A stretch of 64,000 nt of DNA from Bdellovibrionales bacterium RIFCSPHIGHO2_01_FULL_40_29 (GCA_001771815.1 MEPU01000012.1:1-64000); one strand, 5' to 3'; positions 1 through 64,000 are shown, numbered from the stretch's first letter. Program-made: numbers and translations. Notes: generated from the letters alone by a model not told the origin.

Positions 1-1
1 T

Positions 2-82
2 ACTGATGCTGTTGTCCGTGTCCATCCGTTTTACCCGAAATCAAATGGTGAGTTTGAATTACCTGTGGAGCTGTCCAGATAA
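2..82 (+). CDS. C-terminal end of an unrecognised protein (partial)
   Basis: An open frame enters from the left edge and ends with TAA at 80-82. The 26 visible residues include VRVHPFYPKSNGEFEL and end in LSR. I do not recognise the family. A hairpin follows 28 bp after the stop, which supports a real gene end. Nothing can be said about function from this tail. Confidence 0.4.
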   Translation, partial: TDAVVRVHPFYPKSNGEFELPVELSR

Positions 83-110
83 CACTTTCTAAAATTCACA
101 TCAACGATCA

Positions 111-143
111 GTAAAGCGCAGTAACCCTGTGCTTTACGATTTT
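111..143 (+). terminator. Hairpin terminator of the leftmost gene
   Basis: GTAAAGCGCAG (111-121) pairs with CTGTGCTTTAC (127-137), eleven pairs including one G-T, with a five-base loop. It is followed by a short T-rich stretch (140-144). It lies just after the partial gene ending at 82. The weak T run makes termination likely rather than certain. Confidence 0.5.
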
Positions 144-225
144 CTCAACAGATTCGCTGTTAGATCAAATCTATTGAAGATCCGTTAAGCTTTAAAAATA
201 AATACTCCACAATAATTACCCCCAC

Positions 226-258
226 TTGACAGAATGTCTTATTTATGAGACATTCTGT
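226..258. promoter_or_regulatory. Promoter/operator palindrome of the toxin-antitoxin pair
   Basis: TTGACA at 226-231 is a consensus -35 element. It overlaps a perfect 11-bp inverted repeat, ACAGAATGTCT (229-239) and AGACATTCTGT (248-258), with an 8-bp spacer. The first ATG of the toxin (245) lies between the arms. If transcription starts downstream of the second arm, the toxin would begin at ATG 263 instead. Palindromes here are typical binding sites for the cognate antitoxin in HigBA/RelBE-type autoregulation. The assignment is inferred from position and symmetry. Confidence 0.55.
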
Positions 259-579
259 ATTGATGATTAGACCTTTACCGCAGTGCCTAAAAGAAATTGC
301 AGATTTTCCTGAAGATATCCGCGGTGATCTGGCCGATGCTTTGGCTCGGTTAGATAATGGTCAATCCTTATCGATGCCGTTGTCGCGGCCCATGCCTTCG
401 ATCGGTAAAGGTGTTCATGAATTACGGTTCGAGATCGTGCTGGAATTTACAGAGTCATTTATATTTTAGCTGGGGCTGGCTTAATTTATTTACTGCATGC
501 CTTTATGAAGAAAACTCAAAAGACGCCGCAACCTAATATTGATCTGGCTAAACGAAGATTAAAGGAGATAAACAGATGA
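245..579 (+). pseudogene. RelE/HigB-like (phage Gp49-like) toxin, frameshifted
   Basis: This is the toxin half of a toxin-antitoxin pair of the Gp49/HigB-like mRNA interferase family. Frame 1 runs from ATG 245 through KGVHELRF and then falls into nonfamily sequence, stopping at 469. After TTC at about 434-436 the next frame continues with the family C-terminus, DRAGIYRVIYILAGAG through MKKTQKTP to LKEINR and TGA 577-579. Restoring one base (TTC-CGA-GAT for TTCGAGAT) gives the usual HELRFRDRAGIYRV motif, so a single-base deletion near 437 explains the break. The repaired protein is about 111 residues, normal for the family. Its stop overlaps the antitoxin ATG (ATGA at 576-579), so the pair was translationally coupled. 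A sequencing error is the alternative. Confidence 0.8.
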
Positions 580-863
580 AACAAAAAAATTCTGGTTCTG
601 AAATCGCAAAAATGCTTGGTATTTCGCAAGCTCGTGGAATGGAAGCCGTTATTAAGGCTCAGTTGATTTCTGCTGTTCTTCAAGCTGCAAAAAAAGAAGA
701 ACTGACACATGCAGATATCGCTAAAAAATCAAAATTACCACGAAGCGCTGTCACAGGAATTTTATCTGGTAGTTTACAAAAAGTGACCATTGACCGCGTC
801 CTTAAGTTAGTTGAAGCCGTTGGGCTTTTGGCTGAAATTCGAATCAGAAAAATAGCGGCCTAA
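576..863 (+). CDS. XRE-family HTH antitoxin (HigA-like)
   Basis: The 95-residue protein is the antitoxin partner of the frameshifted toxin just upstream. Its middle, LTHADIAKKSKLPRSAVTGI at about residues 44-63, is a helix-turn-helix of the XRE/HTH_37 type, followed by KVTIDRVLKLVEAVGL, a normal ending for these antitoxins. AAGGAG at 562-567 is a good ribosome binding site, and the ATG overlaps the toxin TGA. The frame is intact although the toxin is broken. That is the tolerable direction of decay, because loss of the antitoxin alone would be toxic. It probably represses its own promoter through the palindrome at 229-258. Confidence 0.85.
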   Translation: MKQKNSGSEIAKMLGISQARGMEAVIKAQLISAVLQAAKKEELTHADIAKKSKLPRSAVTGILSGSLQKVTIDRVLKLVEAVGLLAEIRIRKIAA

Positions 864-904
864 GATAAAGTATTTATTATCTTTATTTAAACTCAACCTA
901 CTTC

Positions 905-932
905 AAAGCTCAGTACCCCTGAGCTTTTTTTG
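905..932 (+). terminator. Rho-independent terminator of the toxin-antitoxin operon
   Basis: AAAGCTCAG (905-913) pairs perfectly with CTGAGCTTT (919-927) around a five-base loop. A run of T follows to 931. It lies 42 bp after the antitoxin stop. Confidence 0.9.
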
Positions 933-1006
933 TTTTTAAAGTATCGAATTAAGCCCGCACTATTTCGACAGAACCTATTATTCAGCCCGCTTCACAGCGA
1001 AGAGGT

Positions 1007-1330
1007 TTAATTAGTACTTTCCTCATCGCCTAAGGATCCCCACCCGGATTCAGCGAGGTGGCAGTTTTCTATTCGATAGCTCCCTACGTGCTCGGCAACA
1101 TACCCTGGACGGCTCCATTTAAAAAAGAATTCTCCAGTTAAAATTAGATTTCCACCAGTTTCCATAGCAGCATACCCATTAAATCGAACCTTAGCGATTC
1201 CCCTGGATTTCAAATCAGCCTTTATTTGAGTTTTTCCGATTTTTAATGCTTCATCTTCAGTACAACAAATCGCAAGTTCGCTGACAAAAAGTATACATAT
1301 CACCAATAACCTGAAGACCATCTTAACCAT
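1007..1330 (-). CDS. Small exported protein of unknown function
   Basis: The 107-residue product starts with a signal peptide (basic MVKMVFR, hydrophobic LLVICILFVSELAI, then CC at 22-23). The mature part has a third Cys near residue 90 and an aromatic stretch, FFFKWSRPGY. I recognise no family. It stands alone on the minus strand with no clear operon partner. The CC pair could place it as a lipoprotein or as a disulfide-bonded periplasmic protein; the lipobox is not convincing. Confidence 0.6.
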   Translation of the reverse strand: MVKMVFRLLVICILFVSELAICCTEDEALKIGKTQIKADLKSRGIAKVRFNGYAAMETGGNLILTGEFFFKWSRPGYVAEHVGSYRIENCHLAESGWGSLGDEESTN

Positions 1331-1433
1331 GATTTAACCCCTGTCTACACGACTGAAACCGTGACCGTTGCACTTGTCCTCATGCTACTGGTCAACAGAA
1401 CTGAGCCTTTTGTTCACTTTGGACAAGAAAATA

Positions 1434-1461
1434 GGGAGCCACCTAACATGAGGTGACTCCC
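1434..1461 (-). terminator. Hairpin downstream of the HTH gene remnant
   Basis: GGGAGCCACCT (1434-1444) pairs with AGGTGACTCCC (1451-1461) with one mismatch and a six-base loop. Read on the minus strand it is followed by TATTTTC. It lies 38 bp beyond the stop of the remnant at 1500, which suggests that this was once a transcribed gene. Confidence 0.6.
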
Positions 1462-1499
1462 AGTACGGGGTCGATAATTTTTTTACCCGATAATTCTGA

Positions 1500-1822
1500 T
1501 TAGTCGTAAGTCTCATAACCAGCATGACCCATGACGGATTGAACTTTATCACGAGCTTCAGCTTCTATTTTTTGTTGAACTTGTTTAACGATGTCTTCAG
1601 ACACATTCATCGATTTCATGGTTTCAATTGTTTCTGTTGAAGTATTTTGTTTAATTTGATTTTGAAGTTCTTGGATTTTATCTTGTTCAAGCTTTGCTTT
1701 TTTTGCTAGTAGTTCTTTTTTCGAAGCTGATACTGAACCATGACTACATTTTGCAATTCTTGCGACCTCGCGAAAACTAAGCCCTGCTTCTAAAAGCGAG
1801 TGTATTGGAATGCGCCCTGCCG
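1500..1822 (-). pseudogene. 5'-truncated helix-turn-helix protein
   Basis: On the minus strand a frame is open from about 1822 to the TAA at 1502-1500. It has no usable start codon until a late Met, so it is absent from simple ORF lists. The translation contains a helix-turn-helix, LEAGLSFREVARIAKCSHGS, then a Lys/Gln/Glu-rich coiled coil (KKAKLEQDKIQELQNQIKQ) and a tail ending HAGYETYD. The HTH resembles recombinase- or transposase-type DNA-binding heads. The frame meets a stop (1825-1823) just past one arm of the inverted repeat at 1807-1877. The beginning of the gene therefore seems to have been replaced by that repeat and the kinase gene behind it. Confidence 0.6.
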
Positions 1823-1877
1823 ATCAGACAACATGACCCCAAATTTTTTGCACGGGCCGGTTGGCGGGGCGCATTCC
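1807..1877. repeat. 15-bp inverted repeat with 41-bp spacer
   Basis: GGAATGCGCCCTGCC at 1807-1821 and GGCGGGGCGCATTCC at 1863-1877 are complementary at 14 of 15 positions. The element is more GC-rich than its surroundings. It sits between the stop of the kinase gene (1881) and the broken end of the HTH gene. It could be a REP-like mobile palindrome, a remnant of an insertion, or an unusually long terminator. I did not notice a second copy in this window. Confidence 0.6.
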
Positions 1878-1880
1878 TGT

Positions 1881-2402
1881 TTAACGAGCATATTTCTTAA
1901 GAGCTCGGCCAGCAGCTAGATTTTTAATAATTTGGTCCGCTGCTTCTTCGGGGCTTAATTTCGATGTATCCACTAATAAGTCATATTCAAACTTCTGCAT
2001 TTGTTCGTATTGAGAACGGGCTGTGCCTGACTGGCGATCTGCTCTCTGGCTTTCGCGATGCTCAAGCACGCTGAGTGGGGCCGTTACTCCAACAAAGAAT
2101 ACATCAGAGTCTGCGAGGGATTCGGCCACTTCATATATCCAATTGGGATTCTGAAAAACGTGATCCACTATCATGTTATCAATATGGCTGGCATATATTC
2201 CCAAAGCCTTGTTAAAGGCAGATATAGAACTATCAACAATCTTTAGATGATCAGGAATATCCATATTCAGCTGAATCGGCATCGATGGTTCAAGAAATTT
2301 ATCAACTCCAAAGATGAAATAGAGTTCGTCTAGTTTTTTAGACAAGGCATTAATCAAAGTGGATTTGCCTGAGCTTGAAGTTCCATTTAGTAGAATGATC
2401 AT
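1881..2402 (-). CDS. Chloramphenicol phosphotransferase-like P-loop kinase
   Basis: The 173-residue protein belongs to the chloramphenicol 3-O-phosphotransferase-like family (CPT, PF07931). It starts MIILLNGTSSSGKST with the Walker A loop at residues 7-15, then GVDKF near 33-37, VDHVFQNP near 79-86 and FFVGVTAPLSVLEHRE at about 101-116. It ends with a YDLLVDTSKLSPEEAADQI motif. All are landmarks of that family, at normal length. Known members phosphorylate chloramphenicol, but many homologues in soil bacteria have unknown small-molecule substrates, so resistance is not implied. The gene lies between sequence debris and a GC-rich inverted repeat, a position that suggests acquisition. Confidence 0.85.
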   Translation of the reverse strand: MIILLNGTSSSGKSTLINALSKKLDELYFIFGVDKFLEPSMPIQLNMDIPDHLKIVDSSISAFNKALGIYASHIDNMIVDHVFQNPNWIYEVAESLADSDVFFVGVTAPLSVLEHRESQRADRQSGTARSQYEQMQKFEYDLLVDTSKLSPEEAADQIIKNLAAGRALKKYAR

Positions 2403-2600
2403 GGAGCTATTATGAAATCTGATTTATAAAGAGTCCAGAAGGTAATCCCTACGAACCGCGTCGCCGATCAGAAATGCAAGCTCATGATGATCAAAAAGCC
2501 GCGATTGAAACAAGTTATTGTGCAGGCGTTCCCTGATGAAAACGAAGTTTCCATCCCGTAGCTGTTTTCGACCACAGTGAACTTCTATTTGCTATGATAA
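2403..2600. other. Mosaic of coding debris
   Basis: Two plus-strand frames look protein-like without a start codon or context. One reads NPYEPRRRSEMQAHDD up to a TGA near 2533. The other reads KKPRLKQVIVQAFPDENEV up to a TAG near 2562. On the other strand the membrane protein frame loses its family character near 2600. This looks like a junction of broken genes rather than one functional gene. Confidence 0.3.
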
Positions 2601-2886
2601 TTGCTTTCAACATCAGGGGCTTGATCGTCCTTGCAAGCCAATGGCAGCTAAAAGAGTAAACTGTGTAGATTAATGGAAACATGGCCAAGCAGTACAAAAG
2701 CCACGGTGGCAATCTAGTCCACTGATATAGTAATGGAAGTACGAAGCCAGTAAAAGTTGCGCTACCAAGAGCACCAATTCCATCAAGAAAAAAAATGCTT
2801 CGTTCATTGAGACTCATCACACAATCGTAGCTCGTTGCGCTTCCCAAATCAAAAATATTTGTGCAACAAGGATTTGCTCTAGACAC
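2515..2886 (-). pseudogene. Small membrane protein, probably truncated at the C-terminus
   Basis: The frame from 2886 encodes 123 residues, but the likely start is Met24 (2817-2815), MSLNERSIFFLDGIGALGS. That is a normal beginning for a family of about 125-residue four-helix membrane proteins known to me from Bacteroidetes and Bdellovibrios. Two membrane segments follow (ATFTGFVLPLLYQW and WLLYCLAMFPLIYTVYSF). The family-like sequence runs to LKAIIIAN and then changes to a polar tail with no membrane segments. The last two helices expected for the family are missing. I infer a rearrangement near 2595. No function can be given. Confidence 0.45.
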
Positions 2887-2913
2887 TCATTTCTAAACTT
2901 GCTTAGATAACTT

Positions 2914-3495
2914 ATGGGAAAAAGAATTCTAATCATTCAGGGACATCCCGATGAGCAAAGTTTTAATCATGCACTTCATCTTGCATATAAAAAAGGTGCC
3001 ACAAGAGCAGGAGCTGAAATTCAAGAAATTTTTGTTAGCCAGTTAACGTTCAATCCAAATTTACGGTATGGCTATCGGCAACGGACTGATCTCGAGCCCT
3101 GCTTGATCGAGGCTCAAAATAAAATCAAATGGGCTGAACACATTGTTCTTGTATACCCAGTTTGGTGGGGCTCTCTGCCCGCTATTTTAAAAGGTTTTTT
3201 TGATCGCGTTTTTCTTCCTGGCTTTGCTTTTAAAAAACGAGAGAACTCTCTTTGGTGGGACAAATTACTCTCCGGAAGATCGGCCAGGGTGATTTCAACG
3301 CTGGATCAACCGCCTTGGTTTTACTGGCTCCTCAATGGCTCCCCATCAGACAAAGCCATCAAGCGGATGACATTTGATTTCTGCGGAATAAAACCAGTTC
3401 GAATTACAAACATAGGTCCAATTCGACTATCAAGTGAAAAATTTCGAGAAAAGTGGCTCAATAAGATCGAAGACTTGGGAGCTCTCCAAAAATAA
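2914..3495 (+). CDS. NAD(P)H:quinone oxidoreductase-like flavodoxin-fold protein
   Basis: The 193-residue protein has the flavodoxin_2 fold (PF02525) of NQO1, KefF and MdaB. RILIIQGHPDEQSFNHAL at residues 4-21 is the FMN/FAD phosphate loop, YPVWWGSLPAILKGFFDRVF at about 81-100 is the family's flavin-contact motif, and LWWDKLLSGRSARVI follows. Such enzymes reduce quinones or azo compounds by two-electron transfer from NAD(P)H. No ribosome binding site is obvious before ATG 2914. There is no operon partner. The substrate is unknown. Confidence 0.88.
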   Translation: MGKRILIIQGHPDEQSFNHALHLAYKKGATRAGAEIQEIFVSQLTFNPNLRYGYRQRTDLEPCLIEAQNKIKWAEHIVLVYPVWWGSLPAILKGFFDRVFLPGFAFKKRENSLWWDKLLSGRSARVISTLDQPPWFYWLLNGSPSDKAIKRMTFDFCGIKPVRITNIGPIRLSSEKFREKWLNKIEDLGALQK

Positions 3496-3654
3496 CTTCT
3501 ATTTGAAAATTTTAAGTCGTATTAGGCAGCTGGAATTGGTTGCAGATTACTACTTGATAACTGTTCAACTACTTAACAGTCTTATATAGATTACAACGGT
3601 ACTTTCAGTACTTCCTTATGTCTGCTACTTTCATACTAAAAAAAGGGGTTCCAG

Positions 3655-4044
3655 ATGAACACATTGAAAGTTTTAATTTTAATATTAAGCTTTATAGCGA
3701 TCCAAGCAAACGCGACTACGGCTGTTCTTTGTGGCGACCTCACCCAAGTGGATGAAAATGATAACAAAGCCAGTTTGCACTTAATTTTTTATAACCCTAA
3801 TTCAAGATCCCCGGACGAAGTTCGGGCCTATTCGATGGGTAACGGGCTTGTCATCCAATCTGTTAATGAGGCTCAGCAGAAAATCTCTATTAAACTCGAA
3901 GACAATAAAGGCGTGATACAGCTTGATGCGCAATATATTGATCCATCTAACTGTGAAAATTACTCTGAAGATACTTTCTCCATGGAACTCGTCGCTGAAA
4001 CAAGTAAGACGATCGTTAACAGTTGTCGTTGTTTTCAAGATTAG
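3655..4044 (+). CDS. Small exported protein of unknown function
   Basis: The 129-residue product has a signal peptide (MNTLKVLILILSFIAIQANA, cleavage likely after residue 20). Five Cys lie in the mature part, including a CRC near the end, so disulfides are likely. GGGG and GGTT at 3643-3650 provide a ribosome binding site. It is followed by a hairpin and another exported gene in the same direction. I recognise no domain. Confidence 0.65.
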   Translation: MNTLKVLILILSFIAIQANATTAVLCGDLTQVDENDNKASLHLIFYNPNSRSPDEVRAYSMGNGLVIQSVNEAQQKISIKLEDNKGVIQLDAQYIDPSNCENYSEDTFSMELVAETSKTIVNSCRCFQD

Positions 4045-4076
4045 ACTGCTCTTATCTGCGGTCTTTAACTTTTTTA
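4043..4076 (+). terminator. Weak terminator between two exported-protein genes
   Basis: AGACTGC (4043-4049) pairs with GCGGTCT (4058-4064), including one G-T pair. TTTAACTTTTTT follows. The hairpin overlaps the stop of the upstream gene and probably reduces read-through into the gene at 4093. Confidence 0.6.
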
Positions 4077-4092
4077 CCTAGCAAAGAATTTC

Positions 4093-4770
4093 ATGAAAAA
4101 ACTTTTTTTAACACCAATTAGTTTCGCAATTTTAATCTCGCTATCGGCCCAAGCCCAAGATGTCACATCATGTGGAAACCATAGATTAGTTCAAAATTCT
4201 GAAATCATCATCGCAAGTGGTGATGTGATGGCGACTAAAAATGGTGAAGCTAAGGCCTTCAGCCTTGGACGATATGAAGTTGCAAGTGTGGTTTGCCGTA
4301 GTGATTTTTTTGATAATAATAGTAATCAGATTAGAGAAATGATTGCCGTGCGTTTTAAATTATCGTCGACTGTACCAGGGTCACTCATCGATCCAAACGG
4401 TTTTAACTCCGGCATGATGACAATGGAAACCGAATTTGAAAATATGTCAGAGAATAAATTAATTGAAATGAGTCGCATGGAAGACGAAATCCTTACATTT
4501 GATCGACTTAGAAACGGGAACTTAGTTCGAAAATTAGAGATCCCAGTCAGTCCTGCATACGAAGCAGGTTTTCAGATGATCTCAGATCGTTGGACTCGTG
4601 ATCATATTGTTCCATTTTCGCCCTATTTACTTCAAGGTAAGATTCAAAATTCAAAAGTCCGCGAAATCTCCTGCGCAATTCGCAACTTAAAGGCTAAACT
4701 TAATTTGTCTAAAGCTGGTGAATCTTTGGACGCGATTGTAGAATTGAAGAATTTCAAAGCTTGCCAGTAA
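4093..4770 (+). CDS. Exported protein of unknown function
   Basis: The 225-residue product begins with a signal peptide (MKKLFLTPISFAILISLSAQA, cut near residue 21). The mature region has few Cys (CGNH near the start, CAIRN and CQ at the end) and a predominantly beta-like composition. I do not recognise a family. It follows another small exported protein by 48 bp, with a weak terminator between. The start is supported by the clean signal peptide; the ribosome binding site is poor. Confidence 0.65.
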   Translation: MKKLFLTPISFAILISLSAQAQDVTSCGNHRLVQNSEIIIASGDVMATKNGEAKAFSLGRYEVASVVCRSDFFDNNSNQIREMIAVRFKLSSTVPGSLIDPNGFNSGMMTMETEFENMSENKLIEMSRMEDEILTFDRLRNGNLVRKLEIPVSPAYEAGFQMISDRWTRDHIVPFSPYLLQGKIQNSKVREISCAIRNLKAKLNLSKAGESLDAIVELKNFKACQ

Positions 4771-4947
4771 AGCCGGACCTTGTTGTTTTAACGATTTAGA
4801 TGAGGACGGAGAATTTTGGGCACAAGTTTCCTCTTACTTTTCTTTGCAACTATAGCAAGAATTCGCCTCGCATTCAGTCAGTTCGACTAACTTAAACTGG
4901 CCCTTACCATTTTCTTCTTTTTAATCATCTATTTCTGTTGTTAACAT

Positions 4948-5229
4948 ATGTTTATGATCAATCTGCGCAAAACGCTTTCTGATGTTCATTCGATCTTAAA
5001 CCAAGCTATTCAAAACAAGGAACTAGGAGTTCATGTTTTACGCGCTGAAGACATCATTGGTTTAAAAATCCAAGCCTATAAAAATGATCACTCACGAAGC
5101 CTTCAAGACAAGGCGGATATTCAAAAATTACTTCAGCTACCTAACCTTGATTTAAATTTAGTAAAAAAGTATGCGGAACTATTTCAAGAGTGGAATGAAA
5201 TAGTGAATCTAGGGAATTTAAAAATATGA
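4948..5229 (+). pseudogene. C-terminal part of an AbiEii-like nucleotidyltransferase
   Basis: The 93 residues match the C-terminal half of the AbiEii/DUF1814-type nucleotidyltransferase toxin family. GVHVLRAEDIIGLKIQAYKN at about 27-46, SLQDKADIQKLL at about 51-62 and LNLVKKYAELFQEWNEI near the end are in family order. The catalytic N-terminal half (GS-x-D-x-D) is absent, and no frame upstream of 4948 supplies it. I therefore call it a fragment of a gene normally about 180-200 residues long. Its TGA overlaps the ATG of a small downstream ORF (ATGA at 5226-5229), so a two-gene arrangement has partly survived. Confidence 0.6.
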
Positions 5230-5333
5230 AAACAATGGAAGAATATTTTCAATTTCTAGAACAGTACTGGCAAATGTTTGAGCCTCCAGTGAATCCCGCG
5301 CCAAAGATCAAGTATACACTGATATTGATTTAA
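5226..5333 (+). CDS. Tiny ORF coupled to the AbiEii-like fragment
   Basis: This 35-codon frame, MKTMEEYFQFLEQYWQMFEPP onward in part, starts in an ATGA overlap with the upstream fragment. A short acidic, aromatic-rich protein beginning with MK-x-x-EEY-x-x-F-x-E is, from memory, a common small companion of this nucleotidyltransferase family. Its ending is hydrophobic (YTLILI) and may not be original. It is too short for routine gene finders. Whether it is still expressed is unknown. Confidence 0.4.
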   Translation: MKTMEEYFQFLEQYWQMFEPPVNPAPKIKYTLILI

Positions 5334-5499
5334 ATCAGAAAAAAATAAACGCCAGTCATATACCCCACGCTTAAGCTTCATATTCGTCTCCAAGACTCTA
5401 ACGCGCCGTATTTTGCGGATAAATGAGTTAGTACCCCGCAGTGACAAGAATCAAAAATCGCGGTATTCTATTCAGTCGCTTTTCAAAGACGGGATTTTA

Positions 5500-8400
5500 A
5501 TGTTTCTTAGTCCGCTTACTCTTCAGGATATTTCACAACTTCGCCATCCCAGCGAGCGGGTTCCATTGGCGGAAAGACTTACCTATGAGGACGCTTTAAG
5601 ACTTATCGAAGAGGGACAGTTCACGACTTGCCATGCTGAACTTCATCTTTCGCCGCTTGTGCGAATTGAAATGCAGTTTGGAGAAGACAATACGACCCAT
5701 TTTCGCGCTGTTGAAATCACTGAGAATGTAGTTTCTGGACCCATTACCGTTTCTTGTCATGCTTGTGAGCAAGAAGGAATAAAGACCTGTCCTCATCAGT
5801 GGGCGGCTTATGTTTTGCTTTGGCAGGTTTTGACAACGGAATCAAACGAGTTAAAACATCCGGCATTAAGTAAATTGTCAAACGAGCTTAAACGGTTTCT
5901 TTTTTCGCGAGAAACTTCTGATAGCACAAAACCGACTTCAGAATTTGAAGATGTTGGTCTTGAATCCATCAGTCTTTATATTCACGAGTTTCCGCTTTTT
6001 CAGGGGAAAAATTTGGCTCATCTTTTAAAACAAGATGTCTTTAGATACAAACCCCGCGATATTTCAAAAGATAAAGAAATGACCTCGCACTTACTCTTTG
6101 AATTGCCCGAAGTGTTTCGTAAAAAACTAGTTGCCTATTCGGGACACTACTTAAATGAAATCAATAAACAAAATCGCCTGGCTGATATCGTTAATTATAA
6201 TTTTAGTAACGATATGCAAATCAGTGCGCGGGAAATTTTAAGACACCCTTTACATAAAAAAATTTCTCTAGATCTACTTCCTCAAAATAAAACTCATACG
6301 GGAGCGATTTCGAAGTGGCCCCTGATTCAAAGCGCGGATGGTGCTTTTATTAGCCAGGCCGAGGTGGAGTTAGAAGAAATCGTTCAGTCGCTCTTAGACC
6401 GAGTTACGCAAGCCAACAGGCGTGGTCAAATCGAACTTTACCTACAAGGTCAGCCGTCTGCGACGATGGCGATGAAAATTACAAACCTTGAATTCAATCC
6501 GTCCCAAGAACTTGACTGGCGCGTGGAATTTTCAGAACGTAGTGATAACGCCCTTGAAACTGAGTTCAAACTCTTATGTTTCAGAAAAGAACCAATAACT
6601 TTTTTTCATTCTTTTGCCGTGGAACCAAAAAGTGGGACAGTTATTGTTCACCCATGGTTTCAAGAATTTAATTTACTTCAAGAAATGCTGTCCGTGCTGC
6701 CAGAGCCCACCCTAATTAGAGTTCCTGATATGCCGACTGTGAATGTCATTGGTGAGTTTGCAACAAAAACTGTTTTAAACTATTTAAGAGGCCGATTTAT
6801 TGATGTGAAAATAAGTGGCGAATCCCGTCACTTGACTGAAAACCAAAGCGCCACGGAAATCAGGCTAAACGAATCCGGAACATTTTATATTCAGCACGAG
6901 GCCCGTGTTATAGGCCAAAAGAATTTAGTTCGTAAAGGCTGGAGCTCAAAATCAGCATTGCTATTCCAAACCTTATCACAGGGCTTAGCGTTTATATTAA
7001 AAGTCGATGCCAAGGATTTAGCCGCAAGAACACTGACTAAAAGAGAATGGGATCTAAAGCTATTAAAAAACTTGGGAATTCTACAGTACCTCGTGCTCGA
7101 AACAATGTCTGTGCATTTTACCGGAGCTTTAAGCGATGGAAGACCGGCTGAAAAAGATAAGCTTTTCACAACTCTACAAGGTCGCATTCACCAGATATTA
7201 ATTTCTGGCCCTGGAGAAACGTTCCTTCGTGACAGTTCGCTTCCCGAGCTTTGCTCTGCTCCGGTTTTAAAATGTTTTGAGGATTATATCGCAACTATTT
7301 TTAAATCTATTCAATCAAGTGAATCTTTTTATTCTGAAAATGGAGAAATTATCCTAGACGGCGTTGTTGAACGCGAATGCCGCGTGATTTTTGAATTGTT
7401 AAAACAAATTGCACTTGTCACTGGTGGCGAGGTTTTCAAGCGAGCACGATCACCTTTACTTGGACGAGTTTCAAATAGTGAAAACGAATTTTTCTTTCCA
7501 ACCGGGAATGCGCAAAAGCCCACAAATCTTCATGAATCCTTAGAATGCTTACAGACTTTGGTTCCTTACGGATTTAAATTATTCTATAAGGACCAACCGC
7601 TTCAGGAATTGAATGAAGACGAATTTCATGTTGATTTTGTTTTAGAAACTGACCGTGACCAGAAAATGTTTAATTGGTTTGAGTTGAATCCCAAGTTCTT
7701 CTTACGTGGCGAAGAAGTTAATCCAGACCAAATTCTTAACTTAGGCGGTGGTGGCGTTATTGAGTACGCCGGAAAATTCTATCTGGTTCCTCAAAAGCAG
7801 ATGCCGTCCCTGAAAAGACTTGAAAGATTCTGGCAGCGACTGCAAAACGGGAAAACGGAAACTCTCACCAAGAAAAATGGCGAAAAAATTTATAAGCTCC
7901 CGCGAAACCAAACTCTTGAGCTCCTATCCTTACGAGCCTCCGGTGTTGGATTACGTGGAGATCATGAATGGAAAAAGCTTTGTGATTTTTACGACAACCT
8001 GGGAACTCATACTCCCACAATTGAAATTCCATCAACGATCAAAGGCCTATTAAAACCGTACCAGGTTCTGGGGGTTCAGTGGCTGAGAGACCTTTATGAA
8101 CTACGCCTTGGCGCTTTATTAGCTGATGACATGGGTCTTGGAAAGACCCTTCAAACTTTAACTTTTCTTGAAATTCTTCGAAGTAAAAATGAATTGGGAC
8201 AGGTTTTAATTGTGGTCCCGTCGTCTTTGATTTTTAACTGGCAACAGGAAATTGAAAAATTCACGCCGAACCTTCCATTTATGATTTTTTCTGGAAAAAA
8301 TGCCGACCTGGTGTCAAAAAAAATGGGACGTGGCGACCAAATGTTGGTGATCACCACCTATGGTCTTCTGATGGAGCACGGAGATTTTTTAAGCCAGTAC

Positions 8401-9465
8401 AAATGGCGTGTAGCCATTTATGATGAAGCACAGAATTTAAAAAATTTGACAACCAAAAGAACAAGCGCTGCCCGCGCCCTTATCGCACACTTTAAAATTT
8501 GCTTAACGGGCACTCCGATGGAAAATCACTACGGAGAATTCTATTCATTGGTGGATTTATTAGTCCCCGGAAGCCTTGGACCACTGACAGAATTCCGTCG
8601 TAAATTTGTCAATACGGATATGATCACTCATGAAGAAATGCGTGACCTTAAATTAAAGATCAGACCGCTCTTACTCAGAAGAAATAAAAAAGAAATTTTA
8701 ACCGAGCTTCCTGAAAAACAAGAAACAAAAATCAGTATTGCTTTTGAGGAAAAACAAAAAGAAATCTACCGAGATATTGCACTTTCATATAACAACAGAG
8801 TCAAAGAAACGATAGAAACCAATGACAAGGCCAGCGTTCAGTTGCAAATGCTGACCGCTTTGCTGCGCCTCAGACAGGCGTGTTCTGATCCAGGAGCACT
8901 CCCGAACGTTAAGTACCCTCTGGTGCCACCCAAGCTGAGCACGCTTTTAGAATCCGTTTCCGAAATTGTCGAATCTGGTGAAAGTGCCTTGGTTTTCACC
9001 CAGTTCCTTCAAACACTGGAACACACTGCCAAAATATTACGTAGTAACAACATCCCCGTTTATGTGTTGCACGGAGCCGTCCCAACAAAGAAAAGACAAA
9101 TGATTTTAGCAGAATTCAACGCGAATCCTGCAGGTTCTGTTCTTCTGATGACTCTTAAAACAGGAGGCGTAGGTCTGAACCTGACAAAAGCAAGTTATGT
9201 CTTCCACCTAGAGCCTTGGTGGAACCCCGCTGTCGAAAATCAAGCCTCAGACCGGGCCCACAGATTAGGCCAAACAAAAGCCGTCCAGGTTTTCAAATAC
9301 ATCATGCATGAATCACTCGAGGAAAAGATTGAACTTCTTAAACACCGCAAAGATAAAAAATTCCTCGCTCTACTTGATTCCGCAGAAAAAGTTAAAGACA
9401 TCCAAGCAACGAGCGGTGCTCTATCGAAGGAAGATTTTAATTTATTGCTAGGGATTAAGTCTTAA
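5500..9465 (+). CDS. SNF2-family DEAD/DEAH helicase with SWIM zinc finger
   Basis: The product (1321 residues from ATG 5500) is a bacterial SNF2/Rad54-type ATP-dependent DNA translocase. An N-terminal SWIM-like zinc finger has C86, C89, C97 and H99. A long middle region corresponds to the bacterial SNF2-associated domain. The ATPase core follows: DDMGLGKT at 876-883 (Walker A), DEAQ at 975-978, LTGTPMEN (motif III), and QASDRAHRLGQ from 1248 (motif VI). The frame can be extended to a TTG at 5413, but residues coded there look unlike the family, so I prefer ATG 5500. Such enzymes remodel protein-DNA complexes; the cellular role of the bacterial SWIM class is largely unknown. It is monocistronic. 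Confidence 0.92.
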   Translation: MFLSPLTLQDISQLRHPSERVPLAERLTYEDALRLIEEGQFTTCHAELHLSPLVRIEMQFGEDNTTHFRAVEITENVVSGPITVSCHACEQEGIKTCPHQWAAYVLLWQVLTTESNELKHPALSKLSNELKRFLFSRETSDSTKPTSEFEDVGLESISLYIHEFPLFQGKNLAHLLKQDVFRYKPRDISKDKEMTSHLLFELPEVFRKKLVAYSGHYLNEINKQNRLADIVNYNFSNDMQISAREILRHPLHKKISLDLLPQNKTHTGAISKWPLIQSADGAFISQAEVELEEIVQSLLDRVTQANRRGQIELYLQGQPSATMAMKITNLEFNPSQELDWRVEFSERSDNALETEFKLLCFRKEPITFFHSFAVEPKSGTVIVHPWFQEFNLLQEMLSVLPEPTLIRVPDMPTVNVIGEFATKTVLNYLRGRFIDVKISGESRHLTENQSATEIRLNESGTFYIQHEARVIGQKNLVRKGWSSKSALLFQTLSQGLAFILKVDAKDLAARTLTKREWDLKLLKNLGILQYLVLETMSVHFTGALSDGRPAEKDKLFTTLQGRIHQILISGPGETFLRDSSLPELCSAPVLKCFEDYIATIFKSIQSSESFYSENGEIILDGVVERECRVIFELLKQIALVTGGEVFKRARSPLLGRVSNSENEFFFPTGNAQKPTNLHESLECLQTLVPYGFKLFYKDQPLQELNEDEFHVDFVLETDRDQKMFNWFELNPKFFLRGEEVNPDQILNLGGGGVIEYAGKFYLVPQKQMPSLKRLERFWQRLQNGKTETLTKKNGEKIYKLPRNQTLELLSLRASGVGLRGDHEWKKLCDFYDNLGTHTPTIEIPSTIKGLLKPYQVLGVQWLRDLYELRLGALLADDMGLGKTLQTLTFLEILRSKNELGQVLIVVPSSLIFNWQQEIEKFTPNLPFMIFSGKNADLVSKKMGRGDQMLVITTYGLLMEHGDFLSQYKWRVAIYDEAQNLKNLTTKRTSAARALIAHFKICLTGTPMENHYGEFYSLVDLLVPGSLGPLTEFRRKFVNTDMITHEEMRDLKLKIRPLLLRRNKKEILTELPEKQETKISIAFEEKQKEIYRDIALSYNNRVKETIETNDKASVQLQMLTALLRLRQACSDPGALPNVKYPLVPPKLSTLLESVSEIVESGESALVFTQFLQTLEHTAKILRSNNIPVYVLHGAVPTKKRQMILAEFNANPAGSVLLMTLKTGGVGLNLTKASYVFHLEPWWNPAVENQASDRAHRLGQTKAVQVFKYIMHESLEEKIELLKHRKDKKFLALLDSAEKVKDIQATSGALSKEDFNLLLGIKS

Positions 9466-9470
9466 AGATC

Positions 9471-9582
9471 TTTATACCTAAAATTGATATAATTATCTCC
9501 ATTTAACCAAATATTGATATTATAGCTATTATTTGACCTAAAATTGATACAAAACTTGCTTATTTGACCAAATATTGCCCAC
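9471..9582. repeat. Four 20-bp repeats spaced 30-31 bp
   Basis: The core ATTTGACC(T/A)AA(A/T)ATTGATA recurs with its CC at 9477, 9507, 9537 and 9568. The first copy reads TTTATACC, the second ATTTAACC, the third and fourth ATTTGACC; copies 1 and 3 have CCTAAAATTG and copies 2 and 4 have CCAAATATTG. The fourth copy is degenerate after ATTG. The period of 30, 30 and 31 bp puts the copies on the same face of the helix. Such arrays are usual for cooperative protein binding (operators, transposon ends, iterons). It lies right behind the SNF2 gene. Confidence 0.75.
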
Positions 9583-9693
9583 GAGTTTTCAAATTTAGAT
9601 TTCACTGATTTTCCAGAAGTTTTAAAATACCTTACAAGCCATAATTGGTTACAAGAATCAAGCGACGCGTCCATCATACTTTCACCAAAGTAG
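9568..9693 (+). pseudogene. Short coding relic after the repeat array
   Basis: One plus-strand frame is open from 9568 to TAG 9691-9693 and reads protein-like, with SNLDFTDFPEVLKYLTSHNW and then LQESSDASIILSPK. It has no start codon. After the TAG the same frame continues DGQI before a second stop. The pattern (PEVLKYLTSHNW...) resembles the N-terminus of a small protein family, but I cannot name it. I regard it as decayed. Confidence 0.3.
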
Positions 9694-9729
9694 GATGGAC
9701 AAATATAAGAGTGCTCAACCCTACCAATT

Positions 9730-10995
9730 TTATTTCTTCAAAAATTTACGATTAAAAAATTTAAACTCATGGCTAACAATGCCATCGCCACTATAAACAG
9801 TCGCATATCCTGTTTTGTTGGGATATAATGAAAAAACAAAATCGCTTGAAAAATCAATTGTCGTATTGTTCGGAATTGTAAACTCAGAAATTAGTAAATA
9901 ATCAGTCATTCTAATTTTTTTGAAAGTTCGTTTTTCTTTAACTGCATTTAAAGAAATATAACCCTCTTCTGTTAAATAAGACCTGTCGATTTGAACATAA
10001 CTCAAGTTCTCTGTATTTTTGTCATAGACTGACGAAATGACATTTATATTAGACATTGAACTTTTGCGTTGAAAGTAACTTGAAAATAATTGATTTCCAT
10101 CTGTTGTTATAAAAATAATTTCCTGATTTACATTATCATTGATAACTACATGCGGATTAAAAAATCTTCCAGAATTTTCTAAATAACCTTGAAAAGTTTT
10201 TGATTCAACCATGCTTTGAGTCATCAAATCATACAATATAAGAGTATGCTCTTTTTCAACTAAGGACGTTCTTAATAAAATTCGGTCAGGCTGACCTTGA
10301 AGAGTTGCAACCCATTTAGCTTTGGTAGCAAGGGCTCCCTTTTTTTCAAAAATCCATTGCTGCAAAGTCAATGTAGACTCCAAATTAATTTTTAAAATCT
10401 GGCCATCTGTTAGTGATGCCAAAAGCTCACCATTTTCATTTATATCCCCTGAGGCCAAACTAGATGAAGACAGTGGATCTATTTTAGATCCACCAACCCA
10501 AGATTTTAAAATATCACCTTGGTTTGATATTTTTAAAATACCAATAGAGTTCGCATCATCTTGAATAACCAGAAGTCCGATTTCTGGTCGAAAAGATGCA
10601 GATGTTGGCATGCCTAATAATTTAATCGGATTATCAATGACTTCCCCAGTGCTTTTAATCAGCGAAAATCCTTTTTGAGTTAATTCAACTACGTAGTTCC
10701 CAGCTTCGTTGTACAATAAAAAATGATCCTTAGCGGCTTTATCAAGCCCAGAATTTAGAGTTTTAATATGCTTTTTATTTTCCAAATCAAACAATTGAAT
10801 TTTTGAAATCGTTGAATCATATAAAGCGACAATTTTAGTCGCATCACCGGAATATGACGTTAAACTACTTTTTGATTCAAGCTTTTCACCGATACGATAA
10901 TCATCATCGGGATTATCTTGAGCCACTGGAGTACATGAAAATAAAAGCCCAGTCACTAAACTGGCAAAAATTAAAGTTAATTTATTAGAAAGCAT
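9730..10995 (-). CDS. Lipoprotein with propeller-like repeats
   Basis: The 421-residue product has a lipoprotein signal, LTLIFASLVTGLLFSC, with the lipid-bearing Cys at 21. The mature part consists of short beta-rich units (IVALYDSTISKIQLFDL, YVVELTQKGFSLI, LLVIQDDANSIGIL), suggesting a WD/NHL-like propeller, without a family I can name. It overlaps the upstream gene by 11 bp and is the last gene of an operon: TIGR02147 regulator (split by an IS), metallopeptidase-like protein, this lipoprotein. It probably sits in the outer or inner membrane leaflet facing the periplasm. Confidence 0.7.
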   Translation of the reverse strand: MLSNKLTLIFASLVTGLLFSCTPVAQDNPDDDYRIGEKLESKSSLTSYSGDATKIVALYDSTISKIQLFDLENKKHIKTLNSGLDKAAKDHFLLYNEAGNYVVELTQKGFSLIKSTGEVIDNPIKLLGMPTSASFRPEIGLLVIQDDANSIGILKISNQGDILKSWVGGSKIDPLSSSSLASGDINENGELLASLTDGQILKINLESTLTLQQWIFEKKGALATKAKWVATLQGQPDRILLRTSLVEKEHTLILYDLMTQSMVESKTFQGYLENSGRFFNPHVVINDNVNQEIIFITTDGNQLFSSYFQRKSSMSNINVISSVYDKNTENLSYVQIDRSYLTEEGYISLNAVKEKRTFKKIRMTDYLLISEFTIPNNTTIDFSSDFVFSLYPNKTGYATVYSGDGIVSHEFKFFNRKFLKK

Positions 10996-12166
10996 AGCTG
11001 ACTCCTAAGTTTGTAATTAAGCGACCTTTTGAATATTCAGCATCAACTTCTTTGTTTAAAGAATATCGTGGTGAATTATAACCTAAACCTGCTTGTAACC
11101 ATAGATCATGCTCTAGAGGCATGAAATAGGTACACTGAACTGTCAAAAAATTTGACGACGCCTTTTCTTGAACATGAAGAGGGTCTTCATCAAGTTTAAA
11201 CTCAGAAGTCAGAAAATCGAATGACAGAGCTCCTTCTATGTAACTTTGCCCCCAAAAGGACATTTCATTCGTTGAGGGTGAAAATCGATAGACACCACCT
11301 ATTCCAAATAAGTTCTGGCTATCCGAAGTTTTGATTGTATCCAGAGTCGTTTTTTCAGCACTGTAATGCGCCATTTTTGCAAAAAAGCCCGCTTCTTCTG
11401 TGAAATAATACTTCCCCGTAAAAACGTAGCCACGATAGTCTTCAGGAATATATAAAGTATCTAAATCCTCTTGTGCCTTAAAACCTGAATAGTCCAACTG
11501 AATCCAATACTTCTTATTTTTTCTAGATCGATTTAAATCGCTCACATGTTGCTGAGCTATTCTTTTTGAATTCGAGAGGACCACAATTGAAGCTGCTGCC
11601 GCATTCAGAAGCTCTCTGCCACCTGTTTCTGAATTAAAGGGACCAATAATTTGCTCATCTTGGATTGGTTTTTTATTCCAAGTCGATAAATGAAAAATCT
11701 CATGTGATATTAAAAAATTTCTTTCATATGACGGAAGCGCAATAAATCTATTCTTTTGAATTGTGATTCTGTTTTCTTTAAACTCAGTGATGGCATCTAC
11801 AGATAGATTTTGCCCTTTCTCTTTGACATAAATGGAATTCTCAGTCCAAACAAACTGAGTCGTTTTTTTTATTCTAGATGAAATTTCAGACGCATTTTCG
11901 ACTAAAAAATTTTGGCAAAATTCGATTTGTTTTTTTGTTAACTTTTCTAAGCTTCGGCAAACTGGGTAACTAGATAAAGAATCTGGGCATAGACACAGCT
12001 CTGATTTAATATCGGGTTTGATCACATCTAGTGTTTGTGAAATGACTTTCAAACTGATATTCAACTCTAGATCTTTTGCATTTCCACCATTACCAACAAA
12101 AGTTGAGCTTAATGCAAGGCTTGGCACTAAATAAGACATCACAAGCATTTTATAAAACGAAATCAT
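10985..12166 (-). CDS. Exported protein with HExxH motif and barrel-like C-terminus
   Basis: The 393-residue protein has a signal peptide (cleavage near residue 20). A central zincin-type motif, LISHEIFHLSTW, has H155, E156 and H159. The C-terminal 200 residues alternate polar and hydrophobic residues with aromatic ends and finish in GVSYAF; a terminal Phe is the usual recognition signal for outer membrane beta-barrels. It could thus be a metallopeptidase-like domain joined to a barrel. Third zinc ligand and activity are unproven. It overlaps the 3' part of the regulator by 4 bp (ATGA-type coupling) and the lipoprotein gene by 11 bp, so the three form one operon. Confidence 0.65.
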   Translation of the reverse strand: MISFYKMLVMSYLVPSLALSSTFVGNGGNAKDLELNISLKVISQTLDVIKPDIKSELCLCPDSLSSYPVCRSLEKLTKKQIEFCQNFLVENASEISSRIKKTTQFVWTENSIYVKEKGQNLSVDAITEFKENRITIQKNRFIALPSYERNFLISHEIFHLSTWNKKPIQDEQIIGPFNSETGGRELLNAAAASIVVLSNSKRIAQQHVSDLNRSRKNKKYWIQLDYSGFKAQEDLDTLYIPEDYRGYVFTGKYYFTEEAGFFAKMAHYSAEKTTLDTIKTSDSQNLFGIGGVYRFSPSTNEMSFWGQSYIEGALSFDFLTSEFKLDEDPLHVQEKASSNFLTVQCTYFMPLEHDLWLQAGLGYNSPRYSLNKEVDAEYSKGRLITNLGVSYAF

Positions 12167-12832
12167 ATATCTTTCCTTCCCGTAGGGACTAAGTTTAAAT
12201 TAAATTGATAAAGCTGGTCTTCGTTTGATGGCGTGATATCTTCAGTAAACTTTTTCAATTGCATTGAAAAATCTTGAATTAAACTGATCAAATCTTGATA
12301 CTTTTCAGGATTTAAAGGCAAAACCAAAGTATTCAAGTAACGTAAATTCATCGGTATTGTTTCAACTGAATTTTGCGCAATTTTCAAAGCGTTTTTATGA
12401 AACTGACGTATTCTTTGTGAAGGCGTTGGGCTTTCCGCAATTGCAAGTTCAGTTTCAATGACAATACGTCCGTCAATCGTTGTTCTCAAATACCCCTCAC
12501 GAAGTAAAAAATTTAAACTTTTTTGAATTCTTTTTCTGGAGCTAATATGTGCAAGCTGTGAAAAAATAAGTTCAGGATTTTTTTGTATGTTTTCTAGCTG
12601 AAAACAATCTTTGACGTAAACATTTAGCCAATCATTTAGTAAATTCAGCGAGACATTTTTCTTTTTCTCTGTTTTTTTATTTTCTAATTTTTCCTGAAAT
12701 TCTATTTCAAAATAAGGGTCAATTCTTTGCAGCCATTCTTTCAGGAAAATTTTTTCAGCATAGCTCAGTTGCAATAATTTTGAAACTTCGTCGATCCTGT
12801 CTAAGGTTAAATTTCTTTTCCCTTGGGTGATT
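12163..12832 (-). pseudogene. 3' part of a TIGR02147-family regulator split by an IS
   Basis: This segment encodes the last 221 residues of a TIGR02147 protein, beginning TQGKRNLTLDRIDEVSKLLQL and continuing through the DUF4423-type C-terminal domain to the stop at 12163. The open frame now starts 35 bp inside the insertion sequence (ATG 12867-12865), giving a chimeric 234-residue ORF whose first 13 residues come from the IS end. The real 5' part lies beyond the IS at 14280-14447. Joining both and removing one GATT target copy yields VSLI-TQGKRNLT in frame and a 277-residue protein, the family's normal length. The truncated product would lack half of its HTH. Confidence 0.88.
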
Positions 12833-12881
12833 TGTCTAGCTTTTTTTAGTTCGGACTTTTCAATCAATTTTTTAGGATAAT

Positions 12882-13883
12882 TTAATGCATATTTTTCATT
12901 CTTTCTTCAAAGTTTTTTTGTTTTCTAAGTTTTCTGGCAGATTCGATTTTTATTTTTCTTTCTGACAAGACTTGGTTTCCTCGACCAAAAAACATATCCG
13001 CTGGGCGCAAATATTTAATCCCCGCATGCAACCGCTGATGATTATATTGATAGCTGTAATCGTTTAACACGTCCCAGGCTTCTTGATATGATTGGGGGCT
13101 ATTGGGTCTGATAGCTTCTTGTTTTACGGTGCCGTTAAGGCGTTCGATTTTTCCATTTGTTTGCGGGTGATTCCGTCTGGTAAAAACTTGCTGGATCTCA
13201 AGTCTGCAAAGTAATTTTTTAAACTCATGACTGATAAACTGACTGCCGTTATCGTTGATTAATTTTGGCTTTGCAAATGGATATTTATCTTTCACACGCT
13301 GAACAAAGTTTTCAACGCTTGAACCCAGCATGTCGGACATTAATTCCCAGTCCAGCATGTACCTTGAGTAACCATCCAACATCATAATTAAAAAGTAAAA
13401 TATTCCATTTATTTTTATATACGCGATGTCCGTATGCCAATGATGATGAACGTGTTTTGGCTTGTGCTGGTATTCTTTTTTGGTGTCACCGTTGTCGACT
13501 TTGTTCCAGCCCTGAAGTCGATTATTCTCGGATAAGATGTCGTAGACTTTTGACTCTGATAAATGCGCAATATTCTCATCAACCATCTGCCAACAAAACT
13601 TCCTATAGCCGATGTCACTGTACAGATCACGATGCTTCAGGACCGCATCAACTTCGTCTTGTCTAACTGAAGCAATATTGTCCGTTATGATTTTTCTAGG
13701 CGCCGCCTCTGGAAAACTGACCCATCCATGGTATGTTGATTTTTTAATATTATAAAAACTTAAAATTTGAGTTAAACTTAAAAATTCAAACCTTTCTTTT
13801 TTTCGCTCAACATCGGCAATAATTTCTAATCGTAAAATTGGATTTATAAAAGCTGACTTATCTATTCCCCAAGACTTTTTTTT
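12882..13883 (-). CDS. IS3-family transposase OrfB (DDE integrase core)
   Basis: The orfB frame is open from the slippery site at 13883 to the stop at 12882, but has no early start codon; the first Met is at 13586. The N-terminal part (KKSWGIDKSAFINPILRLEI, then FLSLTQILSFYNIKKSTYH) is the usual linker/HTH_21 region. The rve catalytic core shows HTDIAYIKI (first Asp), LINDNGSQFIS (second Asp) and HPQTNGKIERLNG (Glu). It is expected to be made only as an OrfAB fusion by -1 frameshifting. All catalytic residues are present. Confidence 0.92.
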   Translation of the reverse strand, partial: KKKSWGIDKSAFINPILRLEIIADVERKKERFEFLSLTQILSFYNIKKSTYHGWVSFPEAAPRKIITDNIASVRQDEVDAVLKHRDLYSDIGYRKFCWQMVDENIAHLSESKVYDILSENNRLQGWNKVDNGDTKKEYQHKPKHVHHHWHTDIAYIKINGIFYFLIMMLDGYSRYMLDWELMSDMLGSSVENFVQRVKDKYPFAKPKLINDNGSQFISHEFKKLLCRLEIQQVFTRRNHPQTNGKIERLNGTVKQEAIRPNSPQSYQEAWDVLNDYSYQYNHQRLHAGIKYLRPADMFFGRGNQVLSERKIKIESARKLRKQKNFEERMKNMH

Positions 13884-14182
13884 AACTCAATGTTTTCTTG
13901 GACAATTTCAGTAATCGCAGCCTGCATTTTTTGAATTTTTTGCTCCTGCTCAGCGATTTTCCGAAGCTCTGCCTTTGTGGCACCTTCATCAGATTTTTTG
14001 AAATTATCAAGCGCCCCTTTTAAAAACTTTTCTTGCCACTTATAAAAATTACCAGCGCTGATATCATACTTTTTGCAAATATCCGTAACTGAAGTTCTTG
14101 TCGTCATTTGCTCTTTAATGATTTTAAATTTCTGGTCTGGTGAAAACTTTCGGCGTGGTGTATTCTCAGAATCTGAACTCAT
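13862..14182 (-). CDS. IS3-family transposase OrfA (HTH protein)
   Basis: The 106-residue protein carries the HTH_Tnp_1 fold: RRKFSPDQKFKIIKEQM, then SVTDICKKYDISAGNFYKW, followed by a leucine-zipper-like coiled coil (LRKIAEQEQKIQKMQAAITEI). It binds the element's ends and, without the OrfB fusion, usually acts as an inhibitor of transposition. AGAGGT a few bases before ATG 14182 is the ribosome binding site. Its last codons contain the run A8G (13883-13875 on the minus strand), where a -1 shift gives OrfAB. Confidence 0.92.
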   Translation of the reverse strand: MSSDSENTPRRKFSPDQKFKIIKEQMTTRTSVTDICKKYDISAGNFYKWQEKFLKGALDNFKKSDEGATKAELRKIAEQEQKIQKMQAAITEIVQENIELKKSLGE

Positions 14183-14279
14183 TAGGACCTCTTTCTCAGC
14201 TTATTTTAGAAAGAGTTTCTGAATTAAAACATCTCCTAAATTATTGCGTCAAAAGTCTGATTAACAAAAAAGCGGGACA

Positions 14280-14447
14280 GATTAATGAAACCAATGTTGG
14301 AGAAATTTTTCTTAAACCTAGACATTGCCTGTGGACTGAATATCTAGGCACTGTTTTTTTTAAATACAAAATCTGATCCTTAATAAATAAGGCTATACTT
14401 TTGTAGTTATGAAGTATTGGCTTACGATCTGATAAATCTTTGTTCAT
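14280..14447 (-). pseudogene. 5' part of the TIGR02147 regulator split by the IS
   Basis: From ATG 14447 this fragment encodes 56 residues. IKDQILYLKKTVPRYSVHRQ and CLGLRKISPTLVSLI form the first part of the TIGR02147 N-terminal HTH region. The IS begins immediately after the codon for Ile56 (14282-14280). Read into the IS, the frame adds 12 foreign residues and stops at 14241. The continuation is at 12832 and below. The promoter of the original regulator-peptidase-lipoprotein operon should lie just upstream of 14447, so the downstream genes now depend on read-through of the IS or on a promoter within it. Confidence 0.85.
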
Positions 14448-14741
14448 AAAAACACAAAACCATAAATAATAAACAATTACAATAGGATATCTTTCAATAT
14501 AATTTACAATGTAAAAATTAATAACCCTTAAAATGAGCCATTAAGCACTATGGAAACTATAAGCCCTAATAAAGCAAAAACTACACTTAATGAAATTAAG
14601 AAAAGATACGAATCGTTGATTCCCTACCCTTTTTTACAGTGTCGATTTTCTTTACAATTCAATAATAAATACTCGGCAATAAAATCTTATCCATTAGTTT
14701 TTCTTACTTGTGTTAACTTGCTCCAAATCAAGGAGTATTTT

Positions 14742-15122
14742 ATGAAAACATTTATTTTAATCAGTCTATTTTCCGTGGTCACCATGGCATCTGAAGTTCA
14801 ATGTCTGAACGCTGATGTTTCTATAAAATTATCTGATTTTTCAACTGAAAATGAAACTGGAAACTCAAATAATGCAGATTCTATTTATGAAAGATTAGTG
14901 GACTGCGAACAGGATGTTTTTTTTGGAAATCTTTGTTACAAGGGAAGTCCTAAGGATGCTACGACACTTCTTGAGAACATCAGTTTAAATCTTTTCGAAC
15001 AAGCCGGTGAATACTCTATTATAGATATATCTAATCAAGCAGATCAGTCGATTTCTTATGATATTTTTGATGGACCAAATGATCGTGTAATCGAAAAAAA
15101 TACGATTACACGATGTCAGTAA
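14742..15122 (+). CDS. Small exported protein of unknown function
   Basis: The start is ATG 14742, preceded by AAGGAG at 14730-14735; a longer frame from 14550 lacks a ribosome binding site and would hide the signal peptide. The 126-residue product has a signal peptide (MKTFILISLFSVVTMASEVQ) and five Cys in the mature part. An acidic, Asn-rich composition and beta-like ending suggest a periplasmic or secreted protein. No family recognised. It may be co-transcribed with the L,D-transpeptidase 42 bp downstream. Confidence 0.65.
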   Translation: MKTFILISLFSVVTMASEVQCLNADVSIKLSDFSTENETGNSNNADSIYERLVDCEQDVFFGNLCYKGSPKDATTLLENISLNLFEQAGEYSIIDISNQADQSISYDIFDGPNDRVIEKNTITRCQ

Positions 15123-15164
15123 AAAATTAAAAACTAGCGTTACAAAAACCTCATAGGAGTATTG

Positions 15165-16271
15165 ATGAAAAATCTAAGTTTACTCGCACTGACTCTCGTT
15201 GTTTCAACACTGGCACAGGCTGCCACGCCGTCTAAATATTTTATTGTGCAGAATATTGCGACTGAAAAAATGCGTGTTTATGAACGTTGTACGACATCAC
15301 CGGATTGCGCGCATCGTATGGTTTTTCAAACAGACATGGTGGCTGGTAAAATTTCTGGTACTAAAGATATGTGGACTCGAGTTGGTACATATAAAATTGA
15401 AAAATGGGTTAAATTCTACGAAGATGGCGCCAGAAGATACCCGAGTTGGTTTGACCCTAACTACCCGGCCACTCCGACAGCCGGGAACTCATTTAAAGCC
15501 TGGTTAGAAAAAAGCACTATGCCCCAGGGTAAGGGCGAAATGCGCGGTGCTTTTGGCTGGTATGCGGCGATGGTAACTCCAAACCCCTATGGACAATGGG
15601 TTCACGGAACAATTGGCTGGGGTTCTGACGCTGATACATTTATTAAACAAACGCGCAGCTTTATGGCCAATATTTTTACCGATCCACGCTCGCATGGTTG
15701 CACACGACTCGAGAATCGTGCAGTCGCCTATATTCAGTCTTTCATTCCTGCGGGCACTGATCTTTTTCGAGTCTATGCTTTAGAAGCAACTGAAGACAGC
15801 CAGTTGCAAGCCTACGAGAGCCAAAAAGAACTCGTGAAGTTTGATTTTATTCTCACCAAAGACCAAGTCCGAAAAGATAATCCAAATTCAATTGCAAAAG
15901 GTGCTGTTGAATTAAGACTGCGAGATGGAAAAATACGTTCTACTGATATTTTAGAAGAAGGCAGTTATTTAGCATCACAGTATCCCGTTGGCCAAGCATT
16001 TAGAGACAACAAGGCCGCAAGATCTGGTAAATCAGGTGACACTTACAGCTTATCAGAGTCTGCTTTCAAAGGCGCTTTTTTGATCGATTCTGGTCGCTTT
16101 GTAAACTATAATCATCCAGTAGAAATGCCTCGTGGTGGAGTTTCTGGAACTGGTGCCGTATTGCCTGAATATGCTAAATCCAATTCAACGAGATACACAT
16201 TAATCAAATCAGAGAAAACAAAGAAATCATACGCATCAAGCCCAAATGATGATGATCTCTACAGAAATTAG
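15165..16271 (+). CDS. Exported L,D-transpeptidase (YkuD domain)
   Basis: The 368-residue protein has a signal peptide (cleavage near residue 20) and a YkuD catalytic domain at about 23-205. The active site is visible: H147 in VHGTIGW, and H177, C179 in RSHGCTRLEN. L,D-transpeptidases form 3-3 cross-links in peptidoglycan or attach proteins to it by acting on meso-DAP. In predatory Bdellovibrios several act on prey or on their own wall, which is an attractive but unproven role. The C-terminal 160 residues are of unknown function. ATG 15165 follows AGGAG (15155-15159) at the right distance; the TTG at 15162 is less likely. Confidence 0.9.
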   Translation: MKNLSLLALTLVVSTLAQAATPSKYFIVQNIATEKMRVYERCTTSPDCAHRMVFQTDMVAGKISGTKDMWTRVGTYKIEKWVKFYEDGARRYPSWFDPNYPATPTAGNSFKAWLEKSTMPQGKGEMRGAFGWYAAMVTPNPYGQWVHGTIGWGSDADTFIKQTRSFMANIFTDPRSHGCTRLENRAVAYIQSFIPAGTDLFRVYALEATEDSQLQAYESQKELVKFDFILTKDQVRKDNPNSIAKGAVELRLRDGKIRSTDILEEGSYLASQYPVGQAFRDNKAARSGKSGDTYSLSESAFKGAFLIDSGRFVNYNHPVEMPRGGVSGTGAVLPEYAKSNSTRYTLIKSEKTKKSYASSPNDDDLYRN

Positions 16272-16301
16272 ACGAACTTTGATATAAATCTTAAAAACTT
16301 A

Positions 16302-16333
16302 TCGCACTTGATTATGGTAATTACCAAGTGCGA
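16302..16333. terminator. Bidirectional hairpin between convergent genes
   Basis: TCGCACTTG (16302-16310) and CAAGTGCGA (16325-16333) are perfectly complementary. The loop itself contains the palindrome GGTAATTACC overlapping the 3' arm. The hairpin lies between the stop of the L,D-transpeptidase (16271) and that of the minus-strand gene (16347). T-runs are weak. Confidence 0.6.
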
Positions 16334-16346
16334 CAACTCATATTTC

Positions 16347-16769
16347 TTATAAAGAAAGACCGATATCTACGAAACCTTCAACTTGAATAACAATGTGCTT
16401 GCTTTCAATTGGAAGTCGCGGCTTTAAAAGTGTTGATCCAAAAAGTTCACCAATAAACATGTCATTAGTATAAACTTGATTTGCATCTTGGTCGTAGGCC
16501 GCCAAATTAAGACGCTTCCAAGCTAAATTTTGATCAAGATTTGCCGAAGGTGTTAATGTAAAACTTTCAGTGACCTTATCTAAATGCTCGCAAGAAACTT
16601 TTTCTCGCTTAACCAAAAATGCAATAGATTGGCTGCCGTCACCAGACGTCGCTGAAACCTCTGCAACAGTTTTTGAATCAATTAGCTGGCAATCTGGAAG
16701 TCCACCAGCAAGCATAGGTGCGCTAAATCCCAATAGTGCTAAACAGACTATACTTAATTTCAATTTCAT
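16347..16769 (-). CDS. Small exported protein of unknown function
   Basis: I start the gene at ATG 16769 because the upstream in-frame ATG (16781) overlaps the ribosome binding site GGAGA itself. The 140-residue product has a clear signal peptide (MKLKLSIVCLALLGFSAPMLA) and two mature Cys. The beta-rich sequence (SIAFLVKREKVSC, SKHIVIQVEGFV) resembles no family I can name. It is convergent with the L,D-transpeptidase and divergent from the LysR gene. Confidence 0.65.
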   Translation of the reverse strand: MKLKLSIVCLALLGFSAPMLAGGLPDCQLIDSKTVAEVSATSGDGSQSIAFLVKREKVSCEHLDKVTESFTLTPSANLDQNLAWKRLNLAAYDQDANQVYTNDMFIGELFGSTLLKPRLPIESKHIVIQVEGFVDIGLSL

Positions 16770-16870
16770 AAATTTCTCCATTTGTTAGAGGGATTATTTT
16801 CCCTGGTGCAACAATAAACGTATTTTAATTTTATTGATAGATCTGATTATGAATACCTGGTATTCTTAAA

Positions 16871-17740
16871 ATGAATATGTCTAAAGCTCATAGATTCGAT
16901 AAGTATAAGTACATGGATGTCATGCAAAAAGAGGTTGTCTATTTTTTGGCAACAGCCGAGTTTTTAAATATCTCTAAGGCTGCGGAAACCCTTGGAATAC
17001 AACAGTCGGGACTATCTCGCGCTGTCCATAGATTAGAGCAAGATTTAGGGCAAAAACTTTTTCAAAGGAAGAGCGTAGGATTAGCGCTAACGGCTTTTGG
17101 AGAACGCTTTTATAAAGCTGTAAAAGATACAAAACAAAGTTGGGAAGAAAATTTTAAGCTGCTATTAAATGTTTCCGATGTGCCCACCGGAATTGTTAAG
17201 ATTGGTTTACATCCCTCTTTTGGTCAAACCTATTTGCCAGCCATAATCCAAGACATCTGCAGTCAGTATCCTCAACTTGAAATTGAAGTAAACCCTTTAT
17301 CCTCATTTCAAACAACACGAAAAACTTTAGAAGATGAGATCGATTTTGGATTAGTCATTTCTGATATTAAGAATCCTGAAATTATTCAAAAAGATATTGG
17401 GATAGATTTTTTAGCCACATATCAGCGTGATTCAGGGAAAATCCCAACACATTTCTTTATAAATCCCGACTCTCAAATGTTGGGTCACCTTTTAAAGAAA
17501 CATAGCGTTTTAAAAAAAGTCTTTATTAAGGACTATGAACTACTGGCGCAGGGGGCGGTTAATGCAAGCTTTGCCTTGGCTCTTCTACCACACTCAGTGG
17601 CACAAAAATATTCTGCGCTGAGACAAGTTAGCGGAAAATTGGTCAGCGCAAAGATTTCGTTAATTTGTCATAAAAATAAACTTTTATCAAAAGCCAATAA
17701 AAAAATTTACGATATCATCTTGTCGGCATGTAAAAAGTGA
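16871..17740 (+). CDS. LysR-family transcriptional regulator
   Basis: The 289-residue protein has the LysR winged HTH at about residues 20-78 (VVYFLATAEFLNISKAAETL, then QQSGLSRAVHRLEQDLGQKL, and LALTAFGERF). A shorter periplasmic-binding-like effector domain follows from about 105 (GIVKIGLHPSFGQTYLP). The C-terminal effector region is somewhat shorter than usual. The true start may be Met15 (MDVMQKEVV), where family similarity begins. It lies divergently to a small exported-protein gene and convergently to the thiamine operon; its target is unknown. Confidence 0.85.
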   Translation: MNMSKAHRFDKYKYMDVMQKEVVYFLATAEFLNISKAAETLGIQQSGLSRAVHRLEQDLGQKLFQRKSVGLALTAFGERFYKAVKDTKQSWEENFKLLLNVSDVPTGIVKIGLHPSFGQTYLPAIIQDICSQYPQLEIEVNPLSSFQTTRKTLEDEIDFGLVISDIKNPEIIQKDIGIDFLATYQRDSGKIPTHFFINPDSQMLGHLLKKHSVLKKVFIKDYELLAQGAVNASFALALLPHSVAQKYSALRQVSGKLVSAKISLICHKNKLLSKANKKIYDIILSACKK

Positions 17741-17766
17741 TTTGATTCTACAGAAAAATAACGACA

Positions 17767-18936
17767 TTATTCATCCAAAAATCGCAGCAGACAGTACAAA
17801 ATTGCTGTCGCAAAAATTGTGGGAAGAGTTGCGCCGATTATAAAATCTAAGTTTTGAATCCAGTGGTAAAAAAAGACTCCGGCCCCAATACTTGAAATTC
17901 CACTTTTATTATACATCTTCTGACTTCTGTCTTTTTTAAATAAAAAGTAATCCATAAAAATGATTGTGAATGTGGGTGCAAACACGGACCCTATCATATA
18001 CAGAAATTTTTCATACTGATTCATTGGGAAATAAAGCGCTAATACAGTTCCAAGACCGGAAAAAATAAATATGAGCCAAAAGCGTGACATATTTTTGAAA
18101 ATATTCACCGTTGAAAGAACCGCAGAATAAACATCCATGAACGTGGTGGTCACAGTAGATAAAACAACAATAAGAAGTACAGCAACACCTAAATTCAGAC
18201 TCGTCATCATTTGGATGGGATCGGTTGATCCCGAATACAAACTACTACTCAGTCCGATAAAGTACATTAATGAACTTCCTATAAAGTATCCAAGAAAACT
18301 TCCCCAAAAGCTTCCTTTTGCGCTACGAGCCTGTTGAGTGTAATCCGCAATTAGCGGCGTCCATGATAGTGGCATAACAATACTTAACTCAAAAGCAAGC
18401 CCAAGACTTATCGAGCTCGGTATCACTTGTACCTGATGCGGACCAAAAGAAAGATACGCCATGGTTAAACTTAAGATCATAAGCAGAAAAACGCTGAGCT
18501 CATTCAACTTATGAGACCCCTTCTCCATTTTGAGAGACCAAAAAAAGACAAGAAACCCTAAAAAAATCACAGAGAGCTTGAAGCTTTCATAGCCCATGAT
18601 TGATAACGAAAGTGGCTGCATCGCCTTGGCCGCTTGAATTAGCATGATTGCAGTCCATCCAATTAACTGAACAATATTCAATATGGAAATTATATAAGAC
18701 CCCCGGACCCCTAAAGAAAAACGGCTCGACTCAAGAGTTGATTTTCTTTCACGAAAGCCAATATATCCCGCTAAAGATAGAAAAAGACCTCCGACTAAAT
18801 GCCCTAATAGAATAACAACAATTCCATTTCTTAAACCCAATGGAGCAATTAAACTGCCGGTCATCATTTCAGCTAATGAAACAGCTGCACCAAACCATAA
18901 TGTAAAAAGACTTATTCCTGAGATCTGTTTTTTCAT
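17767..18936 (-). CDS. cytX: CytX-like hydroxymethylpyrimidine transporter (NCS1 family)
   Basis: The 389-residue protein has about ten to twelve hydrophobic segments and belongs to the NCS1 purine/cytosine/thiamine permease group; SLAEMMTGSLIAPLGL, GHLVGGLFLSLAGYIGFRER and MPLSWTPLIADYTQQA are typical of CytX. CytX proteins are predicted to import the thiamine pyrimidine precursor HMP and are characteristically TPP-riboswitch controlled. Here it is the last gene of a TPP-riboswitch operon. ATG 18936 overlaps the thiD TGA (ATGA), which decides this start over a GTG nine bases upstream. Confidence 0.85.
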   Translation of the reverse strand: MKKQISGISLFTLWFGAAVSLAEMMTGSLIAPLGLRNGIVVILLGHLVGGLFLSLAGYIGFRERKSTLESSRFSLGVRGSYIISILNIVQLIGWTAIMLIQAAKAMQPLSLSIMGYESFKLSVIFLGFLVFFWSLKMEKGSHKLNELSVFLLMILSLTMAYLSFGPHQVQVIPSSISLGLAFELSIVMPLSWTPLIADYTQQARSAKGSFWGSFLGYFIGSSLMYFIGLSSSLYSGSTDPIQMMTSLNLGVAVLLIVVLSTVTTTFMDVYSAVLSTVNIFKNMSRFWLIFIFSGLGTVLALYFPMNQYEKFLYMIGSVFAPTFTIIFMDYFLFKKDRSQKMYNKSGISSIGAGVFFYHWIQNLDFIIGATLPTIFATAILYCLLRFLDE

Positions 18937-19754
18937 ATTTCCCACCAGTGATGAAAATGATGAACAGGGCCATGTCCCTGTCCAATTTTATAATGACTTC
19001 CAATTTCGAGCGCGTTCGTTAGGTATTCTTTTGCAAGCTTAACAGTCTTTTCGATCCCATGACCTTGAGCAAGATGCGCGGCAATAGCCGAGGAAAGTGT
19101 ACAGCCTGTTCCATGGGTGTTAACAGTTTTTATGCGACTCTGCTCAAACCACGTAAAAAAATTATTTGCTAAAAGAAGATCGTCGCTCTTCTCGGTAGAT
19201 AAATGACCACCTTTAATCAAGATCGCTTTGGGCCCCAATTTCAAAAGATCCTCTGCGGCTTGTTGCATTTGTTCTTTTCTTAGAATGCGACTTCCCAGAA
19301 GAGACGATGCCTCCGGAAGGTTTGGTGTTATCACATCAGCCAAGGGAAACAAGTCTTCTTTGAGAGACTCAATGGCCTCGTGCTTTAAAAGTTGATCTCC
19401 ACTCTTAGAAAACATCACGGGATCAATAACAATTTTCTGCACTTTATACTTCCGAAGGATTTTTGCCACAGTACCAGTAATTTCAGAAGAGTGAAGCATT
19501 CCAATTTTTACGGCATCTGTGCCGATATCTTCCAAAACGGCCTCTAACTGGTCCTTGATGAAGTTTGAATCCACACTGTGAATGGATTTCACCCCCATTG
19601 TATTTTGCGCCGTCAGTGCTGTGATGACAGACATCCCATAGCAACCTAATGCAGAAAAAGTTTTTAAATCGGCTTGGATACCTGCACCACCACCACTATC
19701 CGATCCTGCTATCGTTAAAACTTTAAAATACTGCTTTTGAGAAAGCTCATTCAT
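18933..19754 (-). CDS. thiD: Hydroxymethylpyrimidine/phosphomethylpyrimidine kinase
   Basis: ThiD phosphorylates HMP twice to HMP-PP. The 273-residue protein starts MNELSQKQYFKVLTIAGSDS, with the substrate loop AGSDSGGGAGIQADLKTF at about 14-31. GCYGMSVITALTAQNT, KIGMLHS, VIDPVMFSKSGDQLL and NTHGTGCTLSSAIAAHL (anion hole with catalytic Asp position replaced by the GTGC motif region) are all present in family order. I start at ATG 19754, which GGCGG precedes at seven bases; the frame extends further into thiL without support. It overlaps thiL by 8 bp and cytX by 4 bp. Confidence 0.93.
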   Translation of the reverse strand: MNELSQKQYFKVLTIAGSDSGGGAGIQADLKTFSALGCYGMSVITALTAQNTMGVKSIHSVDSNFIKDQLEAVLEDIGTDAVKIGMLHSSEITGTVAKILRKYKVQKIVIDPVMFSKSGDQLLKHEAIESLKEDLFPLADVITPNLPEASSLLGSRILRKEQMQQAAEDLLKLGPKAILIKGGHLSTEKSDDLLLANNFFTWFEQSRIKTVNTHGTGCTLSSAIAAHLAQGHGIEKTVKLAKEYLTNALEIGSHYKIGQGHGPVHHFHHWWEI

Positions 19755-20760
19755 GGCCATCCGCCTTTTTAAAATGATCGAATCCATTGTTTTTAATTTT
19801 AAATGGCATGCCGTTTTGCAAATAAGTTAATTCCTGTTCTACGATGGTACCAATCGGAAAAAGGGAGCGACTGAATTGCAATTGAAATTTGTTATTCAAA
19901 TCTTCATACGCACTTGGATCGACTGTTAGAAGCAAGCAGTAATCTTCGCCACCTGCCAAAGCCAATTGTAAAAAATCAAAATCATGACCTTTTGCAAATT
20001 TCTTTAAAACAGAAGTAACAGGAATATCCTCGATTCTAATTTCGACGCCACATTTTGAACTTTCCATAATTCGCTTAAGATCTGAATCAATTCCATCCGA
20101 GACATCCATCATGGCATGAACAGATGCATGTTGTGAAAGCCATTGGCCCTGCTGCAGATTCAGTTGAGGCCGGTAATGGTTTTTTATTAAATGGAGCGCA
20201 TCGGCGCTTCTTGGAAGCTTATCTAAAATAATCTTTAATCCACCTGCAGAGTCTCCTAAGAAATCCGTAACACAAATAATATCTCCGAGTTTGGCTTCAG
20301 ATCTTCTTTTTAGAAATTTATTTTCTACTCTTCCTAATAAAGTCACATTAATGGCGATTCCATTTTTTGATTGATTTGTATCGCCACCCAAAAGATAAAT
20401 TTTTGTATTTGAAGCTAAGTCCTTGAAACCAGAAAAAAATGATTCTAACCACGCGCCATCAAGATTTAAAGGTAATGCCAAGGATAAAAAAGCAAACTGC
20501 GGAACGCCACCCATCGCGGCAATATCGCTAACATTAACAGCAAGCGATTTATAACCTAAATCTTGGGGTAAAATATCGCTTCTTAAAAAATGAACATCTT
20601 CAATCAGCATATCCGTGGTTACAAGCAATGAACTCTGATCCGATTCTGGAATAATGGCACAATCATCACCGATACCTTCAACGCTTTGGGGAAGATTCAA
20701 TGAAAATTGTTCTTTGATTTTTTGAATAAGCCCAAACTCTCCTAAATTATTTAATGGCAC
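19747..20760 (-). CDS. thiL: Thiamine-monophosphate kinase
   Basis: ThiL phosphorylates thiamine monophosphate to the active cofactor TPP. The sequence shows LGEFGLI at the N-terminus, IGDDCAII, LVTTDMLIEDVHF and LAVNVSDIAAMGG, the metal/ATP motifs of the PurM-like family. GTG 20760 is favoured because GGAG lies seven bases before it; the frame can be extended to a TTG at 20772. Length (337) is normal. It overlaps thiE by 14 bp and thiD by 8 bp, a sign of tight translational coupling. Confidence 0.93.
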   Translation of the reverse strand: MPLNNLGEFGLIQKIKEQFSLNLPQSVEGIGDDCAIIPESDQSSLLVTTDMLIEDVHFLRSDILPQDLGYKSLAVNVSDIAAMGGVPQFAFLSLALPLNLDGAWLESFFSGFKDLASNTKIYLLGGDTNQSKNGIAINVTLLGRVENKFLKRRSEAKLGDIICVTDFLGDSAGGLKIILDKLPRSADALHLIKNHYRPQLNLQQGQWLSQHASVHAMMDVSDGIDSDLKRIMESSKCGVEIRIEDIPVTSVLKKFAKGHDFDFLQLALAGGEDYCLLLTVDPSAYEDLNNKFQLQFSRSLFPIGTIVEQELTYLQNGMPFKIKNNGFDHFKKADGHE

Positions 20761-21391
20761 AGTGGTCTCCAATAATTGTTTTTAAATTTATAGCCATTTG
20801 CTTTGGAGAGGACGCCAATATAATCGCCGAAACAATAGCGACTCCGTCAGCCCCTGCATTTAAAACATCCTTAATATTATCAAGATGAACACCACCAATA
20901 GCCACTATGGGATGTTTAGAGATCTCGCGAACTGCCTTTAATCCTTCTAGACCCCATGGGGATGTAAGATCAGTCTTAGTTTGTGTCGGAAAAACAGGAC
21001 TGACTGCGATATAATCCACATCCCAATCTTCAGCTTCAAAAGCATGCGCTATTGTTTCTACTGAAACCCCGATCAGGGCCCTTGGTCCCATAATTTTTCT
21101 AGCATCGGCAATATGAATGTCGCTTTGACCAAGATGAACGCCGTCGGCTCCGATAGCCAGCGCAATATCAAGCCTGTCATTAATAATAAGTGGAACTTCG
21201 AAAGGTCTTAAAATTTTTAAAACATTTTTTCCGAGCTCAACATACTCTCTGGATGTCAGATGTTTTTCGCGAAGCTGTACTACAGAAACACCACCTTGCA
21301 CGGCACTGAGAATAATGTCCTCCAGCGAGCGTTCTCCGCACAACTTGCGGTCAGTGACTAAATACAAAGACCAATCAGAAAAACGTTTCAT
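20747..21391 (-). CDS. thiE: Thiamine-phosphate synthase
   Basis: ThiE couples HMP-PP and thiazole phosphate to thiamine monophosphate. The 214-residue TIM barrel shows LYLVTDRKLCG, VQLREKHLTSREY, LIINDRLDIALAIGADGVHLGQ and YIAVSPVFPTQTK, ending with PIVAIGGV and GADGVAIVSAI. All phosphate- and Mg-binding motifs are conserved. ATG 21391 overlaps the thiM TGA (ATGA). It is the second gene of the riboswitch operon. Confidence 0.95.
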   Translation of the reverse strand: MKRFSDWSLYLVTDRKLCGERSLEDIILSAVQGGVSVVQLREKHLTSREYVELGKNVLKILRPFEVPLIINDRLDIALAIGADGVHLGQSDIHIADARKIMGPRALIGVSVETIAHAFEAEDWDVDYIAVSPVFPTQTKTDLTSPWGLEGLKAVREISKHPIVAIGGVHLDNIKDVLNAGADGVAIVSAIILASSPKQMAINLKTIIGDHCAIK

Positions 21392-22197
21392 AAATTCATC
21401 CGGAGATGCTTTTGAATATCTTCTTTTTTCAAATTATAAACTGAATCTAAAAATGCAGCTGGAAATGATCCCGGCCCTGAGGAGCGACTTTCAGCGATTT
21501 CTCCCGCAATCCCCATCACTGCCATGGAATGAGCCGATGCCATCAGAGGCGATGGATTAATCGTATTAAAAGCCGCAACAAAAGTCGTTGCGGCGCAACC
21601 CATTCCCGTCACCTTTGTCATTATAGGATGACCATTGTTGATTTTTAAAATTCCGGTTTTATTCACGATCAAGTCTATTTCACCGCTAATAACGACAGTA
21701 CATGAAAAATGCTCAACAAGTTCCCGAGCCGCATCCAAGGCTGATTGAGACGCCGCCGTGCTATCAACACCCTTTGTGCGGACCAGATCTGAGGTTAAGG
21801 CTAATATCTCTGAACCATTTCCACGAATAACAGTAGGAGGACCAAGTTTCAATAGCTCTTGAGCCACTTGAGTTCTCAGTCGAGAAGCCCCTACGCCGAC
21901 AGGATCCATGACAATCGGAATACCTCGAACCTTTGCCAATCGAATAGCTATCTTCATGCTCTCAATCCAGTACGAACTTAAAGTCCCAATATTAATGACA
22001 AGCGCATTTGAAATACCAATGAGGTCTTCTAACTCCTCTTGAGCATGTGCCATAATTGGAGATGCCCCCAGCGCCAAAAGCGCATTCGCTGTAGAATTCA
22101 TCACAACATAGTTTGTTATATTATGAATCAGCGGAGATTTTACTTTTATCGCTTGAAGATCATTCCATACCGATTCGACACTGAGATTGTTTGTCAT
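21388..22197 (-). CDS. thiM: Hydroxyethylthiazole kinase
   Basis: ThiM phosphorylates salvaged hydroxyethylthiazole. The 269-residue ribokinase-like protein has PLIHNITNYVVMNSTAN at about 19-35, GASPIMAHAQEE, MDPVGVGASRLR, VIRGNGSEI and VTGMGCAATTFVAAF with the catalytic Cys. A good CAGGAG lies before ATG 22197. It is the first gene after the TPP riboswitch and leads thiM-thiE-thiL-thiD-cytX, a set for salvage of thiazole and pyrimidine rather than de novo synthesis. Confidence 0.95.
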   Translation of the reverse strand: MTNNLSVESVWNDLQAIKVKSPLIHNITNYVVMNSTANALLALGASPIMAHAQEELEDLIGISNALVINIGTLSSYWIESMKIAIRLAKVRGIPIVMDPVGVGASRLRTQVAQELLKLGPPTVIRGNGSEILALTSDLVRTKGVDSTAASQSALDAARELVEHFSCTVVISGEIDLIVNKTGILKINNGHPIMTKVTGMGCAATTFVAAFNTINPSPLMASAHSMAVMGIAGEIAESRSSGPGSFPAAFLDSVYNLKKEDIQKHLRMNL

Positions 22198-22285
22198 AAA
22201 GACTCCTGTTGATGGACATCACAGGTCGTGCTTTATGAGATACATGCAGAAGAAAAAAATAAACTATTGAATCTTCCATTTGTCG

Positions 22286-22380
22286 GCTCTCCCTCCGCTG
22301 GCTTTACCCAGATCAGGTATAAAGGGTTGAACAGTTGTTCTCTCAGCATCGAGATTTGACTCTCACAGCACCCCTGGTGA
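22286..22380 (-). promoter_or_regulatory. TPP riboswitch (thi box)
   Basis: Read on the minus strand this contains all core elements of the TPP riboswitch in order: CAGGGGTGCT (P2 arm), GCTGAGAG, then ACCTGATCTGGGTAA and CCAGCGGAGGGA. The variable P3 arm lies between (GAGAGTCAAATCTC region). The aptamer ends about 90 bp before thiM. Binding of thiamine pyrophosphate should turn off the thiM-thiE-thiL-thiD-cytX operon. No strong terminator is visible downstream, so control may be at the level of translation initiation. Confidence 0.95.
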
Positions 22381-22700
22381 CGTATTTGTTAACAAAATAT
22401 CGAGAAGACATACAAATGTCCAGTTCTTCTCCTTACCAGACCATCTCATTATGAAATAACAATTTCATCTTTTGTGTTCACATTTTTATAATAAATATTA
22501 TAATCTCATATTAGAACGCATCTTAACTATATAAATTATAACGATAATTTCTAATTATATAGATTATTTTGTTCACAAATGTAAATTTTATAAAATAAGT
22601 GATATCCTGTATTTGTTGCTGAATTGGTAAAACGAAACTCAAGAAAAGAGTTCACGAAATAACAAAAAGGCAAATAACAAATAAAACAAAGGAGTACGTT
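22381..22700. other. Divergent AT-rich intergenic region
   Basis: About 320 bp without a credible gene separate the riboswitch leader (minus) from the lipoprotein gene (plus). The sequence is very AT-rich and must hold the promoters for both directions. AAAGGAG just before ATG 22701 is the ribosome binding site of the lipoprotein gene. I see no strong palindrome. Confidence 0.4.
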
Positions 22701-23528
22701 ATGAACTTTAAAAACTATATCAAAGTGGGTTCTCTGGTAACAACAATTGGCCTGGCGATCACAGCGTGCGCGCCAACCCAATCAACAAGCGAAGTGACTG
22801 CCGCTTTTAAGATGACAAGCTCAACCTCAGCGGCAACTGTTGCAACCAACTCAAGTTTATGGAGTATATTTTTAAACAAAGCATCCGCCTATGTCCCAAC
22901 AAGCTTACAAGATTCTTCGGGCGCACCCATCACACTGACACAAGCCTGGACTGTAGTTAAAGAGATTCAATTTAAATCGGCAGAAACAGAAGGTGCTGAA
23001 GACTCAGAGATTGAGGTTGAATTTACCGGCCCCTATGTTGTCGACTTACTATCAAATACCCCACTGACAATAGATACCCAGTTGATTGCTGAAAAAGAGA
23101 TTCGCCGAATTAAAATGAAGCTACATAAAGTTGAAATCCTTCCCGACGGGAGCCCTGCGGAATTATTGAATAACAGCATCTTTATTCAAGGCACAATAGG
23201 TGGAAACAACTTTACAATCCTAATGGATGATTCCACCGAAATCCAAATCGGTGGACCAAATGGCTTCCAACCGAGTGAAAACTCACAACTATTAGTCGAA
23301 ATTCAATTAGCCAATGTTTTTAAACAAATTAATATGTCAACTGTAACGAATAACGAATCGATAACTTCTGCAAGCCGACATAGTGGTACAAATCTTTGCG
23401 CATCAATCGATTCCAGCGCTAATGACATTTACACATGCATCCGCAAAGGACTTGAGAAGCATGCTAACTTTGGTAAAGATATTGACGGCGATAACCACCT
23501 GTCAACAAACGATAGTTCAGTAGAATAG
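22701..23528 (+). CDS. Lipoprotein, DUF4382-like, paralogue of the one at 24456
   Basis: The 275-residue product has a lipobox, GLAITAC, with Cys at 23. The central region, VVKEIQFKSAETEG, then FTGPYVVDLLSNTPL, RRIKMKLHKVEILPDG and IFIQGTIGGNNF, follows the same pattern as the lipoprotein two genes downstream. It looks like a DUF4382-type domain. The last residues, KDIDGDNHLSTND, resemble an EF-hand/dockerin calcium loop (D-x-D-x-D). A TIGR02147 regulator lies between the two paralogues. An AAGGAG ribosome binding site precedes ATG 22701. Function unknown; a cell-surface role is inferred. Confidence 0.75.
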   Translation: MNFKNYIKVGSLVTTIGLAITACAPTQSTSEVTAAFKMTSSTSAATVATNSSLWSIFLNKASAYVPTSLQDSSGAPITLTQAWTVVKEIQFKSAETEGAEDSEIEVEFTGPYVVDLLSNTPLTIDTQLIAEKEIRRIKMKLHKVEILPDGSPAELLNNSIFIQGTIGGNNFTILMDDSTEIQIGGPNGFQPSENSQLLVEIQLANVFKQINMSTVTNNESITSASRHSGTNLCASIDSSANDIYTCIRKGLEKHANFGKDIDGDNHLSTNDSSVE

Positions 23529-23540
23529 ACACGCGTTTCA

Positions 23541-23570
23541 TCCTGAGAGGAGGATCACTCCTCTCAGGAA
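23541..23570. terminator. Perfect hairpin after the first lipoprotein gene
   Basis: CCTGAGAGGAG (23542-23552) pairs without mismatch with CTCCTCTCAGG (23558-23568) around a five-base loop. It lies between the lipoprotein stop (23528) and the regulator start (23612). The T-run after it is poor (AAATTTG), so it may be an mRNA-stabilising or attenuating hairpin rather than a full terminator. Confidence 0.6.
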
Positions 23571-23611
23571 ATTTGACACGGCAAAGAAGTTAAGAAGAAA
23601 ACGAGATCAGC

Positions 23612-24454
23612 ATGAGCAAAATAATTAAACCCGATCTTTTTCAGTTTCATGATCACATTTATTTTTTGAATGAATGGTTTAGTTATTTAAAATCAACCAA
23701 AAGAGAATTTAACTTACGTGAACTTTCTAAAAAATCTCAGATCTCTGTAGCGAATTTATCGATGCTTTTAAAGCGCCAGAGACCATTAACTGAAAAGACT
23801 TTTTTTAAACTAGCCCCGTTTCTAAACCTCAATGACATGGAAAAAAAATTTTTGAACTTATTACGAATTGTCGATCAATCCGAAGATGCTGAAACCCGCC
23901 TGATGGCCTTAAATCAAATCGTCAAAATAGCAAAATTTCGTGAAAATAATTCTCAAGAATTTAAAGCATACGAATACTTGACCAAGTGGTTTTATGTCTC
24001 AATTTTTGAGATGAGCGCACTTGAAGATTTCAAACTGGACGCAGAGTGGATCCAGAATCACTTAATTAAGCCGATCTCTATCGCTGAAATTCAGCAAGCA
24101 ATTCAGTTTTTGTTAAAGCAAAATTTTTTGAAACAGAATGCTGATGGATCGATAAAGCAGATACGCTCACATTTGGATTGTCGCGAAGGAATTTTCAAAG
24201 TCAGTCTTGGCGCATTCCACCGACAAATGCTAGATCTAGCCGGATATGCAATTGAAAACATTTCCCGCGAAGACCGCATAATAATGGGTCAGACGATGGC
24301 CATAGCAAAAGAAGATTTTGAGCAGATTAAAGAAATTATTAACAATGCTATCTTAAATATTAATAAAATTAATTCAAAAACTGAAAGAAAAGACGCAGTT
24401 TATCATGTCGAAATAGCTGCTTTTCCATTAAGCCTTAAATCAAAGGAAATCTAA
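23612..24454 (+). CDS. TIGR02147-family regulator
   Basis: The 280-residue protein has the TIGR02147 layout: N-terminal HTH at about 20-60 (FNLRELSKKSQISVANLSML, then KRQRPLTEKTFFKLAPFL), a middle winged-helix-like segment, and the DUF4423-type C-terminus (FEQIKEIINNAILNINKIN, then a strand-like end VYHVEIAAFPLS). The family is common in Bdellovibrios and Fibrobacteres and is usually found beside exported proteins. It starts 83 bp after one lipoprotein gene and its stop is 1 bp before the paralogous one, so it probably controls both. Ligand unknown. Confidence 0.85.
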   Translation: MSKIIKPDLFQFHDHIYFLNEWFSYLKSTKREFNLRELSKKSQISVANLSMLLKRQRPLTEKTFFKLAPFLNLNDMEKKFLNLLRIVDQSEDAETRLMALNQIVKIAKFRENNSQEFKAYEYLTKWFYVSIFEMSALEDFKLDAEWIQNHLIKPISIAEIQQAIQFLLKQNFLKQNADGSIKQIRSHLDCREGIFKVSLGAFHRQMLDLAGYAIENISREDRIIMGQTMAIAKEDFEQIKEIINNAILNINKINSKTERKDAVYHVEIAAFPLSLKSKEI

Positions 24455-24455
24455 T

Positions 24456-25280
24456 ATGAAAAACCGAATTTTATTTTCTATATTTTTTATGCTGCTCAGT
24501 TGTCAAAATAAAAGCGAAAATACGACAACTGGCAATCCACTTATTTCTATAGCAGCAACGGCATCAGGCGCAGCCGCAACAGCTTTCATAAAACCACAAA
24601 ATTTTTTAGACCTACTCTTCCCTGTGGCAATCGCCTATCCACCACCTTCAACACTCTTCGATGCTGTAGGAAATACTGTCGTCATTCAGTCTGTCTGGAT
24701 AAACTTGGGACAAATCGAATTTAAATATGAAGAATCAGCTTCCGGCGGTGAAATTGATGGCGCAGAAGTTGAATTCCAAGGCCCTTATGCTATTGATCTC
24801 CTTTCTGACTCTCCTGCAACTTTTGCAACCGGTCAAATCAGCACAAGTCAAATGCGCCGAATTAAAGTTAAACTGGTGCGCTTAGAGCTGCTGCCGACCG
24901 GCGCCCCTGCTGGATTTATAAGTAAAAGTATTTATATTCAAGGAACAGTCAATGGCAATAGCTTCAGTTATTCAACCCAGGATGAATCTGTTATTGAAAT
25001 CGCAGGCCCTCAGCTCGTGACGGCCATACAAAACAAAACACTTCTGCTTGAGCTACATACTGCGAATTTAATTAAAAAAATAGATCTTACTGCGATTTCT
25101 GGAACAACAAATATTGACGACAGCAATCGAGTGGCTTCGACAAATTCTTGTCCAACAATTCACGCCGGAGCTTCGGATTTATTCACATGTTTTTTACGTG
25201 GATTCGAAACAGAATCCAACCTTGGCCGCGACGACGATGGCGACTACAAAATAGATATCGAGGAAGAAAGCGTAAAATAG
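24456..25280 (+). CDS. Lipoprotein, DUF4382-like, paralogue of the one at 22701
   Basis: The 274-residue product has a lipobox with Cys16 (IFFMLLSCQN). Its core, WINLGQIEFKYEESASGG, FQGPYAIDLLSDSPA, RRIKVKLVRLELLPTG and IYIQGTVNGNSF, lines up with the lipoprotein at 22701, and both end in an acidic calcium-loop-like motif (here RDDDGDYKIDIEEE). It is translated right after the TIGR02147 gene (1 bp gap). Sequence divergence between the copies is large, so the duplication is old. Function unknown. Confidence 0.75.
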   Translation: MKNRILFSIFFMLLSCQNKSENTTTGNPLISIAATASGAAATAFIKPQNFLDLLFPVAIAYPPPSTLFDAVGNTVVIQSVWINLGQIEFKYEESASGGEIDGAEVEFQGPYAIDLLSDSPATFATGQISTSQMRRIKVKLVRLELLPTGAPAGFISKSIYIQGTVNGNSFSYSTQDESVIEIAGPQLVTAIQNKTLLLELHTANLIKKIDLTAISGTTNIDDSNRVASTNSCPTIHAGASDLFTCFLRGFETESNLGRDDDGDYKIDIEEESVK

Positions 25281-25405
25281 AAAAATCCCGCACTTACCGA
25301 AAAGTAAAAACCCGCTTATCGTGCATAACTCCACTCAGATAACAGAGTTAAACCAAGAAAACACTTCCTCGAAGCACTATTGTTTCTAGAAACTCGCATT
25401 TTTTC

Positions 25406-25738
25406 ATGCGTGCAAACGGAGATATTCTACCAAACGATAGAATCAAAAATATTACGACTTCTGAAGAAATTGATTCTGCAGTTAGTTTAAAAACTATTCT
25501 GTGTGACAAATTGATTGAGATTGTAGGACGGCATGATCTAAAACAGGTAGAGGTAGCAAATCTTATTGAAGCATCTCCTGCTCAAGTTTGCGAAATCATG
25601 AATAAGAAGTTCGAGCGTATTTCAATTGATTTTATATTTAGAAAAACTCAGCTCTTAGTAGATGGCCTTAAAAAAAATCATATAGCGAATGAAGAGGTCG
25701 AAGTTGATCTTACCATTCGCCCCTCAACCGAAATCTAA
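25406..25738 (+). CDS. XRE-like HTH protein
   Basis: The 110-residue protein has a helix-turn-helix, VGRHDLKQVEVANLIEASPA followed by QVCEIMNKKFERISIDFI, of the HTH_37/XRE type seen in antitoxins and regulators. The N-terminal 30 residues are unusual. ATG 25406 lies inside a small hairpin (CGCAT and ATGCG), which may limit initiation. No toxin gene lies next to it. It might be a solitary antitoxin-like regulator. Confidence 0.65.
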   Translation: MRANGDILPNDRIKNITTSEEIDSAVSLKTILCDKLIEIVGRHDLKQVEVANLIEASPAQVCEIMNKKFERISIDFIFRKTQLLVDGLKKNHIANEEVEVDLTIRPSTEI

Positions 25739-25759
25739 CTCTGTTAATGGGCAGCTTTT

Positions 25760-26287
25760 TTATTTATCACAATCCATAACAATTTGTTCATTCTCAGCGA
25801 TTACTTGTTTGCGGAAATTTTTTTCAAAACTCGGATGCATGCTTATCAATAATTCGAATGGCAAATGATTCACTAATGGCAATATCAATTTAGATTTAAA
25901 ATTTGTCCGTGAAACACCCGAATCAAGAACTTTTGAGTCTCTTAGAGCCTTCCAGTAAATCGCTTTATCTGATGTATAAATCGAAAATGACTCAGATCCA
26001 TCACACAGCAATTCTATTGATATAGACTTTGAATCTTGCTGACTGGATGATTTCGATTTAGATCGCTCACTTGATGCAAATGGATTTACAACCAAAGACG
26101 TCGGTATTCCAGCCTTTTCCATATTTTCAATGTTTTCACGTCTCTGTATGTATTCCGTCGAATTCGTTCGCTCGGCTGCAGGCGAACTGCTGAGATTTGA
26201 TTTATGATCATACACAATGCAGCCCTGCATAATGACCAGCAAAGCTCCAATTAAAAAAAATCCTGTGAACTTCTTTAAAAAGACCAA
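25760..26287 (-). CDS. Lipoprotein of unknown function
   Basis: I start at TTG 26287 because GGGAGGA precedes it at proper spacing and the encoded peptide then begins with a clean lipoprotein signal (FLKKFTGFFLIGALLVIMQGC, lipid Cys near 22). The longer frame from 26374 overlaps the upstream gene and hides the signal. The 175-residue product has a low-complexity Ser-rich stretch (SKSKSSSQQDSKS). It is preceded by a membrane protein gene 13 bp upstream, likely an operon. Family unknown. Confidence 0.6.
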   Translation of the reverse strand: MVFLKKFTGFFLIGALLVIMQGCIVYDHKSNLSSSPAAERTNSTEYIQRRENIENMEKAGIPTSLVVNPFASSERSKSKSSSQQDSKSISIELLCDGSESFSIYTSDKAIYWKALRDSKVLDSGVSRTNFKSKLILPLVNHLPFELLISMHPSFEKNFRKQVIAENEQIVMDCDK

Positions 26288-26300
26288 CTTGATCCTCCCT

Positions 26301-26714
26301 CTATAACTCCAAAGACGCGATCTGCAATTGCACGTCGTCCGCAGACAAATCATGTTCAATAAGACGACTGCCATAGATCTTTTTTTTGAGTCTTGATTCG
26401 GAAACTAATTTTAAAGAAGCCCAGATCACCACCAGCATCAAGAATCCCAGCCAGCTCAGAACCATTGCGCCGGCAACAATAGCGATCGAGGTCATACGGG
26501 CTTTACCGTACTCGTTAGTCTGTTGATCGGAATGAGTTATGCTTTCAATGGATAGATTCAAATCATTCCAGCGGCAGTTTTGTTTATTTAGATTTTCTTG
26601 TAAATTGAGATAACTTTTGGAATGGTACTTGGACCGCATACTAAGACCAAATAAAATTCCCATGATAAGGGACCCCACCGAACCTACAATATAAAATGCG
26701 GCCAACTCTGGCAT
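26301..26714 (-). CDS. Two-helix membrane protein
   Basis: The 137-residue protein has two hydrophobic segments, AAFYIVGSVGSLIMGILFGL (near the N-terminus) and AIVAGAMVLSWLGFLMLVVI (about 78-97), separated by a polar region. No family recognised. It lies between two lipoprotein genes in the same direction and is probably part of that operon. Confidence 0.6.
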   Translation of the reverse strand: MPELAAFYIVGSVGSLIMGILFGLSMRSKYHSKSYLNLQENLNKQNCRWNDLNLSIESITHSDQQTNEYGKARMTSIAIVAGAMVLSWLGFLMLVVIWASLKLVSESRLKKKIYGSRLIEHDLSADDVQLQIASLEL

Positions 26715-26730
26715 AGGGTCACTTCTGTGT

Positions 26731-27897
26731 TTAAAGCTGATTGTAGCTTGTGCTTGAATTAATCGAGAACTCGTTCTGAGTTTCTATGTTTGTAATAATT
26801 CTCGGATAACCTAAGATATCCAAAGCCTTCGCACCCGGAACAAGCTCATAACCAATACCTGAAGCTTTTTTGGAATAAACAAGATTGTCGCGCAGATCAA
26901 AAAGATAATCTGGATCTGTGTTCACCAAAGGCGTTTGAAAACTCAAATCAGAAAAGGTTGCTTGAGCTTGGCTTAAAGATTCATATCCGTACGACTGAGC
27001 TCCCAAAAACATGGTTAATCCGTTGAGTGGATCTGATAAATCCAATTGAATTAAACTGCTCTCATCAATGGCTTCTGCTATACCACCAGTGCCCCATGGG
27101 CTGGCATACGCTTTAACAATATTTTCTGTTCGCTCGATACGAATATTTGAATTGCGACCATTCCAACCCTGGCCATCACCCAGTCCACTGCCCGAGGGAT
27201 TGACACCACCGACTGATTTATTATCAAAAGTTTGAACAACAGAACCGTTTAACTTATAAAGAATTCCCCAACCCTGATTAGGTGCCGGAAATCCCCCCTG
27301 AGTTCGATATGCTGACAGCGTGTGAACATCTAAAGTATTGGGATCCACATAAACAGCAATAGAAACCCCGATAGCATCATCATCCGTACCTGCCGAAGAA
27401 ACAACAGTTTCTGAAATATAGGTCTCAAATTTTAAGGAACTGAAAAATCCATTATAGTAGGCCGTATTCTGAATATTAAATAAACGATCTGGACTTGTTA
27501 AATAAATCCAAGACAACGAGTTCATCGATTGCGTATTACAAGCCCCTGCCGTATTTGGATTTACAACAGGACTAGTCGAATTTGCCCATGTCCCCGTCCC
27601 ATCCATTGATGTTTGACAGTAACTTGGAGTCGCTACGATAGATTCTACCGTTGGATAATATGTTGAACCTGAAAATCGTTTCCATTTACTGACAACTTCT
27701 GCAAACTTAGGTGGAGCATTTCCTGCAATGCGATCAGCTAAGTATGTTCGATCATTCGTTGAAGAGCCATATGCTAATTGATACAAACTTGTCACTTCAA
27801 CAACTGTTGAAGGCGCAAAGCCGTCTTTCTGACACGATATAATCGCCAGAACGAGTACGGCCACTGTCAAATTTTTAAAAATACTTTTAGTTTTCAT
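26731..27897 (-). CDS. Large lipoprotein, lectin-like fold suspected
   Basis: The 388-residue product has a lipobox, VLVLAIISC, Cys at 22. The middle part is rich in Asn, Ser, Gly and aromatic residues; SSLKFETYISETVVSSAGTDDD, LSAYRTQGGFPAPNQGW, and NSNIRIERTENIVKAYASPW read in segments like concanavalin/thrombospondin-C-type jelly rolls in adhesins. That is a resemblance only. It has four mature Cys. It is upstream of the membrane and lipoprotein genes at 26714-25760, same strand, 16 bp apart. Confidence 0.65.
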   Translation of the reverse strand: MKTKSIFKNLTVAVLVLAIISCQKDGFAPSTVVEVTSLYQLAYGSSTNDRTYLADRIAGNAPPKFAEVVSKWKRFSGSTYYPTVESIVATPSYCQTSMDGTGTWANSTSPVVNPNTAGACNTQSMNSLSWIYLTSPDRLFNIQNTAYYNGFFSSLKFETYISETVVSSAGTDDDAIGVSIAVYVDPNTLDVHTLSAYRTQGGFPAPNQGWGILYKLNGSVVQTFDNKSVGGVNPSGSGLGDGQGWNGRNSNIRIERTENIVKAYASPWGTGGIAEAIDESSLIQLDLSDPLNGLTMFLGAQSYGYESLSQAQATFSDLSFQTPLVNTDPDYLFDLRDNLVYSKKASGIGYELVPGAKALDILGYPRIITNIETQNEFSINSSTSYNQL

Positions 27898-28058
27898 AAG
27901 TTTATTCCCAAATTCATGGATAACTTATCGACACATTACATAGAAAGTTAAATTTTATGGACCATAGTCTCAAAACAAGACGTTTAAAAGATTTCTTGAA
28001 TCAAATTTCAAATTCCTTCAGTCTAAATAGAGTTCAAAAAAATAAGAGGAGCCCTAAA

Positions 28059-28289
28059 ATGATTCCAAGTAAGACCGATCCTCGGTGGAAAAAAATTGTG
28101 ACTGCCGCTGAGAATCCAAACCTCCAAAGCTTAGCCACAAAAATGATGTTGATGAGGGTGCGACTTCTCCTCATCAATGATCAAAGTTCCACAAAAATGC
28201 AAGAAGCGATTACAATCGCCTATGATTTTTTTGTGAAAAATGAAGCTATTATTGCCAATGATCTCAAAGTTTTATTTGGAGACAAGTAA
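28059..28289 (+). CDS. Small protein paired with DUF6976 protein
   Basis: I start at ATG 28059 after AGAGGAG; the frame upstream from 27957 has no ribosome binding site. The 76-residue product, beginning MIPSKTDPRWKKIVTAAENP, is cytoplasmic and helical. It ends two bases before the DUF6976 gene. The two are likely to work as a pair, function unknown. A small partner of this kind beside DUF6976 genes is familiar to me, but I cannot prove it here. Confidence 0.6.
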   Translation: MIPSKTDPRWKKIVTAAENPNLQSLATKMMLMRVRLLLINDQSSTKMQEAITIAYDFFVKNEAIIANDLKVLFGDK

Positions 28290-28291
28290 GG

Positions 28292-29287
28292 ATGGAAAAT
28301 ACAATGAAATCACTTTTTAATTTCGATGAAGTCTCTGCTCTGATCCGTAGCGGTAAAGTTTTAGTCTTAGCCGGTGACGAAGCACTTCTTAAAAAATTAC
28401 CTCATGGTCAGTGGATAGGTGGAACAATTCCCTATTTTATGTCAGAACGTGGAGGTCTTTTAACGCACGATGAAATTCAGGTCACTCAGTTTCCTGATAT
28501 CATATCCGACATCAATATCAGATTTTATTCTGAAAATGATCTTGAAAAAATTCCGCAAAATTATTCCAGCAACGGTGTTAATTTTTGTTTGATCCCTGCC
28601 CAAACAGGCGTTCATCGCAAGTATGCTGAAGAGTGCTCCACCTGGACAGGCATCTTCGATCGCCCACTTTTGGGATGGATCACAGGTGTTGACCTTAAAG
28701 ATCTCGGCAAAATAACTCCTAAGGTTATTAATGGAAAAACAGGGGAAGTCCAAGACAACCAAGCCCTGGTTATGCATATGCAATTGCCAGAAAATAAATA
28801 TGGAAAAATTAATATCATCAATCTTTTCAAACAAGGATCTGGAGATACGATCACTTTCCCCGATGCTGGATTTCTGGTTCAGGATTGTTTTATTAACGGA
28901 GTAAAAAGAAATTTTTCTGAATATCTTAAAGAAAAAGCGATCAACACTCAATTGCCATTAGTCGCAGACTATATGGGAACCATGGTCAATGTCAGCTTTC
29001 AAGCCGTTGATGAAGCCAAAAAAACAGTGGCCCTGTACGCTCCGGTTTTTCCAATGATTGAATACAAGGTGGCTTCTCCGATTGGAAACTACGAAAAAGA
29101 GTTCGAAGCCGAGCTTGTAAAGCACAAAATCAGCCCTGTATTCTCGTGCAACTGTATTTTGAACTACCTTTATGCTGGCCTTGAGGGAAAGAAAACTGGA
29201 AATATCGTGGGTCCTATCACATTCGGTGAAATTGCCTATATGCTTCTGAATCAAACGATGGTTTACCTTACTTTCGAGAACAAGTAG
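28292..29287 (+). CDS. DUF6976-family conserved protein
   Basis: The 331-residue protein shows conserved-looking blocks: VLVLAGDEALLKKLPHGQWI, GGTIPYFMSERGG, PLLGWITGVDL, VADYMGTMVNVSFQ, FSCNCILNYLYAGLEG and GPITFGEIAYMLLNQT. I associate these with DUF6976, a family of unknown function. No signal peptide or membrane segment, so cytoplasmic. The C-terminal half has a FIST-like flavour (sensor-type). The gene probably forms an operon with the small gene at 28059 and ends before a strong terminator at 29341. Met5 (28304) is an alternative start. Confidence 0.75.
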   Translation: MENTMKSLFNFDEVSALIRSGKVLVLAGDEALLKKLPHGQWIGGTIPYFMSERGGLLTHDEIQVTQFPDIISDINIRFYSENDLEKIPQNYSSNGVNFCLIPAQTGVHRKYAEECSTWTGIFDRPLLGWITGVDLKDLGKITPKVINGKTGEVQDNQALVMHMQLPENKYGKINIINLFKQGSGDTITFPDAGFLVQDCFINGVKRNFSEYLKEKAINTQLPLVADYMGTMVNVSFQAVDEAKKTVALYAPVFPMIEYKVASPIGNYEKEFEAELVKHKISPVFSCNCILNYLYAGLEGKKTGNIVGPITFGEIAYMLLNQTMVYLTFENK

Positions 29288-29340
29288 AGCCCTTGACCAC
29301 TGTCTAATTTTTTGTCAAACCTGGAAATAATTCCTATCCG

Positions 29341-29371
29341 AAGATTCCTCAACACTATGAGGAATCTTTTG
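29341..29371 (+). terminator. Rho-independent terminator of the DUF6976 operon
   Basis: AAGATTCCTCA (29341-29351) pairs perfectly with TGAGGAATCTT (29358-29368), six-base loop, followed by TTTT. Confidence 0.85.
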
Positions 29372-29417
29372 ATATAGTCCCTCTGAGTATTATTTTATTA
29401 ATATAAGGAGAATTGTC

Positions 29418-29840
29418 ATGAAATCTAAATTGTCACAACTCAAAGCGCTCGTTCCTTTTTTGACCCTAACAACATTAACTGGCACAGCTGCCTCTGCAGA
29501 TATGGGTCAATCTTATGACTGCCAGGGGGCTCAAACCCAGTTCGGCTTTTTTACAACAGAAAAAGAAGATACCCTTTTGGTGATCAATAATTTTCGTACA
29601 AAGGATGATGTTTACTGGGATGGTTCTTTTTCAACTTATGGCGATGGCATTGTGACATCACAGTTCATCGATGTGTTGGTAACCACCCGGTATACGGGAT
29701 CTGATGATAAGATTAAACTGGGAAAATTAAAGGGAACCAAAGTTGATGGTTACTGGAAACTTGAGTTCACTCCGGCAGATCCTTTAACTGGAAAAACGCT
29801 AAAGGGCTCGAAGCAAGTTCTTCTTTGCCAAGAAAATTAA
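29418..29840 (+). CDS. Small exported protein of unknown function
   Basis: The 140-residue protein has a signal peptide (cleavage near ASA-DMG at about 28) and two mature Cys, one near each end, that could form a disulfide. The body is beta-rich (LLVINNFRTKDDVYWDGSF). AAGGAG precedes ATG 29418. The next gene, Fic, begins 22 bp later, but whether they are functionally linked is unknown. Confidence 0.65.
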   Translation: MKSKLSQLKALVPFLTLTTLTGTAASADMGQSYDCQGAQTQFGFFTTEKEDTLLVINNFRTKDDVYWDGSFSTYGDGIVTSQFIDVLVTTRYTGSDDKIKLGKLKGTKVDGYWKLEFTPADPLTGKTLKGSKQVLLCQEN

Positions 29841-29862
29841 TCAGAAGATTTGTTTTAAAAAA

Positions 29863-30531
29863 ATGTCCACGGATTTAACTATCTTATTAGCGACACTCGA
29901 AGAACTACCCGCCGTGCAATCTAATGAACTGCTTGTCGGCGCGTTTGATGAAATTGTTACTCTTAATAATTTTCGTCGCTGGGATATTGATCCGATTAAT
30001 TATCAAAAAACCAGTTCCAGCCTGATGAAAGGGCCTTCTTCAGAAGGCTCTTTCATCAATTTAAAAAAAGCCAGTGAAAAAATAAAATTCCCATTTCAAC
30101 GACATACACCTGATGACTTCTTTAATCTCAACCAAGAGGTCTTGGGCTTAAGTCATCATCGCCCCCGAATAGACTTGAACACACATTTGCACCCATTTCC
30201 TCACCCAGATTTGATACTCGAAGGCCTTGAAGCTATTCAGAATTTTCTATTCGATACTACTTTTCATGATTTTTTTTCTCGCGTGGCATTTGTCCAAGCT
30301 CTCAACTCATTGCATCCATTTGAGGATGGCAATGGCCGCTGTAGTCGCTTGCTGTTGGAGCACTGGCTGATTGAAATGGGACTACCCCCATTACTCTGTC
30401 GCTCTGAAATTGATTTTTTGTGTGCGAATCCAACGACGAATCAGAAATACAGTTTAGAAGCCTTTAGCACATCTGTTCTGTTAAGTCTTGAAAGAAAACT
30501 TCTCAGTCAAAACAAGACACACTCAAAATAA
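29863..30531 (+). CDS. Fic-domain protein
   Basis: The 222-residue protein has the canonical Fic motif HPFEDGNGRCSR with catalytic H151, preceded by the flap-type region (LNTHLHPFPHPDLI). All residues for nucleotide binding are present, so it is predicted to transfer AMP (or another nucleotide) to a protein hydroxyl. I find no clear inhibitory (S/T)xxxE(G/N) helix and no small antitoxin gene beside it. No secretion signal is visible. The ribosome binding site is poor (A-run). Its target is unknown. Confidence 0.88.
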   Translation: MSTDLTILLATLEELPAVQSNELLVGAFDEIVTLNNFRRWDIDPINYQKTSSSLMKGPSSEGSFINLKKASEKIKFPFQRHTPDDFFNLNQEVLGLSHHRPRIDLNTHLHPFPHPDLILEGLEAIQNFLFDTTFHDFFSRVAFVQALNSLHPFEDGNGRCSRLLLEHWLIEMGLPPLLCRSEIDFLCANPTTNQKYSLEAFSTSVLLSLERKLLSQNKTHSK

Positions 30532-30542
30532 AATGTGTCTTG
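30513..30542. terminator. Hairpin at the end of the Fic gene
   Basis: CAAGACACA (30513-30521) and TGTGTCTTG (30534-30542) are perfectly complementary around the Fic stop codon. It serves convergent genes on both strands. Poor T-run. Confidence 0.55.
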
Positions 30543-30552
30543 TCGTGAAGAA

Positions 30553-30580
30553 TTTAATTAATTAATTAATTATTTATTTA
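30553..30580. repeat. (TTAA)n tetranucleotide tract
   Basis: TTAATTAATTAATTAATTA (30554-30572) runs into TTTATTTA. It spans the stop codon of the minus-strand lipoprotein (30570). Slippage here would change the C-terminus of that lipoprotein only slightly. Confidence 0.7.
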
Positions 30581-32495
30581 AAGTGAATAAGAACTTTTGA
30601 TTTCCATCAGACAATCGACGGTACAACTCTGAACCATGGCCGCCATCAGCTGTTGAATTGTTTTTCTCGCCTACACAAGCCGCAATAGTTGAGTCTTTCA
30701 AAAAGGCACTTTCTGTTAAATCCACCAAAATTGTGGAAGCATTCACAGACGTTGCTTTCAAAATTGTTTTATTCGCAATTCGACAAATAATTGAAGCCTC
30801 ACCATTTTGTACGGAAACAGATAAGTTTTCTTCATCTTCCAATGTGAATGATTTGCCATCCGGAGAATACGTCACAACACCCGTCAAATGCTGACCTTTA
30901 GGTTTATCACGTGATCCATCAATAGATACAAAGTCCGCAATTGTTGATGCCTGCCAGTTGAATCGATATTCCATTGAACAACCAGATTCATTTCGACTGT
31001 CATCTTTGTAATAAGCATTTGCATAACAACGGTATCTTTGTAAATCATCACCAATACCCGAACATGTCGCTCCTGCAGTTACTTTATTGAATGAGGCCAT
31101 GTATACTGAAGGCACTGGAACAGTAGCCCCAGCATCTGAAAATATTCCGTAAACATGCGTGCACGTAAATGCCGCAGATGAGGCCACAGACCCGCTGACG
31201 CCCGTATAAGTGCTGGTATGAATATTCATATCTGCCAAAGCTGGATGTGTTGAATTCCCATGAGTCGCAGTTAATCCATTCAAAGTCATCCAATCCTTAA
31301 CAATGACTGGCTTACCTGTTGTTGAATCGATACAGCCCCCAGGACCCATCGCTTGATAACCAGATGCCGCATTGCTTAAGGTTCCACTGCACACATTCAA
31401 ATTATATTTTTTCGAATCACTTCCGGTGCGTTCGATATTTTTACAATCCATAATATCCCAGTCACTCAAGGCTCCTGTTTTCATCCATGCATTGCCTTCT
31501 TCACCGTAACCCGCTGGAGTTGAAAATGTAACGCGTCCAAGACCCAATTGAGTTGGCACTGTCACACCTGAACCAGAAATAATTGGCATATCCGCAGGAT
31601 CCAAGTGAATGCGTCCAAATGCACGCGCATCATCAGCCGCAAAACCAGTTTTAAATCCACAAGCTTGAATGACAGATCCGCCCGCCCAGATTTGTGCCGC
31701 ATGGACATCGTCAGTTCCAATTGTTCCAGCACCCTCAAGGCATGAACCCGTACCAGATGTTGCATACGTTGCACATGTGCCACCCGTATAAGAAAATTTC
31801 TTCCCTGTCAGTTTTGCCAAGTAAATCGGTTCACCGGCCGTAGGACCATGACAATCGATAGCCCCAGGCGCGCAGGCTGTTTTATGAGTCGGAGGCAATG
31901 TTCCCGAAAATGCATTTAATGTCCAAGAACCTGAAAAATCAAACGCCTGAGCTGGAACCGTTGACGTCACATTAGCCACAGCAATAAGGGCTGGAGTGAC
32001 AGCCACTTTAAATTTTCCATCTTCAGATAATTCAATCGCTCCCAATGAAGCACCCGCATTAAATGAAAATGTTAATGATTCTTTATCATTGCCACTCATG
32101 TCTTTTTCAAGCGAGTTCACAAATGTGATCGGACCCACAATATCTAATGTTGTTTTGTCTCGGACGATAGCCGTAATTTGGGAATTCAAAGGAACATCAA
32201 AAGTCCATGATCCTGTGGCCGGATTCACATCTGCTCTGACCTCATCAACTTTTGTTCCTGTGAAATAAATCACATAAACTTCAAGATCTGCCAAAGTTAA
32301 TGACATCGTGCCATTTTCATTTCTAGCGCTTCCGACACGTGCTTCTTGAAACGAGCTCGATGCCACTGATCCAGAAATTGATGCCATACGTTCGCTACCG
32401 TTGCTGCCGCTTGATTCGGACCCCGTACAACCGACTGTCAGCATCATAGCTGTCAGCGCTGCAACCGCTGAAACTAAAAATCCTTTTTGCTTCAC
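30570..32495 (-). CDS. Large lipoprotein of unknown function
   Basis: The 641-residue product has a lipobox (LTAMMLTVGC, Cys23) and a Ser/Gly-rich linker. The N-terminal 170 residues look like a carboxypeptidase-regulatory or Ig-like beta domain (LADLEVYVIYFTGTKVDEV, GSWTFDVPLNSQITAIV). The rest is rich in Cys, Gly and Ser and has many short disulfide-suited stretches. It is probably surface exposed. It follows a small coiled-coil exported protein gene by 9 bp in reverse order, so both may be in one operon. Confidence 0.7.
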   Translation of the reverse strand: MKQKGFLVSAVAALTAMMLTVGCTGSESSGSNGSERMASISGSVASSSFQEARVGSARNENGTMSLTLADLEVYVIYFTGTKVDEVRADVNPATGSWTFDVPLNSQITAIVRDKTTLDIVGPITFVNSLEKDMSGNDKESLTFSFNAGASLGAIELSEDGKFKVAVTPALIAVANVTSTVPAQAFDFSGSWTLNAFSGTLPPTHKTACAPGAIDCHGPTAGEPIYLAKLTGKKFSYTGGTCATYATSGTGSCLEGAGTIGTDDVHAAQIWAGGSVIQACGFKTGFAADDARAFGRIHLDPADMPIISGSGVTVPTQLGLGRVTFSTPAGYGEEGNAWMKTGALSDWDIMDCKNIERTGSDSKKYNLNVCSGTLSNAASGYQAMGPGGCIDSTTGKPVIVKDWMTLNGLTATHGNSTHPALADMNIHTSTYTGVSGSVASSAAFTCTHVYGIFSDAGATVPVPSVYMASFNKVTAGATCSGIGDDLQRYRCYANAYYKDDSRNESGCSMEYRFNWQASTIADFVSIDGSRDKPKGQHLTGVVTYSPDGKSFTLEDEENLSVSVQNGEASIICRIANKTILKATSVNASTILVDLTESAFLKDSTIAACVGEKNNSTADGGHGSELYRRLSDGNQKFLFTLNK

Positions 32496-32504
32496 AAAAA
32501 TCTC

Positions 32505-32870
32505 CTATTTTTTATTGTTATTACTTTTAAAATTATTTTTTATAAGTTCATCTTTTATTTTTTGTAGCTCTGTGATTTCGATTTCGAGGTTCTTCAAATC
32601 ATTTTGAACCATTTTTTGATCTTGACTGAGCTTTTTTATTTTAAAACTCAAATAAAAAGTTTGGCTGAGCTTGAGTGCGGAATTGATTTCTTTTAATTCG
32701 CTCTTTAAGTCATTTCGTTTTTGTAATTTTGAATTGAGATCCGCACTGATCTGATTTATTTGCATCTGACTTTGCATCATCATCAGTCCGCGCAACTGAG
32801 CCGGAGGCATTTCGGTCGCCTGCAGATCTAATCCAAGCGCGAACGAAAAAATAGTCAATATGACGATTTT
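32505..32870 (-). CDS. Exported coiled-coil protein
   Basis: I start at ATG 32870 after AAGGA; a longer frame exists but hides the signal peptide (MKIVILTIFSFALGLDLQA). The 121-residue protein is nearly all helical, with heptads of Leu/Ile (ISADLNSKLQKRNDLKSELK, then KMVQNDLKNLEIEITELQ), an OmpH-like coiled coil. It lies upstream of the large lipoprotein gene and is probably co-transcribed. Confidence 0.65.
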   Translation of the reverse strand, partial: KIVILTIFSFALGLDLQATEMPPAQLRGLMMMQSQMQINQISADLNSKLQKRNDLKSELKEINSALKLSQTFYLSFKIKKLSQDQKMVQNDLKNLEIEITELQKIKDELIKNNFKSNNNKK

Positions 32871-33060
32871 CATTAAAATCCTTTTTTTAGGTTGCCCTAA
32901 AAGCTTAAGGATCAGGCGGAGCCGCCGCAACTAAATTTGGTTTGGTGTCTAGGGTCAAGTCGCTGTTCACAACTTTGGTCCAAATGACCCGGTTACTACA
33001 TTTTTGCTGTCTGACTGGCGGTTATTTGCAATACAACTCAATTCATGATTGCATTTAAAT

Positions 33061-33423
33061 ATGACCACTTGGCAGGTATTCTATTTTAGCGTGGGCCTGA
33101 TTTCATTGTTCTTGGGTGTTATTGGAATTTTTGTGCCATTGCTGCCAACAACACCATTTTTACTATTGGCCGCCTGGAGTTTTGCCCGGTCGTCTCCCCG
33201 TTTTCATTTTTGGCTTGTGACCCACCCCAAACTGGGCCCCATCATCCAATTATGGGAAGAAAAACGAGCCATCCCTTTAGGGGCTAAACTGGTGGCCCTG
33301 CCTATGATCGCGGTTTCTTTGGTTTTTGTCTGGATTTGGGTTCCGCTATTTTTAGTTCAAGTGGGACTGACCGTGATGCTGATTTCTGTTTCGCTATTTA
33401 TTGCCTCTCGCCCCAATCAATAG
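33061..33423 (+). CDS. DUF454 (YbaN-like) inner membrane protein
   Basis: The 120-residue protein has the DUF454 signature, GVIGIFVPLLPTTPFLLLAAW followed by SFARSSPRFHFWL and THPKLGPII, plus C-terminal membrane helices. E. coli YbaN is the known relative; function unknown. ATG 33061 is preferred over a TTG at 33049. Confidence 0.85.
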   Translation: MTTWQVFYFSVGLISLFLGVIGIFVPLLPTTPFLLLAAWSFARSSPRFHFWLVTHPKLGPIIQLWEEKRAIPLGAKLVALPMIAVSLVFVWIWVPLFLVQVGLTVMLISVSLFIASRPNQ

Positions 33424-33486
33424 TTGAGTTTTAGTGCTTGAATCCTAAGCCACGTTTGAGATACGTTTTACCCCTAAGAGGTGAAA

Positions 33487-34659
33487 ATGAGCACGTCATA
33501 TTGGTTAGACCGCACAAATCCAACAAATAAAAAAAATTACGATGTCGTCATTGTCGGTGCCGGAATTTCAGGTCTTTCGACAGCCTATTGGCTGAACCAA
33601 GAGGACCCCTCATTAAAAATTGCCATCGTTGAAAAAAACAGACTAGGTTTTGGAGCCTCTGGTCGAAATGCCGGCTTTGTCACGTGTGGATCTGTCGAAC
33701 ACTTCAATCGCTTAATCTCCAAACATGGCCAAGCAGAAGCCCTTGAAATCTGGCGATTTGCCGAAACCAATTTAAAATTATTGCAAGAACACATCATTGG
33801 TGATCAAGGCAGCTCCATCGAATTTTATAAACGAGGTGCCTATTCCCTAGCGGCTCAAGACAACGAGTTCAATGAACTCAAGACTGTTGCTAAAACAATG
33901 ACAACTTTGGATATTCCCGTCGAAATATTTTCTTCCACTGAAATTGAAAAAAATGTGGGCGCCACAAATTTTGTTGGCGGCATCAAATATTTAGACGATG
34001 CGGAAACCAATCCTTTTTTACTGATGGAGCTGATGCGCACAAAAATTAAAGCTGATATTTTTGAACTGACCGAAGCTCATAATTATTTGCAAACATCAGA
34101 AGGAACGCGAATTTTAAAAACAGATAATGGTGATTTTGAATGTTCAATGATTATTTATAGTTTAAATGGTTACTCACCCAGCATTCATCCTTATTTCGAA
34201 GATAAAATCTATGCCACGCGAGCCCAAATTTTAATGATGGAGAAAGCCCCCTTATTTATGGATGGCCCGTGCTATGCGAATTTTTATTTAGATTATTTTC
34301 GACAAATGCCAAACGGAGCTCTTTTGATTGGTGGCTTCCGTCAGCTTGAGAAAGCCACCGAAGTGGGTTACTCCGATCACATCACTCCGGTGATTCAGAA
34401 TGCGCTTCATGATTTTGTAAAGAATCATTTGCCGACACTCAAAGATAAACCTGTCTCTCATCGTTGGGGCGGAATTATGGGCTTTTCAAAAGATGGCCAA
34501 CCCATGATTGGCTCTCTTCCAACGGATGGTCAGGTTTTCTTTAATGGAGGCTACACCGGACATGGTCTTGGTTTAGCTTTCCACACCGGAAAACGTTTGG
34601 TCGATTTGATTTTCGGTCGAGATGTGCCGGCATGGTTATCAGCACGCCGGTTTTCTTAG
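33487..34659 (+). CDS. FAD-dependent amine/amino acid oxidase (DAO family)
   Basis: The 390-residue protein has an N-terminal Rossmann motif, VVIVGAGISGLSTAYWL, then VEKNRLGFGASGRNAGFV, the DAO (PF01266) fold and the C-terminal HRWGGIMGFSKDGQPMIG, GGYTGHGLGLAFHTGK motifs. This is closest to PuuB/gamma-glutamylputrescine oxidase-type enzymes, which oxidise amines producing an aldehyde and hydrogen peroxide. AGAGGTG precedes ATG 33487; a GTG six bases upstream is the alternative. No operon partner. Confidence 0.85.
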   Translation: MSTSYWLDRTNPTNKKNYDVVIVGAGISGLSTAYWLNQEDPSLKIAIVEKNRLGFGASGRNAGFVTCGSVEHFNRLISKHGQAEALEIWRFAETNLKLLQEHIIGDQGSSIEFYKRGAYSLAAQDNEFNELKTVAKTMTTLDIPVEIFSSTEIEKNVGATNFVGGIKYLDDAETNPFLLMELMRTKIKADIFELTEAHNYLQTSEGTRILKTDNGDFECSMIIYSLNGYSPSIHPYFEDKIYATRAQILMMEKAPLFMDGPCYANFYLDYFRQMPNGALLIGGFRQLEKATEVGYSDHITPVIQNALHDFVKNHLPTLKDKPVSHRWGGIMGFSKDGQPMIGSLPTDGQVFFNGGYTGHGLGLAFHTGKRLVDLIFGRDVPAWLSARRFS

Positions 34660-34664
34660 TTCAC

Positions 34665-37244
34665 CTATTCACATTTACTGCTACCGCAATCCACACACGT
34701 GAAACAGCCTTCCTGCAGTTTCACATTGCTACTGTGACATGACGTGCACTTAATAGATTTAATTTCAGTGATATACGTTTTCAATGTTCTGGCAATAGCT
34801 TTTGCAAACGATGTGATCGTTCCTTCACTTTTTATCAGCTGCGATACAATAAACTCAATATCCGCACCATGCCTCAAAGCTGTTGAGATCATTCGTGTTA
34901 ATGCTTCTTGCTCGTCCGATTCGAAAAATTCACGGATGTCTTTTAGTATCCAACCATCTTCCGTTTCTAAATTATAAAGTCCTGATTTTTCTTTCACCAG
35001 TTTTCCATTTTTCAGTTTCACCGGAAGATGCAAGCTATTTGGCTTTAAAGCAAAAACTTCGTAAGGGTCACTATCCAATAATCCTACAATCACCACCCAT
35101 TTTTTTCCAGCACTGGTCAAATGATGAATATCACAATCCAAGGACTTAGGCCGAGCAATGGCTTTGGTGCGTGGAATTCCCTTTTCTAATGTCAGATCAG
35201 CAGAACTTCCAGCAGATAGAACACTGGTCATTGTGCCTTCACGGTAAGATGTGCATCCCTTGATTGTTCCTGATTTGTAAACATCAAAGTACAATCGTTT
35301 AAAATCGTCGTAAGGATAGCTTTCAGGAATGTTCACTGTTTTTGACATCGCTGAATCAATGTATTTCGAAAGCGTTGCCATTGTTTTCACGTGATCATCA
35401 ATTGTTAGATTGTATGTGGTAGCCGCCCAATCCGCATCTGGATTCCATGTGTTATTTCTTTCGTGAAAACGGACCGCATAATCCCTCACACGCGATTCTT
35501 TTAATAAACCGCGTGATTGATCATACTTCCAGACATTTCCTTCAAATGTTGTAACTAAAACATTTTCTCCGCCCTCTTTGACCCATTCCCATTTAGTTTC
35601 TGGTCCGCTAATTGAAAATGTTTTCATATCCCATTTAATTTCTTTAGGAAGGCCTAAACCGATAGGACCATAAGGCTGCACCACAGTTCGTGTGTACTCA
35701 GACATAAAAATAGGCTCTAATCCACCCGAAACATTATTGGCAAAAATCGAACTGTTCCCCGTCGGTTGAATAGATAACAAATGGCTATTGCGAATTCCAA
35801 ACTGCCGAATGGCCTTTAAAGTTTCCGCAGAAAGTTTTTTAACGAATTGTCCATTTAAATATTTTTCAGCATCAAACAATGGGAAAGGCCCTTTTTCACG
35901 AGCCAACTCTGCCGAAGTTTTATAGGCTTCATTCATGATAAATGAACCCAGCTCTTCTGTTAATGCCAAAGCTTTATCTGAGCCATAGCGCACTTTCAGC
36001 ATCATCAAAGCAGATCCATAACCTAAAATTCCTAAACCAATCCGACGTTTTGTCTTTAAACTGTCTTGTTGTTCTGGCAATGGAACCATAGTTTTGTCAT
36101 TCACATTATCCATAAAGCGAACGGCTGTTTGAATCACCTCGCGCAGCTTTGGATAATCCCAGTTTTGATTTTTCGCATCCACAAATTGAGTTAGATTCAC
36201 AGAACCCAACAAACAACACCCTCCCACTGGCAAAACTTGCTCGCCGCAAGGATTTGTCGCATTGATATATTCGGCGTAATAAAGATTATTCAATTTATTG
36301 ATGGTATCATTAAACAAAATTCCGGGCTCATTACGATTGTATGTTGATTTCATCACCAGATCCCAAAGCTCGTTGGCATTGGCAAATGTCTTGTACACGC
36401 GCACCGGCAGCCCGCGCTGCTTCCAGGCATTTAAATTTCCATCCCAATACTTACGATAATCGTCTTTGTTTTTTTCATAATCTGGAAATTCTAAATTCCA
36501 CGGTTTATTATTTTCAACTGCGGTCATAAAATCATCTGATACCAAGACGGACATATTGAATTTTGTCAAACGACCTGGAGTCTGTTTTGCCGTAATGAAC
36601 TCTTCAATATCGGGATGAAAAACCGACATTGTCACCATCTGGGCGCCTTTACGGATTTTCTTTTTGCCCTTGTCGATGGCTTTTTTAATTCCGCTTCCTG
36701 CTGTGATCACACCACTTTGAGTGTCCCACATTTCCAGTAACTTCACGGCACCTGGCGAATCGCCTCCGATTCCATCGATATAAGCCCCACGAGGTCGCAT
36801 CACATCCGCACAAAACCCATAGCCGCCTTCAGATTTCAGAATCAAGGCCTGGCGCTTGAGCTCATCCATAATGCCATCCATAGAATCTTGGTTTTCACCG
36901 CGAAAGCCACTGACGAAACAATTTATGTACGTGGTTCCCTTCAGTCCCGTTCCGGCATTTGACGTGATTCGTCCACCTGGAACGAACTTAAAATCTTGCA
37001 GAATGCCAAGAAACTTCTGACTCCAATACTTCTGATCTTCTGGTTTTTCGACAGAAGCCATATCTTTAGCAATCGCTAGGTGGCGATCGTTGATATCATT
37101 CTCGCCGGCATATCTATAGGTTTGATTAAAAATTTCTTCTGAAAATTCATCGATAAAAATTGTTTTATGAGATTCTATTTCCGATTTTTGAGTTTTTTGA
37201 GGTTCGGAATCTTTTGCAGTGTGACGGATGAGCTCTAATTCCAT
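34665..37244 (-). CDS. nrdJ: Vitamin B12-dependent (class II) ribonucleotide reductase
   Basis: This 859-residue protein reduces ribonucleotides with adenosylcobalamin, independently of oxygen. Landmarks are GGRITSNAGTGLKGTTYIN, the NPCGEQVLPVGGCCLLGSVNL loop in two parts with the redox Cys and radical Cys, RRIGLGILGYGSALM, and a C-terminal Cys-rich zinc-like tail (CTSCHSS and CFTCVDCGSSKC) that carries the regenerating Cys pair. Length is normal. An FNR/DNR-like box lies 79 bp before its start, matching an oxygen-limitation role. It lies downstream of the HiPIP gene in the same direction but has its own promoter-like region. Confidence 0.93.
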   Translation of the reverse strand: MELELIRHTAKDSEPQKTQKSEIESHKTIFIDEFSEEIFNQTYRYAGENDINDRHLAIAKDMASVEKPEDQKYWSQKFLGILQDFKFVPGGRITSNAGTGLKGTTYINCFVSGFRGENQDSMDGIMDELKRQALILKSEGGYGFCADVMRPRGAYIDGIGGDSPGAVKLLEMWDTQSGVITAGSGIKKAIDKGKKKIRKGAQMVTMSVFHPDIEEFITAKQTPGRLTKFNMSVLVSDDFMTAVENNKPWNLEFPDYEKNKDDYRKYWDGNLNAWKQRGLPVRVYKTFANANELWDLVMKSTYNRNEPGILFNDTINKLNNLYYAEYINATNPCGEQVLPVGGCCLLGSVNLTQFVDAKNQNWDYPKLREVIQTAVRFMDNVNDKTMVPLPEQQDSLKTKRRIGLGILGYGSALMMLKVRYGSDKALALTEELGSFIMNEAYKTSAELAREKGPFPLFDAEKYLNGQFVKKLSAETLKAIRQFGIRNSHLLSIQPTGNSSIFANNVSGGLEPIFMSEYTRTVVQPYGPIGLGLPKEIKWDMKTFSISGPETKWEWVKEGGENVLVTTFEGNVWKYDQSRGLLKESRVRDYAVRFHERNNTWNPDADWAATTYNLTIDDHVKTMATLSKYIDSAMSKTVNIPESYPYDDFKRLYFDVYKSGTIKGCTSYREGTMTSVLSAGSSADLTLEKGIPRTKAIARPKSLDCDIHHLTSAGKKWVVIVGLLDSDPYEVFALKPNSLHLPVKLKNGKLVKEKSGLYNLETEDGWILKDIREFFESDEQEALTRMISTALRHGADIEFIVSQLIKSEGTITSFAKAIARTLKTYITEIKSIKCTSCHSSNVKLQEGCFTCVDCGSSKCE

Positions 37245-37293
37245 TTATTGTTCTCCTGATGATGATGTCCGTGGACCATGTCGCCTTAAAAAA

Positions 37294-37336
37294 ATCGTAA
37301 GCCGAATTCTTTGCGGGACGACATGATCTGAATCAT
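37294..37336 (-). promoter_or_regulatory. FNR/DNR-type site and -10 element of nrdJ
   Basis: ATGATCTGAATCAT (37323-37336) is a near-perfect palindrome of the TTGAT-N4-ATCAA class, with A/T at the outermost positions. On the minus strand TACGAT (37299-37294) sits where the -10 box of a class II FNR promoter is expected, placing the box centre about 41.5 bp before a start site near 37288. A related box precedes nirK. The match is visual; binding is inferred. Confidence 0.55.
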
Positions 37337-37352
37337 ATCGATCGAACTATTT

Positions 37353-37721
37353 TTAAGGCCTTTTCGCCCAAGAATTACACCATCCGGACGCTTTGACGAC
37401 TTGACCGGCAAAAAGCGAACATTTTCCAACTTCTTCGGCGCCCTGCATTCCGTGCTTGGTATATAAAAGGCAGTTTGAACAGTTTTGCTTCGCAAATGGT
37501 GTTCCTTGGCGCTCAGTTTTCAATTTAGCATCCTTCACATCAGACGTCTTGTGCTGATAATGTAAGGTTGCTGCCATGCCCTTTCCTGGCTCAACCAAAG
37601 GTAAATCACCAGCTCCTGAACCACGACGACGCTCTTGAGCAAAGCTTAGTTTGGGCATCAATACCGAAGCTCCTACAGCAACCAGCATTGTTTTTAAGAA
37701 ATCTCTTCTTTGATTTTTCAT
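37353..37721 (-). CDS. High-potential iron-sulfur protein (HiPIP), Tat exported
   Basis: The 122-residue protein has a twin-arginine signal (NQRRDFLK, hydrophobic LVAVGASVLM) and four Cys in HiPIP spacing, C81, C84, C101 and C115, to hold a [4Fe-4S] cluster in the periplasm. HiPIPs are small electron carriers. As last gene of the nirK operon it is likely to shuttle electrons to the nitrite reductase or another terminal reductase. ATG 37721 follows AAGGAG and gives the clean Tat peptide; an upstream in-frame start at 37751 does not. Confidence 0.88.
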   Translation of the reverse strand: MKNQRRDFLKTMLVAVGASVLMPKLSFAQERRRGSGAGDLPLVEPGKGMAATLHYQHKTSDVKDAKLKTERQGTPFAKQNCSNCLLYTKHGMQGAEEVGKCSLFAGQVVKASGWCNSWAKRP

Positions 37722-37747
37722 GTTTTTCTCCTTGGTTGAATTTACTT

Positions 37748-38887
37748 TCATGTTTTATTTGTATAAAGAATTTTTAAAAAGAACGATCGACTCCAAATTA
37801 AACATCCCACAATCCATCCGGCAAATAACAAGATAAGCGTTAAATTTCGATTCGAACCCGAATAGGCTAAACTGGCTCGGTAAAAAGCCAAAATCAAAAA
37901 TACAAACATGAACCATTTCAAGTTACGATCCACCAACTCAAGCGACATATCATGTTGACCGTGGGACAGCACCACTCGCGTTGAAACAAGAATAGTCAGC
38001 AATGCAAATCCCCCAATATAAGTGATGTGCATCAAATGCAAACTGTACATTGGAAAAATTGACGTCAGCAAGAAACCCAAAGCCATCAAATGAACAGCTA
38101 TCCGAAGTCCCCGCCCCAAGTTCCCCTTAACAGATCGCGGGTGATAAACTTTGAACTTAAAAACGGCCATCCAGGCAATCACAGCAAATTTTATAAAATT
38201 TCCAAGACCCGAAGAAACAAAAGCCTCAATGACAAAAGCCAAATTCAAAGTTACTGCCAAAGCGAAAAAAAATCCCATCGTTTCGTTCGAGGCTGTTCGA
38301 ATATCGATAGCACCTTGAACTCGACTGAGTGCTGGAATCAAACGACTGCCAAGACCTAAAATTAAATTCAGAACAAAAGCCTGAAAAAATAAATTTTTAC
38401 CCAGCAAAAAAGTCTCAGCTGATAGAGCTGACGAAGGCCACAAAAGAATCACACTTCCAATAAGGCCAACCAATAATCCAATCGGAACAAACACAAATCC
38501 AGGTGGTGGATTTGCTTTTTTCACCCGCCATCGACGGGCGATAAAAAAGAATAAGAATAGAAATTGAAAAATCGCAACTCCGTAGGCAATACTAGGCTGT
38601 GCAAAATAGGCCAATACACCCTGTAACCAAACAGCCGCTAATCCAACAAATACTTCCCACTTTCTAGCTTCGTGTGTTTGAGACATTTTTGGAACAGCTG
38701 TCATTAAAAATCCATAGATGTACGCAAAAAGGAATCCCGTAATCATTAAATTAGCATGCGCACTCATTGGAAAGGATTCCACCAAGTTAAATTGAAATGC
38801 CGTCCAAAGTCCAACACCCAAAAATGACATCACAAGACCTGAAATAAAGAAAAGTTGATATGGTTCGAAATTATTTTTTATTTTCAT
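37748..38887 (-). CDS. nnrS: NnrS-family membrane protein
   Basis: The 379-residue protein has about twelve membrane segments and typical NnrS features: AHANLMITGFLFAYIYGF with its His, GSRLIPALSRVQG, and a His in MYSLHLMHITYIGGFA. NnrS is a haem/copper membrane protein linked to relief of nitric oxide stress. Its gene overlaps the SCO gene by 17 bp and is followed by HiPIP. That places it firmly in the nitrite reduction operon. Confidence 0.88.
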   Translation of the reverse strand: MKIKNNFEPYQLFFISGLVMSFLGVGLWTAFQFNLVESFPMSAHANLMITGFLFAYIYGFLMTAVPKMSQTHEARKWEVFVGLAAVWLQGVLAYFAQPSIAYGVAIFQFLFLFFFIARRWRVKKANPPPGFVFVPIGLLVGLIGSVILLWPSSALSAETFLLGKNLFFQAFVLNLILGLGSRLIPALSRVQGAIDIRTASNETMGFFFALAVTLNLAFVIEAFVSSGLGNFIKFAVIAWMAVFKFKVYHPRSVKGNLGRGLRIAVHLMALGFLLTSIFPMYSLHLMHITYIGGFALLTILVSTRVVLSHGQHDMSLELVDRNLKWFMFVFLILAFYRASLAYSGSNRNLTLILLFAGWIVGCLIWSRSFFLKILYTNKT

Positions 38888-39443
38888 AAGCTATTATCTT
38901 CTCGATCAACTCATTATGAGGTGAACTGACACCTTTCAGTTTGACTATGGGAACCCCTTCATGACTGAGCAAATTGATTTCATTCGAGTGTGAAAAATCC
39001 ATACCATCCACTTTTTGATAACTAATCCCCAGCACAACAGCCAATTGGCGAACCATAGCATCTTTCTGACCCGTAATAAAAAACCACTTGCTGGCATCGT
39101 ACTTGTGCTTATCCATATAGGCCTTTAATACTGCGGGAGTGTCCTTTTCCGAATCAAACGAAGCGACCACCATACGATATTTTTTAACCCCTTTGGCTTT
39201 CAGTTCTTTTTCAATTTCTTCTAATTTTTTAAAAGTCATGGGACAAGAGTACTGACAACTGGTGTAGGTCATCGCTATGACAACTGGTTCACCATAAAAT
39301 TCCTTCAACGTGATACGGCGATCATCGTGAGTCATCCACACATCTTTTAATTGATAAACTGAGTTCTGAGGAAGCGCCTGAGCAGAAACAACTCCGCTGA
39401 ACAGTGTAAATATGATTGTTAAAAAACTGAGACCTAATTTCAT
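38871..39443 (-). CDS. SCO1/SenC-type copper chaperone
   Basis: The 190-residue product has a signal peptide (cleavage near residue 21) and a thioredoxin-like fold with the copper-binding Cys pair C63 and C67 in TSCQYSCPM, plus a His near DFSHSNE. SCO proteins deliver copper to cytochrome oxidase or other periplasmic copper enzymes; here the client is probably the neighbouring NirK. I start at ATG 39443 after GGAGAG; the frame is open for another 19 codons inside the preceding gene. It overlaps nirV-like by 4 bp. Confidence 0.88.
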   Translation of the reverse strand: MKLGLSFLTIIFTLFSGVVSAQALPQNSVYQLKDVWMTHDDRRITLKEFYGEPVVIAMTYTSCQYSCPMTFKKLEEIEKELKAKGVKKYRMVVASFDSEKDTPAVLKAYMDKHKYDASKWFFITGQKDAMVRQLAVVLGISYQKVDGMDFSHSNEINLLSHEGVPIVKLKGVSSPHNELIEKIIAYENKK

Positions 39444-40246
39444 TTTCTCTCCGATTTGATTTGAGAAGCCTCTTTTACACAACGAAATCCTAAATTCCAA
39501 AGTGCAGAATTTCCTTTTAAACTAGAGCGAAATGCAAACCGCATAAATGCCGCATAATTTTCTTTGTCGCCACTGTTCATGCTGCCAGCCCCACAAAATA
39601 AATCCCGATTAAATGTGGTGTCCTCACGACTTTCACCAGTCACCATGCTGGAATTGAAGTCCTCAACCCACTCCCACACCAACCCATGCATATCGTGTAA
39701 TCCATAAAGACTCTTATAAATCGAACGCACCTGTGGAATTGAAATTTCTTTAGGCTGTCCATACCAGTTCAGAATTCGCTCCAAAAATTTTGAATTTTTA
39801 TTGGCATCTTTTACTTTTTCGCTGGCTGCAGCTAAATACTCCCACTCGTTGATTGTCGGCAATCTCGCCTGAATACTTTCACAGTAAGCCCGGGCCGCAA
39901 ACCAGGACACAGAAGTCACCGGCGATAACAAATGAACTCCGGACTTTACAGTTTGATCATCTGCAAATTGTTCGAGATAACCACCTTCCGCAAAAAGGGC
40001 TGGAACTTGGCTTTTCGTCCACTGGGGATTCAGCTTAAGAAATTCAATAAAATCTGAATTAGTCACTTGCGAGATTTGCACTTGCAATGATTTGACTTTG
40101 TAGATCAACTTTTGATTATTTTTTTTAGGTTTCAACCAAAAGGGATTCAATGACCCCTTCGGTACAGTTACAAATTCTTGAGTTGCAAAAACATGCTGGG
40201 CAAATACCAATAGACAAATCAATAAAATTTGCCCAGCACCTTTCAT
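39440..40246 (-). CDS. NirV-like formylglycine-generating-enzyme family protein
   Basis: The 268-residue exported protein belongs to the SUMF1/FGE-sulfatase family: PVTSVSWFAARAYCESIQARLPTINEWEY in two parts, GLHDMHGLVWEWVEDF, and a C-terminal WNLGFRCVKE. A gene of this family (nirV) is commonly located right after nirK in denitrifiers. NirV's role is not settled; it is not essential for nitrite reduction in studied cases. Its start is one base after the nirK stop. Signal peptide at 1-22. Confidence 0.8.
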   Translation of the reverse strand: MKGAGQILLICLLVFAQHVFATQEFVTVPKGSLNPFWLKPKKNNQKLIYKVKSLQVQISQVTNSDFIEFLKLNPQWTKSQVPALFAEGGYLEQFADDQTVKSGVHLLSPVTSVSWFAARAYCESIQARLPTINEWEYLAAASEKVKDANKNSKFLERILNWYGQPKEISIPQVRSIYKSLYGLHDMHGLVWEWVEDFNSSMVTGESREDTTFNRDLFCGAGSMNSGDKENYAAFMRFAFRSSLKGNSALWNLGFRCVKEASQIKSERK

Positions 40247-40247
40247 G

Positions 40248-41651
40248 TTAGTGTCCGCCCGCTGGAGCAGTTGCTTTCAGTGCCTTGACCTCGGCTGGAG
40301 TCACAACTTTTTTACTGTTACCAGCCATTGTGTACACATAAGTTAAAACGTTAGCAATACTTTCATCGGTTAATCCCAATGCTGGCATCACGCTATTGTA
40401 TTTTTCTTTATTCACAGTGATGGCACCACTAAGACCATTCTTAACAACTGAAATAGCACGTTTTTTATCTGCGTTTAAATAATCCGAGGCTGCAACCGGA
40501 GGAAACACCGATGGAATTCCTTTACCATCTGCTTGATGACAGGCGGCGCAGTTGGCTGCAAAAGTTACTTTTCCCATCTTGATGCGCTCTTCAAGAGATT
40601 TCGCAACAGTAACGGTTTCTTTTTCAACGGATGACTGGATATTGCTTCCCTCAGGCAAGTAAACTTCATCCATTTGTTTTCCAGAATAAATCACTTTATC
40701 TTCAGGTCCTTCAACTTTCATCAACCCTAAAGCCCCTTTATTAAAAGCTCTAAAAATGGAGTGATCGACCAGAACCAAATTTCCGCTTGTTTCCGTTTTG
40801 TATTCCACAATGGCAGATCCACCAGCAGGAACTAATGTTGTTTGCACATTCTCATTGATGAGCTTTGTTCCACCTTCAACATAAACCTTATCAAAAATTT
40901 CACCAATCACATGAAACGATGACACCAAGTTAGGACCACCATTACCAAAAAAGATTCGAATATTCTCACCCACTTTAGCTTTCAAAGCGCCGTCACCAGT
41001 CATTGAATTCACTGATCCATTGAACACAACATAAGTTGGTCGTTCATCAATGGCTTTTTCCATATCAAATGGTTGGTAACCTTGTTTTCCATTTTTCCCC
41101 TTTGTATAGAAATCGCCTTGCATCACATAGAATTCACGATCAACTTTAGGCAATCCACCTTTGGGTTCAACCAAAATTAAACCATACATTCCATTAGCAA
41201 TGTGCATACCCACAGGAGCTGTCGCGCAGTGATAAACATACAACCCAGGATTCAACGCCTTAAATGAAAATACAGAACTGTGTCCAGGAGCTGTGAACGA
41301 AGAAGCAGCTCCACCGCCGGGTCCTGTGACAGCATGCAAATCAATATTATGTGGCATTTTACTGGAAGGATGATTCATCAAATGAAATTCAACCATATCA
41401 CCTTCTTTAATTCGAATAAACTTTCCAGGAACAGTTCCTCCGAATGTCCAGAATGTGTACTCTGTACCGTCAGCGATTGGCATTTTCTTTTCAACTACTT
41501 CCATCTTCACAATCACTTTTGTATTATGTGATCGCGTGATGGGTGGCGGAACTTCCGGTGGAGCTGTTAACACCGCATTCTCTTCACCTTTAATTTGGGC
41601 TTGAGCACCAAGACTTAGAACTGATATCAGGATCACTAGCAACTTTTGCAT
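40248..41651 (-). CDS. nirK: Copper nitrite reductase with C-terminal cytochrome c
   Basis: NirK reduces nitrite to nitric oxide in the periplasm. After a signal peptide (1-19) come two cupredoxin domains. The type 1 copper ligands are H101, C142, H150 and M155, the type 2 ligands H106, H141 and H297, with catalytic D104 and H247. A C-terminal class I cytochrome c domain (CAACH at 368-372, axial Met near 422 in VMPALG) is fused, as in Bdellovibrio-, Hyphomicrobium- or Ralstonia-type NirKs, and probably feeds electrons directly. The gene leads the operon nirK-nirV-like-SCO-nnrS-HiPIP; an AAGGAG and FNR-like box lie upstream. Confidence 0.95.
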
Positions 41652-41685
41652 TTGAACTTCTCCTTTTGATGATTCATTAAAACTA

Positions 41686-41726
41686 ACTTAAGTCGAAATT
41701 GAAAGATCCGGTATGATCAATGTCAT
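41686..41726 (-). promoter_or_regulatory. FNR/DNR-type site and -10 element of nirK
   Basis: ATGATCAATGTCAT (41713-41726; on the minus strand ATGAC-ATTG-ATCAT) fits TTGAY-N4-RTCAA except for the outermost bases. On the minus strand TTAAGT (41691-41686) lies at the spacing of a -10 box for a site centred near -41.5. The Crp/Fnr gene lies directly upstream (its stop overlaps the box), making it the obvious regulator. Confidence 0.55.
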
Positions 41727-42436
41727 TAGCCCTCTTGAATTAATGCAATCACTCGTCCAGTATCTAGCACTTCAATGTACTGATCTGAAGTCTTAATGAT
41801 TCCTTGATGAGACCAGTCACTCATAATACGAATAACAGATTCTACCGTTGATCCTAGTGAATCGGCAATTTCTTTACGAGTCAATGGTATCGGTAAAATG
41901 CCATCACTTTCTCGAGAGTATTTTTCAATAAGTTGCAAAATAAGTTGAGCCACTTTTTGCTCGAGTGGAGATTTACTAAAAAGCTTTTGATCTTGTAGCA
42001 AAATCATTCGGTTATAAAGCAAATTTTGCATATGCAAAACAATCTCAACATTTTTTGCCCAGTACTTAATATACGTGTCACGCGGAATATCTAAAACCAA
42101 TGATGGCCCCATTGAAATAGCTGTAACAGGATAAACCGCATCAGGCTGAGGCATGACAAATGCCGCGACCGCATCACCCGGAGCTGCAAAGTAAACTATA
42201 ACATCCTCGCCCCGAGGTGTCGGGCGAACCAGTTTGTAGGCTCCACGCAGTATTAAACTGAACTTAGTCGCGGACTCACCAATTCGGTAAAGAACCTCGC
42301 GATGCTTCGATGATCGCATTTGTGCATTTTCAAAAAGCTTAGATAGCATACTTCGATCGCATTTTTTAAAAAGCGAAAACTCTGCAATCTCCGGTAAAAA
42401 TGTTTCGATTTGATTTTGCTGACTCACTAATCCCAT
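41726..42436 (-). CDS. Crp/Fnr-family transcription regulator
   Basis: The 236-residue protein has an N-terminal cyclic-nucleotide-binding-like fold (LYRIGESATKFSLILRGAYKL, GDAVAAFVMPQ) and a C-terminal HTH (LTRKEIADSLGSTVESVIRIMSDW). It lacks the Cys cluster of true FNR, so it may be a DNR/NnrR-type regulator that senses nitric oxide through haem. That is an inference from its place directly before nirK. ATG 42436 is preceded by GGAG; the frame continues to a TTG at 42457. Confidence 0.85.
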   Translation of the reverse strand: MGLVSQQNQIETFLPEIAEFSLFKKCDRSMLSKLFENAQMRSSKHREVLYRIGESATKFSLILRGAYKLVRPTPRGEDVIVYFAAPGDAVAAFVMPQPDAVYPVTAISMGPSLVLDIPRDTYIKYWAKNVEIVLHMQNLLYNRMILLQDQKLFSKSPLEQKVAQLILQLIEKYSRESDGILPIPLTRKEIADSLGSTVESVIRIMSDWSHQGIIKTSDQYIEVLDTGRVIALIQEG

Positions 42437-42565
42437 AGATTTATTACTCCATGCCAATACTTATGCAAATTCAAAGCACGCAGAATCAGTGAGTTTTGAG
42501 CCATTCTGTCCCAAAACCCTATTTTGATCTAAAAATTTGAGACTTTCTGACACAAGCCTAAATCA

Positions 42566-42844
42566 TCAAGAATCACCACAGACGCCACAGCATGACTTCT
42601 TTTGAGATAGCTCATCCTGATTCTTTTTGACGATTCGCACACACCAAATATCAGGCCCTGTGACAAAACTTTCCCAGATTAAATTCTCAGGCTGAAGTTG
42701 CTCAACTTGCATTTGTAATGGCCGAGGCTCGTGGTCATTTATAAACTCAAAACTTGAACCTGGCTTTAAGCCTTCGAAAATGGATAGAAAAATGGCGTGT
42801 CGAGCCTTGGGCTGAATGTCTCTAAAATCGATAACTGTTTTCAT
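42566..42844 (-). CDS. DUF2249-domain protein
   Basis: The 92-residue protein shows the DUF2249 fold: VIDFRDIQPKARHAIFLSIF, LKPGSSFEFINDHEPRPL, and a C-terminal KKSCCGVCGDS. DUF2249 proteins are often associated with denitrification and nitric oxide proteins and hemerythrin-like genes. A Cys-rich tail (CCGVC) could bind metal. AGGGAT precedes ATG 42844. It is divergent from the hemerythrin-like gene. Confidence 0.85.
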   Translation of the reverse strand: MKTVIDFRDIQPKARHAIFLSIFEGLKPGSSFEFINDHEPRPLQMQVEQLQPENLIWESFVTGPDIWCVRIVKKNQDELSQKKSCCGVCGDS

Positions 42845-42954
42845 TTTTATCCCTTCGCAATCACTGCTTCAAGCACCAACGTATCGCAGTTCTTTCAACT
42901 GATGCTATGACCAATATCATACGGCTGAATTTGGCAATACCGTACTCTTGTATT

Positions 42955-43515
42955 ATGGATTATGTCCCCCAATTAAAACAGCAACACGAGATCTTGGTGG
43001 ATTATCTTGATCAGCTCAAATCCTGTTGGAAAGAAAAAAATCTTTTACAATTTAAAATAGTCTGCGCTCAACTTATCGGCGCACTTCGAGATCATCATGA
43101 CAGAGAGCTTGAGTTGCTTTTTTCGAAAGCTCCCGAACGTGGATTACAGCAAGGCGGACCATTTTGCTCTTACTACTTTGAATTTTTTATGACGAATCGA
43201 CCACTAAAAGCCGCTGAATACTGGATTAAAAAACTGACTGGGAAAGCAACTATCGTGCAGGTCCCCGATGCTATCAACATCTACTTTACAAACAATTCAC
43301 AACTGACCATTCCACTCGAAGAACATCTGGCACTTGGCGCATTGGCGCAGGCCCTTTTTGAAAATATCGAACAAGCCCCCAGTGAAATCCTGAGTGAAGC
43401 TTTTTATTATTTTGAAGACTTACTTAAACTTAATTTAAAAAAAGAAGAAAGCTGTCTATGGGTTCTTTTACAATCAATCATGGAACCACAGTATCTTCTG
43501 AGTTTACGAAAATAA
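42955..43515 (+). CDS. Hemerythrin-like protein
   Basis: From ATG 42955 the 186-residue protein has the hemerythrin four-helix pattern: LKQQHEILVDYLDQLKSC (His), LRDHHDRELELLF (His-His and Glu), EEHLALGALAQAL (His) and KKEESCLWVLLQ (Glu). Several but not all di-iron ligands are in the usual place. Such proteins bind oxygen or nitric oxide or repair iron-sulfur centres (YtfE-like). The gene lies divergent to DUF2249 and next to the nirK region. A longer start at 42907 lacks support; no ribosome binding site is visible before either. Confidence 0.6.
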   Translation: MDYVPQLKQQHEILVDYLDQLKSCWKEKNLLQFKIVCAQLIGALRDHHDRELELLFSKAPERGLQQGGPFCSYYFEFFMTNRPLKAAEYWIKKLTGKATIVQVPDAINIYFTNNSQLTIPLEEHLALGALAQALFENIEQAPSEILSEAFYYFEDLLKLNLKKEESCLWVLLQSIMEPQYLLSLRK

Positions 43516-45858
43516 CTGAGCATACTTAGAAATTGCACTGATCAAATCAATTGGTTTTATAGGTTTCGTTAAGTGATCTGTGCATCCGACATTCAAACAT
43601 TTCTTTCGCACTTCACTCATTGCGTGTGCGGTCAGAGCAATAATAGGTTTACGATATCCCGCTTCGCGCAATTTTTGAGTGGCTGTATATCCATCCATGA
43701 CTGGCATTTGAATATCCATCAAAACAACATCAAAATCTTCAAGCAAAGCTTTATTGCACCCTAACAGTCCATTCTCTGCAAAATCAACAATGGCCCCATA
43801 CTTTGTTAAAAAATGCCAGATTAACTTTCGATTATCTGGAGAATCATCCACAATAAGAACTCGAACTCCGTCTAGAACTCCGGCGGCTATTTCAGTAGGC
43901 CCATCCATCTCTTTCCAATGACTTTCGCCAATGACTTTCTTCTGAGGTTGATCTGGAACTGAAATCAGAAATGTCGATCCTTTATTGACGGCTGTCTGCA
44001 GAATAACCACGTCTCCACTTAAACTTCGCGCTAGCTGACGTGACAATGCCAAGCCTAATCCCGTACCACCAAAACGTCGCACCAAGGTTCCATCGGCCTG
44101 AACAAAAGCTTCAAAAATTCGCTCGACTTCAGCTGTTGGAACTCCAATTCCTGTATCAGAAACTTCAAAAAAAACTTGAACCCCACCCGTCGCATCCATT
44201 TGACTGAATCGGCGAACTTTAACAGAACCAGCATGAGTGAATTTAACGGCATTACCTATGATATTCATTAGGATTTGTCGCAGTCGCAGCGAATCTGTCA
44301 CAATACTTTCGATAGCAGAGTCTTCGACCAAGTATTCTAAAGCCAGGTCCTTCTCATTGGCCTTCACTCGAAGCAAAGACACAACATCCGTGACAATCTC
44401 ATCCAGCCTTGTTTCCGTAAACTCCAATGTTAAATGTCCGGCCTCAACCTTAGAAAGATCCAATATATCATTGATAATTGCAGAAAGTTGTTCGCCATTT
44501 CGAGTGACAATTTTAATATAATTTGAATGTTCTTCTTTCGAAAGGCTTGGATCTCGTAGCAAATCCGTAAATCCAACAATGGCACCAAGCGGAGTTCTGA
44601 TCTCATGAGACATGTTTGCCAGAAACGCTGATTTTAATCGATTGGCCCGCTCGGCATCTTCCTTGGCCAACTGCAAACTTACTAAAAGTTCTTGCAGCTC
44701 GATCTCGTTCGCCGCACGCTCGGTCATATCGATCAGTGCACAAATACGAACTTTGCGACCACTGATCGTGACGTCGAAGGCAGAAATTTCAACAACGATT
44801 ATCGATCCATCTTTTTTCATGTGCCTGATCGGCGGCAGAGGTCTCACTTTTTCAGCGGTGATTGTTTCATAAAAATAAGCCGTCACCTCAGGTAGACGAA
44901 TATCTGTAACCGACATCTGCAAAAATTCATCTTTGGAATAACCATACAGTTTGATGGCTGCATAATTCACATCCATGAACCTTAACGTTTCCAAATCAAA
45001 TATCCATTTTGGAAGAGGACTATAGTCAAACAGCAACTGATAACGAAGCTGACTCTCGATAATTTTTTCGCGCTCCAATAAGATGGCATTTTTAGAAACC
45101 TCGATGGCTTTGCGAGAATTCACTCGCTCACTGACATCTTGCCCTTGCGCCACAATACCGTAAATACTTCCATCAGCACGTCGAAGTGGTTGCTGAACAA
45201 AATCAATATAAACTATTTTTTCGATTCCATTTATATTCAATCCAATAGGAGTTTCAATGGCAGAATAGGACTCGCCTGTTCTGGCAATTTTTTCTAAAAT
45301 ATCAACAAAACCCTGCGCTTCAATTTCCGGCAAAACTTCAAGGACCGTTTTTCCGATGATACTTTCGTCCTTACCAATTAATTCTAAATAAGAACGGTTC
45401 ACGCGCTGAAATCGAAAATCTGGTAAACTCAAAAAAGCCATCCAAGAGCTGGATTCAGCAAATATTTGTTCCAAGACTCGATCACCTTCAACAATCTGAT
45501 TCTGCAATTGCACACAATGAGTGATATCTGTAAAAATGACGGACATTCCACCATTCGAAGTGGGGGCAGCATGGTATTGAAACCAAAGCTCTCTCTCGGA
45601 ATCAAATTTCTTAAATTGCGTAAAAACCCGATCCAACATGGTTTTGTGATACTCGGCCCAAATTGGACTGTCTTTTAAACCCCACCCGGTTAAAACGTCG
45701 CGAAGGTCCTTTCCAAGAATCTCTTCACGTTTCAAATGAGCTATCTTTTCACACTGTTTATTAATAAAAGTAAAGCGCCAGTTTTTATCAACTGCGAAAT
45801 AGGAGTCATTCATATTCTCTAAAACTTCAGAGAATTGATCAAATTTCTGATCCGTCAC
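43504..45858 (-). CDS. Hybrid histidine kinase with three PAS domains
   Basis: The 784-residue protein has no membrane segments. PAS domains at about 8-115, 128-250 and 268-385; a HisKA domain with H418 in the MSHEIRTPLG box; an ATPase domain with DTGIGVP and GGTGLGLALS; and a C-terminal receiver with D715 in LMDIQMPVMDG. It senses a signal in the cytoplasm through PAS cofactors or ligands that cannot be told from sequence. It is convergent with the hemerythrin-like gene, whose last 12 bp overlap its end. The location suggests control by oxygen or nitrogen oxides; no partner regulator lies adjacent. Confidence 0.93.
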   Translation of the reverse strand: MTDQKFDQFSEVLENMNDSYFAVDKNWRFTFINKQCEKIAHLKREEILGKDLRDVLTGWGLKDSPIWAEYHKTMLDRVFTQFKKFDSERELWFQYHAAPTSNGGMSVIFTDITHCVQLQNQIVEGDRVLEQIFAESSSWMAFLSLPDFRFQRVNRSYLELIGKDESIIGKTVLEVLPEIEAQGFVDILEKIARTGESYSAIETPIGLNINGIEKIVYIDFVQQPLRRADGSIYGIVAQGQDVSERVNSRKAIEVSKNAILLEREKIIESQLRYQLLFDYSPLPKWIFDLETLRFMDVNYAAIKLYGYSKDEFLQMSVTDIRLPEVTAYFYETITAEKVRPLPPIRHMKKDGSIIVVEISAFDVTISGRKVRICALIDMTERAANEIELQELLVSLQLAKEDAERANRLKSAFLANMSHEIRTPLGAIVGFTDLLRDPSLSKEEHSNYIKIVTRNGEQLSAIINDILDLSKVEAGHLTLEFTETRLDEIVTDVVSLLRVKANEKDLALEYLVEDSAIESIVTDSLRLRQILMNIIGNAVKFTHAGSVKVRRFSQMDATGGVQVFFEVSDTGIGVPTAEVERIFEAFVQADGTLVRRFGGTGLGLALSRQLARSLSGDVVILQTAVNKGSTFLISVPDQPQKKVIGESHWKEMDGPTEIAAGVLDGVRVLIVDDSPDNRKLIWHFLTKYGAIVDFAENGLLGCNKALLEDFDVVLMDIQMPVMDGYTATQKLREAGYRKPIIALTAHAMSEVRKKCLNVGCTDHLTKPIKPIDLISAISKYAQLFS

Positions 45859-46023
45859 AGTTATCCTTTTGCTAATAAATAAACTTCAGCATTCGATAGT
45901 TTTAATGTCAAGATTTCCACAACATTAGGGCCACTGTAGCGCTGATGAAGAAATGTTAAGAAAACCCAACTTTCTAACGCATCAGGATTCCTCTCTGATG
46001 CAATCATATGCTAGCTTTAAGTC

Positions 46024-46935
46024 ATGATTGGACTTACTGCACTTATTTCTCCTCATTCTGTTGATGATTTCTTAACTTCAAGCTGGCCTGGAAAACCCTT
46101 TGTGGTTCATGGACTGCAACAGAGCATTTCGGAGCTCACAGAAATACCATTTCTTCAATCGCTGGAGACACTTCTTAATTCTTGGCCCCAATCAGTATCG
46201 GCACACTTACCTGATGTCGCCGATGAAGCGAGCGCTATTGACACCACTCCACAGAACGCTCGAAAACTTTTTAACAACAAGATGAGTTTGCTTTTCAATA
46301 ATGTTCATTCGATCTCACCTGTTTTAGAAAAGTGGCTCAAACAGTTATCGCATGATTTGGGATTGCCACGCTCAACACTTGCACGGTGCATGGTTTACGC
46401 CACTCCGGATGGCAAAGGCACGGCTCCACATTTTGATCAGAATGTAAATTTTGTACTGCAACTTCATGGCACAAAAAAATGGTGGCTCGAAGAGAATCTT
46501 CATGTTGAAAACCCAACAGAGAGATTCACTATGGGACAACCTATGGATCCTGAATTAGCCATCTATGCTGCCAAAGAAATGCCAACAACGATGTCACAAA
46601 ATGCATCCGAGTTTATTTTAAAACCAGGATCATTGTTATTTGTTCCACGGGGTTACTGGCATCGCACCGAAGCCACTGGCGAAGCATTGGCATTAAATTT
46701 TACTTTCAATCAACCCGCCTGGGTTGATTTACTCACATTGGCTCTTCGCAGTCGACTTTTGCAATCTGCAGAATGGCGCGAACTGGCCGATGGTGTGTCT
46801 TCAAGAGACTCCGCACGAAGGCACCTAGCCACGGAAACGTTCGAATTCTTACTGACAGATCTCATTGATGATTTACCAAATTGGACAGCTGCCGATATTC
46901 TTGGCGCTACCGAAGGTCCCAGCGAATATTCATGA
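46024..46935 (+). CDS. JmjC/cupin 2-oxoglutarate oxygenase (RoxA-like)
   Basis: The 303-residue protein has the Fe(II) facial triad of JmjC-type oxygenases: H136, D138 in PHFDQNVNFV, and H213 in RGYWHRTEA. PGSLLFVPRGYWH is a typical C-terminal cupin motif. Relatives include ribosomal oxygenase RoxA, which hydroxylates a ribosomal protein; the target here is unknown. The TerC gene starts 33 bp downstream on the same strand, so the two may be co-transcribed. Confidence 0.8.
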   Translation: MIGLTALISPHSVDDFLTSSWPGKPFVVHGLQQSISELTEIPFLQSLETLLNSWPQSVSAHLPDVADEASAIDTTPQNARKLFNNKMSLLFNNVHSISPVLEKWLKQLSHDLGLPRSTLARCMVYATPDGKGTAPHFDQNVNFVLQLHGTKKWWLEENLHVENPTERFTMGQPMDPELAIYAAKEMPTTMSQNASEFILKPGSLLFVPRGYWHRTEATGEALALNFTFNQPAWVDLLTLALRSRLLQSAEWRELADGVSSRDSARRHLATETFEFLLTDLIDDLPNWTAADILGATEGPSEYS

Positions 46936-46968
46936 CAAAAATTAAAAATCAATCTTATACTCTAGGGC

Positions 46969-47709
46969 ATGGATTATAATTTATTAGCGACATTTGCCTT
47001 ATTAGTTGGTCTTGAACTTGTACTTGGAATCGACAACATTCTATTGATCTCAATCGTTACGGATCGTGTGGCCGTCGAAAATCGCAATAAAGTACGTATG
47101 CTGGGTTTAGGATTAGCCCTGGGGGCACGGTTACTCCTGTTATTAGGCGCCAGTCATTTAGTTAAACTCAGCGAGCCTGTGCTTGGATCTCTGAGTTATA
47201 AAAGTATTGTTTTAATTCTCGGAGGAGCCTTTCTTCTTTATAAGGCTGTCAAAGAAATCCACCATGTGGTTGAAGCTCGCGATGATGACAACATGTTAAA
47301 AAAAATCACCCTGACTGTCATGGCCGCCATCATGCAAATTCTTTTATTGGACATTGTTTTTTCTATTGATTCAGTCATCACGGCTGTTGGATTAACTGAT
47401 AATCTGCTAGTGATCTATTCTTCGGTTGTGGTCTCTTTTATTTTAGTCCTCGCTTTTTCTGGAAAAATCGCATCCTTTGTGCAAGATCATGTGACTTTGA
47501 AAATTTTAGCTCTTTCTTTTTTAATCACCATTGGCGTGACCTTAGGAATTGAGGGCATGGGTGGCCATGTTCCAAAAGCTTATATTTACTTGCCCATGGC
47601 TTTTGCTCTTGGTGTTGAACTTTTACAGATGCGCTTTATGCATAATCAGAAAAAAAAGAACCCCTCAAAGAAGAATCCACCTCAAACAGCTTCTCAAGCG
47701 ATGAAATAG
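46969..47709 (+). CDS. TerC-family integral membrane protein
   Basis: The 246-residue protein has about seven membrane segments with the family's acidic motifs, LVLGIDNILLISIVTDRV and LLDIVFSIDSVITAVGL. TerC/Alx-like proteins handle manganese or other metals during export of metalloproteins or in tellurite resistance. C-terminus is Lys/Asn-rich. It follows the oxygenase and precedes a TIGR02147-like gene by 6 bp. Confidence 0.9.
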   Translation: MDYNLLATFALLVGLELVLGIDNILLISIVTDRVAVENRNKVRMLGLGLALGARLLLLLGASHLVKLSEPVLGSLSYKSIVLILGGAFLLYKAVKEIHHVVEARDDDNMLKKITLTVMAAIMQILLLDIVFSIDSVITAVGLTDNLLVIYSSVVVSFILVLAFSGKIASFVQDHVTLKILALSFLITIGVTLGIEGMGGHVPKAYIYLPMAFALGVELLQMRFMHNQKKKNPSKKNPPQTASQAMK

Positions 47710-47715
47710 GTTACA

Positions 47716-48228
47716 GTGGAGCACCATGATATCACACCAACCCAAGTTATAGCCCTTTGCAAAAGCAAGTTTCATTACTATCTTTTTATGGTTGTGCTTG
47801 TCGGAAAAAAAAGAATACTTCGCAGCGAGCTTCGCAACAGCTTCAAAGACATTAAAACATTAGACTCTGTCGTCAACGACCTGTTGAATGCCCATCTTTT
47901 TATTGAAGAAGATAAGTTTGTCACTTGCATTAGTTTTAATGTGAAGTTTCCATCTCTTAAAAAACATCTGCAATTGGAAAACTACTACAAACAACTCGAT
48001 CTTTGGGATCTTCAATTTCCAGAAACCTTCAAGTTTGAAAATATAGTCAGCAAGGTGTATATCAAGAAAATATCCCCTCGCACGATTGTTCGCGTCCAAA
48101 TGGCTTTAGAGAAAGCCATTTCCTCTATTAGTGAAGAAATAAATAGCGATACAGAATCTGATTTGGATTTAGAATCACAAATTATTCATCTGCAAATTGT
48201 CTTTAATAAAGGCGATATAAAACTCTGA
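47716..48228 (+). CDS. TIGR02147-like protein lacking the N-terminal HTH
   Basis: The 170-residue protein begins at GTG 47716, six bases after the TerC stop. Its second half, SPRTIVRVQMALEKAISSIS followed by IIHLQIVFNKGD, and a winged-helix-like middle, LDSVVNDLLNAHLFIEEDKF, follow the C-terminal two thirds of the TIGR02147 family. The N-terminal Xre-like part is absent, and no frame in TerC supplies it. It may bind partners or DNA differently from full regulators. Assignment to the family is by pattern and moderately sure. Confidence 0.55.
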   Translation: MEHHDITPTQVIALCKSKFHYYLFMVVLVGKKRILRSELRNSFKDIKTLDSVVNDLLNAHLFIEEDKFVTCISFNVKFPSLKKHLQLENYYKQLDLWDLQFPETFKFENIVSKVYIKKISPRTIVRVQMALEKAISSISEEINSDTESDLDLESQIIHLQIVFNKGDIKL

Positions 48229-48243
48229 TATTGATTCAATCTC

Positions 48244-48924
48244 TTAGACTTTATTTGTCGCAATATAAGTCATCAGATCTTCGACAATACTTGCAATTTT
48301 ATTCTGTTGAATGGGCTTCAAGCGAATAAACTCTAACCCCACAAGAACCCCTTGTTGATCTTTCTTATGACAAAATCGAACGATAGCATCGCACGAGATC
48401 TCTGAACGTTTATAAATTTGAAACTGAATACTGATAATCTGTTCTAGCGTCAAAGACACCATAGGATTCAAGACTTCCAATCGAATTCCCGAAAGTGAAA
48501 TGTCGTGTACCACCGCATTCACCAGGCGAATATCCGGAAGAAGATTCATGACAAACGCACTTTGGCTCCATTTTTTCGGAATTTGATAACGGGGCTCTTT
48601 ACGGCGTTTCAACTGAATGACTTTGGAATTCAAATCAAAATAGTATTTATTCATAAACTTTTTAATCGGTGCCTTGATAAAAAATACCTCGGTACCAATA
48701 TTGAATTTCATTGATACATTGGTGTCTAATGACACTGATGCATCCACAGGTTCAATATTCAAAAGGACTTTCTTATCGGATAACGAATCCACCACCGCTT
48801 TAATCATTGATGCGGAAGTATCTGATTTGAAATACAATGCCGATTTCTGACTGTAGCATTGACTGATCATTTCCAATGATTTTTTTTCATCCAATTCAAC
48901 GAGAAATTCCATTAATGTCGACAT
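48244..48924 (-). CDS. PilZ-domain protein
   Basis: The 226-residue protein has a C-terminal PilZ domain: the RxxxR motif R108-R112 (RRKEPR) and DxSxxG at 141-146 (DISLSG), the residues that bind cyclic di-GMP. The N-terminal 100 residues form a YcgR-like beta domain. It probably transmits c-di-GMP levels to motility or another machine. No start-deciding ribosome binding site; ATG 48924 is the furthest sensible one. Confidence 0.88.
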   Translation of the reverse strand: MSTLMEFLVELDEKKSLEMISQCYSQKSALYFKSDTSASMIKAVVDSLSDKKVLLNIEPVDASVSLDTNVSMKFNIGTEVFFIKAPIKKFMNKYYFDLNSKVIQLKRRKEPRYQIPKKWSQSAFVMNLLPDIRLVNAVVHDISLSGIRLEVLNPMVSLTLEQIISIQFQIYKRSEISCDAIVRFCHKKDQQGVLVGLEFIRLKPIQQNKIASIVEDLMTYIATNKV

Positions 48925-48971
48925 CTTTCACCATACTAACTGGCTACCGGAGAACGTCCAGCGATATCCTT

Positions 48972-50228
48972 TCACTGACAAGGCGCTTCTGCTATTTCCT
49001 GTATTTTTTCAAGAATCGCCGAGACCCATTGATCTTCTGCTGTAGAAATATTCCGATTAGCTCCGACTAAATTAAGACGCCCCAAACGACTGGCTTGAAA
49101 AATCGTCTTGAGTACCTGCTCATCCAAAATTTTTGCACGCTCTAAAAAATAAGTTTGTGCTTTTTTTGAAAATGACATCGGCACGGAGCCGTCACTTTTT
49201 TGATAATTAAACTGACAGGTTCCTTTCTTAAAAATCGTATTCTTTCTGTAGGCTTGAATGTCTCCACGAGGATGATCTTTTCCCCGGAGTGTTCCTATAC
49301 GGGTTCCAAAAGCGGCTCCAATATCATGAGACATTGCCACAACATCATCACAGACGGATTCGTCAATTTTTGACTTTTGCACACAAACCAAAGCATTCTG
49401 TAGCGAATTAGTAGATGTAAAGGTTAAAAAATGTGTGATCAGCGCAAAAACTTCAACTTCGATCCGTTTTTGTTCCGAAGCATATGGCAATAATGAATTC
49501 ACTTGTTTCCAGTCCCATGGTTTTTCCAATGGCGAATACATCCGTTTTCCATCAAACTTGAACTCGATCGAGGCCTCTGGAAATTCTTGAAGGGCGAATT
49601 GACCACCTTTTTTCAATGGTTGTTTCTGCCCCCTGAATGGATCTTTTTCACAACCAAAGCAAATGATTTTCTCTGTCATGATATGGCTATGAGCTGGCAC
49701 ACCTAATGCCCACAGAATTCGTGATGCGGCCGAACTGGTGTAGTTCTCGATGTGACGACCATCCCACTTAGAATAGCGAACTTTGAGAACCTGTGCTTTA
49801 CGGGGTTTACCGGTGACACTAGAAATCAGCTTTCGATTCAATTCATCACCCAAAAAAATATCATCACCATCAGAAATTAATGTAAAAGCTTCCGCCACCA
49901 GCTCGCCGCGACTATCAAAAAGTCGATTATCCGAATCCGTCCGAACACATCGAAACTTACTGGAAGCACCATTTTGTTGTTGATAAATAAATCGACAATG
50001 AACCGCAGTATTATTCAATAAAGATGATTTTGTTGAAGGTGTTACCAAAGACTCAAAAAACTTTGCATCAGATCTAACGGGCTGTTCACCTAAAAATCGT
50101 GCTTGAATAAGACAGTTCTTTTGATTTGATTTTAAAAAATCGACAGATGATTTTTCATTGGGAATCATACATTTTGCATTAGCCACTGAAGCACCCAAGA
50201 ACACCAAAATCCAAACTATCCGTTTCAT
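48972..50228 (-). CDS. Exported protein of unknown function
   Basis: I start at ATG 50228 because AAGGGAG precedes it and the product begins with a clean signal peptide (MKRIVWILVFLGASVANA). The 418-residue protein has ten or so Cys, including a CFGCEKD cluster, and blocks such as SRILWALGVPAHSHIMTEK and MSHDIGAAFGTRIG. I do not recognise the family. It follows the exported amidotransferase gene by 13 bp, so the two form an operon. Confidence 0.65.
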   Translation of the reverse strand: MKRIVWILVFLGASVANAKCMIPNEKSSVDFLKSNQKNCLIQARFLGEQPVRSDAKFFESLVTPSTKSSLLNNTAVHCRFIYQQQNGASSKFRCVRTDSDNRLFDSRGELVAEAFTLISDGDDIFLGDELNRKLISSVTGKPRKAQVLKVRYSKWDGRHIENYTSSAASRILWALGVPAHSHIMTEKIICFGCEKDPFRGQKQPLKKGGQFALQEFPEASIEFKFDGKRMYSPLEKPWDWKQVNSLLPYASEQKRIEVEVFALITHFLTFTSTNSLQNALVCVQKSKIDESVCDDVVAMSHDIGAAFGTRIGTLRGKDHPRGDIQAYRKNTIFKKGTCQFNYQKSDGSVPMSFSKKAQTYFLERAKILDEQVLKTIFQASRLGRLNLVGANRNISTAEDQWVSAILEKIQEIAEAPCQ

Positions 50229-50241
50229 TGATAACTCCCTT

Positions 50242-51264
50242 TTAAAAAAGATGGGCACATTGCCCAGCACCCGTACGTTCTTTCGCCTGAATAACTTTTG
50301 ATAAAATATGAAAACCCAATGAATTCTTCATCAACTCGGGATGAAATTGAAAAAGTGCTCCGCGACCATTCTTAAACTCAGTGGCCTCAACAATACCGTC
50401 TGGTGACAATGCCGCCAATTCCAAAAAACCACCTGGCTTATAGATAACCGATTGATGATGCAAACTATTCACAACCAGATCCGTACCACCGGTACCTTTC
50501 AATATATTATGCGTGGTTGGCAACAGCTTGACCGCATGCCAATCATCTTTATGTGCAACTTGGCCACCCACTTGAAAAGGGATATCTTGTATCAACTTAT
50601 AACCCAATGCGACCGATGCCAATTGAGAGGCGCGACAGACACCAATATAAAAACTTTTCTTAAAGGAATCTTTTTCTTTCTGACCGCGTTGAATAAAATG
50701 GCGTATCAACTTTATCTCGGCCAAGTCTCGCTCTGTATTCGTATTGACCGAGTGAAAATTCTCTTGCTTCATCAGCATTGGATCAACATCATCACCACCA
50801 AGACCAGCATATATTCCAAACTTTTCATAAACTTGATCGAACACTTCACGCTCTTCGCGAATCGACAATCCCAGAGTTGGATTAATCAGAAGCAAATAAT
50901 TTTTTTGCCCAAGCCTTTCAAAATAAAATCGAAATTGATCCACGCGCTCTGAGCCTGAAGTGTAATCACCAGGGCGATTGGCCTGCATCAAAACGCGCTG
51001 ATCACTAGCACCTGGCCGAGTAGAAAGTTCTTTGAATTTCACCGTTTCAAAATACGGAGTCGTTCCTTGAAAAAGCTCCATCAAGCCCGAGTTTTGACTT
51101 AAATTCCGAAGGTACCGATCAGCAGCTTGTTCTGGAGATTCCGTGCTTCGCACAGGCAAAATAAGCGGAGCATTTGCATTCTTCACATGCCATTCAACGA
51201 GTCGCACAGCGGCCATTGACCACGACGACATCAGTAAAATAAATAGAAATACGAATCGAGTCAC
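50242..51264 (-). CDS. Exported class I glutamine amidotransferase-like hydrolase (PuuD-like)
   Basis: The 340-residue protein has a signal peptide (cleavage near residue 18) and a peptidase C26/PuuD-like domain: GGDDVDPM (157-163), nucleophile C210 in GVCRASQ, NSLHHQSV, and H308, E310 in FQFHPE. PuuD-type enzymes hydrolyse gamma-glutamyl amides, normally in the cytoplasm. An exported version would act on gamma-glutamyl or peptidoglycan-like bonds outside; that is inference. Operon with the gene at 50228. Confidence 0.8.
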   Translation of the reverse strand: MTRFVFLFILLMSSWSMAAVRLVEWHVKNANAPLILPVRSTESPEQAADRYLRNLSQNSGLMELFQGTTPYFETVKFKELSTRPGASDQRVLMQANRPGDYTSGSERVDQFRFYFERLGQKNYLLLINPTLGLSIREEREVFDQVYEKFGIYAGLGGDDVDPMLMKQENFHSVNTNTERDLAEIKLIRHFIQRGQKEKDSFKKSFYIGVCRASQLASVALGYKLIQDIPFQVGGQVAHKDDWHAVKLLPTTHNILKGTGGTDLVVNSLHHQSVIYKPGGFLELAALSPDGIVEATEFKNGRGALFQFHPELMKNSLGFHILSKVIQAKERTGAGQCAHLF

Positions 51265-51343
51265 TAAACGCCCGCCTTGCTACCCAAAAGCAATGCAAGA
51301 TCAGCGCTTGATAGGATGCAATAACTGCGATTTAATCCACGCG

Positions 51344-51364
51344 AGTGTCGATTTTTTTGACACT
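51344..51364 (-). terminator. Short hairpin between protease and amidotransferase genes
   Basis: AGTGTC (51344-51349) pairs with GACACT (51359-51364) around a T-rich loop. It lies between two minus-strand genes 146 bp apart. A minor T-run on the minus strand is missing, so termination is uncertain. Confidence 0.35.
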
Positions 51365-51410
51365 GTGGCGCTTAAAATAAGTCTGACTATTTACCTGAAA
51401 TTAACATCCT

Positions 51411-52181
51411 CTACGGTTGAAACCGAGTCGACCAAATAGAAAAAACATCCCAATTTGAAAAAGCTGTTTGGGCGCGACCCTTGACCACACCCGCCAAATA
51501 GGTTCGTCCTTGAATCACGACAAATAAGGGAGCACCACTATCACCCGCCTCTAGTCGTGAACCAGATGTGGATTTCGCAGAATTTCCAAGAAATTGAATT
51601 GAATTCAAGCTGGCCATTCGCTTGGTGTCGCTTGTTGAAATATAAGCTACAGGGTTGATGGTCACAACAAAGGCTTGTGACTGCATACTTGTTGTTAAGT
51701 TCTGATTCCAAACTGTTGGAAAAATAAAATCTGCGGGCACTGGTATTTCATTTTGTAATTTTAAAATAGCATAATCATTTTCTGGAGAAATGCGATTCGG
51801 AGGTGACGTTGGGCTGACACCTGGTCGCAATTGAACAGTGACTGGTGTTGAATGCCGCAAAGTTGTCGCATATCCCGTTCGAATGATTCCATTCGGTGTT
51901 TCACGATAACGGTATTGACCCACTTCTATTTTGATTGGCTGCCCTTGAAATAGATGTGAACTGACCACGCAATGAGCCGCTGTCACCAAAGTGTTTTTTG
52001 AAATCAATGTGCCGTTGCAATAGCCCGTCACATCGCCATCAGAATCATAAGCCGGTATAGCAATTTGAACCACGGCTCTGTATCCCATATCTTCTGCCGC
52101 TACTGATGATGTGAGCGCCAAGACATGACAAGATCCGCTGAATAAAACTAAAAAAACTGCTGATTGGACTATATTTTTCAT
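51411..52181 (-). CDS. Trypsin-like serine protease (S1), exported
   Basis: The 256-residue exported protein carries the full S1 triad: H70 in VTAAHCV, D136 in ENDYAILKL and S215 in AGDSGAPLF. A Cys at 55 and Cys71 can form the usual disulfide. Signal peptide at about 1-22. No propeptide cleavage site of the chymotrypsinogen IVGG type is visible, so it may be active without trimming. Such secreted proteases are plentiful in predatory bacteria. Confidence 0.9.
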   Translation of the reverse strand: MKNIVQSAVFLVLFSGSCHVLALTSSVAAEDMGYRAVVQIAIPAYDSDGDVTGYCNGTLISKNTLVTAAHCVVSSHLFQGQPIKIEVGQYRYRETPNGIIRTGYATTLRHSTPVTVQLRPGVSPTSPPNRISPENDYAILKLQNEIPVPADFIFPTVWNQNLTTSMQSQAFVVTINPVAYISTSDTKRMASLNSIQFLGNSAKSTSGSRLEAGDSGAPLFVVIQGRTYLAGVVKGRAQTAFSNWDVFSIWSTRFQP

Positions 52182-52193
52182 TTTCTTCTCATT

Positions 52194-53039
52194 TCATTTC
52201 ATTAAAATTTCAACCCATGATTTTTTATCTTTGGGAATGGCTTCCATCGGCATAAATAATCCCGTTTTTAGTCCACCATTATATGCCAAGCTCTCCTGAG
52301 CAATATTTTCTAATTTTAAAATGGTCTTCAATATTGCAAAGGCCTTCGCGTTATTTCCGCGCATGACTTTAATCACTTCTTCTACAGTGACATGCGGGAT
52401 ACTGTCATCCCAGCAATCATAATCCGTGACAAAACAACATGGTAAATAAGGCAATCCTGCTTCGCGGGCTAAAGCATACTCTGGGAAATTAGACATCCCT
52501 ACAATTTGTGCTCCCATTTGACGGTAAAAATTGGATTCCGCTTTTGTTGAAAAGTACGGCCCTTCAATGCAAACGTATGTTTGACCAAAATGTGTTTTAA
52601 AATTTAATTTTTGAACTGATTCTTGAGCGTGCGCGGCCATCACTTCACAAATTGGTTTTGCTAACGACACATGCCCAATCAAACCCTGACCCAAAAAAGT
52701 ATGCTGACGCAATGATTTTGTGCGATCTATATACTGAAAAGGGACGACGCAATCACCCGGCGCAAATTCTTTCTGCAAAGAACCCACCGCACTGAATGAG
52801 ACAATGGCTTTGACACCCATTTTTTTAAAAGCAAAAATATTGGCGCGATAGTTGATCTCGCTGGGTAAATGTTCGTGGTGCTCACCATGCCGAGAGATAA
52901 ATAAAAATTCTTTGCCTTCAACTCGCACTTTTTTAAAGCCACTGGCGGCCAAACCAAACGGAGTCTCGCGATTTAAAATTTCAACTGTTTCAAAATCTTC
53001 AAATTTTTCAAACCCCGAACCACCAATGATCCCTAACAT
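52194..53039 (-). CDS. mtnP: S-methyl-5'-thioadenosine phosphorylase
   Basis: MtnP splits methylthioadenosine, a by-product of polyamine and other SAM reactions, into adenine and methylthioribose-1-phosphate. The 281-residue protein shows IGGSGFEKF, TPFG, FISRHGEHHEHLPSEINYRA (phosphate site, two pieces), and GPYFSTKAESNFYRQMGAQIVGMSNFPEYALAREA, again split, with MSN in the purine site (typical of MtnP). The next gene is mtnA. The order on the minus strand is class II aldolase, mtnA, mtnP. Confidence 0.92.
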   Translation of the reverse strand: MLGIIGGSGFEKFEDFETVEILNRETPFGLAASGFKKVRVEGKEFLFISRHGEHHEHLPSEINYRANIFAFKKMGVKAIVSFSAVGSLQKEFAPGDCVVPFQYIDRTKSLRQHTFLGQGLIGHVSLAKPICEVMAAHAQESVQKLNFKTHFGQTYVCIEGPYFSTKAESNFYRQMGAQIVGMSNFPEYALAREAGLPYLPCCFVTDYDCWDDSIPHVTVEEVIKVMRGNNAKAFAILKTILKLENIAQESLAYNGGLKTGLFMPMEAIPKDKKSWVEILMK

Positions 53040-53064
53040 TTGAAACTCCCTCTTGCTTTCATTT

Positions 53065-54108
53065 TTATTTTTTTAAAATTCCTGCATCAATTTTTTCTTT
53101 TGAAAACACGGCTTTATCTAAAACCCAGTAACTCACAAGCTTGGCTGGAGTGACATCAAAAGCCGGATTGTAAACGGTCACACCGCTGGGGGCCCATGTG
53201 ACATCACCAAAACTTCCGCTGACACCCGTTACTTCTTTAGCGGGACGCTGTTCGATGGGAATTTCCAATCCACTTTGGCATTGGACATCGACCGTGGTGT
53301 AAGGTGCGGCCACTATAAATGGAATCTGATGATAAAAACAATTCACGGCAACGCTGTAAGTTCCAATCTTATTTGCAAAATCGCCATTGATTGCAATCCG
53401 ATCTGATCCCACGATAGCCTTGGTGATTTTTTTTAACGACATCAAATGAGCCGCCATATTATCGGTAATCAGTGTGCATGGAATATTTAATTTCTTAAGC
53501 TCCCAAGCCGTCAGGCGCCCGCCTTGAAGTAAAGGTCGCGTCTCATCAATATAAACATGAATTTTTTTTCCCTGCTCGTGGGCTTTACGAATAACTCCCA
53601 GGGCTGTTCCCACTCCGGCTGTGGCCAATCCCCCCGTGTTACAGTGGGTCAAGATTTGATCTCCATCTTCAATCAGGGATGCGCCGTTCAAGGCAATTTG
53701 ATCACACAGATCGACATCTTCACGAAAAATTTGTAATGCCAGTGAAGTCACTTGATCTACAGAGAATGACTCTCGAATTAATTTTGTCATGCGATCAATG
53801 CAAATCATCAAATTCACTGCTGTCGGACGCGCTTCATATAATTTTTTTGCGCTCACAAGTAATTGCTCAGCACCTTCACCTTGAACAGCCAACTTGGCTA
53901 CCATCAGTGCTGCGGCCACTCCGATTAATGGCGCGCCTCGAACACGCAATGATTTGATGGCTTCAATCATTTGCTCGTTCGTATCAACTTGAATCCATAA
54001 TTCTTGCGTCGGAAGCAATGTTTGATCTAACAGGCGCAAACTGAACTGAGCGTTATCAATATCAACCTCGAGGGCCATTGATCGCAAAGAAACGGAATGT
54101 TCACTCAT
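53065..54108 (-). CDS. mtnA: S-methyl-5-thioribose-1-phosphate isomerase
   Basis: MtnA converts methylthioribose-1-phosphate into methylthioribulose-1-phosphate. The 347-residue protein has IRVRGAPLIG-like LRVRGAPLIGVAAAL, HCNTGGLATAGVGTALG with the catalytic Cys, YIDETRPLLQGGRLTAWEL and VGSDRIAINGDFANKIGTY with the catalytic Asp. Normal family length. It overlaps the upstream aldolase gene by 4 bp and precedes mtnP by 25 bp. Confidence 0.95.
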   Translation of the reverse strand: MSEHSVSLRSMALEVDIDNAQFSLRLLDQTLLPTQELWIQVDTNEQMIEAIKSLRVRGAPLIGVAAALMVAKLAVQGEGAEQLLVSAKKLYEARPTAVNLMICIDRMTKLIRESFSVDQVTSLALQIFREDVDLCDQIALNGASLIEDGDQILTHCNTGGLATAGVGTALGVIRKAHEQGKKIHVYIDETRPLLQGGRLTAWELKKLNIPCTLITDNMAAHLMSLKKITKAIVGSDRIAINGDFANKIGTYSVAVNCFYHQIPFIVAAPYTTVDVQCQSGLEIPIEQRPAKEVTGVSGSFGDVTWAPSGVTVYNPAFDVTPAKLVSYWVLDKAVFSKEKIDAGILKK

Positions 54109-54764
54109 AACAAAACATCTCCAATTTTTTTTCGAAGCTCATACAAATAAGCAATTTCTTCTTTTGGCAAAGGATGTAAACCACCCAATTGAACAGCCGC
54201 CGCCAGGATTTGAGCTGAATGCTCGATGCGCTCCATGCCTCGATAGGCTTCGTCTAAACTTTCACCCCACGCCAAGGCCCCATGATTTCTTAATATCATG
54301 GCCTGATGCTTTGGTAAAAAAGGAGCTAAAACTTTTCCCATATCAGCAGTTCCTGGTCGTGCGTACGGAACAAATGGAATATCGCCAGTTGATAAAATGA
54401 CTTCTGATAAGCAATCACTTGGTAATTTATCCAAGTCAGGCCTTGCCACGCTCCAAGCAATCGCTGTCAAAGGGTGTGCATGCACAACCGCTTTTGCTCG
54501 CGCGCATGTTTTATAAATTTCAAGATGCATTTGCTTTTCGCTAGAAGGATTTCCCACAAGAGTTTTTCCATCCAACGTGATCACGGCCATTTGCGACGGA
54601 TCCATAAAACCTTTTGAAACACCTGATGGAGTTATTAAAATCTCGTCATCGCTCACGCGAAAGCTGATATTGCCATCTGCTGCAGCCAGCATATTACGAT
54701 TGTGCAATCTTTCGCAAATTGTGAGAATTTCTTTTGCCATTCTTTGTGCTGTTAGACTTGTCAT
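54105..54764 (-). CDS. Class II aldolase (methylthioribulose-P aldolase/dehydratase-like)
   Basis: The 219-residue protein belongs to the class II aldolase/adducin family. GNISFR, ITPSGVSKG, SSEKQMHLEIYK with the catalytic Glu, VVHAHPLTAIAWS (metal His) and LRNHGALAWG (metal His) are conserved. Position as first gene of an mtnA-mtnP operon implies that it acts on methylthioribulose-1-phosphate. It could be MtnB (dehydratase) or the Ald2-type aldolase of the DHAP shunt. No mtnC, mtnD or mtnW gene is nearby, which favours the shunt. Confidence 0.8.
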   Translation of the reverse strand: MTSLTAQRMAKEILTICERLHNRNMLAAADGNISFRVSDDEILITPSGVSKGFMDPSQMAVITLDGKTLVGNPSSEKQMHLEIYKTCARAKAVVHAHPLTAIAWSVARPDLDKLPSDCLSEVILSTGDIPFVPYARPGTADMGKVLAPFLPKHQAMILRNHGALAWGESLDEAYRGMERIEHSAQILAAAVQLGGLHPLPKEEIAYLYELRKKIGDVLL

Positions 54765-54793
54765 GAACTAGTCATACATCGCATAGTTTATTT

Positions 54794-55342
54794 ATGGCAA
54801 GTTTTGACCCAAAAACACTCTTGATTGTGATGGCTTTACGTGACGAATCCCAAGGCTTATTCGAGGCCTCGGGTATTCAGCCCTATTACACAGGCATTGG
54901 CCAGGTGCGCGCTGCTTTTGGCTTGACCAAAGCTATTCATGAACAAAAACCAGTTGGTATTTTAAATCTTGGCACTGCTGGCAGCTTTGATCTTCCTCAA
55001 GGCCAAATTGTTGAATGCTCAGCCTTTATCCAAAGACAATCTCAAATACTTGCGCCCAAAAGTAAAACACTGCTGGCCTCTGGAAGTTTGTCTGATTTTC
55101 CAAAAGTCATTTGTGGATCTGCAGATTTTATTCAGCATGAATTCACAGGCGGAGCTCGCTTTGATATCATGGACATGGAGGCCTACGCCCTGGCTTATGT
55201 GGCTGCACAGATGAAGCTGCCTTTTTACTCGATCAAAGTGATCAGTGATCATTCCACAGAGAACGTAGTGAGTGATTGGAAAAAGAATTTAGCTATTTCT
55301 GCAGAAAACCTGTTTAATGCCTATCAAGGTTTACACACGTAA
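54794..55342 (+). CDS. MTA/SAH or futalosine nucleosidase-like protein
   Basis: The 182-residue protein has the PNP_UDP_1 fold: IVMALRDESQG, YTGIGQVRAAFG, ILNLGTAGSFDLPQGQIV, MDMEAYALAYVA and KVISDHST. The catalytic Glu in MDMEAYA and Asp in SDHS match MtnN/MqnB. It is about 50 residues shorter than typical MtnN. It is divergent from the mtn operon with only 29 bp between starts, so a role in methylthioadenosine handling is likely. Confidence 0.75.
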   Translation: MASFDPKTLLIVMALRDESQGLFEASGIQPYYTGIGQVRAAFGLTKAIHEQKPVGILNLGTAGSFDLPQGQIVECSAFIQRQSQILAPKSKTLLASGSLSDFPKVICGSADFIQHEFTGGARFDIMDMEAYALAYVAAQMKLPFYSIKVISDHSTENVVSDWKKNLAISAENLFNAYQGLHT

Positions 55343-55389
55343 ACGCCTGACTGTATATATTTCAGCCGTGGTATCCAGTGCATTGAAGC

Positions 55390-55419
55390 CTTGTCAGGGC
55401 ACCAATGACCCTGTACAAG
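55390..55419 (+). other. Hairpin just upstream of rhlE
   Basis: CTTGT-CAGGG (55390-55399) pairs with CCCTG-ACAAG (55409-55419) with one bulged base. It ends 7 bp before the rhlE ATG, and no ribosome binding site is visible. It may be a terminator for the upstream gene or a leader element affecting rhlE translation. Confidence 0.4.
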
Positions 55420-55426
55420 TTCGACT

Positions 55427-56800
55427 ATGCAATTTAAAGATTTAAACTTAATAGAGCCCATTCAGTTAGCACTTAAAAAATCCGGATACATCGAGCCAAC
55501 TCCTATTCAGAGCCAAGCCATCCCTCACTTGCTTCTAGGTAAAGACCTTCTTGGCTGTGCGCAAACAGGTACCGGAAAAACAGCCGCTTTTGCATTGCCG
55601 ATTCTCAATCACTTGGCGACGACAAAATCCTCTGTGCAACCTAAAAATGTTCAAGTCCTTGTTTTGACTCCAACTCGTGAATTGGCTTTGCAAATTTACG
55701 AAAGTTTTGAAACGTATGGTGCGGGACTTCGCTTAAAAACAGCCGTTGTCTTTGGTGGCGTCGGCCAAGGCCCTCAAGTCAAAGCCGTTGCTGGTGGAGT
55801 GGATATCTTGGTGGCAACACCAGGTCGACTATTAGATCTTATTTCTCAGAATCACATCAATATCCGAAATCTAAAAACTTTTGTTTTAGATGAAGCCGAT
55901 CGCATGCTGGACATGGGCTTTATTCGTGATATTCAAAAGGTTTTGACGATGATTCCCAAGCAGCGCCAAACACTTTTTTTCTCGGCGACAATGCCCAATG
56001 ATATTTTAAAATTGGCTAACTCGATGCTGACCAATCCCATCAAAGTCGAAGTCACTCCGGTGTCATCAACTGCAGAAAAAATTGATCAACGCGTGATGTA
56101 CGTGGAAAAATCTCAGAAAAAAGATCTTTTGAGATTTGTTTTAAATGATCCGAATTTAAAACGTGTCATTGTCTTTACCCGCACAAAACATGGCGCCAAC
56201 CGAGTTTCTGAATTGCTCACGAAAAATCGTGTTCCCAGTGAAGCCATTCATGGAAACAAATCTCAGAATGCTCGTCAGCGAGCACTCGATGCCTTTAAAG
56301 AAGGAAAAATTCGCGTTTTGATTGCTACAGATATCGCTGCTCGAGGAATTGATGTTGATGGAATTTCACATGTGATCAACTACGAAGTTCCCAATGTAGC
56401 TGAAAGCTATGTTCACCGAATCGGTCGAACAGCTCGTGCTGGTGCCGAAGGCTCTGCCATTTCATTTTGTGATGCGGAAGAACGCTCATTTATTCGCGAT
56501 ATTGAAAAACTGATTGGCCAAGCCATTCCTGTTGATCATGATCACCCCTACCACTCCGTTCAGGTTGAAAATGCACGAGTTATGTCTTCAGGAAAAGCAA
56601 AAGCTTTGATTGAGGCCGGAAATCGCTCTGGTGGCAGCCATCATCGCCATCGCTCTCATGCCGGACCGTCCCGCCCTAAACCAAAACCTCATGGCAGCGC
56701 TAGCTTAGGCGGTGGCCAAACGAAAGATGCCACTGGTCGACCAGAGGTCGGACCCGTTCCTAAAAAACCAAAGCGCAGTTTTTTTGGATTTCGCAAATAG
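55427..56800 (+). CDS. rhlE: DEAD-box RNA helicase RhlE-like
   Basis: The 457-residue protein has every DEAD-box motif: Q motif (GYIEPTPIQSQAI), AQTGTGKTAAF, PTRELALQ, LDEADRMLDMGF, FFSATM, and HRIGRTARAG. The C-terminal 80 residues are rich in Arg, His, Gly and Pro (GGSHHRHRSHAGPSRPKP), an RNA-binding tail typical for RhlE. It unwinds RNA in ribosome assembly or decay. No ribosome binding site is visible before the ATG. Confidence 0.9.
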   Translation: MQFKDLNLIEPIQLALKKSGYIEPTPIQSQAIPHLLLGKDLLGCAQTGTGKTAAFALPILNHLATTKSSVQPKNVQVLVLTPTRELALQIYESFETYGAGLRLKTAVVFGGVGQGPQVKAVAGGVDILVATPGRLLDLISQNHINIRNLKTFVLDEADRMLDMGFIRDIQKVLTMIPKQRQTLFFSATMPNDILKLANSMLTNPIKVEVTPVSSTAEKIDQRVMYVEKSQKKDLLRFVLNDPNLKRVIVFTRTKHGANRVSELLTKNRVPSEAIHGNKSQNARQRALDAFKEGKIRVLIATDIAARGIDVDGISHVINYEVPNVAESYVHRIGRTARAGAEGSAISFCDAEERSFIRDIEKLIGQAIPVDHDHPYHSVQVENARVMSSGKAKALIEAGNRSGGSHHRHRSHAGPSRPKPKPHGSASLGGGQTKDATGRPEVGPVPKKPKRSFFGFRK

Positions 56801-56817
56801 GATGAGTCAAAACTAGT

Positions 56818-57492
56818 CTATTCAACTAGTTTTTCGAGAGCGTCGTTATCTTGTTTCTCCGGAAGCGGCGCTTGATTCTTAAGACTTGCAACAGATCGCT
56901 TAATCCTATCTTTCAAAAAAGATTCCTCAATTTTTTGATCCAAAGCCGTTAGTGAAGAAATAGCCACATCTTTTTGTGGAAATGCTGCAATGCCTTCGAC
57001 AGCTTGAGCCTTAAGAACGGATTCGAATTCTCGCTCACGACTCCACTTTTCTGCTGGGGATTCATTTTTTCGGATAAAATTTTCTAATTGCTTTAAAGAT
57101 TCATTCGACTGATTTCGAGACAAAATCTCGACCGCCATGGCTCGCTTGTCTCCATTATTTTTTTTGTTCGTTAGGACTTCAGACAATTGACGAACATCAT
57201 CGTCTGTCATGGATTCAGCCAAAATTTTCATTCGTTGTTCGACTTTTTCGGGATCGTCTTGCAACTGAGATATTTCATTTGTTAACTCTTGAAAACGAAA
57301 ATCAAATCCAGCTCGAGTTGGATCTTGATAAGATGTCTCAGTGGATGTGGCCGGAGCCAGTTTTGTATGAATTAAACGGGCTGGATTCTTTTTAACAAAA
57401 GCGGATCGGCTGGTTCTTTTTGTTAAATCATATTCAACAAAAAAAATCCCAGCGACGAGTACGAATACAAAAATCCAATATGACTTTTTCAT
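56818..57492 (-). CDS. Membrane-anchored HEAT-like helical protein
   Basis: The 224-residue protein has one N-terminal membrane anchor (YWIFVFVLVAGIFFVEYDL), then a polar linker and two or three helical units resembling HEAT repeats (ALEKL, DDVRQLSEVLTNKKNNGDKR, AMAVEILSRNQSNESLKQL). It lies 3 bp after the metzincin-like gene and so is translated with it. Function unknown; the repeat type suggests protein binding in the periplasm. Confidence 0.65.
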   Translation of the reverse strand: MKKSYWIFVFVLVAGIFFVEYDLTKRTSRSAFVKKNPARLIHTKLAPATSTETSYQDPTRAGFDFRFQELTNEISQLQDDPEKVEQRMKILAESMTDDDVRQLSEVLTNKKNNGDKRAMAVEILSRNQSNESLKQLENFIRKNESPAEKWSREREFESVLKAQAVEGIAAFPQKDVAISSLTALDQKIEESFLKDRIKRSVASLKNQAPLPEKQDNDALEKLVE

Positions 57493-57495
57493 GAA

Positions 57496-58848
57496 CTACT
57501 CTTTCACAACTTCAAATGCATCATACACTGGCACCACGACTAAACCCGAGTATAAATTTTCAGTTTGCAACCACGGTTGCAAACTTTCACCTGATTGAAC
57601 ATAGATTTTTCCGTCATTGCGTAAAATTAAATTTTGATTTTTAAACGTCACGACCTCTTGATTTGAAAAATCCCACTGCCCGGGCTGACTGACTAATTGC
57701 TGAGACTCTGGGACATAATTAAAAATTTTTCCCTCTGTAGAAACTAAAAATAAGCCGGCTTTCACATTGCCAGGAACAGCTGTTGATAATTTTGCCACTG
57801 AAAATGGCAAGGATTTTTCACTTCCCCATGATCCTTGCGGAAAATCAAATTCTGCTAATTTATTGTTGTTACCGATTTTAACAACGTGGCGCTTGACTCC
57901 AGAATCGAACTCTTCAAAATCCTTAATATTTTGAGTTTCACCCATCAGCTTATAATAAGAATAGGTATCCTCGATAGCATCCGGAAATCCTGAGTTCTGG
58001 TACAACTCAATAGCAAATGCGGCTAAGCCATTAAATATCACGGCTCCAAAACTGGTGCGCTTCAAGCGCCCCTCGACAGCGGGAACTTCACGAATAAACC
58101 ATTGCCCCTGATCATAAACATGCGCTTGCGTTCGATTCTCTGACAAAGCCATGACGGCCTCTCGAGGTTGCAACACAGCTGTATTAAAAACAAAATTACT
58201 GCGAGCAATAGCCATTAAACGCGCCATCTTTTTATAAACGGGATGAAAATTTATTCCTTGAACAGAAACGCGAGCATAATATTCCATCTCGACAGCGTGA
58301 GATCCTCCATAGTTATAATTGCTATCGCAACCTGCCAATGAAACACCCTGATAAGGACCCTGACGACATGAAATGTGTCGGTAGCCTTCAGTGTGCCGAG
58401 CCTCATGAATAAATGTTCCCACGCGGCCTAATGTTGAAAGCTTGGCCCAACCATCTTGCATGGTGAAGTATCCACCAGAATTGTAGGCTGTTGCCCACGG
58501 AATATCATTCCCGCGCTCGATGCCTCGAGTTTGTTCTTTTAACCAATCGTAGTACTGTGATTTGTTGACAAAACCTTTGATTAAATTATTTTGTCCCTCG
58601 GCGAACTGACCACCTTCAACAATTTTGATATCATTAAATAATTTTTTTGTATCCACCTGAGCATCGCAAAGCTCTTTGCCACCAAAAGATCTGACATCCA
58701 CTCCGAAGTCACGGGTGTATTTGTCAGCTTCGCTGGCACTCAAACAGGTGAATTCAGAATCTTTGTAGGGCATTTGCAAACTTTGTTGCGAGCTTGCAAA
58801 TACCATTGTTGAGAAAAATAAAAATACAGCTATCATAGCTTGTGACAT
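57496..58848 (-). CDS. Exported putative metallopeptidase with metzincin motif
   Basis: The 450-residue protein has a signal peptide (cleavage near FAS-SQQ at 20) and the motif HEARHTEGYRH at 148-158, which matches the metzincin zinc signature HExxHxxGxxH exactly (zinc H148, H152, H158 and catalytic E149). A Met (M188) follows 30 residues on, possibly the Met-turn. The Cys pair C161/C174 is probably a disulfide. The remainder is beta-rich with repeats of WFIREVP-type aromatic strands. No known metzincin family can be assigned. Co-operonic with the gene at 57492. Confidence 0.75.
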   Translation of the reverse strand: MSQAMIAVFLFFSTMVFASSQQSLQMPYKDSEFTCLSASEADKYTRDFGVDVRSFGGKELCDAQVDTKKLFNDIKIVEGGQFAEGQNNLIKGFVNKSQYYDWLKEQTRGIERGNDIPWATAYNSGGYFTMQDGWAKLSTLGRVGTFIHEARHTEGYRHISCRQGPYQGVSLAGCDSNYNYGGSHAVEMEYYARVSVQGINFHPVYKKMARLMAIARSNFVFNTAVLQPREAVMALSENRTQAHVYDQGQWFIREVPAVEGRLKRTSFGAVIFNGLAAFAIELYQNSGFPDAIEDTYSYYKLMGETQNIKDFEEFDSGVKRHVVKIGNNNKLAEFDFPQGSWGSEKSLPFSVAKLSTAVPGNVKAGLFLVSTEGKIFNYVPESQQLVSQPGQWDFSNQEVVTFKNQNLILRNDGKIYVQSGESLQPWLQTENLYSGLVVVPVYDAFEVVKE

Positions 58849-58910
58849 ACGTCCCCCTCATGGAATCCTTAACAAAAGGCTACTCCATGAAGTCTGAGAC
58901 TCAAGAAAAA

Positions 58911-59588
58911 TTAAATTGTTTGGCGGATTTTTTTTAACTGCTGGTAGATACCGTGGTAATTCGCGAGAACTCTATCATAATAAGGGTGCTTACTTCGATT
59001 CTCAGCAGGTAGACGCTGCAAGTTATTAATTCCCATGTTGTAAGCATTGATATAGTGGGAGCCCTTAGCTCTTAGAGATTTTTTTAAATAATGAAAATAC
59101 ACTGCACCCACCAAGACATTATAAGCAGGATCCTTCAAGGCCTCGGCTCCGCGCCACTCAATTTTCTTTTTGTGACAAATCCATTCTGCTGTATCCGGTT
59201 TAATTTGCATCAAACCAATCTCTCCCGCAGAACCAATGGCAAAGGGATTAAACTGACTTTCTGTTTTAACAATTGCCAGCAAAAAAACGGGGTCATAATA
59301 GTAATCACGACTGACCTGAAGAATACTTTTACTTAATTCCTCAGAATCTAAACTGGCATTTTCTAGTCGAATATATTTTTCTAAGTAAGATGTGAACTGA
59401 GCATCTTTCTCAAATTCTTTGGCTATGGATTTAGAGTAATCTCCCTGCAATAGTTGACGTGCATGATGAGTTCGCGCGGCCTCATTCATATCTAAATTTT
59501 TCTTAGACAGATTCTGACATCCCTGATTGGCAAAGAAAATAATCAGCAATGATAAAAGTAAAGATATCTTATTTTTAACATTTCTCAT
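58911..59588 (-). CDS. Lytic transglycosylase (SLT domain) lipoprotein
   Basis: From ATG 59588 the protein has a lipobox (LLIIFFANQGC) and, at about 95-200, the SLT domain: AIVKTESQFNPFAIGSAGEIGLMQIKPDT in two parts, with catalytic Glu in KTESQF, and INAYNMGINNLQRL near the end. It cleaves the MurNAc-GlcNAc bond in peptidoglycan, forming 1,6-anhydro products. A longer frame exists but hides the signal. In predators these enzymes serve prey entry or own-wall turnover; this role is inferred. Confidence 0.88.
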   Translation of the reverse strand: MRNVKNKISLLLSLLIIFFANQGCQNLSKKNLDMNEAARTHHARQLLQGDYSKSIAKEFEKDAQFTSYLEKYIRLENASLDSEELSKSILQVSRDYYYDPVFLLAIVKTESQFNPFAIGSAGEIGLMQIKPDTAEWICHKKKIEWRGAEALKDPAYNVLVGAVYFHYLKKSLRAKGSHYINAYNMGINNLQRLPAENRSKHPYYDRVLANYHGIYQQLKKIRQTI

Positions 59589-59762
59589 ATTGCCTCGCTT
59601 CTGGATAAAGTGCTCAAAAATGATCACAATCCATACATTTATACTTCAATTCGAGGGCCACCAACGCGTCTGAAACTGAGGCAAATAATAGTCGTGCAAG
59701 TCTTGGGAATAATTCACTTCTTGGGATGAAACATTTAGTTTAAGGCTCTAGTCCAACAGGAG

Positions 59763-60788
59763 ATGTCACTTGTCTACCATTTCATAGACAGTGACATTAA
59801 GATTGACAGTCAATTTGAGACTCTGGATAAAAGAAGTGTGACAAATTTGTTCGTTCTTTTTTTTCTTATTTTGTATCACCTTCACACTGTCTCAGCTGCA
59901 CCTCTGGCATGGCAAAAAACGTCCGCATGCACAACGGCACAAAAACAGTTTATTTCAAATTTCAGTGACCTTGAACGCGCCTATAAAACCCACAGCACAG
60001 AACAGTTTCTTTCTGAAAATAAACCCACTTGGACCTGGGGCAAGAAATCCGAAGCTATTTATTTATCTCACGGATTTATTGGAACTCCTGAAGAAATGTC
60101 CCCTGTTGCTGAGGCTCTCGCAAAATTAGGTTATACCGTGGTCAATGATATTATACCTGGACATGGTGTCAGTGGCTCCATTGCCAACAGGTATGGATTC
60201 TTAAGCTGGCAAAACCATGTTGAACGCAATATCCAACTTCTTGAATCATGTTTTTCAAAAATTCATTTTATTGGTTTTTCAACGGGCGCCTTGTTGATTC
60301 ATGATTTTTTAATTCGTCATCCTCAGTTTAACTCTACCCAATCGGTCACTTTGTACTCGCCATTCTACAAACCTCGCAATCGCTATTCAGAGTTTTTGCG
60401 AACAAGCGCTCGTTTTTTGACTCCAGTTATTTCAACCTCACATTTGTATTTTTTAACTCATTTTCCAGACATCCAAGTTGCCGTCATTAAACCAAAAAAT
60501 TATCTGCAAGAACTTCCACTGGATGCGGCCGAGGCTGTGACTCAACTGGGCCAATCTGTGATGAAGCTTCCAAGTGTTCCACTAAAGGTTCCCACGCTGC
60601 TATTTGTTTCTGATGCAGACATGATTATTGATTCAGCGACCTCAATCGAATTTACGTCTCGAGACTTTAAGAATCTGAAGCTGATCAGATACACGGAAGG
60701 TTCTGTTCCCCATCACTTGATGGTTGATGCGGTCAGCATCAAGGCTTCTGACGTTCGAACCCAAACTGTGAATTTTATTTCTCGCTGA
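59763..60788 (+). CDS. Exported alpha/beta hydrolase
   Basis: The protein has an alpha/beta hydrolase fold: oxyanion HGFIGTPEEMSPVAEAL, nucleophile in FIGFSTGALLIHDF, and a late VPHHLMVDA with the catalytic His. It resembles serine esterases/lipases with a monoglyceride-lipase-like pattern. The signal peptide (NLFVLFFLILYHLHTVSAAP) starts about residue 28, so the true start may be GTG 59838; the ATG at 59763 follows CAGGAG with no spacing. Substrate unknown. Confidence 0.8.
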   Translation: MSLVYHFIDSDIKIDSQFETLDKRSVTNLFVLFFLILYHLHTVSAAPLAWQKTSACTTAQKQFISNFSDLERAYKTHSTEQFLSENKPTWTWGKKSEAIYLSHGFIGTPEEMSPVAEALAKLGYTVVNDIIPGHGVSGSIANRYGFLSWQNHVERNIQLLESCFSKIHFIGFSTGALLIHDFLIRHPQFNSTQSVTLYSPFYKPRNRYSEFLRTSARFLTPVISTSHLYFLTHFPDIQVAVIKPKNYLQELPLDAAEAVTQLGQSVMKLPSVPLKVPTLLFVSDADMIIDSATSIEFTSRDFKNLKLIRYTEGSVPHHLMVDAVSIKASDVRTQTVNFISR

Positions 60789-60799
60789 TTCTTACTACT

Positions 60800-61279
60800 C
60801 TATTTAAACTGAATATCTAAAATAATGACGGTTTCTTCCCCATTAGGCTTCTTTATAACAACTTCATCATCGCACTTTTTACCAAGCAAGGCCTTTGCGA
60901 CCGGAGAATTCCAAGAAATTTTTCCAAGCTTAATATCAAACTCATCGGCACCAACAATTTGATACACGATGCTTTCACCATCTTCATTTTCGAGTGTCAC
61001 AGTTGCGCCAAATATGACTTTGTCCGATTTCAGAGTTGCTGGATCAATGACTTCAGCGGATTCCATTTTCTTTTGTAAGAAATGAAGTCGCTTATCTATT
61101 TCACGCAAACGACGTTTTCCATAAATATAATCCGCATTTTCCGAGCGATCACCATTGCTTGCTGCCCAAGCGACCGTAGCCACCACCTGTGGGCGTTCAC
61201 CATTTAAAAGCGTGGTGTATTCGCTTCGAAGTTTTTCAAATCCCGCTGGAGTAATGTAATTTCGCTGCTCTGCCATCAT
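60800..61279 (-). CDS. greB: Transcription elongation factor GreB-like
   Basis: The start is ATG 61279, giving 159 residues; a longer ORF overlaps the permease gene. The coiled-coil N-terminus NYITPAGFEKLRSEYTTLL, the WAASNGDRSENADYIYGKRRLREIDKRL tip region with the acidic GDRSENADY catalytic residues, and the FKBP-like C-terminus identify a GreA/GreB factor; ENADYIYGKRRLREID is GreB-type. It rescues backtracked RNA polymerase. The ATG overlaps the permease stop by one base (TAATG), so a zinc-type ABC operon continues into it. Confidence 0.92.
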   Translation of the reverse strand: MMAEQRNYITPAGFEKLRSEYTTLLNGERPQVVATVAWAASNGDRSENADYIYGKRRLREIDKRLHFLQKKMESAEVIDPATLKSDKVIFGATVTLENEDGESIVYQIVGADEFDIKLGKISWNSPVAKALLGKKCDDEVVIKKPNGEETVIILDIQFK

Positions 61280-62544
61280 TACGTTCTCACGCTCAAACCA
61301 TCTTTTAAAGCTGATTTCATGGCCCCCAAAGCTGGAATTAAACTCATCAGTAATGCCAAGACCAACATCAGTAAAATATAACTGACCTCCACTATTGAAA
61401 ATGAAGGTTGTTGCAAATACAAACCATACTTCACTTGCAACCAAGGCCCCAACATCCATTCCAGCGTCAGTTTTATCAAGCTGGCAGCAAAAATGGCCAC
61501 ACTTGCTAATACAAATGTTTCCAAAACAATAAGTCCGACAATATGTTTTAACGAGGCTCCTAAAACACGAAGAATGGCCATTTCTCGTCGCCGCTCATTC
61601 AATGATGTCATCAAAGCGATCAACATGGACATCAACCCCACCACCATCACTAGAAATGAAATCGCTTTAAGAACTTTTTCAACTGTAGAAAGACTTTGCC
61701 AAAGTTCAGACAGCACAACTCCTGGAATAACAGCCAACAAAGGTTCGCTGCGAAATTCGTTAATATCACGCTGCAATTTGAGAGTTTGAATCCGGTTCTT
61801 AGTTCTTAAAAAAAATGAAGTGATATTTTTGGGTTGCACCATTTCTGCTGTGATTTGATTAATGGATAATTGCTTATCAGGTGTTGGCGCGCTTCCTGTT
61901 TGCCAATCTAAATGAATGGCCTCCATCCCTTCTAACGAGATATATAAAGCGCGATCTAATTGAGTACCAGTGGCCTTTAAAATCCCCGCCACTCGAAATT
62001 TTTTATCATCGTGTTCTTGGATTCCCTGGCCGGTTGTTGACCCATGAGAAACGACAATCTCTGAGCCCATTTGGTACCCCAGGCGTTCCGCCACGTCAGC
62101 TCCAAGCACCACATCGAACATTCCATTCCAAGGGCCTCCGGCTTGAAAGGTTATTCGCTCTTTGCTTCGAAACTGATAGTATTTAAAAAAATCAGAATTT
62201 GTTGCAATCACACGAAAACCCTTATGACCATCGCCCAAACTGTAAGGAATGGTCCACTCGACATCGGGACGCGATTTAATTTCATTGTAACTTTCAATGG
62301 ATACATTATTCGTCGCCTGTCCCAAATTAAAAATCGTATACAAAACTATTTGCAACGATCCACTTCGTGCTCCAACAATTAGGTCAACGCCTGAAACACT
62401 CTGTGTGAATCCCGCCTCAGCAGCCCGGCGAATACGCTCTACAGACATCAGCAATACCAAACTCAACATCATCGCAAAAATTGTTAAAATTGTGGCCAAC
62501 TTACGATTTTTCAATGATTTCCAAGCCAAATGAATCCAACTCAT
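61279..62544 (-). CDS. ABC transporter permease (MacB/LolC-type)
   Basis: The 421-residue protein has an N-terminal membrane helix followed by a MacB-like periplasmic core domain and a C-terminal FtsX domain of three helices (FLVMVVGLMSMLIALMTSL, LIVLETFVLASVAIFAASL, EVSYILLMLVLALLMSLIPA). It pairs with the ATPase gene upstream (4 bp overlap). With DUF2796 and DUF3299 genes nearby, it fits the Zrg-type zinc uptake system. Confidence 0.88.
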   Translation of the reverse strand: MSWIHLAWKSLKNRKLATILTIFAMMLSLVLLMSVERIRRAAEAGFTQSVSGVDLIVGARSGSLQIVLYTIFNLGQATNNVSIESYNEIKSRPDVEWTIPYSLGDGHKGFRVIATNSDFFKYYQFRSKERITFQAGGPWNGMFDVVLGADVAERLGYQMGSEIVVSHGSTTGQGIQEHDDKKFRVAGILKATGTQLDRALYISLEGMEAIHLDWQTGSAPTPDKQLSINQITAEMVQPKNITSFFLRTKNRIQTLKLQRDINEFRSEPLLAVIPGVVLSELWQSLSTVEKVLKAISFLVMVVGLMSMLIALMTSLNERRREMAILRVLGASLKHIVGLIVLETFVLASVAIFAASLIKLTLEWMLGPWLQVKYGLYLQQPSFSIVEVSYILLMLVLALLMSLIPALGAMKSALKDGLSVRT

Positions 62545-63227
62545 AAAATCACCTCAGGGGTGTGTTGAATCGTATTGATAGAATCCAACCCCACCGAACG
62601 ATGAAATAATTTTTCTATGGTTCGATCATGACTGACAAATAACACCGAGGTTTCAATCTCTTCACAAACTTGAAATAGCAGTTGCAAGAATTTTTCACGA
62701 TGATTGTAATCCAAAGCCGAGGTGGGCTCATCAGCCAAAATTAATTTTGGCCGCTTCAAAAGCGCCCGAGCTACGGCAACCCGCTGTTGCTGACCGACTG
62801 ATAAATCCGTCACACGACGATGAATATATTTTTTCAACTCAAGACTATCCACCAGATGATTTAATAGTTTTTCTGTTTGCGCCGTGTCCACATGCTTCAA
62901 AAACATCAACGGAAGCTTGATATTTTCTATAACAGACAAGTAGGGAATCAAATTAAAACTTTGAAAAATGTATCCCACATTTTGAGCCCGAAAATGATCC
63001 AATTGAACAGCGTTTTTTTCGTGAAGCTTCTCTCCGAGAACGTTTAATTCTCCGGATTGGGTCTTTAATATTCCGGCAATCAATTCAAGCAGAGTGGACT
63101 TTCCAGAACCGCTGGATCCAAAAAGAAAAACATTTTCTCCCCGACTCATTTGGAAATCTGGAATATTCAAAATTTTATTTGAGCCATACGAAAATTTGAG
63201 ATCTTTAATCGCAAGCGCATGTTCCAT
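62541..63227 (-). CDS. ABC transporter ATP-binding protein (LolD/MacB-type)
   Basis: The 228-residue ATPase has Walker A GSSGSGKSTLLELIAG, Q-loop region (YIFQSFNLIPYLSVIENI), signature LSVGQQQRVAVARALL, Walker B LILADEPTSALD and the switch His (LFVSHD). It drives the permease next door. Overlaps the DUF2796 gene by one base and the permease by 4 bp. Confidence 0.92.
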   Translation of the reverse strand: MEHALAIKDLKFSYGSNKILNIPDFQMSRGENVFLFGSSGSGKSTLLELIAGILKTQSGELNVLGEKLHEKNAVQLDHFRAQNVGYIFQSFNLIPYLSVIENIKLPLMFLKHVDTAQTEKLLNHLVDSLELKKYIHRRVTDLSVGQQQRVAVARALLKRPKLILADEPTSALDYNHREKFLQLLFQVCEEIETSVLFVSHDRTIEKLFHRSVGLDSINTIQHTPEVIL

Positions 63228-63730
63228 TATTTTTTCAATTCAACAGCAATGCCATTTTTAGTTGCTTCAACAGATTTTTGGATATCTCCAAATAAAATTT
63301 GAACATCCACATCTGTTAGTTTACCAAAAACTTTTTGAATATTAAATGTAATAGTTGATCCCACGGGATCAACTTTACACGCCACTGCAAAACTGGCATC
63401 CACATCTGAGTGCTTTCCTTCGGTATTAACCTGGATGGATTCTTTTTTGAAGATACATTCGAGCTTGGGATCAAATACAACCATTTCAGAAATGGATTTT
63501 TCAAGTTTCTCTAATGCTGCAGTTTGCTTTTTTTTATCGGATTCTTTCTTTGCGACATGTTCAAAACCAAAAATACTTTCACTGGGAGATTCCAGAGTCA
63601 CTTTTCCCGCAAGCCCTTCAAAAGCAATAGACATTTTCCCGGCACCATGCACATGAGATTTTCCATGATGTTGTGCCGAAGCTTGAAAAACAAATCCTAA
63701 CACGACCGCCATAAGACTGAATAAACGCAT
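63227..63730 (-). CDS. DUF2796 protein, ZrgA-like zinc-binding periplasmic protein
   Basis: The 167-residue protein has a signal peptide (cleavage after ASA at 19) followed by the His-rich start HHGKSHVHGAGK and the SPSESIFGFEHVAKKE motif characteristic of DUF2796. ZrgA of Vibrio cholerae is a member of this family and takes part in zinc uptake. The His cluster suits zinc binding. It stands in the gene order DUF3299, DUF2796, ATPase, permease. Confidence 0.88.
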   Translation of the reverse strand: MRLFSLMAVVLGFVFQASAQHHGKSHVHGAGKMSIAFEGLAGKVTLESPSESIFGFEHVAKKESDKKKQTAALEKLEKSISEMVVFDPKLECIFKKESIQVNTEGKHSDVDASFAVACKVDPVGSTITFNIQKVFGKLTDVDVQILFGDIQKSVEATKNGIAVELKK

Positions 63731-63753
63731 ATAAATTCTCCTTTAAATTTTAA

Positions 63754-64000
63754 TTATTGATAGGCCTCAATCGCATCACCAGATATCTCGAAAGAGACCT
63801 CTCCGTACTGCGATCTTGTTGTTGAAATTCGAAACTCACCATAAACCCACACGGGCGCCCCAACAACAGCATCTACACCTTTTTTCATTTTAACATAGAC
63901 CATTTGATTGGGTGGTGGAGGGGGCACATGAATACACGCTTGTGGATTAGGAACTAATAAAAATTCAGTGACCAGTCGCTGGCTATCTTCAAGTGGAACT
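63754..64000 (-). CDS. DUF3299 protein, partial (N-terminus outside)
   Basis: The frame enters from the right edge and stops at TAA 63756-63754. The 81 visible residues include VPLEDSQRLVTEFLLVPNP, CIHVPPPPPNQMVYVKMKKG and a C-terminal PVWVYGEFRISTT, all characteristic of DUF3299. DUF3299 proteins occur with DUF2796 and ABC genes in zinc-uptake loci. The start lies beyond 64000. Confidence 0.85.
   Translation of the reverse strand, partial: VPLEDSQRLVTEFLLVPNPQACIHVPPPPPNQMVYVKMKKGVDAVVGAPVWVYGEFRISTTRSQYGEVSFEISGDAIEAYQ

Follow-up and report, generated by a model that had tools for sequence, protein, structure and literature searches.

An insertion sequence (IS) of the IS3 family interrupts the gene for a TIGR02147 regulator which, judged by gene order in relatives, heads a conserved cell-envelope operon of three genes. 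Insertion of the element into the regulator gene of a self-regulating envelope module is the best overall explanation of the locus and, in our view, a very likely one. The event itself is ordinary biology, disruption of genes by IS elements being routine. Its added value is that a member of the TIGR02147 family is tied to a candidate DNA site and to a three-gene target operon, and the natural null allele together with the candidate site makes the role of TIGR02147 directly testable. Positions are those of the window, the whole stretch of 64,000 nucleotides analysed. The element and the two parts of the interrupted gene are made up as follows.

12833-14279, minus strand: IS3-family insertion sequence of 1447 bp, single copy in the genome, with ends TGTCTAGC / TGTCCCGC (inverted) and a GATT duplication
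12829-12832: left copy of the target-site duplication GATT (from the sequence)
14280-14283: right copy of the target-site duplication GATT (from the sequence)
13862-14182, minus strand: transposase orfA, 106 aa, HTH_Tnp_1 (PF01527, 45.6 bits)
12882-13886, minus strand: transposase orfB frame, 334 codons open, DDE integrase core (PF00665, 59.9 bits)
13876-13883, minus strand: A8G run where orfA and orfB overlap, probably a slippery site for -1 frameshifting (from the sequence)
14280-14447, minus strand: 5' part of the regulator gene, residues 1-56 with predicted HTH helices 1-3 (from the junction, orthologue alignment and model)
12163-12832, minus strand: 3' part of the regulator gene, residues 57-277 and stop codon, with predicted HTH helices 4-5, linker and DUF4423 with winged helix (PF14394, TIGR02147)

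The borders of the element were fixed by comparison with two diverged relatives (78% and 74% DNA identity), the nearest found, which sit in genomes of the same family. Both align over positions 1-1447 of the query, and their first and last bases are identical to those of the element here (TGTCTAGC...GCGGGACA). As both relatives share the exact ends, the boundaries do not depend on the terminal repeats alone. The original prediction had placed the IS exactly at 12833-14279 with GATT on both sides, and this agrees with the sequence and with the ends of the relatives. Its wording 'matching ends' was somewhat generous for the repeats, which are imperfect (15 of 29 positions identical without gaps). 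Terminal inverted repeats with a short target duplication, as known from the IS3 family, are present. The relatives, G087:C46 and G022:C21, are not flanked by matching tetranucleotides as the element here is, and are therefore probably older or rearranged copies. Besides its related IS, G022 has the module itself, intact, at another place in its genome.

The orfB gene lies in the -1 frame relative to orfA. By comparison with known IS3 frameshift signals the A8G run is probably the slippery site, frameshifting itself being predicted; neither of the two related IS copies was found to contain it. The fused, frameshifted OrfAB product scored 178 bits against the NCBIfam IS3 model NF033516 (cut-off 160), and the separate orfA and orfB frames scored below that cut-off. 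The D-(35)-E spacing of the DDE triad typical of IS3 is intact. The element looks complete and potentially active, and its transcription runs parallel to that of the interrupted gene and of the genes that follow. With the IS3 family it shares two overlapping frames, an A-rich slip site, DD(35)E, TG...CA ends, a 4-bp target duplication and a fused product above the NCBIfam cut-off; it differs in that no identical copy was found in the 141 genomes searched. A search of these genomes, all of the same order, for a donor yielded no near-identical copy either, and all relatives on plasmids were <60% identical, about 35% at best.

Once the IS and one copy of GATT are removed, the flanks form a single 834-nt frame, with 277 codons before the stop codon and no internal stops; the halves rejoin in frame as had been proposed. 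The 3' part alone scored 76 bits against PF14394 and 66.7 bits against TIGR02147. The joined protein reached 78.2 bits against TIGR02147 (cut-off 50), 11.5 above the 3' piece, with a match starting at residue 14 (profile position 6), which upholds the assignment to this family. The 56 residues of the 5' part are too short to match the TIGR02147 model on their own. They can be aligned to intact orthologues as far as the junction (up to 52% identity, best E 5e-13) and, the joined match beginning at residue 14, the similarity of residues 1-56 to the family is also confirmed. We searched for the opposite case, an IS-free relative whose gene does not join at this point: all 15 orthologous genes from other genomes, about 43-57% identical to the regulator, are continuous across the junction. 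The best intact orthologue is 57% identical. The protein thus shares with TIGR02147 / DUF4423 (PF14394) a score above the curated cut-off and a DUF4423 domain in its 3' part, and differs in that the gene is broken here.

In an alignment of 16 module members, none of the 40 invariant columns is changed in the regulator of the window. Its identity to the other members is as predicted from the barrel gene of the module (mean residual -0.7, SD 3.9). The perfect duplication, the intact transposase and the lack of excess change in the broken gene support a recent insertion. The earlier description of the event as recent, and of the pieces as otherwise undamaged, is in keeping with these data, which show no decay and give no date.

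A structural model of the nearest orthologue, used in place of the joined sequence itself, had modest overall confidence (mean pLDDT 68.6, pTM 0.37). Within it the N-terminal five-helix HTH domain is confident (block pLDDT mostly 88-93), with helices at residues 18-32, 38-44, 50-57, 65-74 and 79-92. The IS cuts after residue 56 (SPTLVSLI/TQGKR), so that the insertion hits the end of the third helix (50-57), the predicted recognition helix. The stretch around the junction is strongly conserved among the module members (SPxLvSLi-x-x-x-KR). The HTH part (residues 16-92) matches the ComR DNA-binding domain with Z 7.2, the Foldseek E-values for likeness to XRE-type proteins not being significant; a sequence search of solved structures with the regulator gave only weak matches to the HigA HTH. 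With XRE-type regulators (ComR DNA-binding domain, lambda repressor, restriction controller proteins) the protein shares the five-helix N-terminal domain and a palindromic site adjoining its own gene. It differs from them in an additional winged-helix-like region (about residues 105-185 of the model) and the DUF4423 carboxy terminus.

The two genes that follow the regulator are:

10985-12166, minus strand: second gene, 393 aa, with signal peptide, zincin-like HExxH domain and 8-stranded outer-membrane barrel (from model and alignment)
9730-10995, minus strand: third gene, lipoprotein of 421 aa, probable beta-propeller, overlapping the second gene by 11 bp (invariant Cys21)

In 15 relatives the gene next to the intact regulator encodes the barrel protein, and the lipoprotein comes third wherever the contig extends that far. 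The operon described before (regulator, metallopeptidase-like barrel protein, lipoprotein) holds. The second gene overlaps the regulator by 4 bp. Overlaps of 4 bp and 11 bp are usual in the module loci and point to translational coupling. The distribution of the module is patchy: of 14 genomes in the genus, 4 have the barrel gene, and of 369 genomes in the phylum, 29 contain some match to its protein, distant ones included. Holders of the locus include Bdellovibrio sp., Bdellovibrionaceae and MAGs of Oligoflexales/Oligoflexia. Four genomes (G014, G071, G073 and G133; loci L101, L098, L097 and L102) contain a distant pair, consisting of a regulator and a protein sharing the zincin part only, which has no barrel or lipoprotein matches and no TTTAC-NNN-GTAAA. 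PADLOC had no match at the locus, so that a reading as a defence system was rejected. A phage origin is likewise unsupported, as PHROGs gave no significant match for the module genes. The operon and its putative DNA control site appear to be undescribed.

The model of the second protein is of good confidence (pLDDT 85.5). It has eight strands at residues 220-392, matching the OmpA barrel with Z 17.6, and the signal peptide and the C-terminal aromatic Phe393 complete the features of an 8-stranded barrel. In its C-terminal barrel the protein thus resembles barrels of the OmpA/OmpX/NspA type. Residues 23-201 have a fold like that of deuterolysin (Z 10.6 over 150 residues, rmsd 3.8, 12% identity). 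A sequence search of solved structures with the HExxH part gave matches to MJ1213/proabylysin, and this part resembles minigluzincins. In the orthologues H155, E156, H159 and D170 are invariant, the last being a candidate third zinc ligand. The aspzincin (M35) signature consists of HExxH and GTxDxxYG. HExxH is invariant, but GTxDxxYG was not seen in the alignment of the barrel protein, and for this reason we say only that the N-terminal domain 'resembles' deuterolysin; with deuterolysin and AsaP1 it shares HExxH and a similar fold, and it is set apart by the low identity and the missing GTxDxxYG. Both ends of such 8-stranded barrels face the periplasm, hence the zincin domain should be located there. 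We infer that the HExxH domain is a protease. In the omptin outer-membrane proteases the barrel itself is the protease, whereas a separate N-terminal periplasmic zincin-like domain is proposed here. No family model for a barrel-anchored zincin was present in the libraries searched. In the third protein, Cys21 is invariant and lies in a lipobox-like signal. Propeller matches were weak throughout, also in the sequence search of solved structures, and the protein is probably a beta-propeller.

Upstream of the regulator start, two conserved elements were found:

14503-14515, minus strand: palindrome TTTACATTGTAAA, a putative operator that lies 68 bp ahead of the start of the regulator gene (from conservation in the module loci)
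14480-14482, minus strand: TTG, candidate -35 element at a fixed distance from the operator (from TTG spacing in the module loci)

Of the 16 module loci, 15 have TTTAC-NNN-GTAAA upstream of the regulator gene, and the other has it with one mismatch. The palindrome TTTACANNGTAAA was common to all 11 loci of the first set. Five later loci served as a test: three contain TTTACANNGTAAA, one contains TTTACTTTGTAAA, which also conforms to TTTAC-NNN-GTAAA, and one has the single mismatch. The chance expectation for the palindrome is about 0.00017 per 220 bp. In the host genome (2.93 Mb), TTTACANTGTAAA and TTTACAWWGTAAA each occur once, at 14503-14515. None of the four distant regulator homologues with a barrel-less partner has the palindrome nearby. 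From these data we infer that the regulator binds the palindrome and regulates its own gene.

A TTG starting 31-35 bases past the first base of the palindrome is present in 13 of the 16 loci, against a background of 12%. No -10 hexamer is clearly conserved among them, and the promoter assignment is for this reason tentative. The centre of the putative operator lies about 27 bp upstream of the TTG; if the latter is read as the -35 box, the centre would be near -61, the position of a class I activator. Class I activation is a preference and not a result, and we lean only slightly towards activation over repression.

We propose that a recent transposition brought a complete IS3-family element into the leading gene of the module in a Bdellovibrionaceae genome. 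The intact regulator, a TIGR02147/DUF4423 protein with an N-terminal XRE-like HTH, would most likely bind TTTAC-NNN-GTAAA as a dimer and control its own operon. The latter would encode two products that probably act jointly: an outer-membrane barrel whose zincin-like protease domain lies in the periplasm, and an outer-membrane lipoprotein. With HTH helices 1-3 on one piece and helices 4-5 on the other, neither product should be able to bind the operator. The putative operator and both structural genes are intact after the insertion. The operon would now be off, or be driven only by transcription from the co-oriented IS. Changed expression of the operon, which the original prediction took to be a necessary outcome, is reasonable to expect, and the change may go in either direction, because the co-oriented IS could drive the downstream genes. 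With an activating regulator the operon would be off unless the IS drives it; with a repressing one it would be on. Scans of the IS for outward promoter-like sites and for terminators gave counts equal to those in shuffled sequences.

Several other readings were weighed against this proposal. An assembly artefact, in which two loci were joined via an IS copy, is extremely improbable: the genome is a draft (13 contigs, 2.93 Mb) and IS copies commonly break assemblies, but the element is the sole full match in its own genome, for which reason a join through a multicopy IS was rejected. Moreover, the same 4-bp duplication stands on both flanks, and the joined gene is orthologous to those of relatives and has the usual operon after it. 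It is quite conceivable, though somewhat short of an even chance, that the module is dispensable and being lost, the IS representing a neutral hit of no regulatory significance. Such a course is compatible with the molecular reading given above and would suit the patchy distribution of the module in the genus and the phylum; against it, the barrel and lipoprotein genes are open and undamaged and the regulator pieces show no excess change.

The remaining alternatives concern the effect on the operon. A regulator that represses its own operon would make the strain a natural constitutive mutant, in which the insertion derepresses the barrel protease and the lipoprotein. XRE-type autoregulators are very often repressors, the putative operator and the downstream genes are preserved, the barrel gene has a good ribosome site of its own (GGAAGGA before ATG), and no terminator-like site was found on the minus strand of the IS. 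However, the palindrome does not overlap the conserved TTG but precedes it by 27 bp, which suits an activator better, and promoter-like matches are no commoner than in shuffles; we regard repression as somewhat less likely than not. It is unlikely that the 3' piece is made as a functional fusion from a start within the IS and keeps some role via the winged-helix/DUF4423 part. A continuous frame of 234 codons does lead from the IS into the 3' piece, comprising a TTG at 12867, 12 IS-encoded residues and then residue 57 onwards, and the winged-helix-like region of the model falls within it, yet the TTG is not preceded by a ribosome site and the HTH recognition helix is missing.

Interruption of a self-regulating module, the reading we prefer, leads to a wider and more tentative proposal, which we hold to be possible at somewhat less than even probability: an undescribed envelope system of the Bdellovibrionota which regulates itself, consisting of a TIGR02147 activator with a private operator and, under its control, a novel type of outer-membrane protease, its zincin domain fixed in the periplasm by an 8-stranded barrel, with a propeller lipoprotein as partner. 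If true, TIGR02147 would have its first predicted regulon, and the strain with the IS would be a natural knock-out of the regulator. The database entries for TIGR02147 / DUF4423 state no function for the family, and in the literature searched we found nothing on TIGR02147 and a single paper that mentions DUF4423.

About ten further TIGR02147 paralogues are encoded in the host genome and might cross-regulate the module. At two of these loci (L075 and L076; C4:93000-101500 and C10:101000-109000 of the same genome) the paralogue is followed by signal-peptide proteins with 4-bp overlaps. Some of the latter begin their mature part with IGNGG (VIGNGGDPLVFDF, KIGNGGNVVLC), a motif resembling STFVGNGG of the barrel protein, and the pairing of a TIGR02147 regulator with a GNGG envelope protein may be general. 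At five loci (L074, L075, L076, L077 and L082) the regulator gene is preceded, at a distance of no more than about 90 bp, by a palindrome that differs from locus to locus, for example TGTTTCAAATTCTGAAACA and GCGAACACTTTGTTCGC; these may be private operators, one for each paralogue. The window itself contains another intact TIGR02147 protein (23612-24454, plus strand), followed by a probable lipoprotein, and a palindrome with 12-bp arms is located upstream of its gene.
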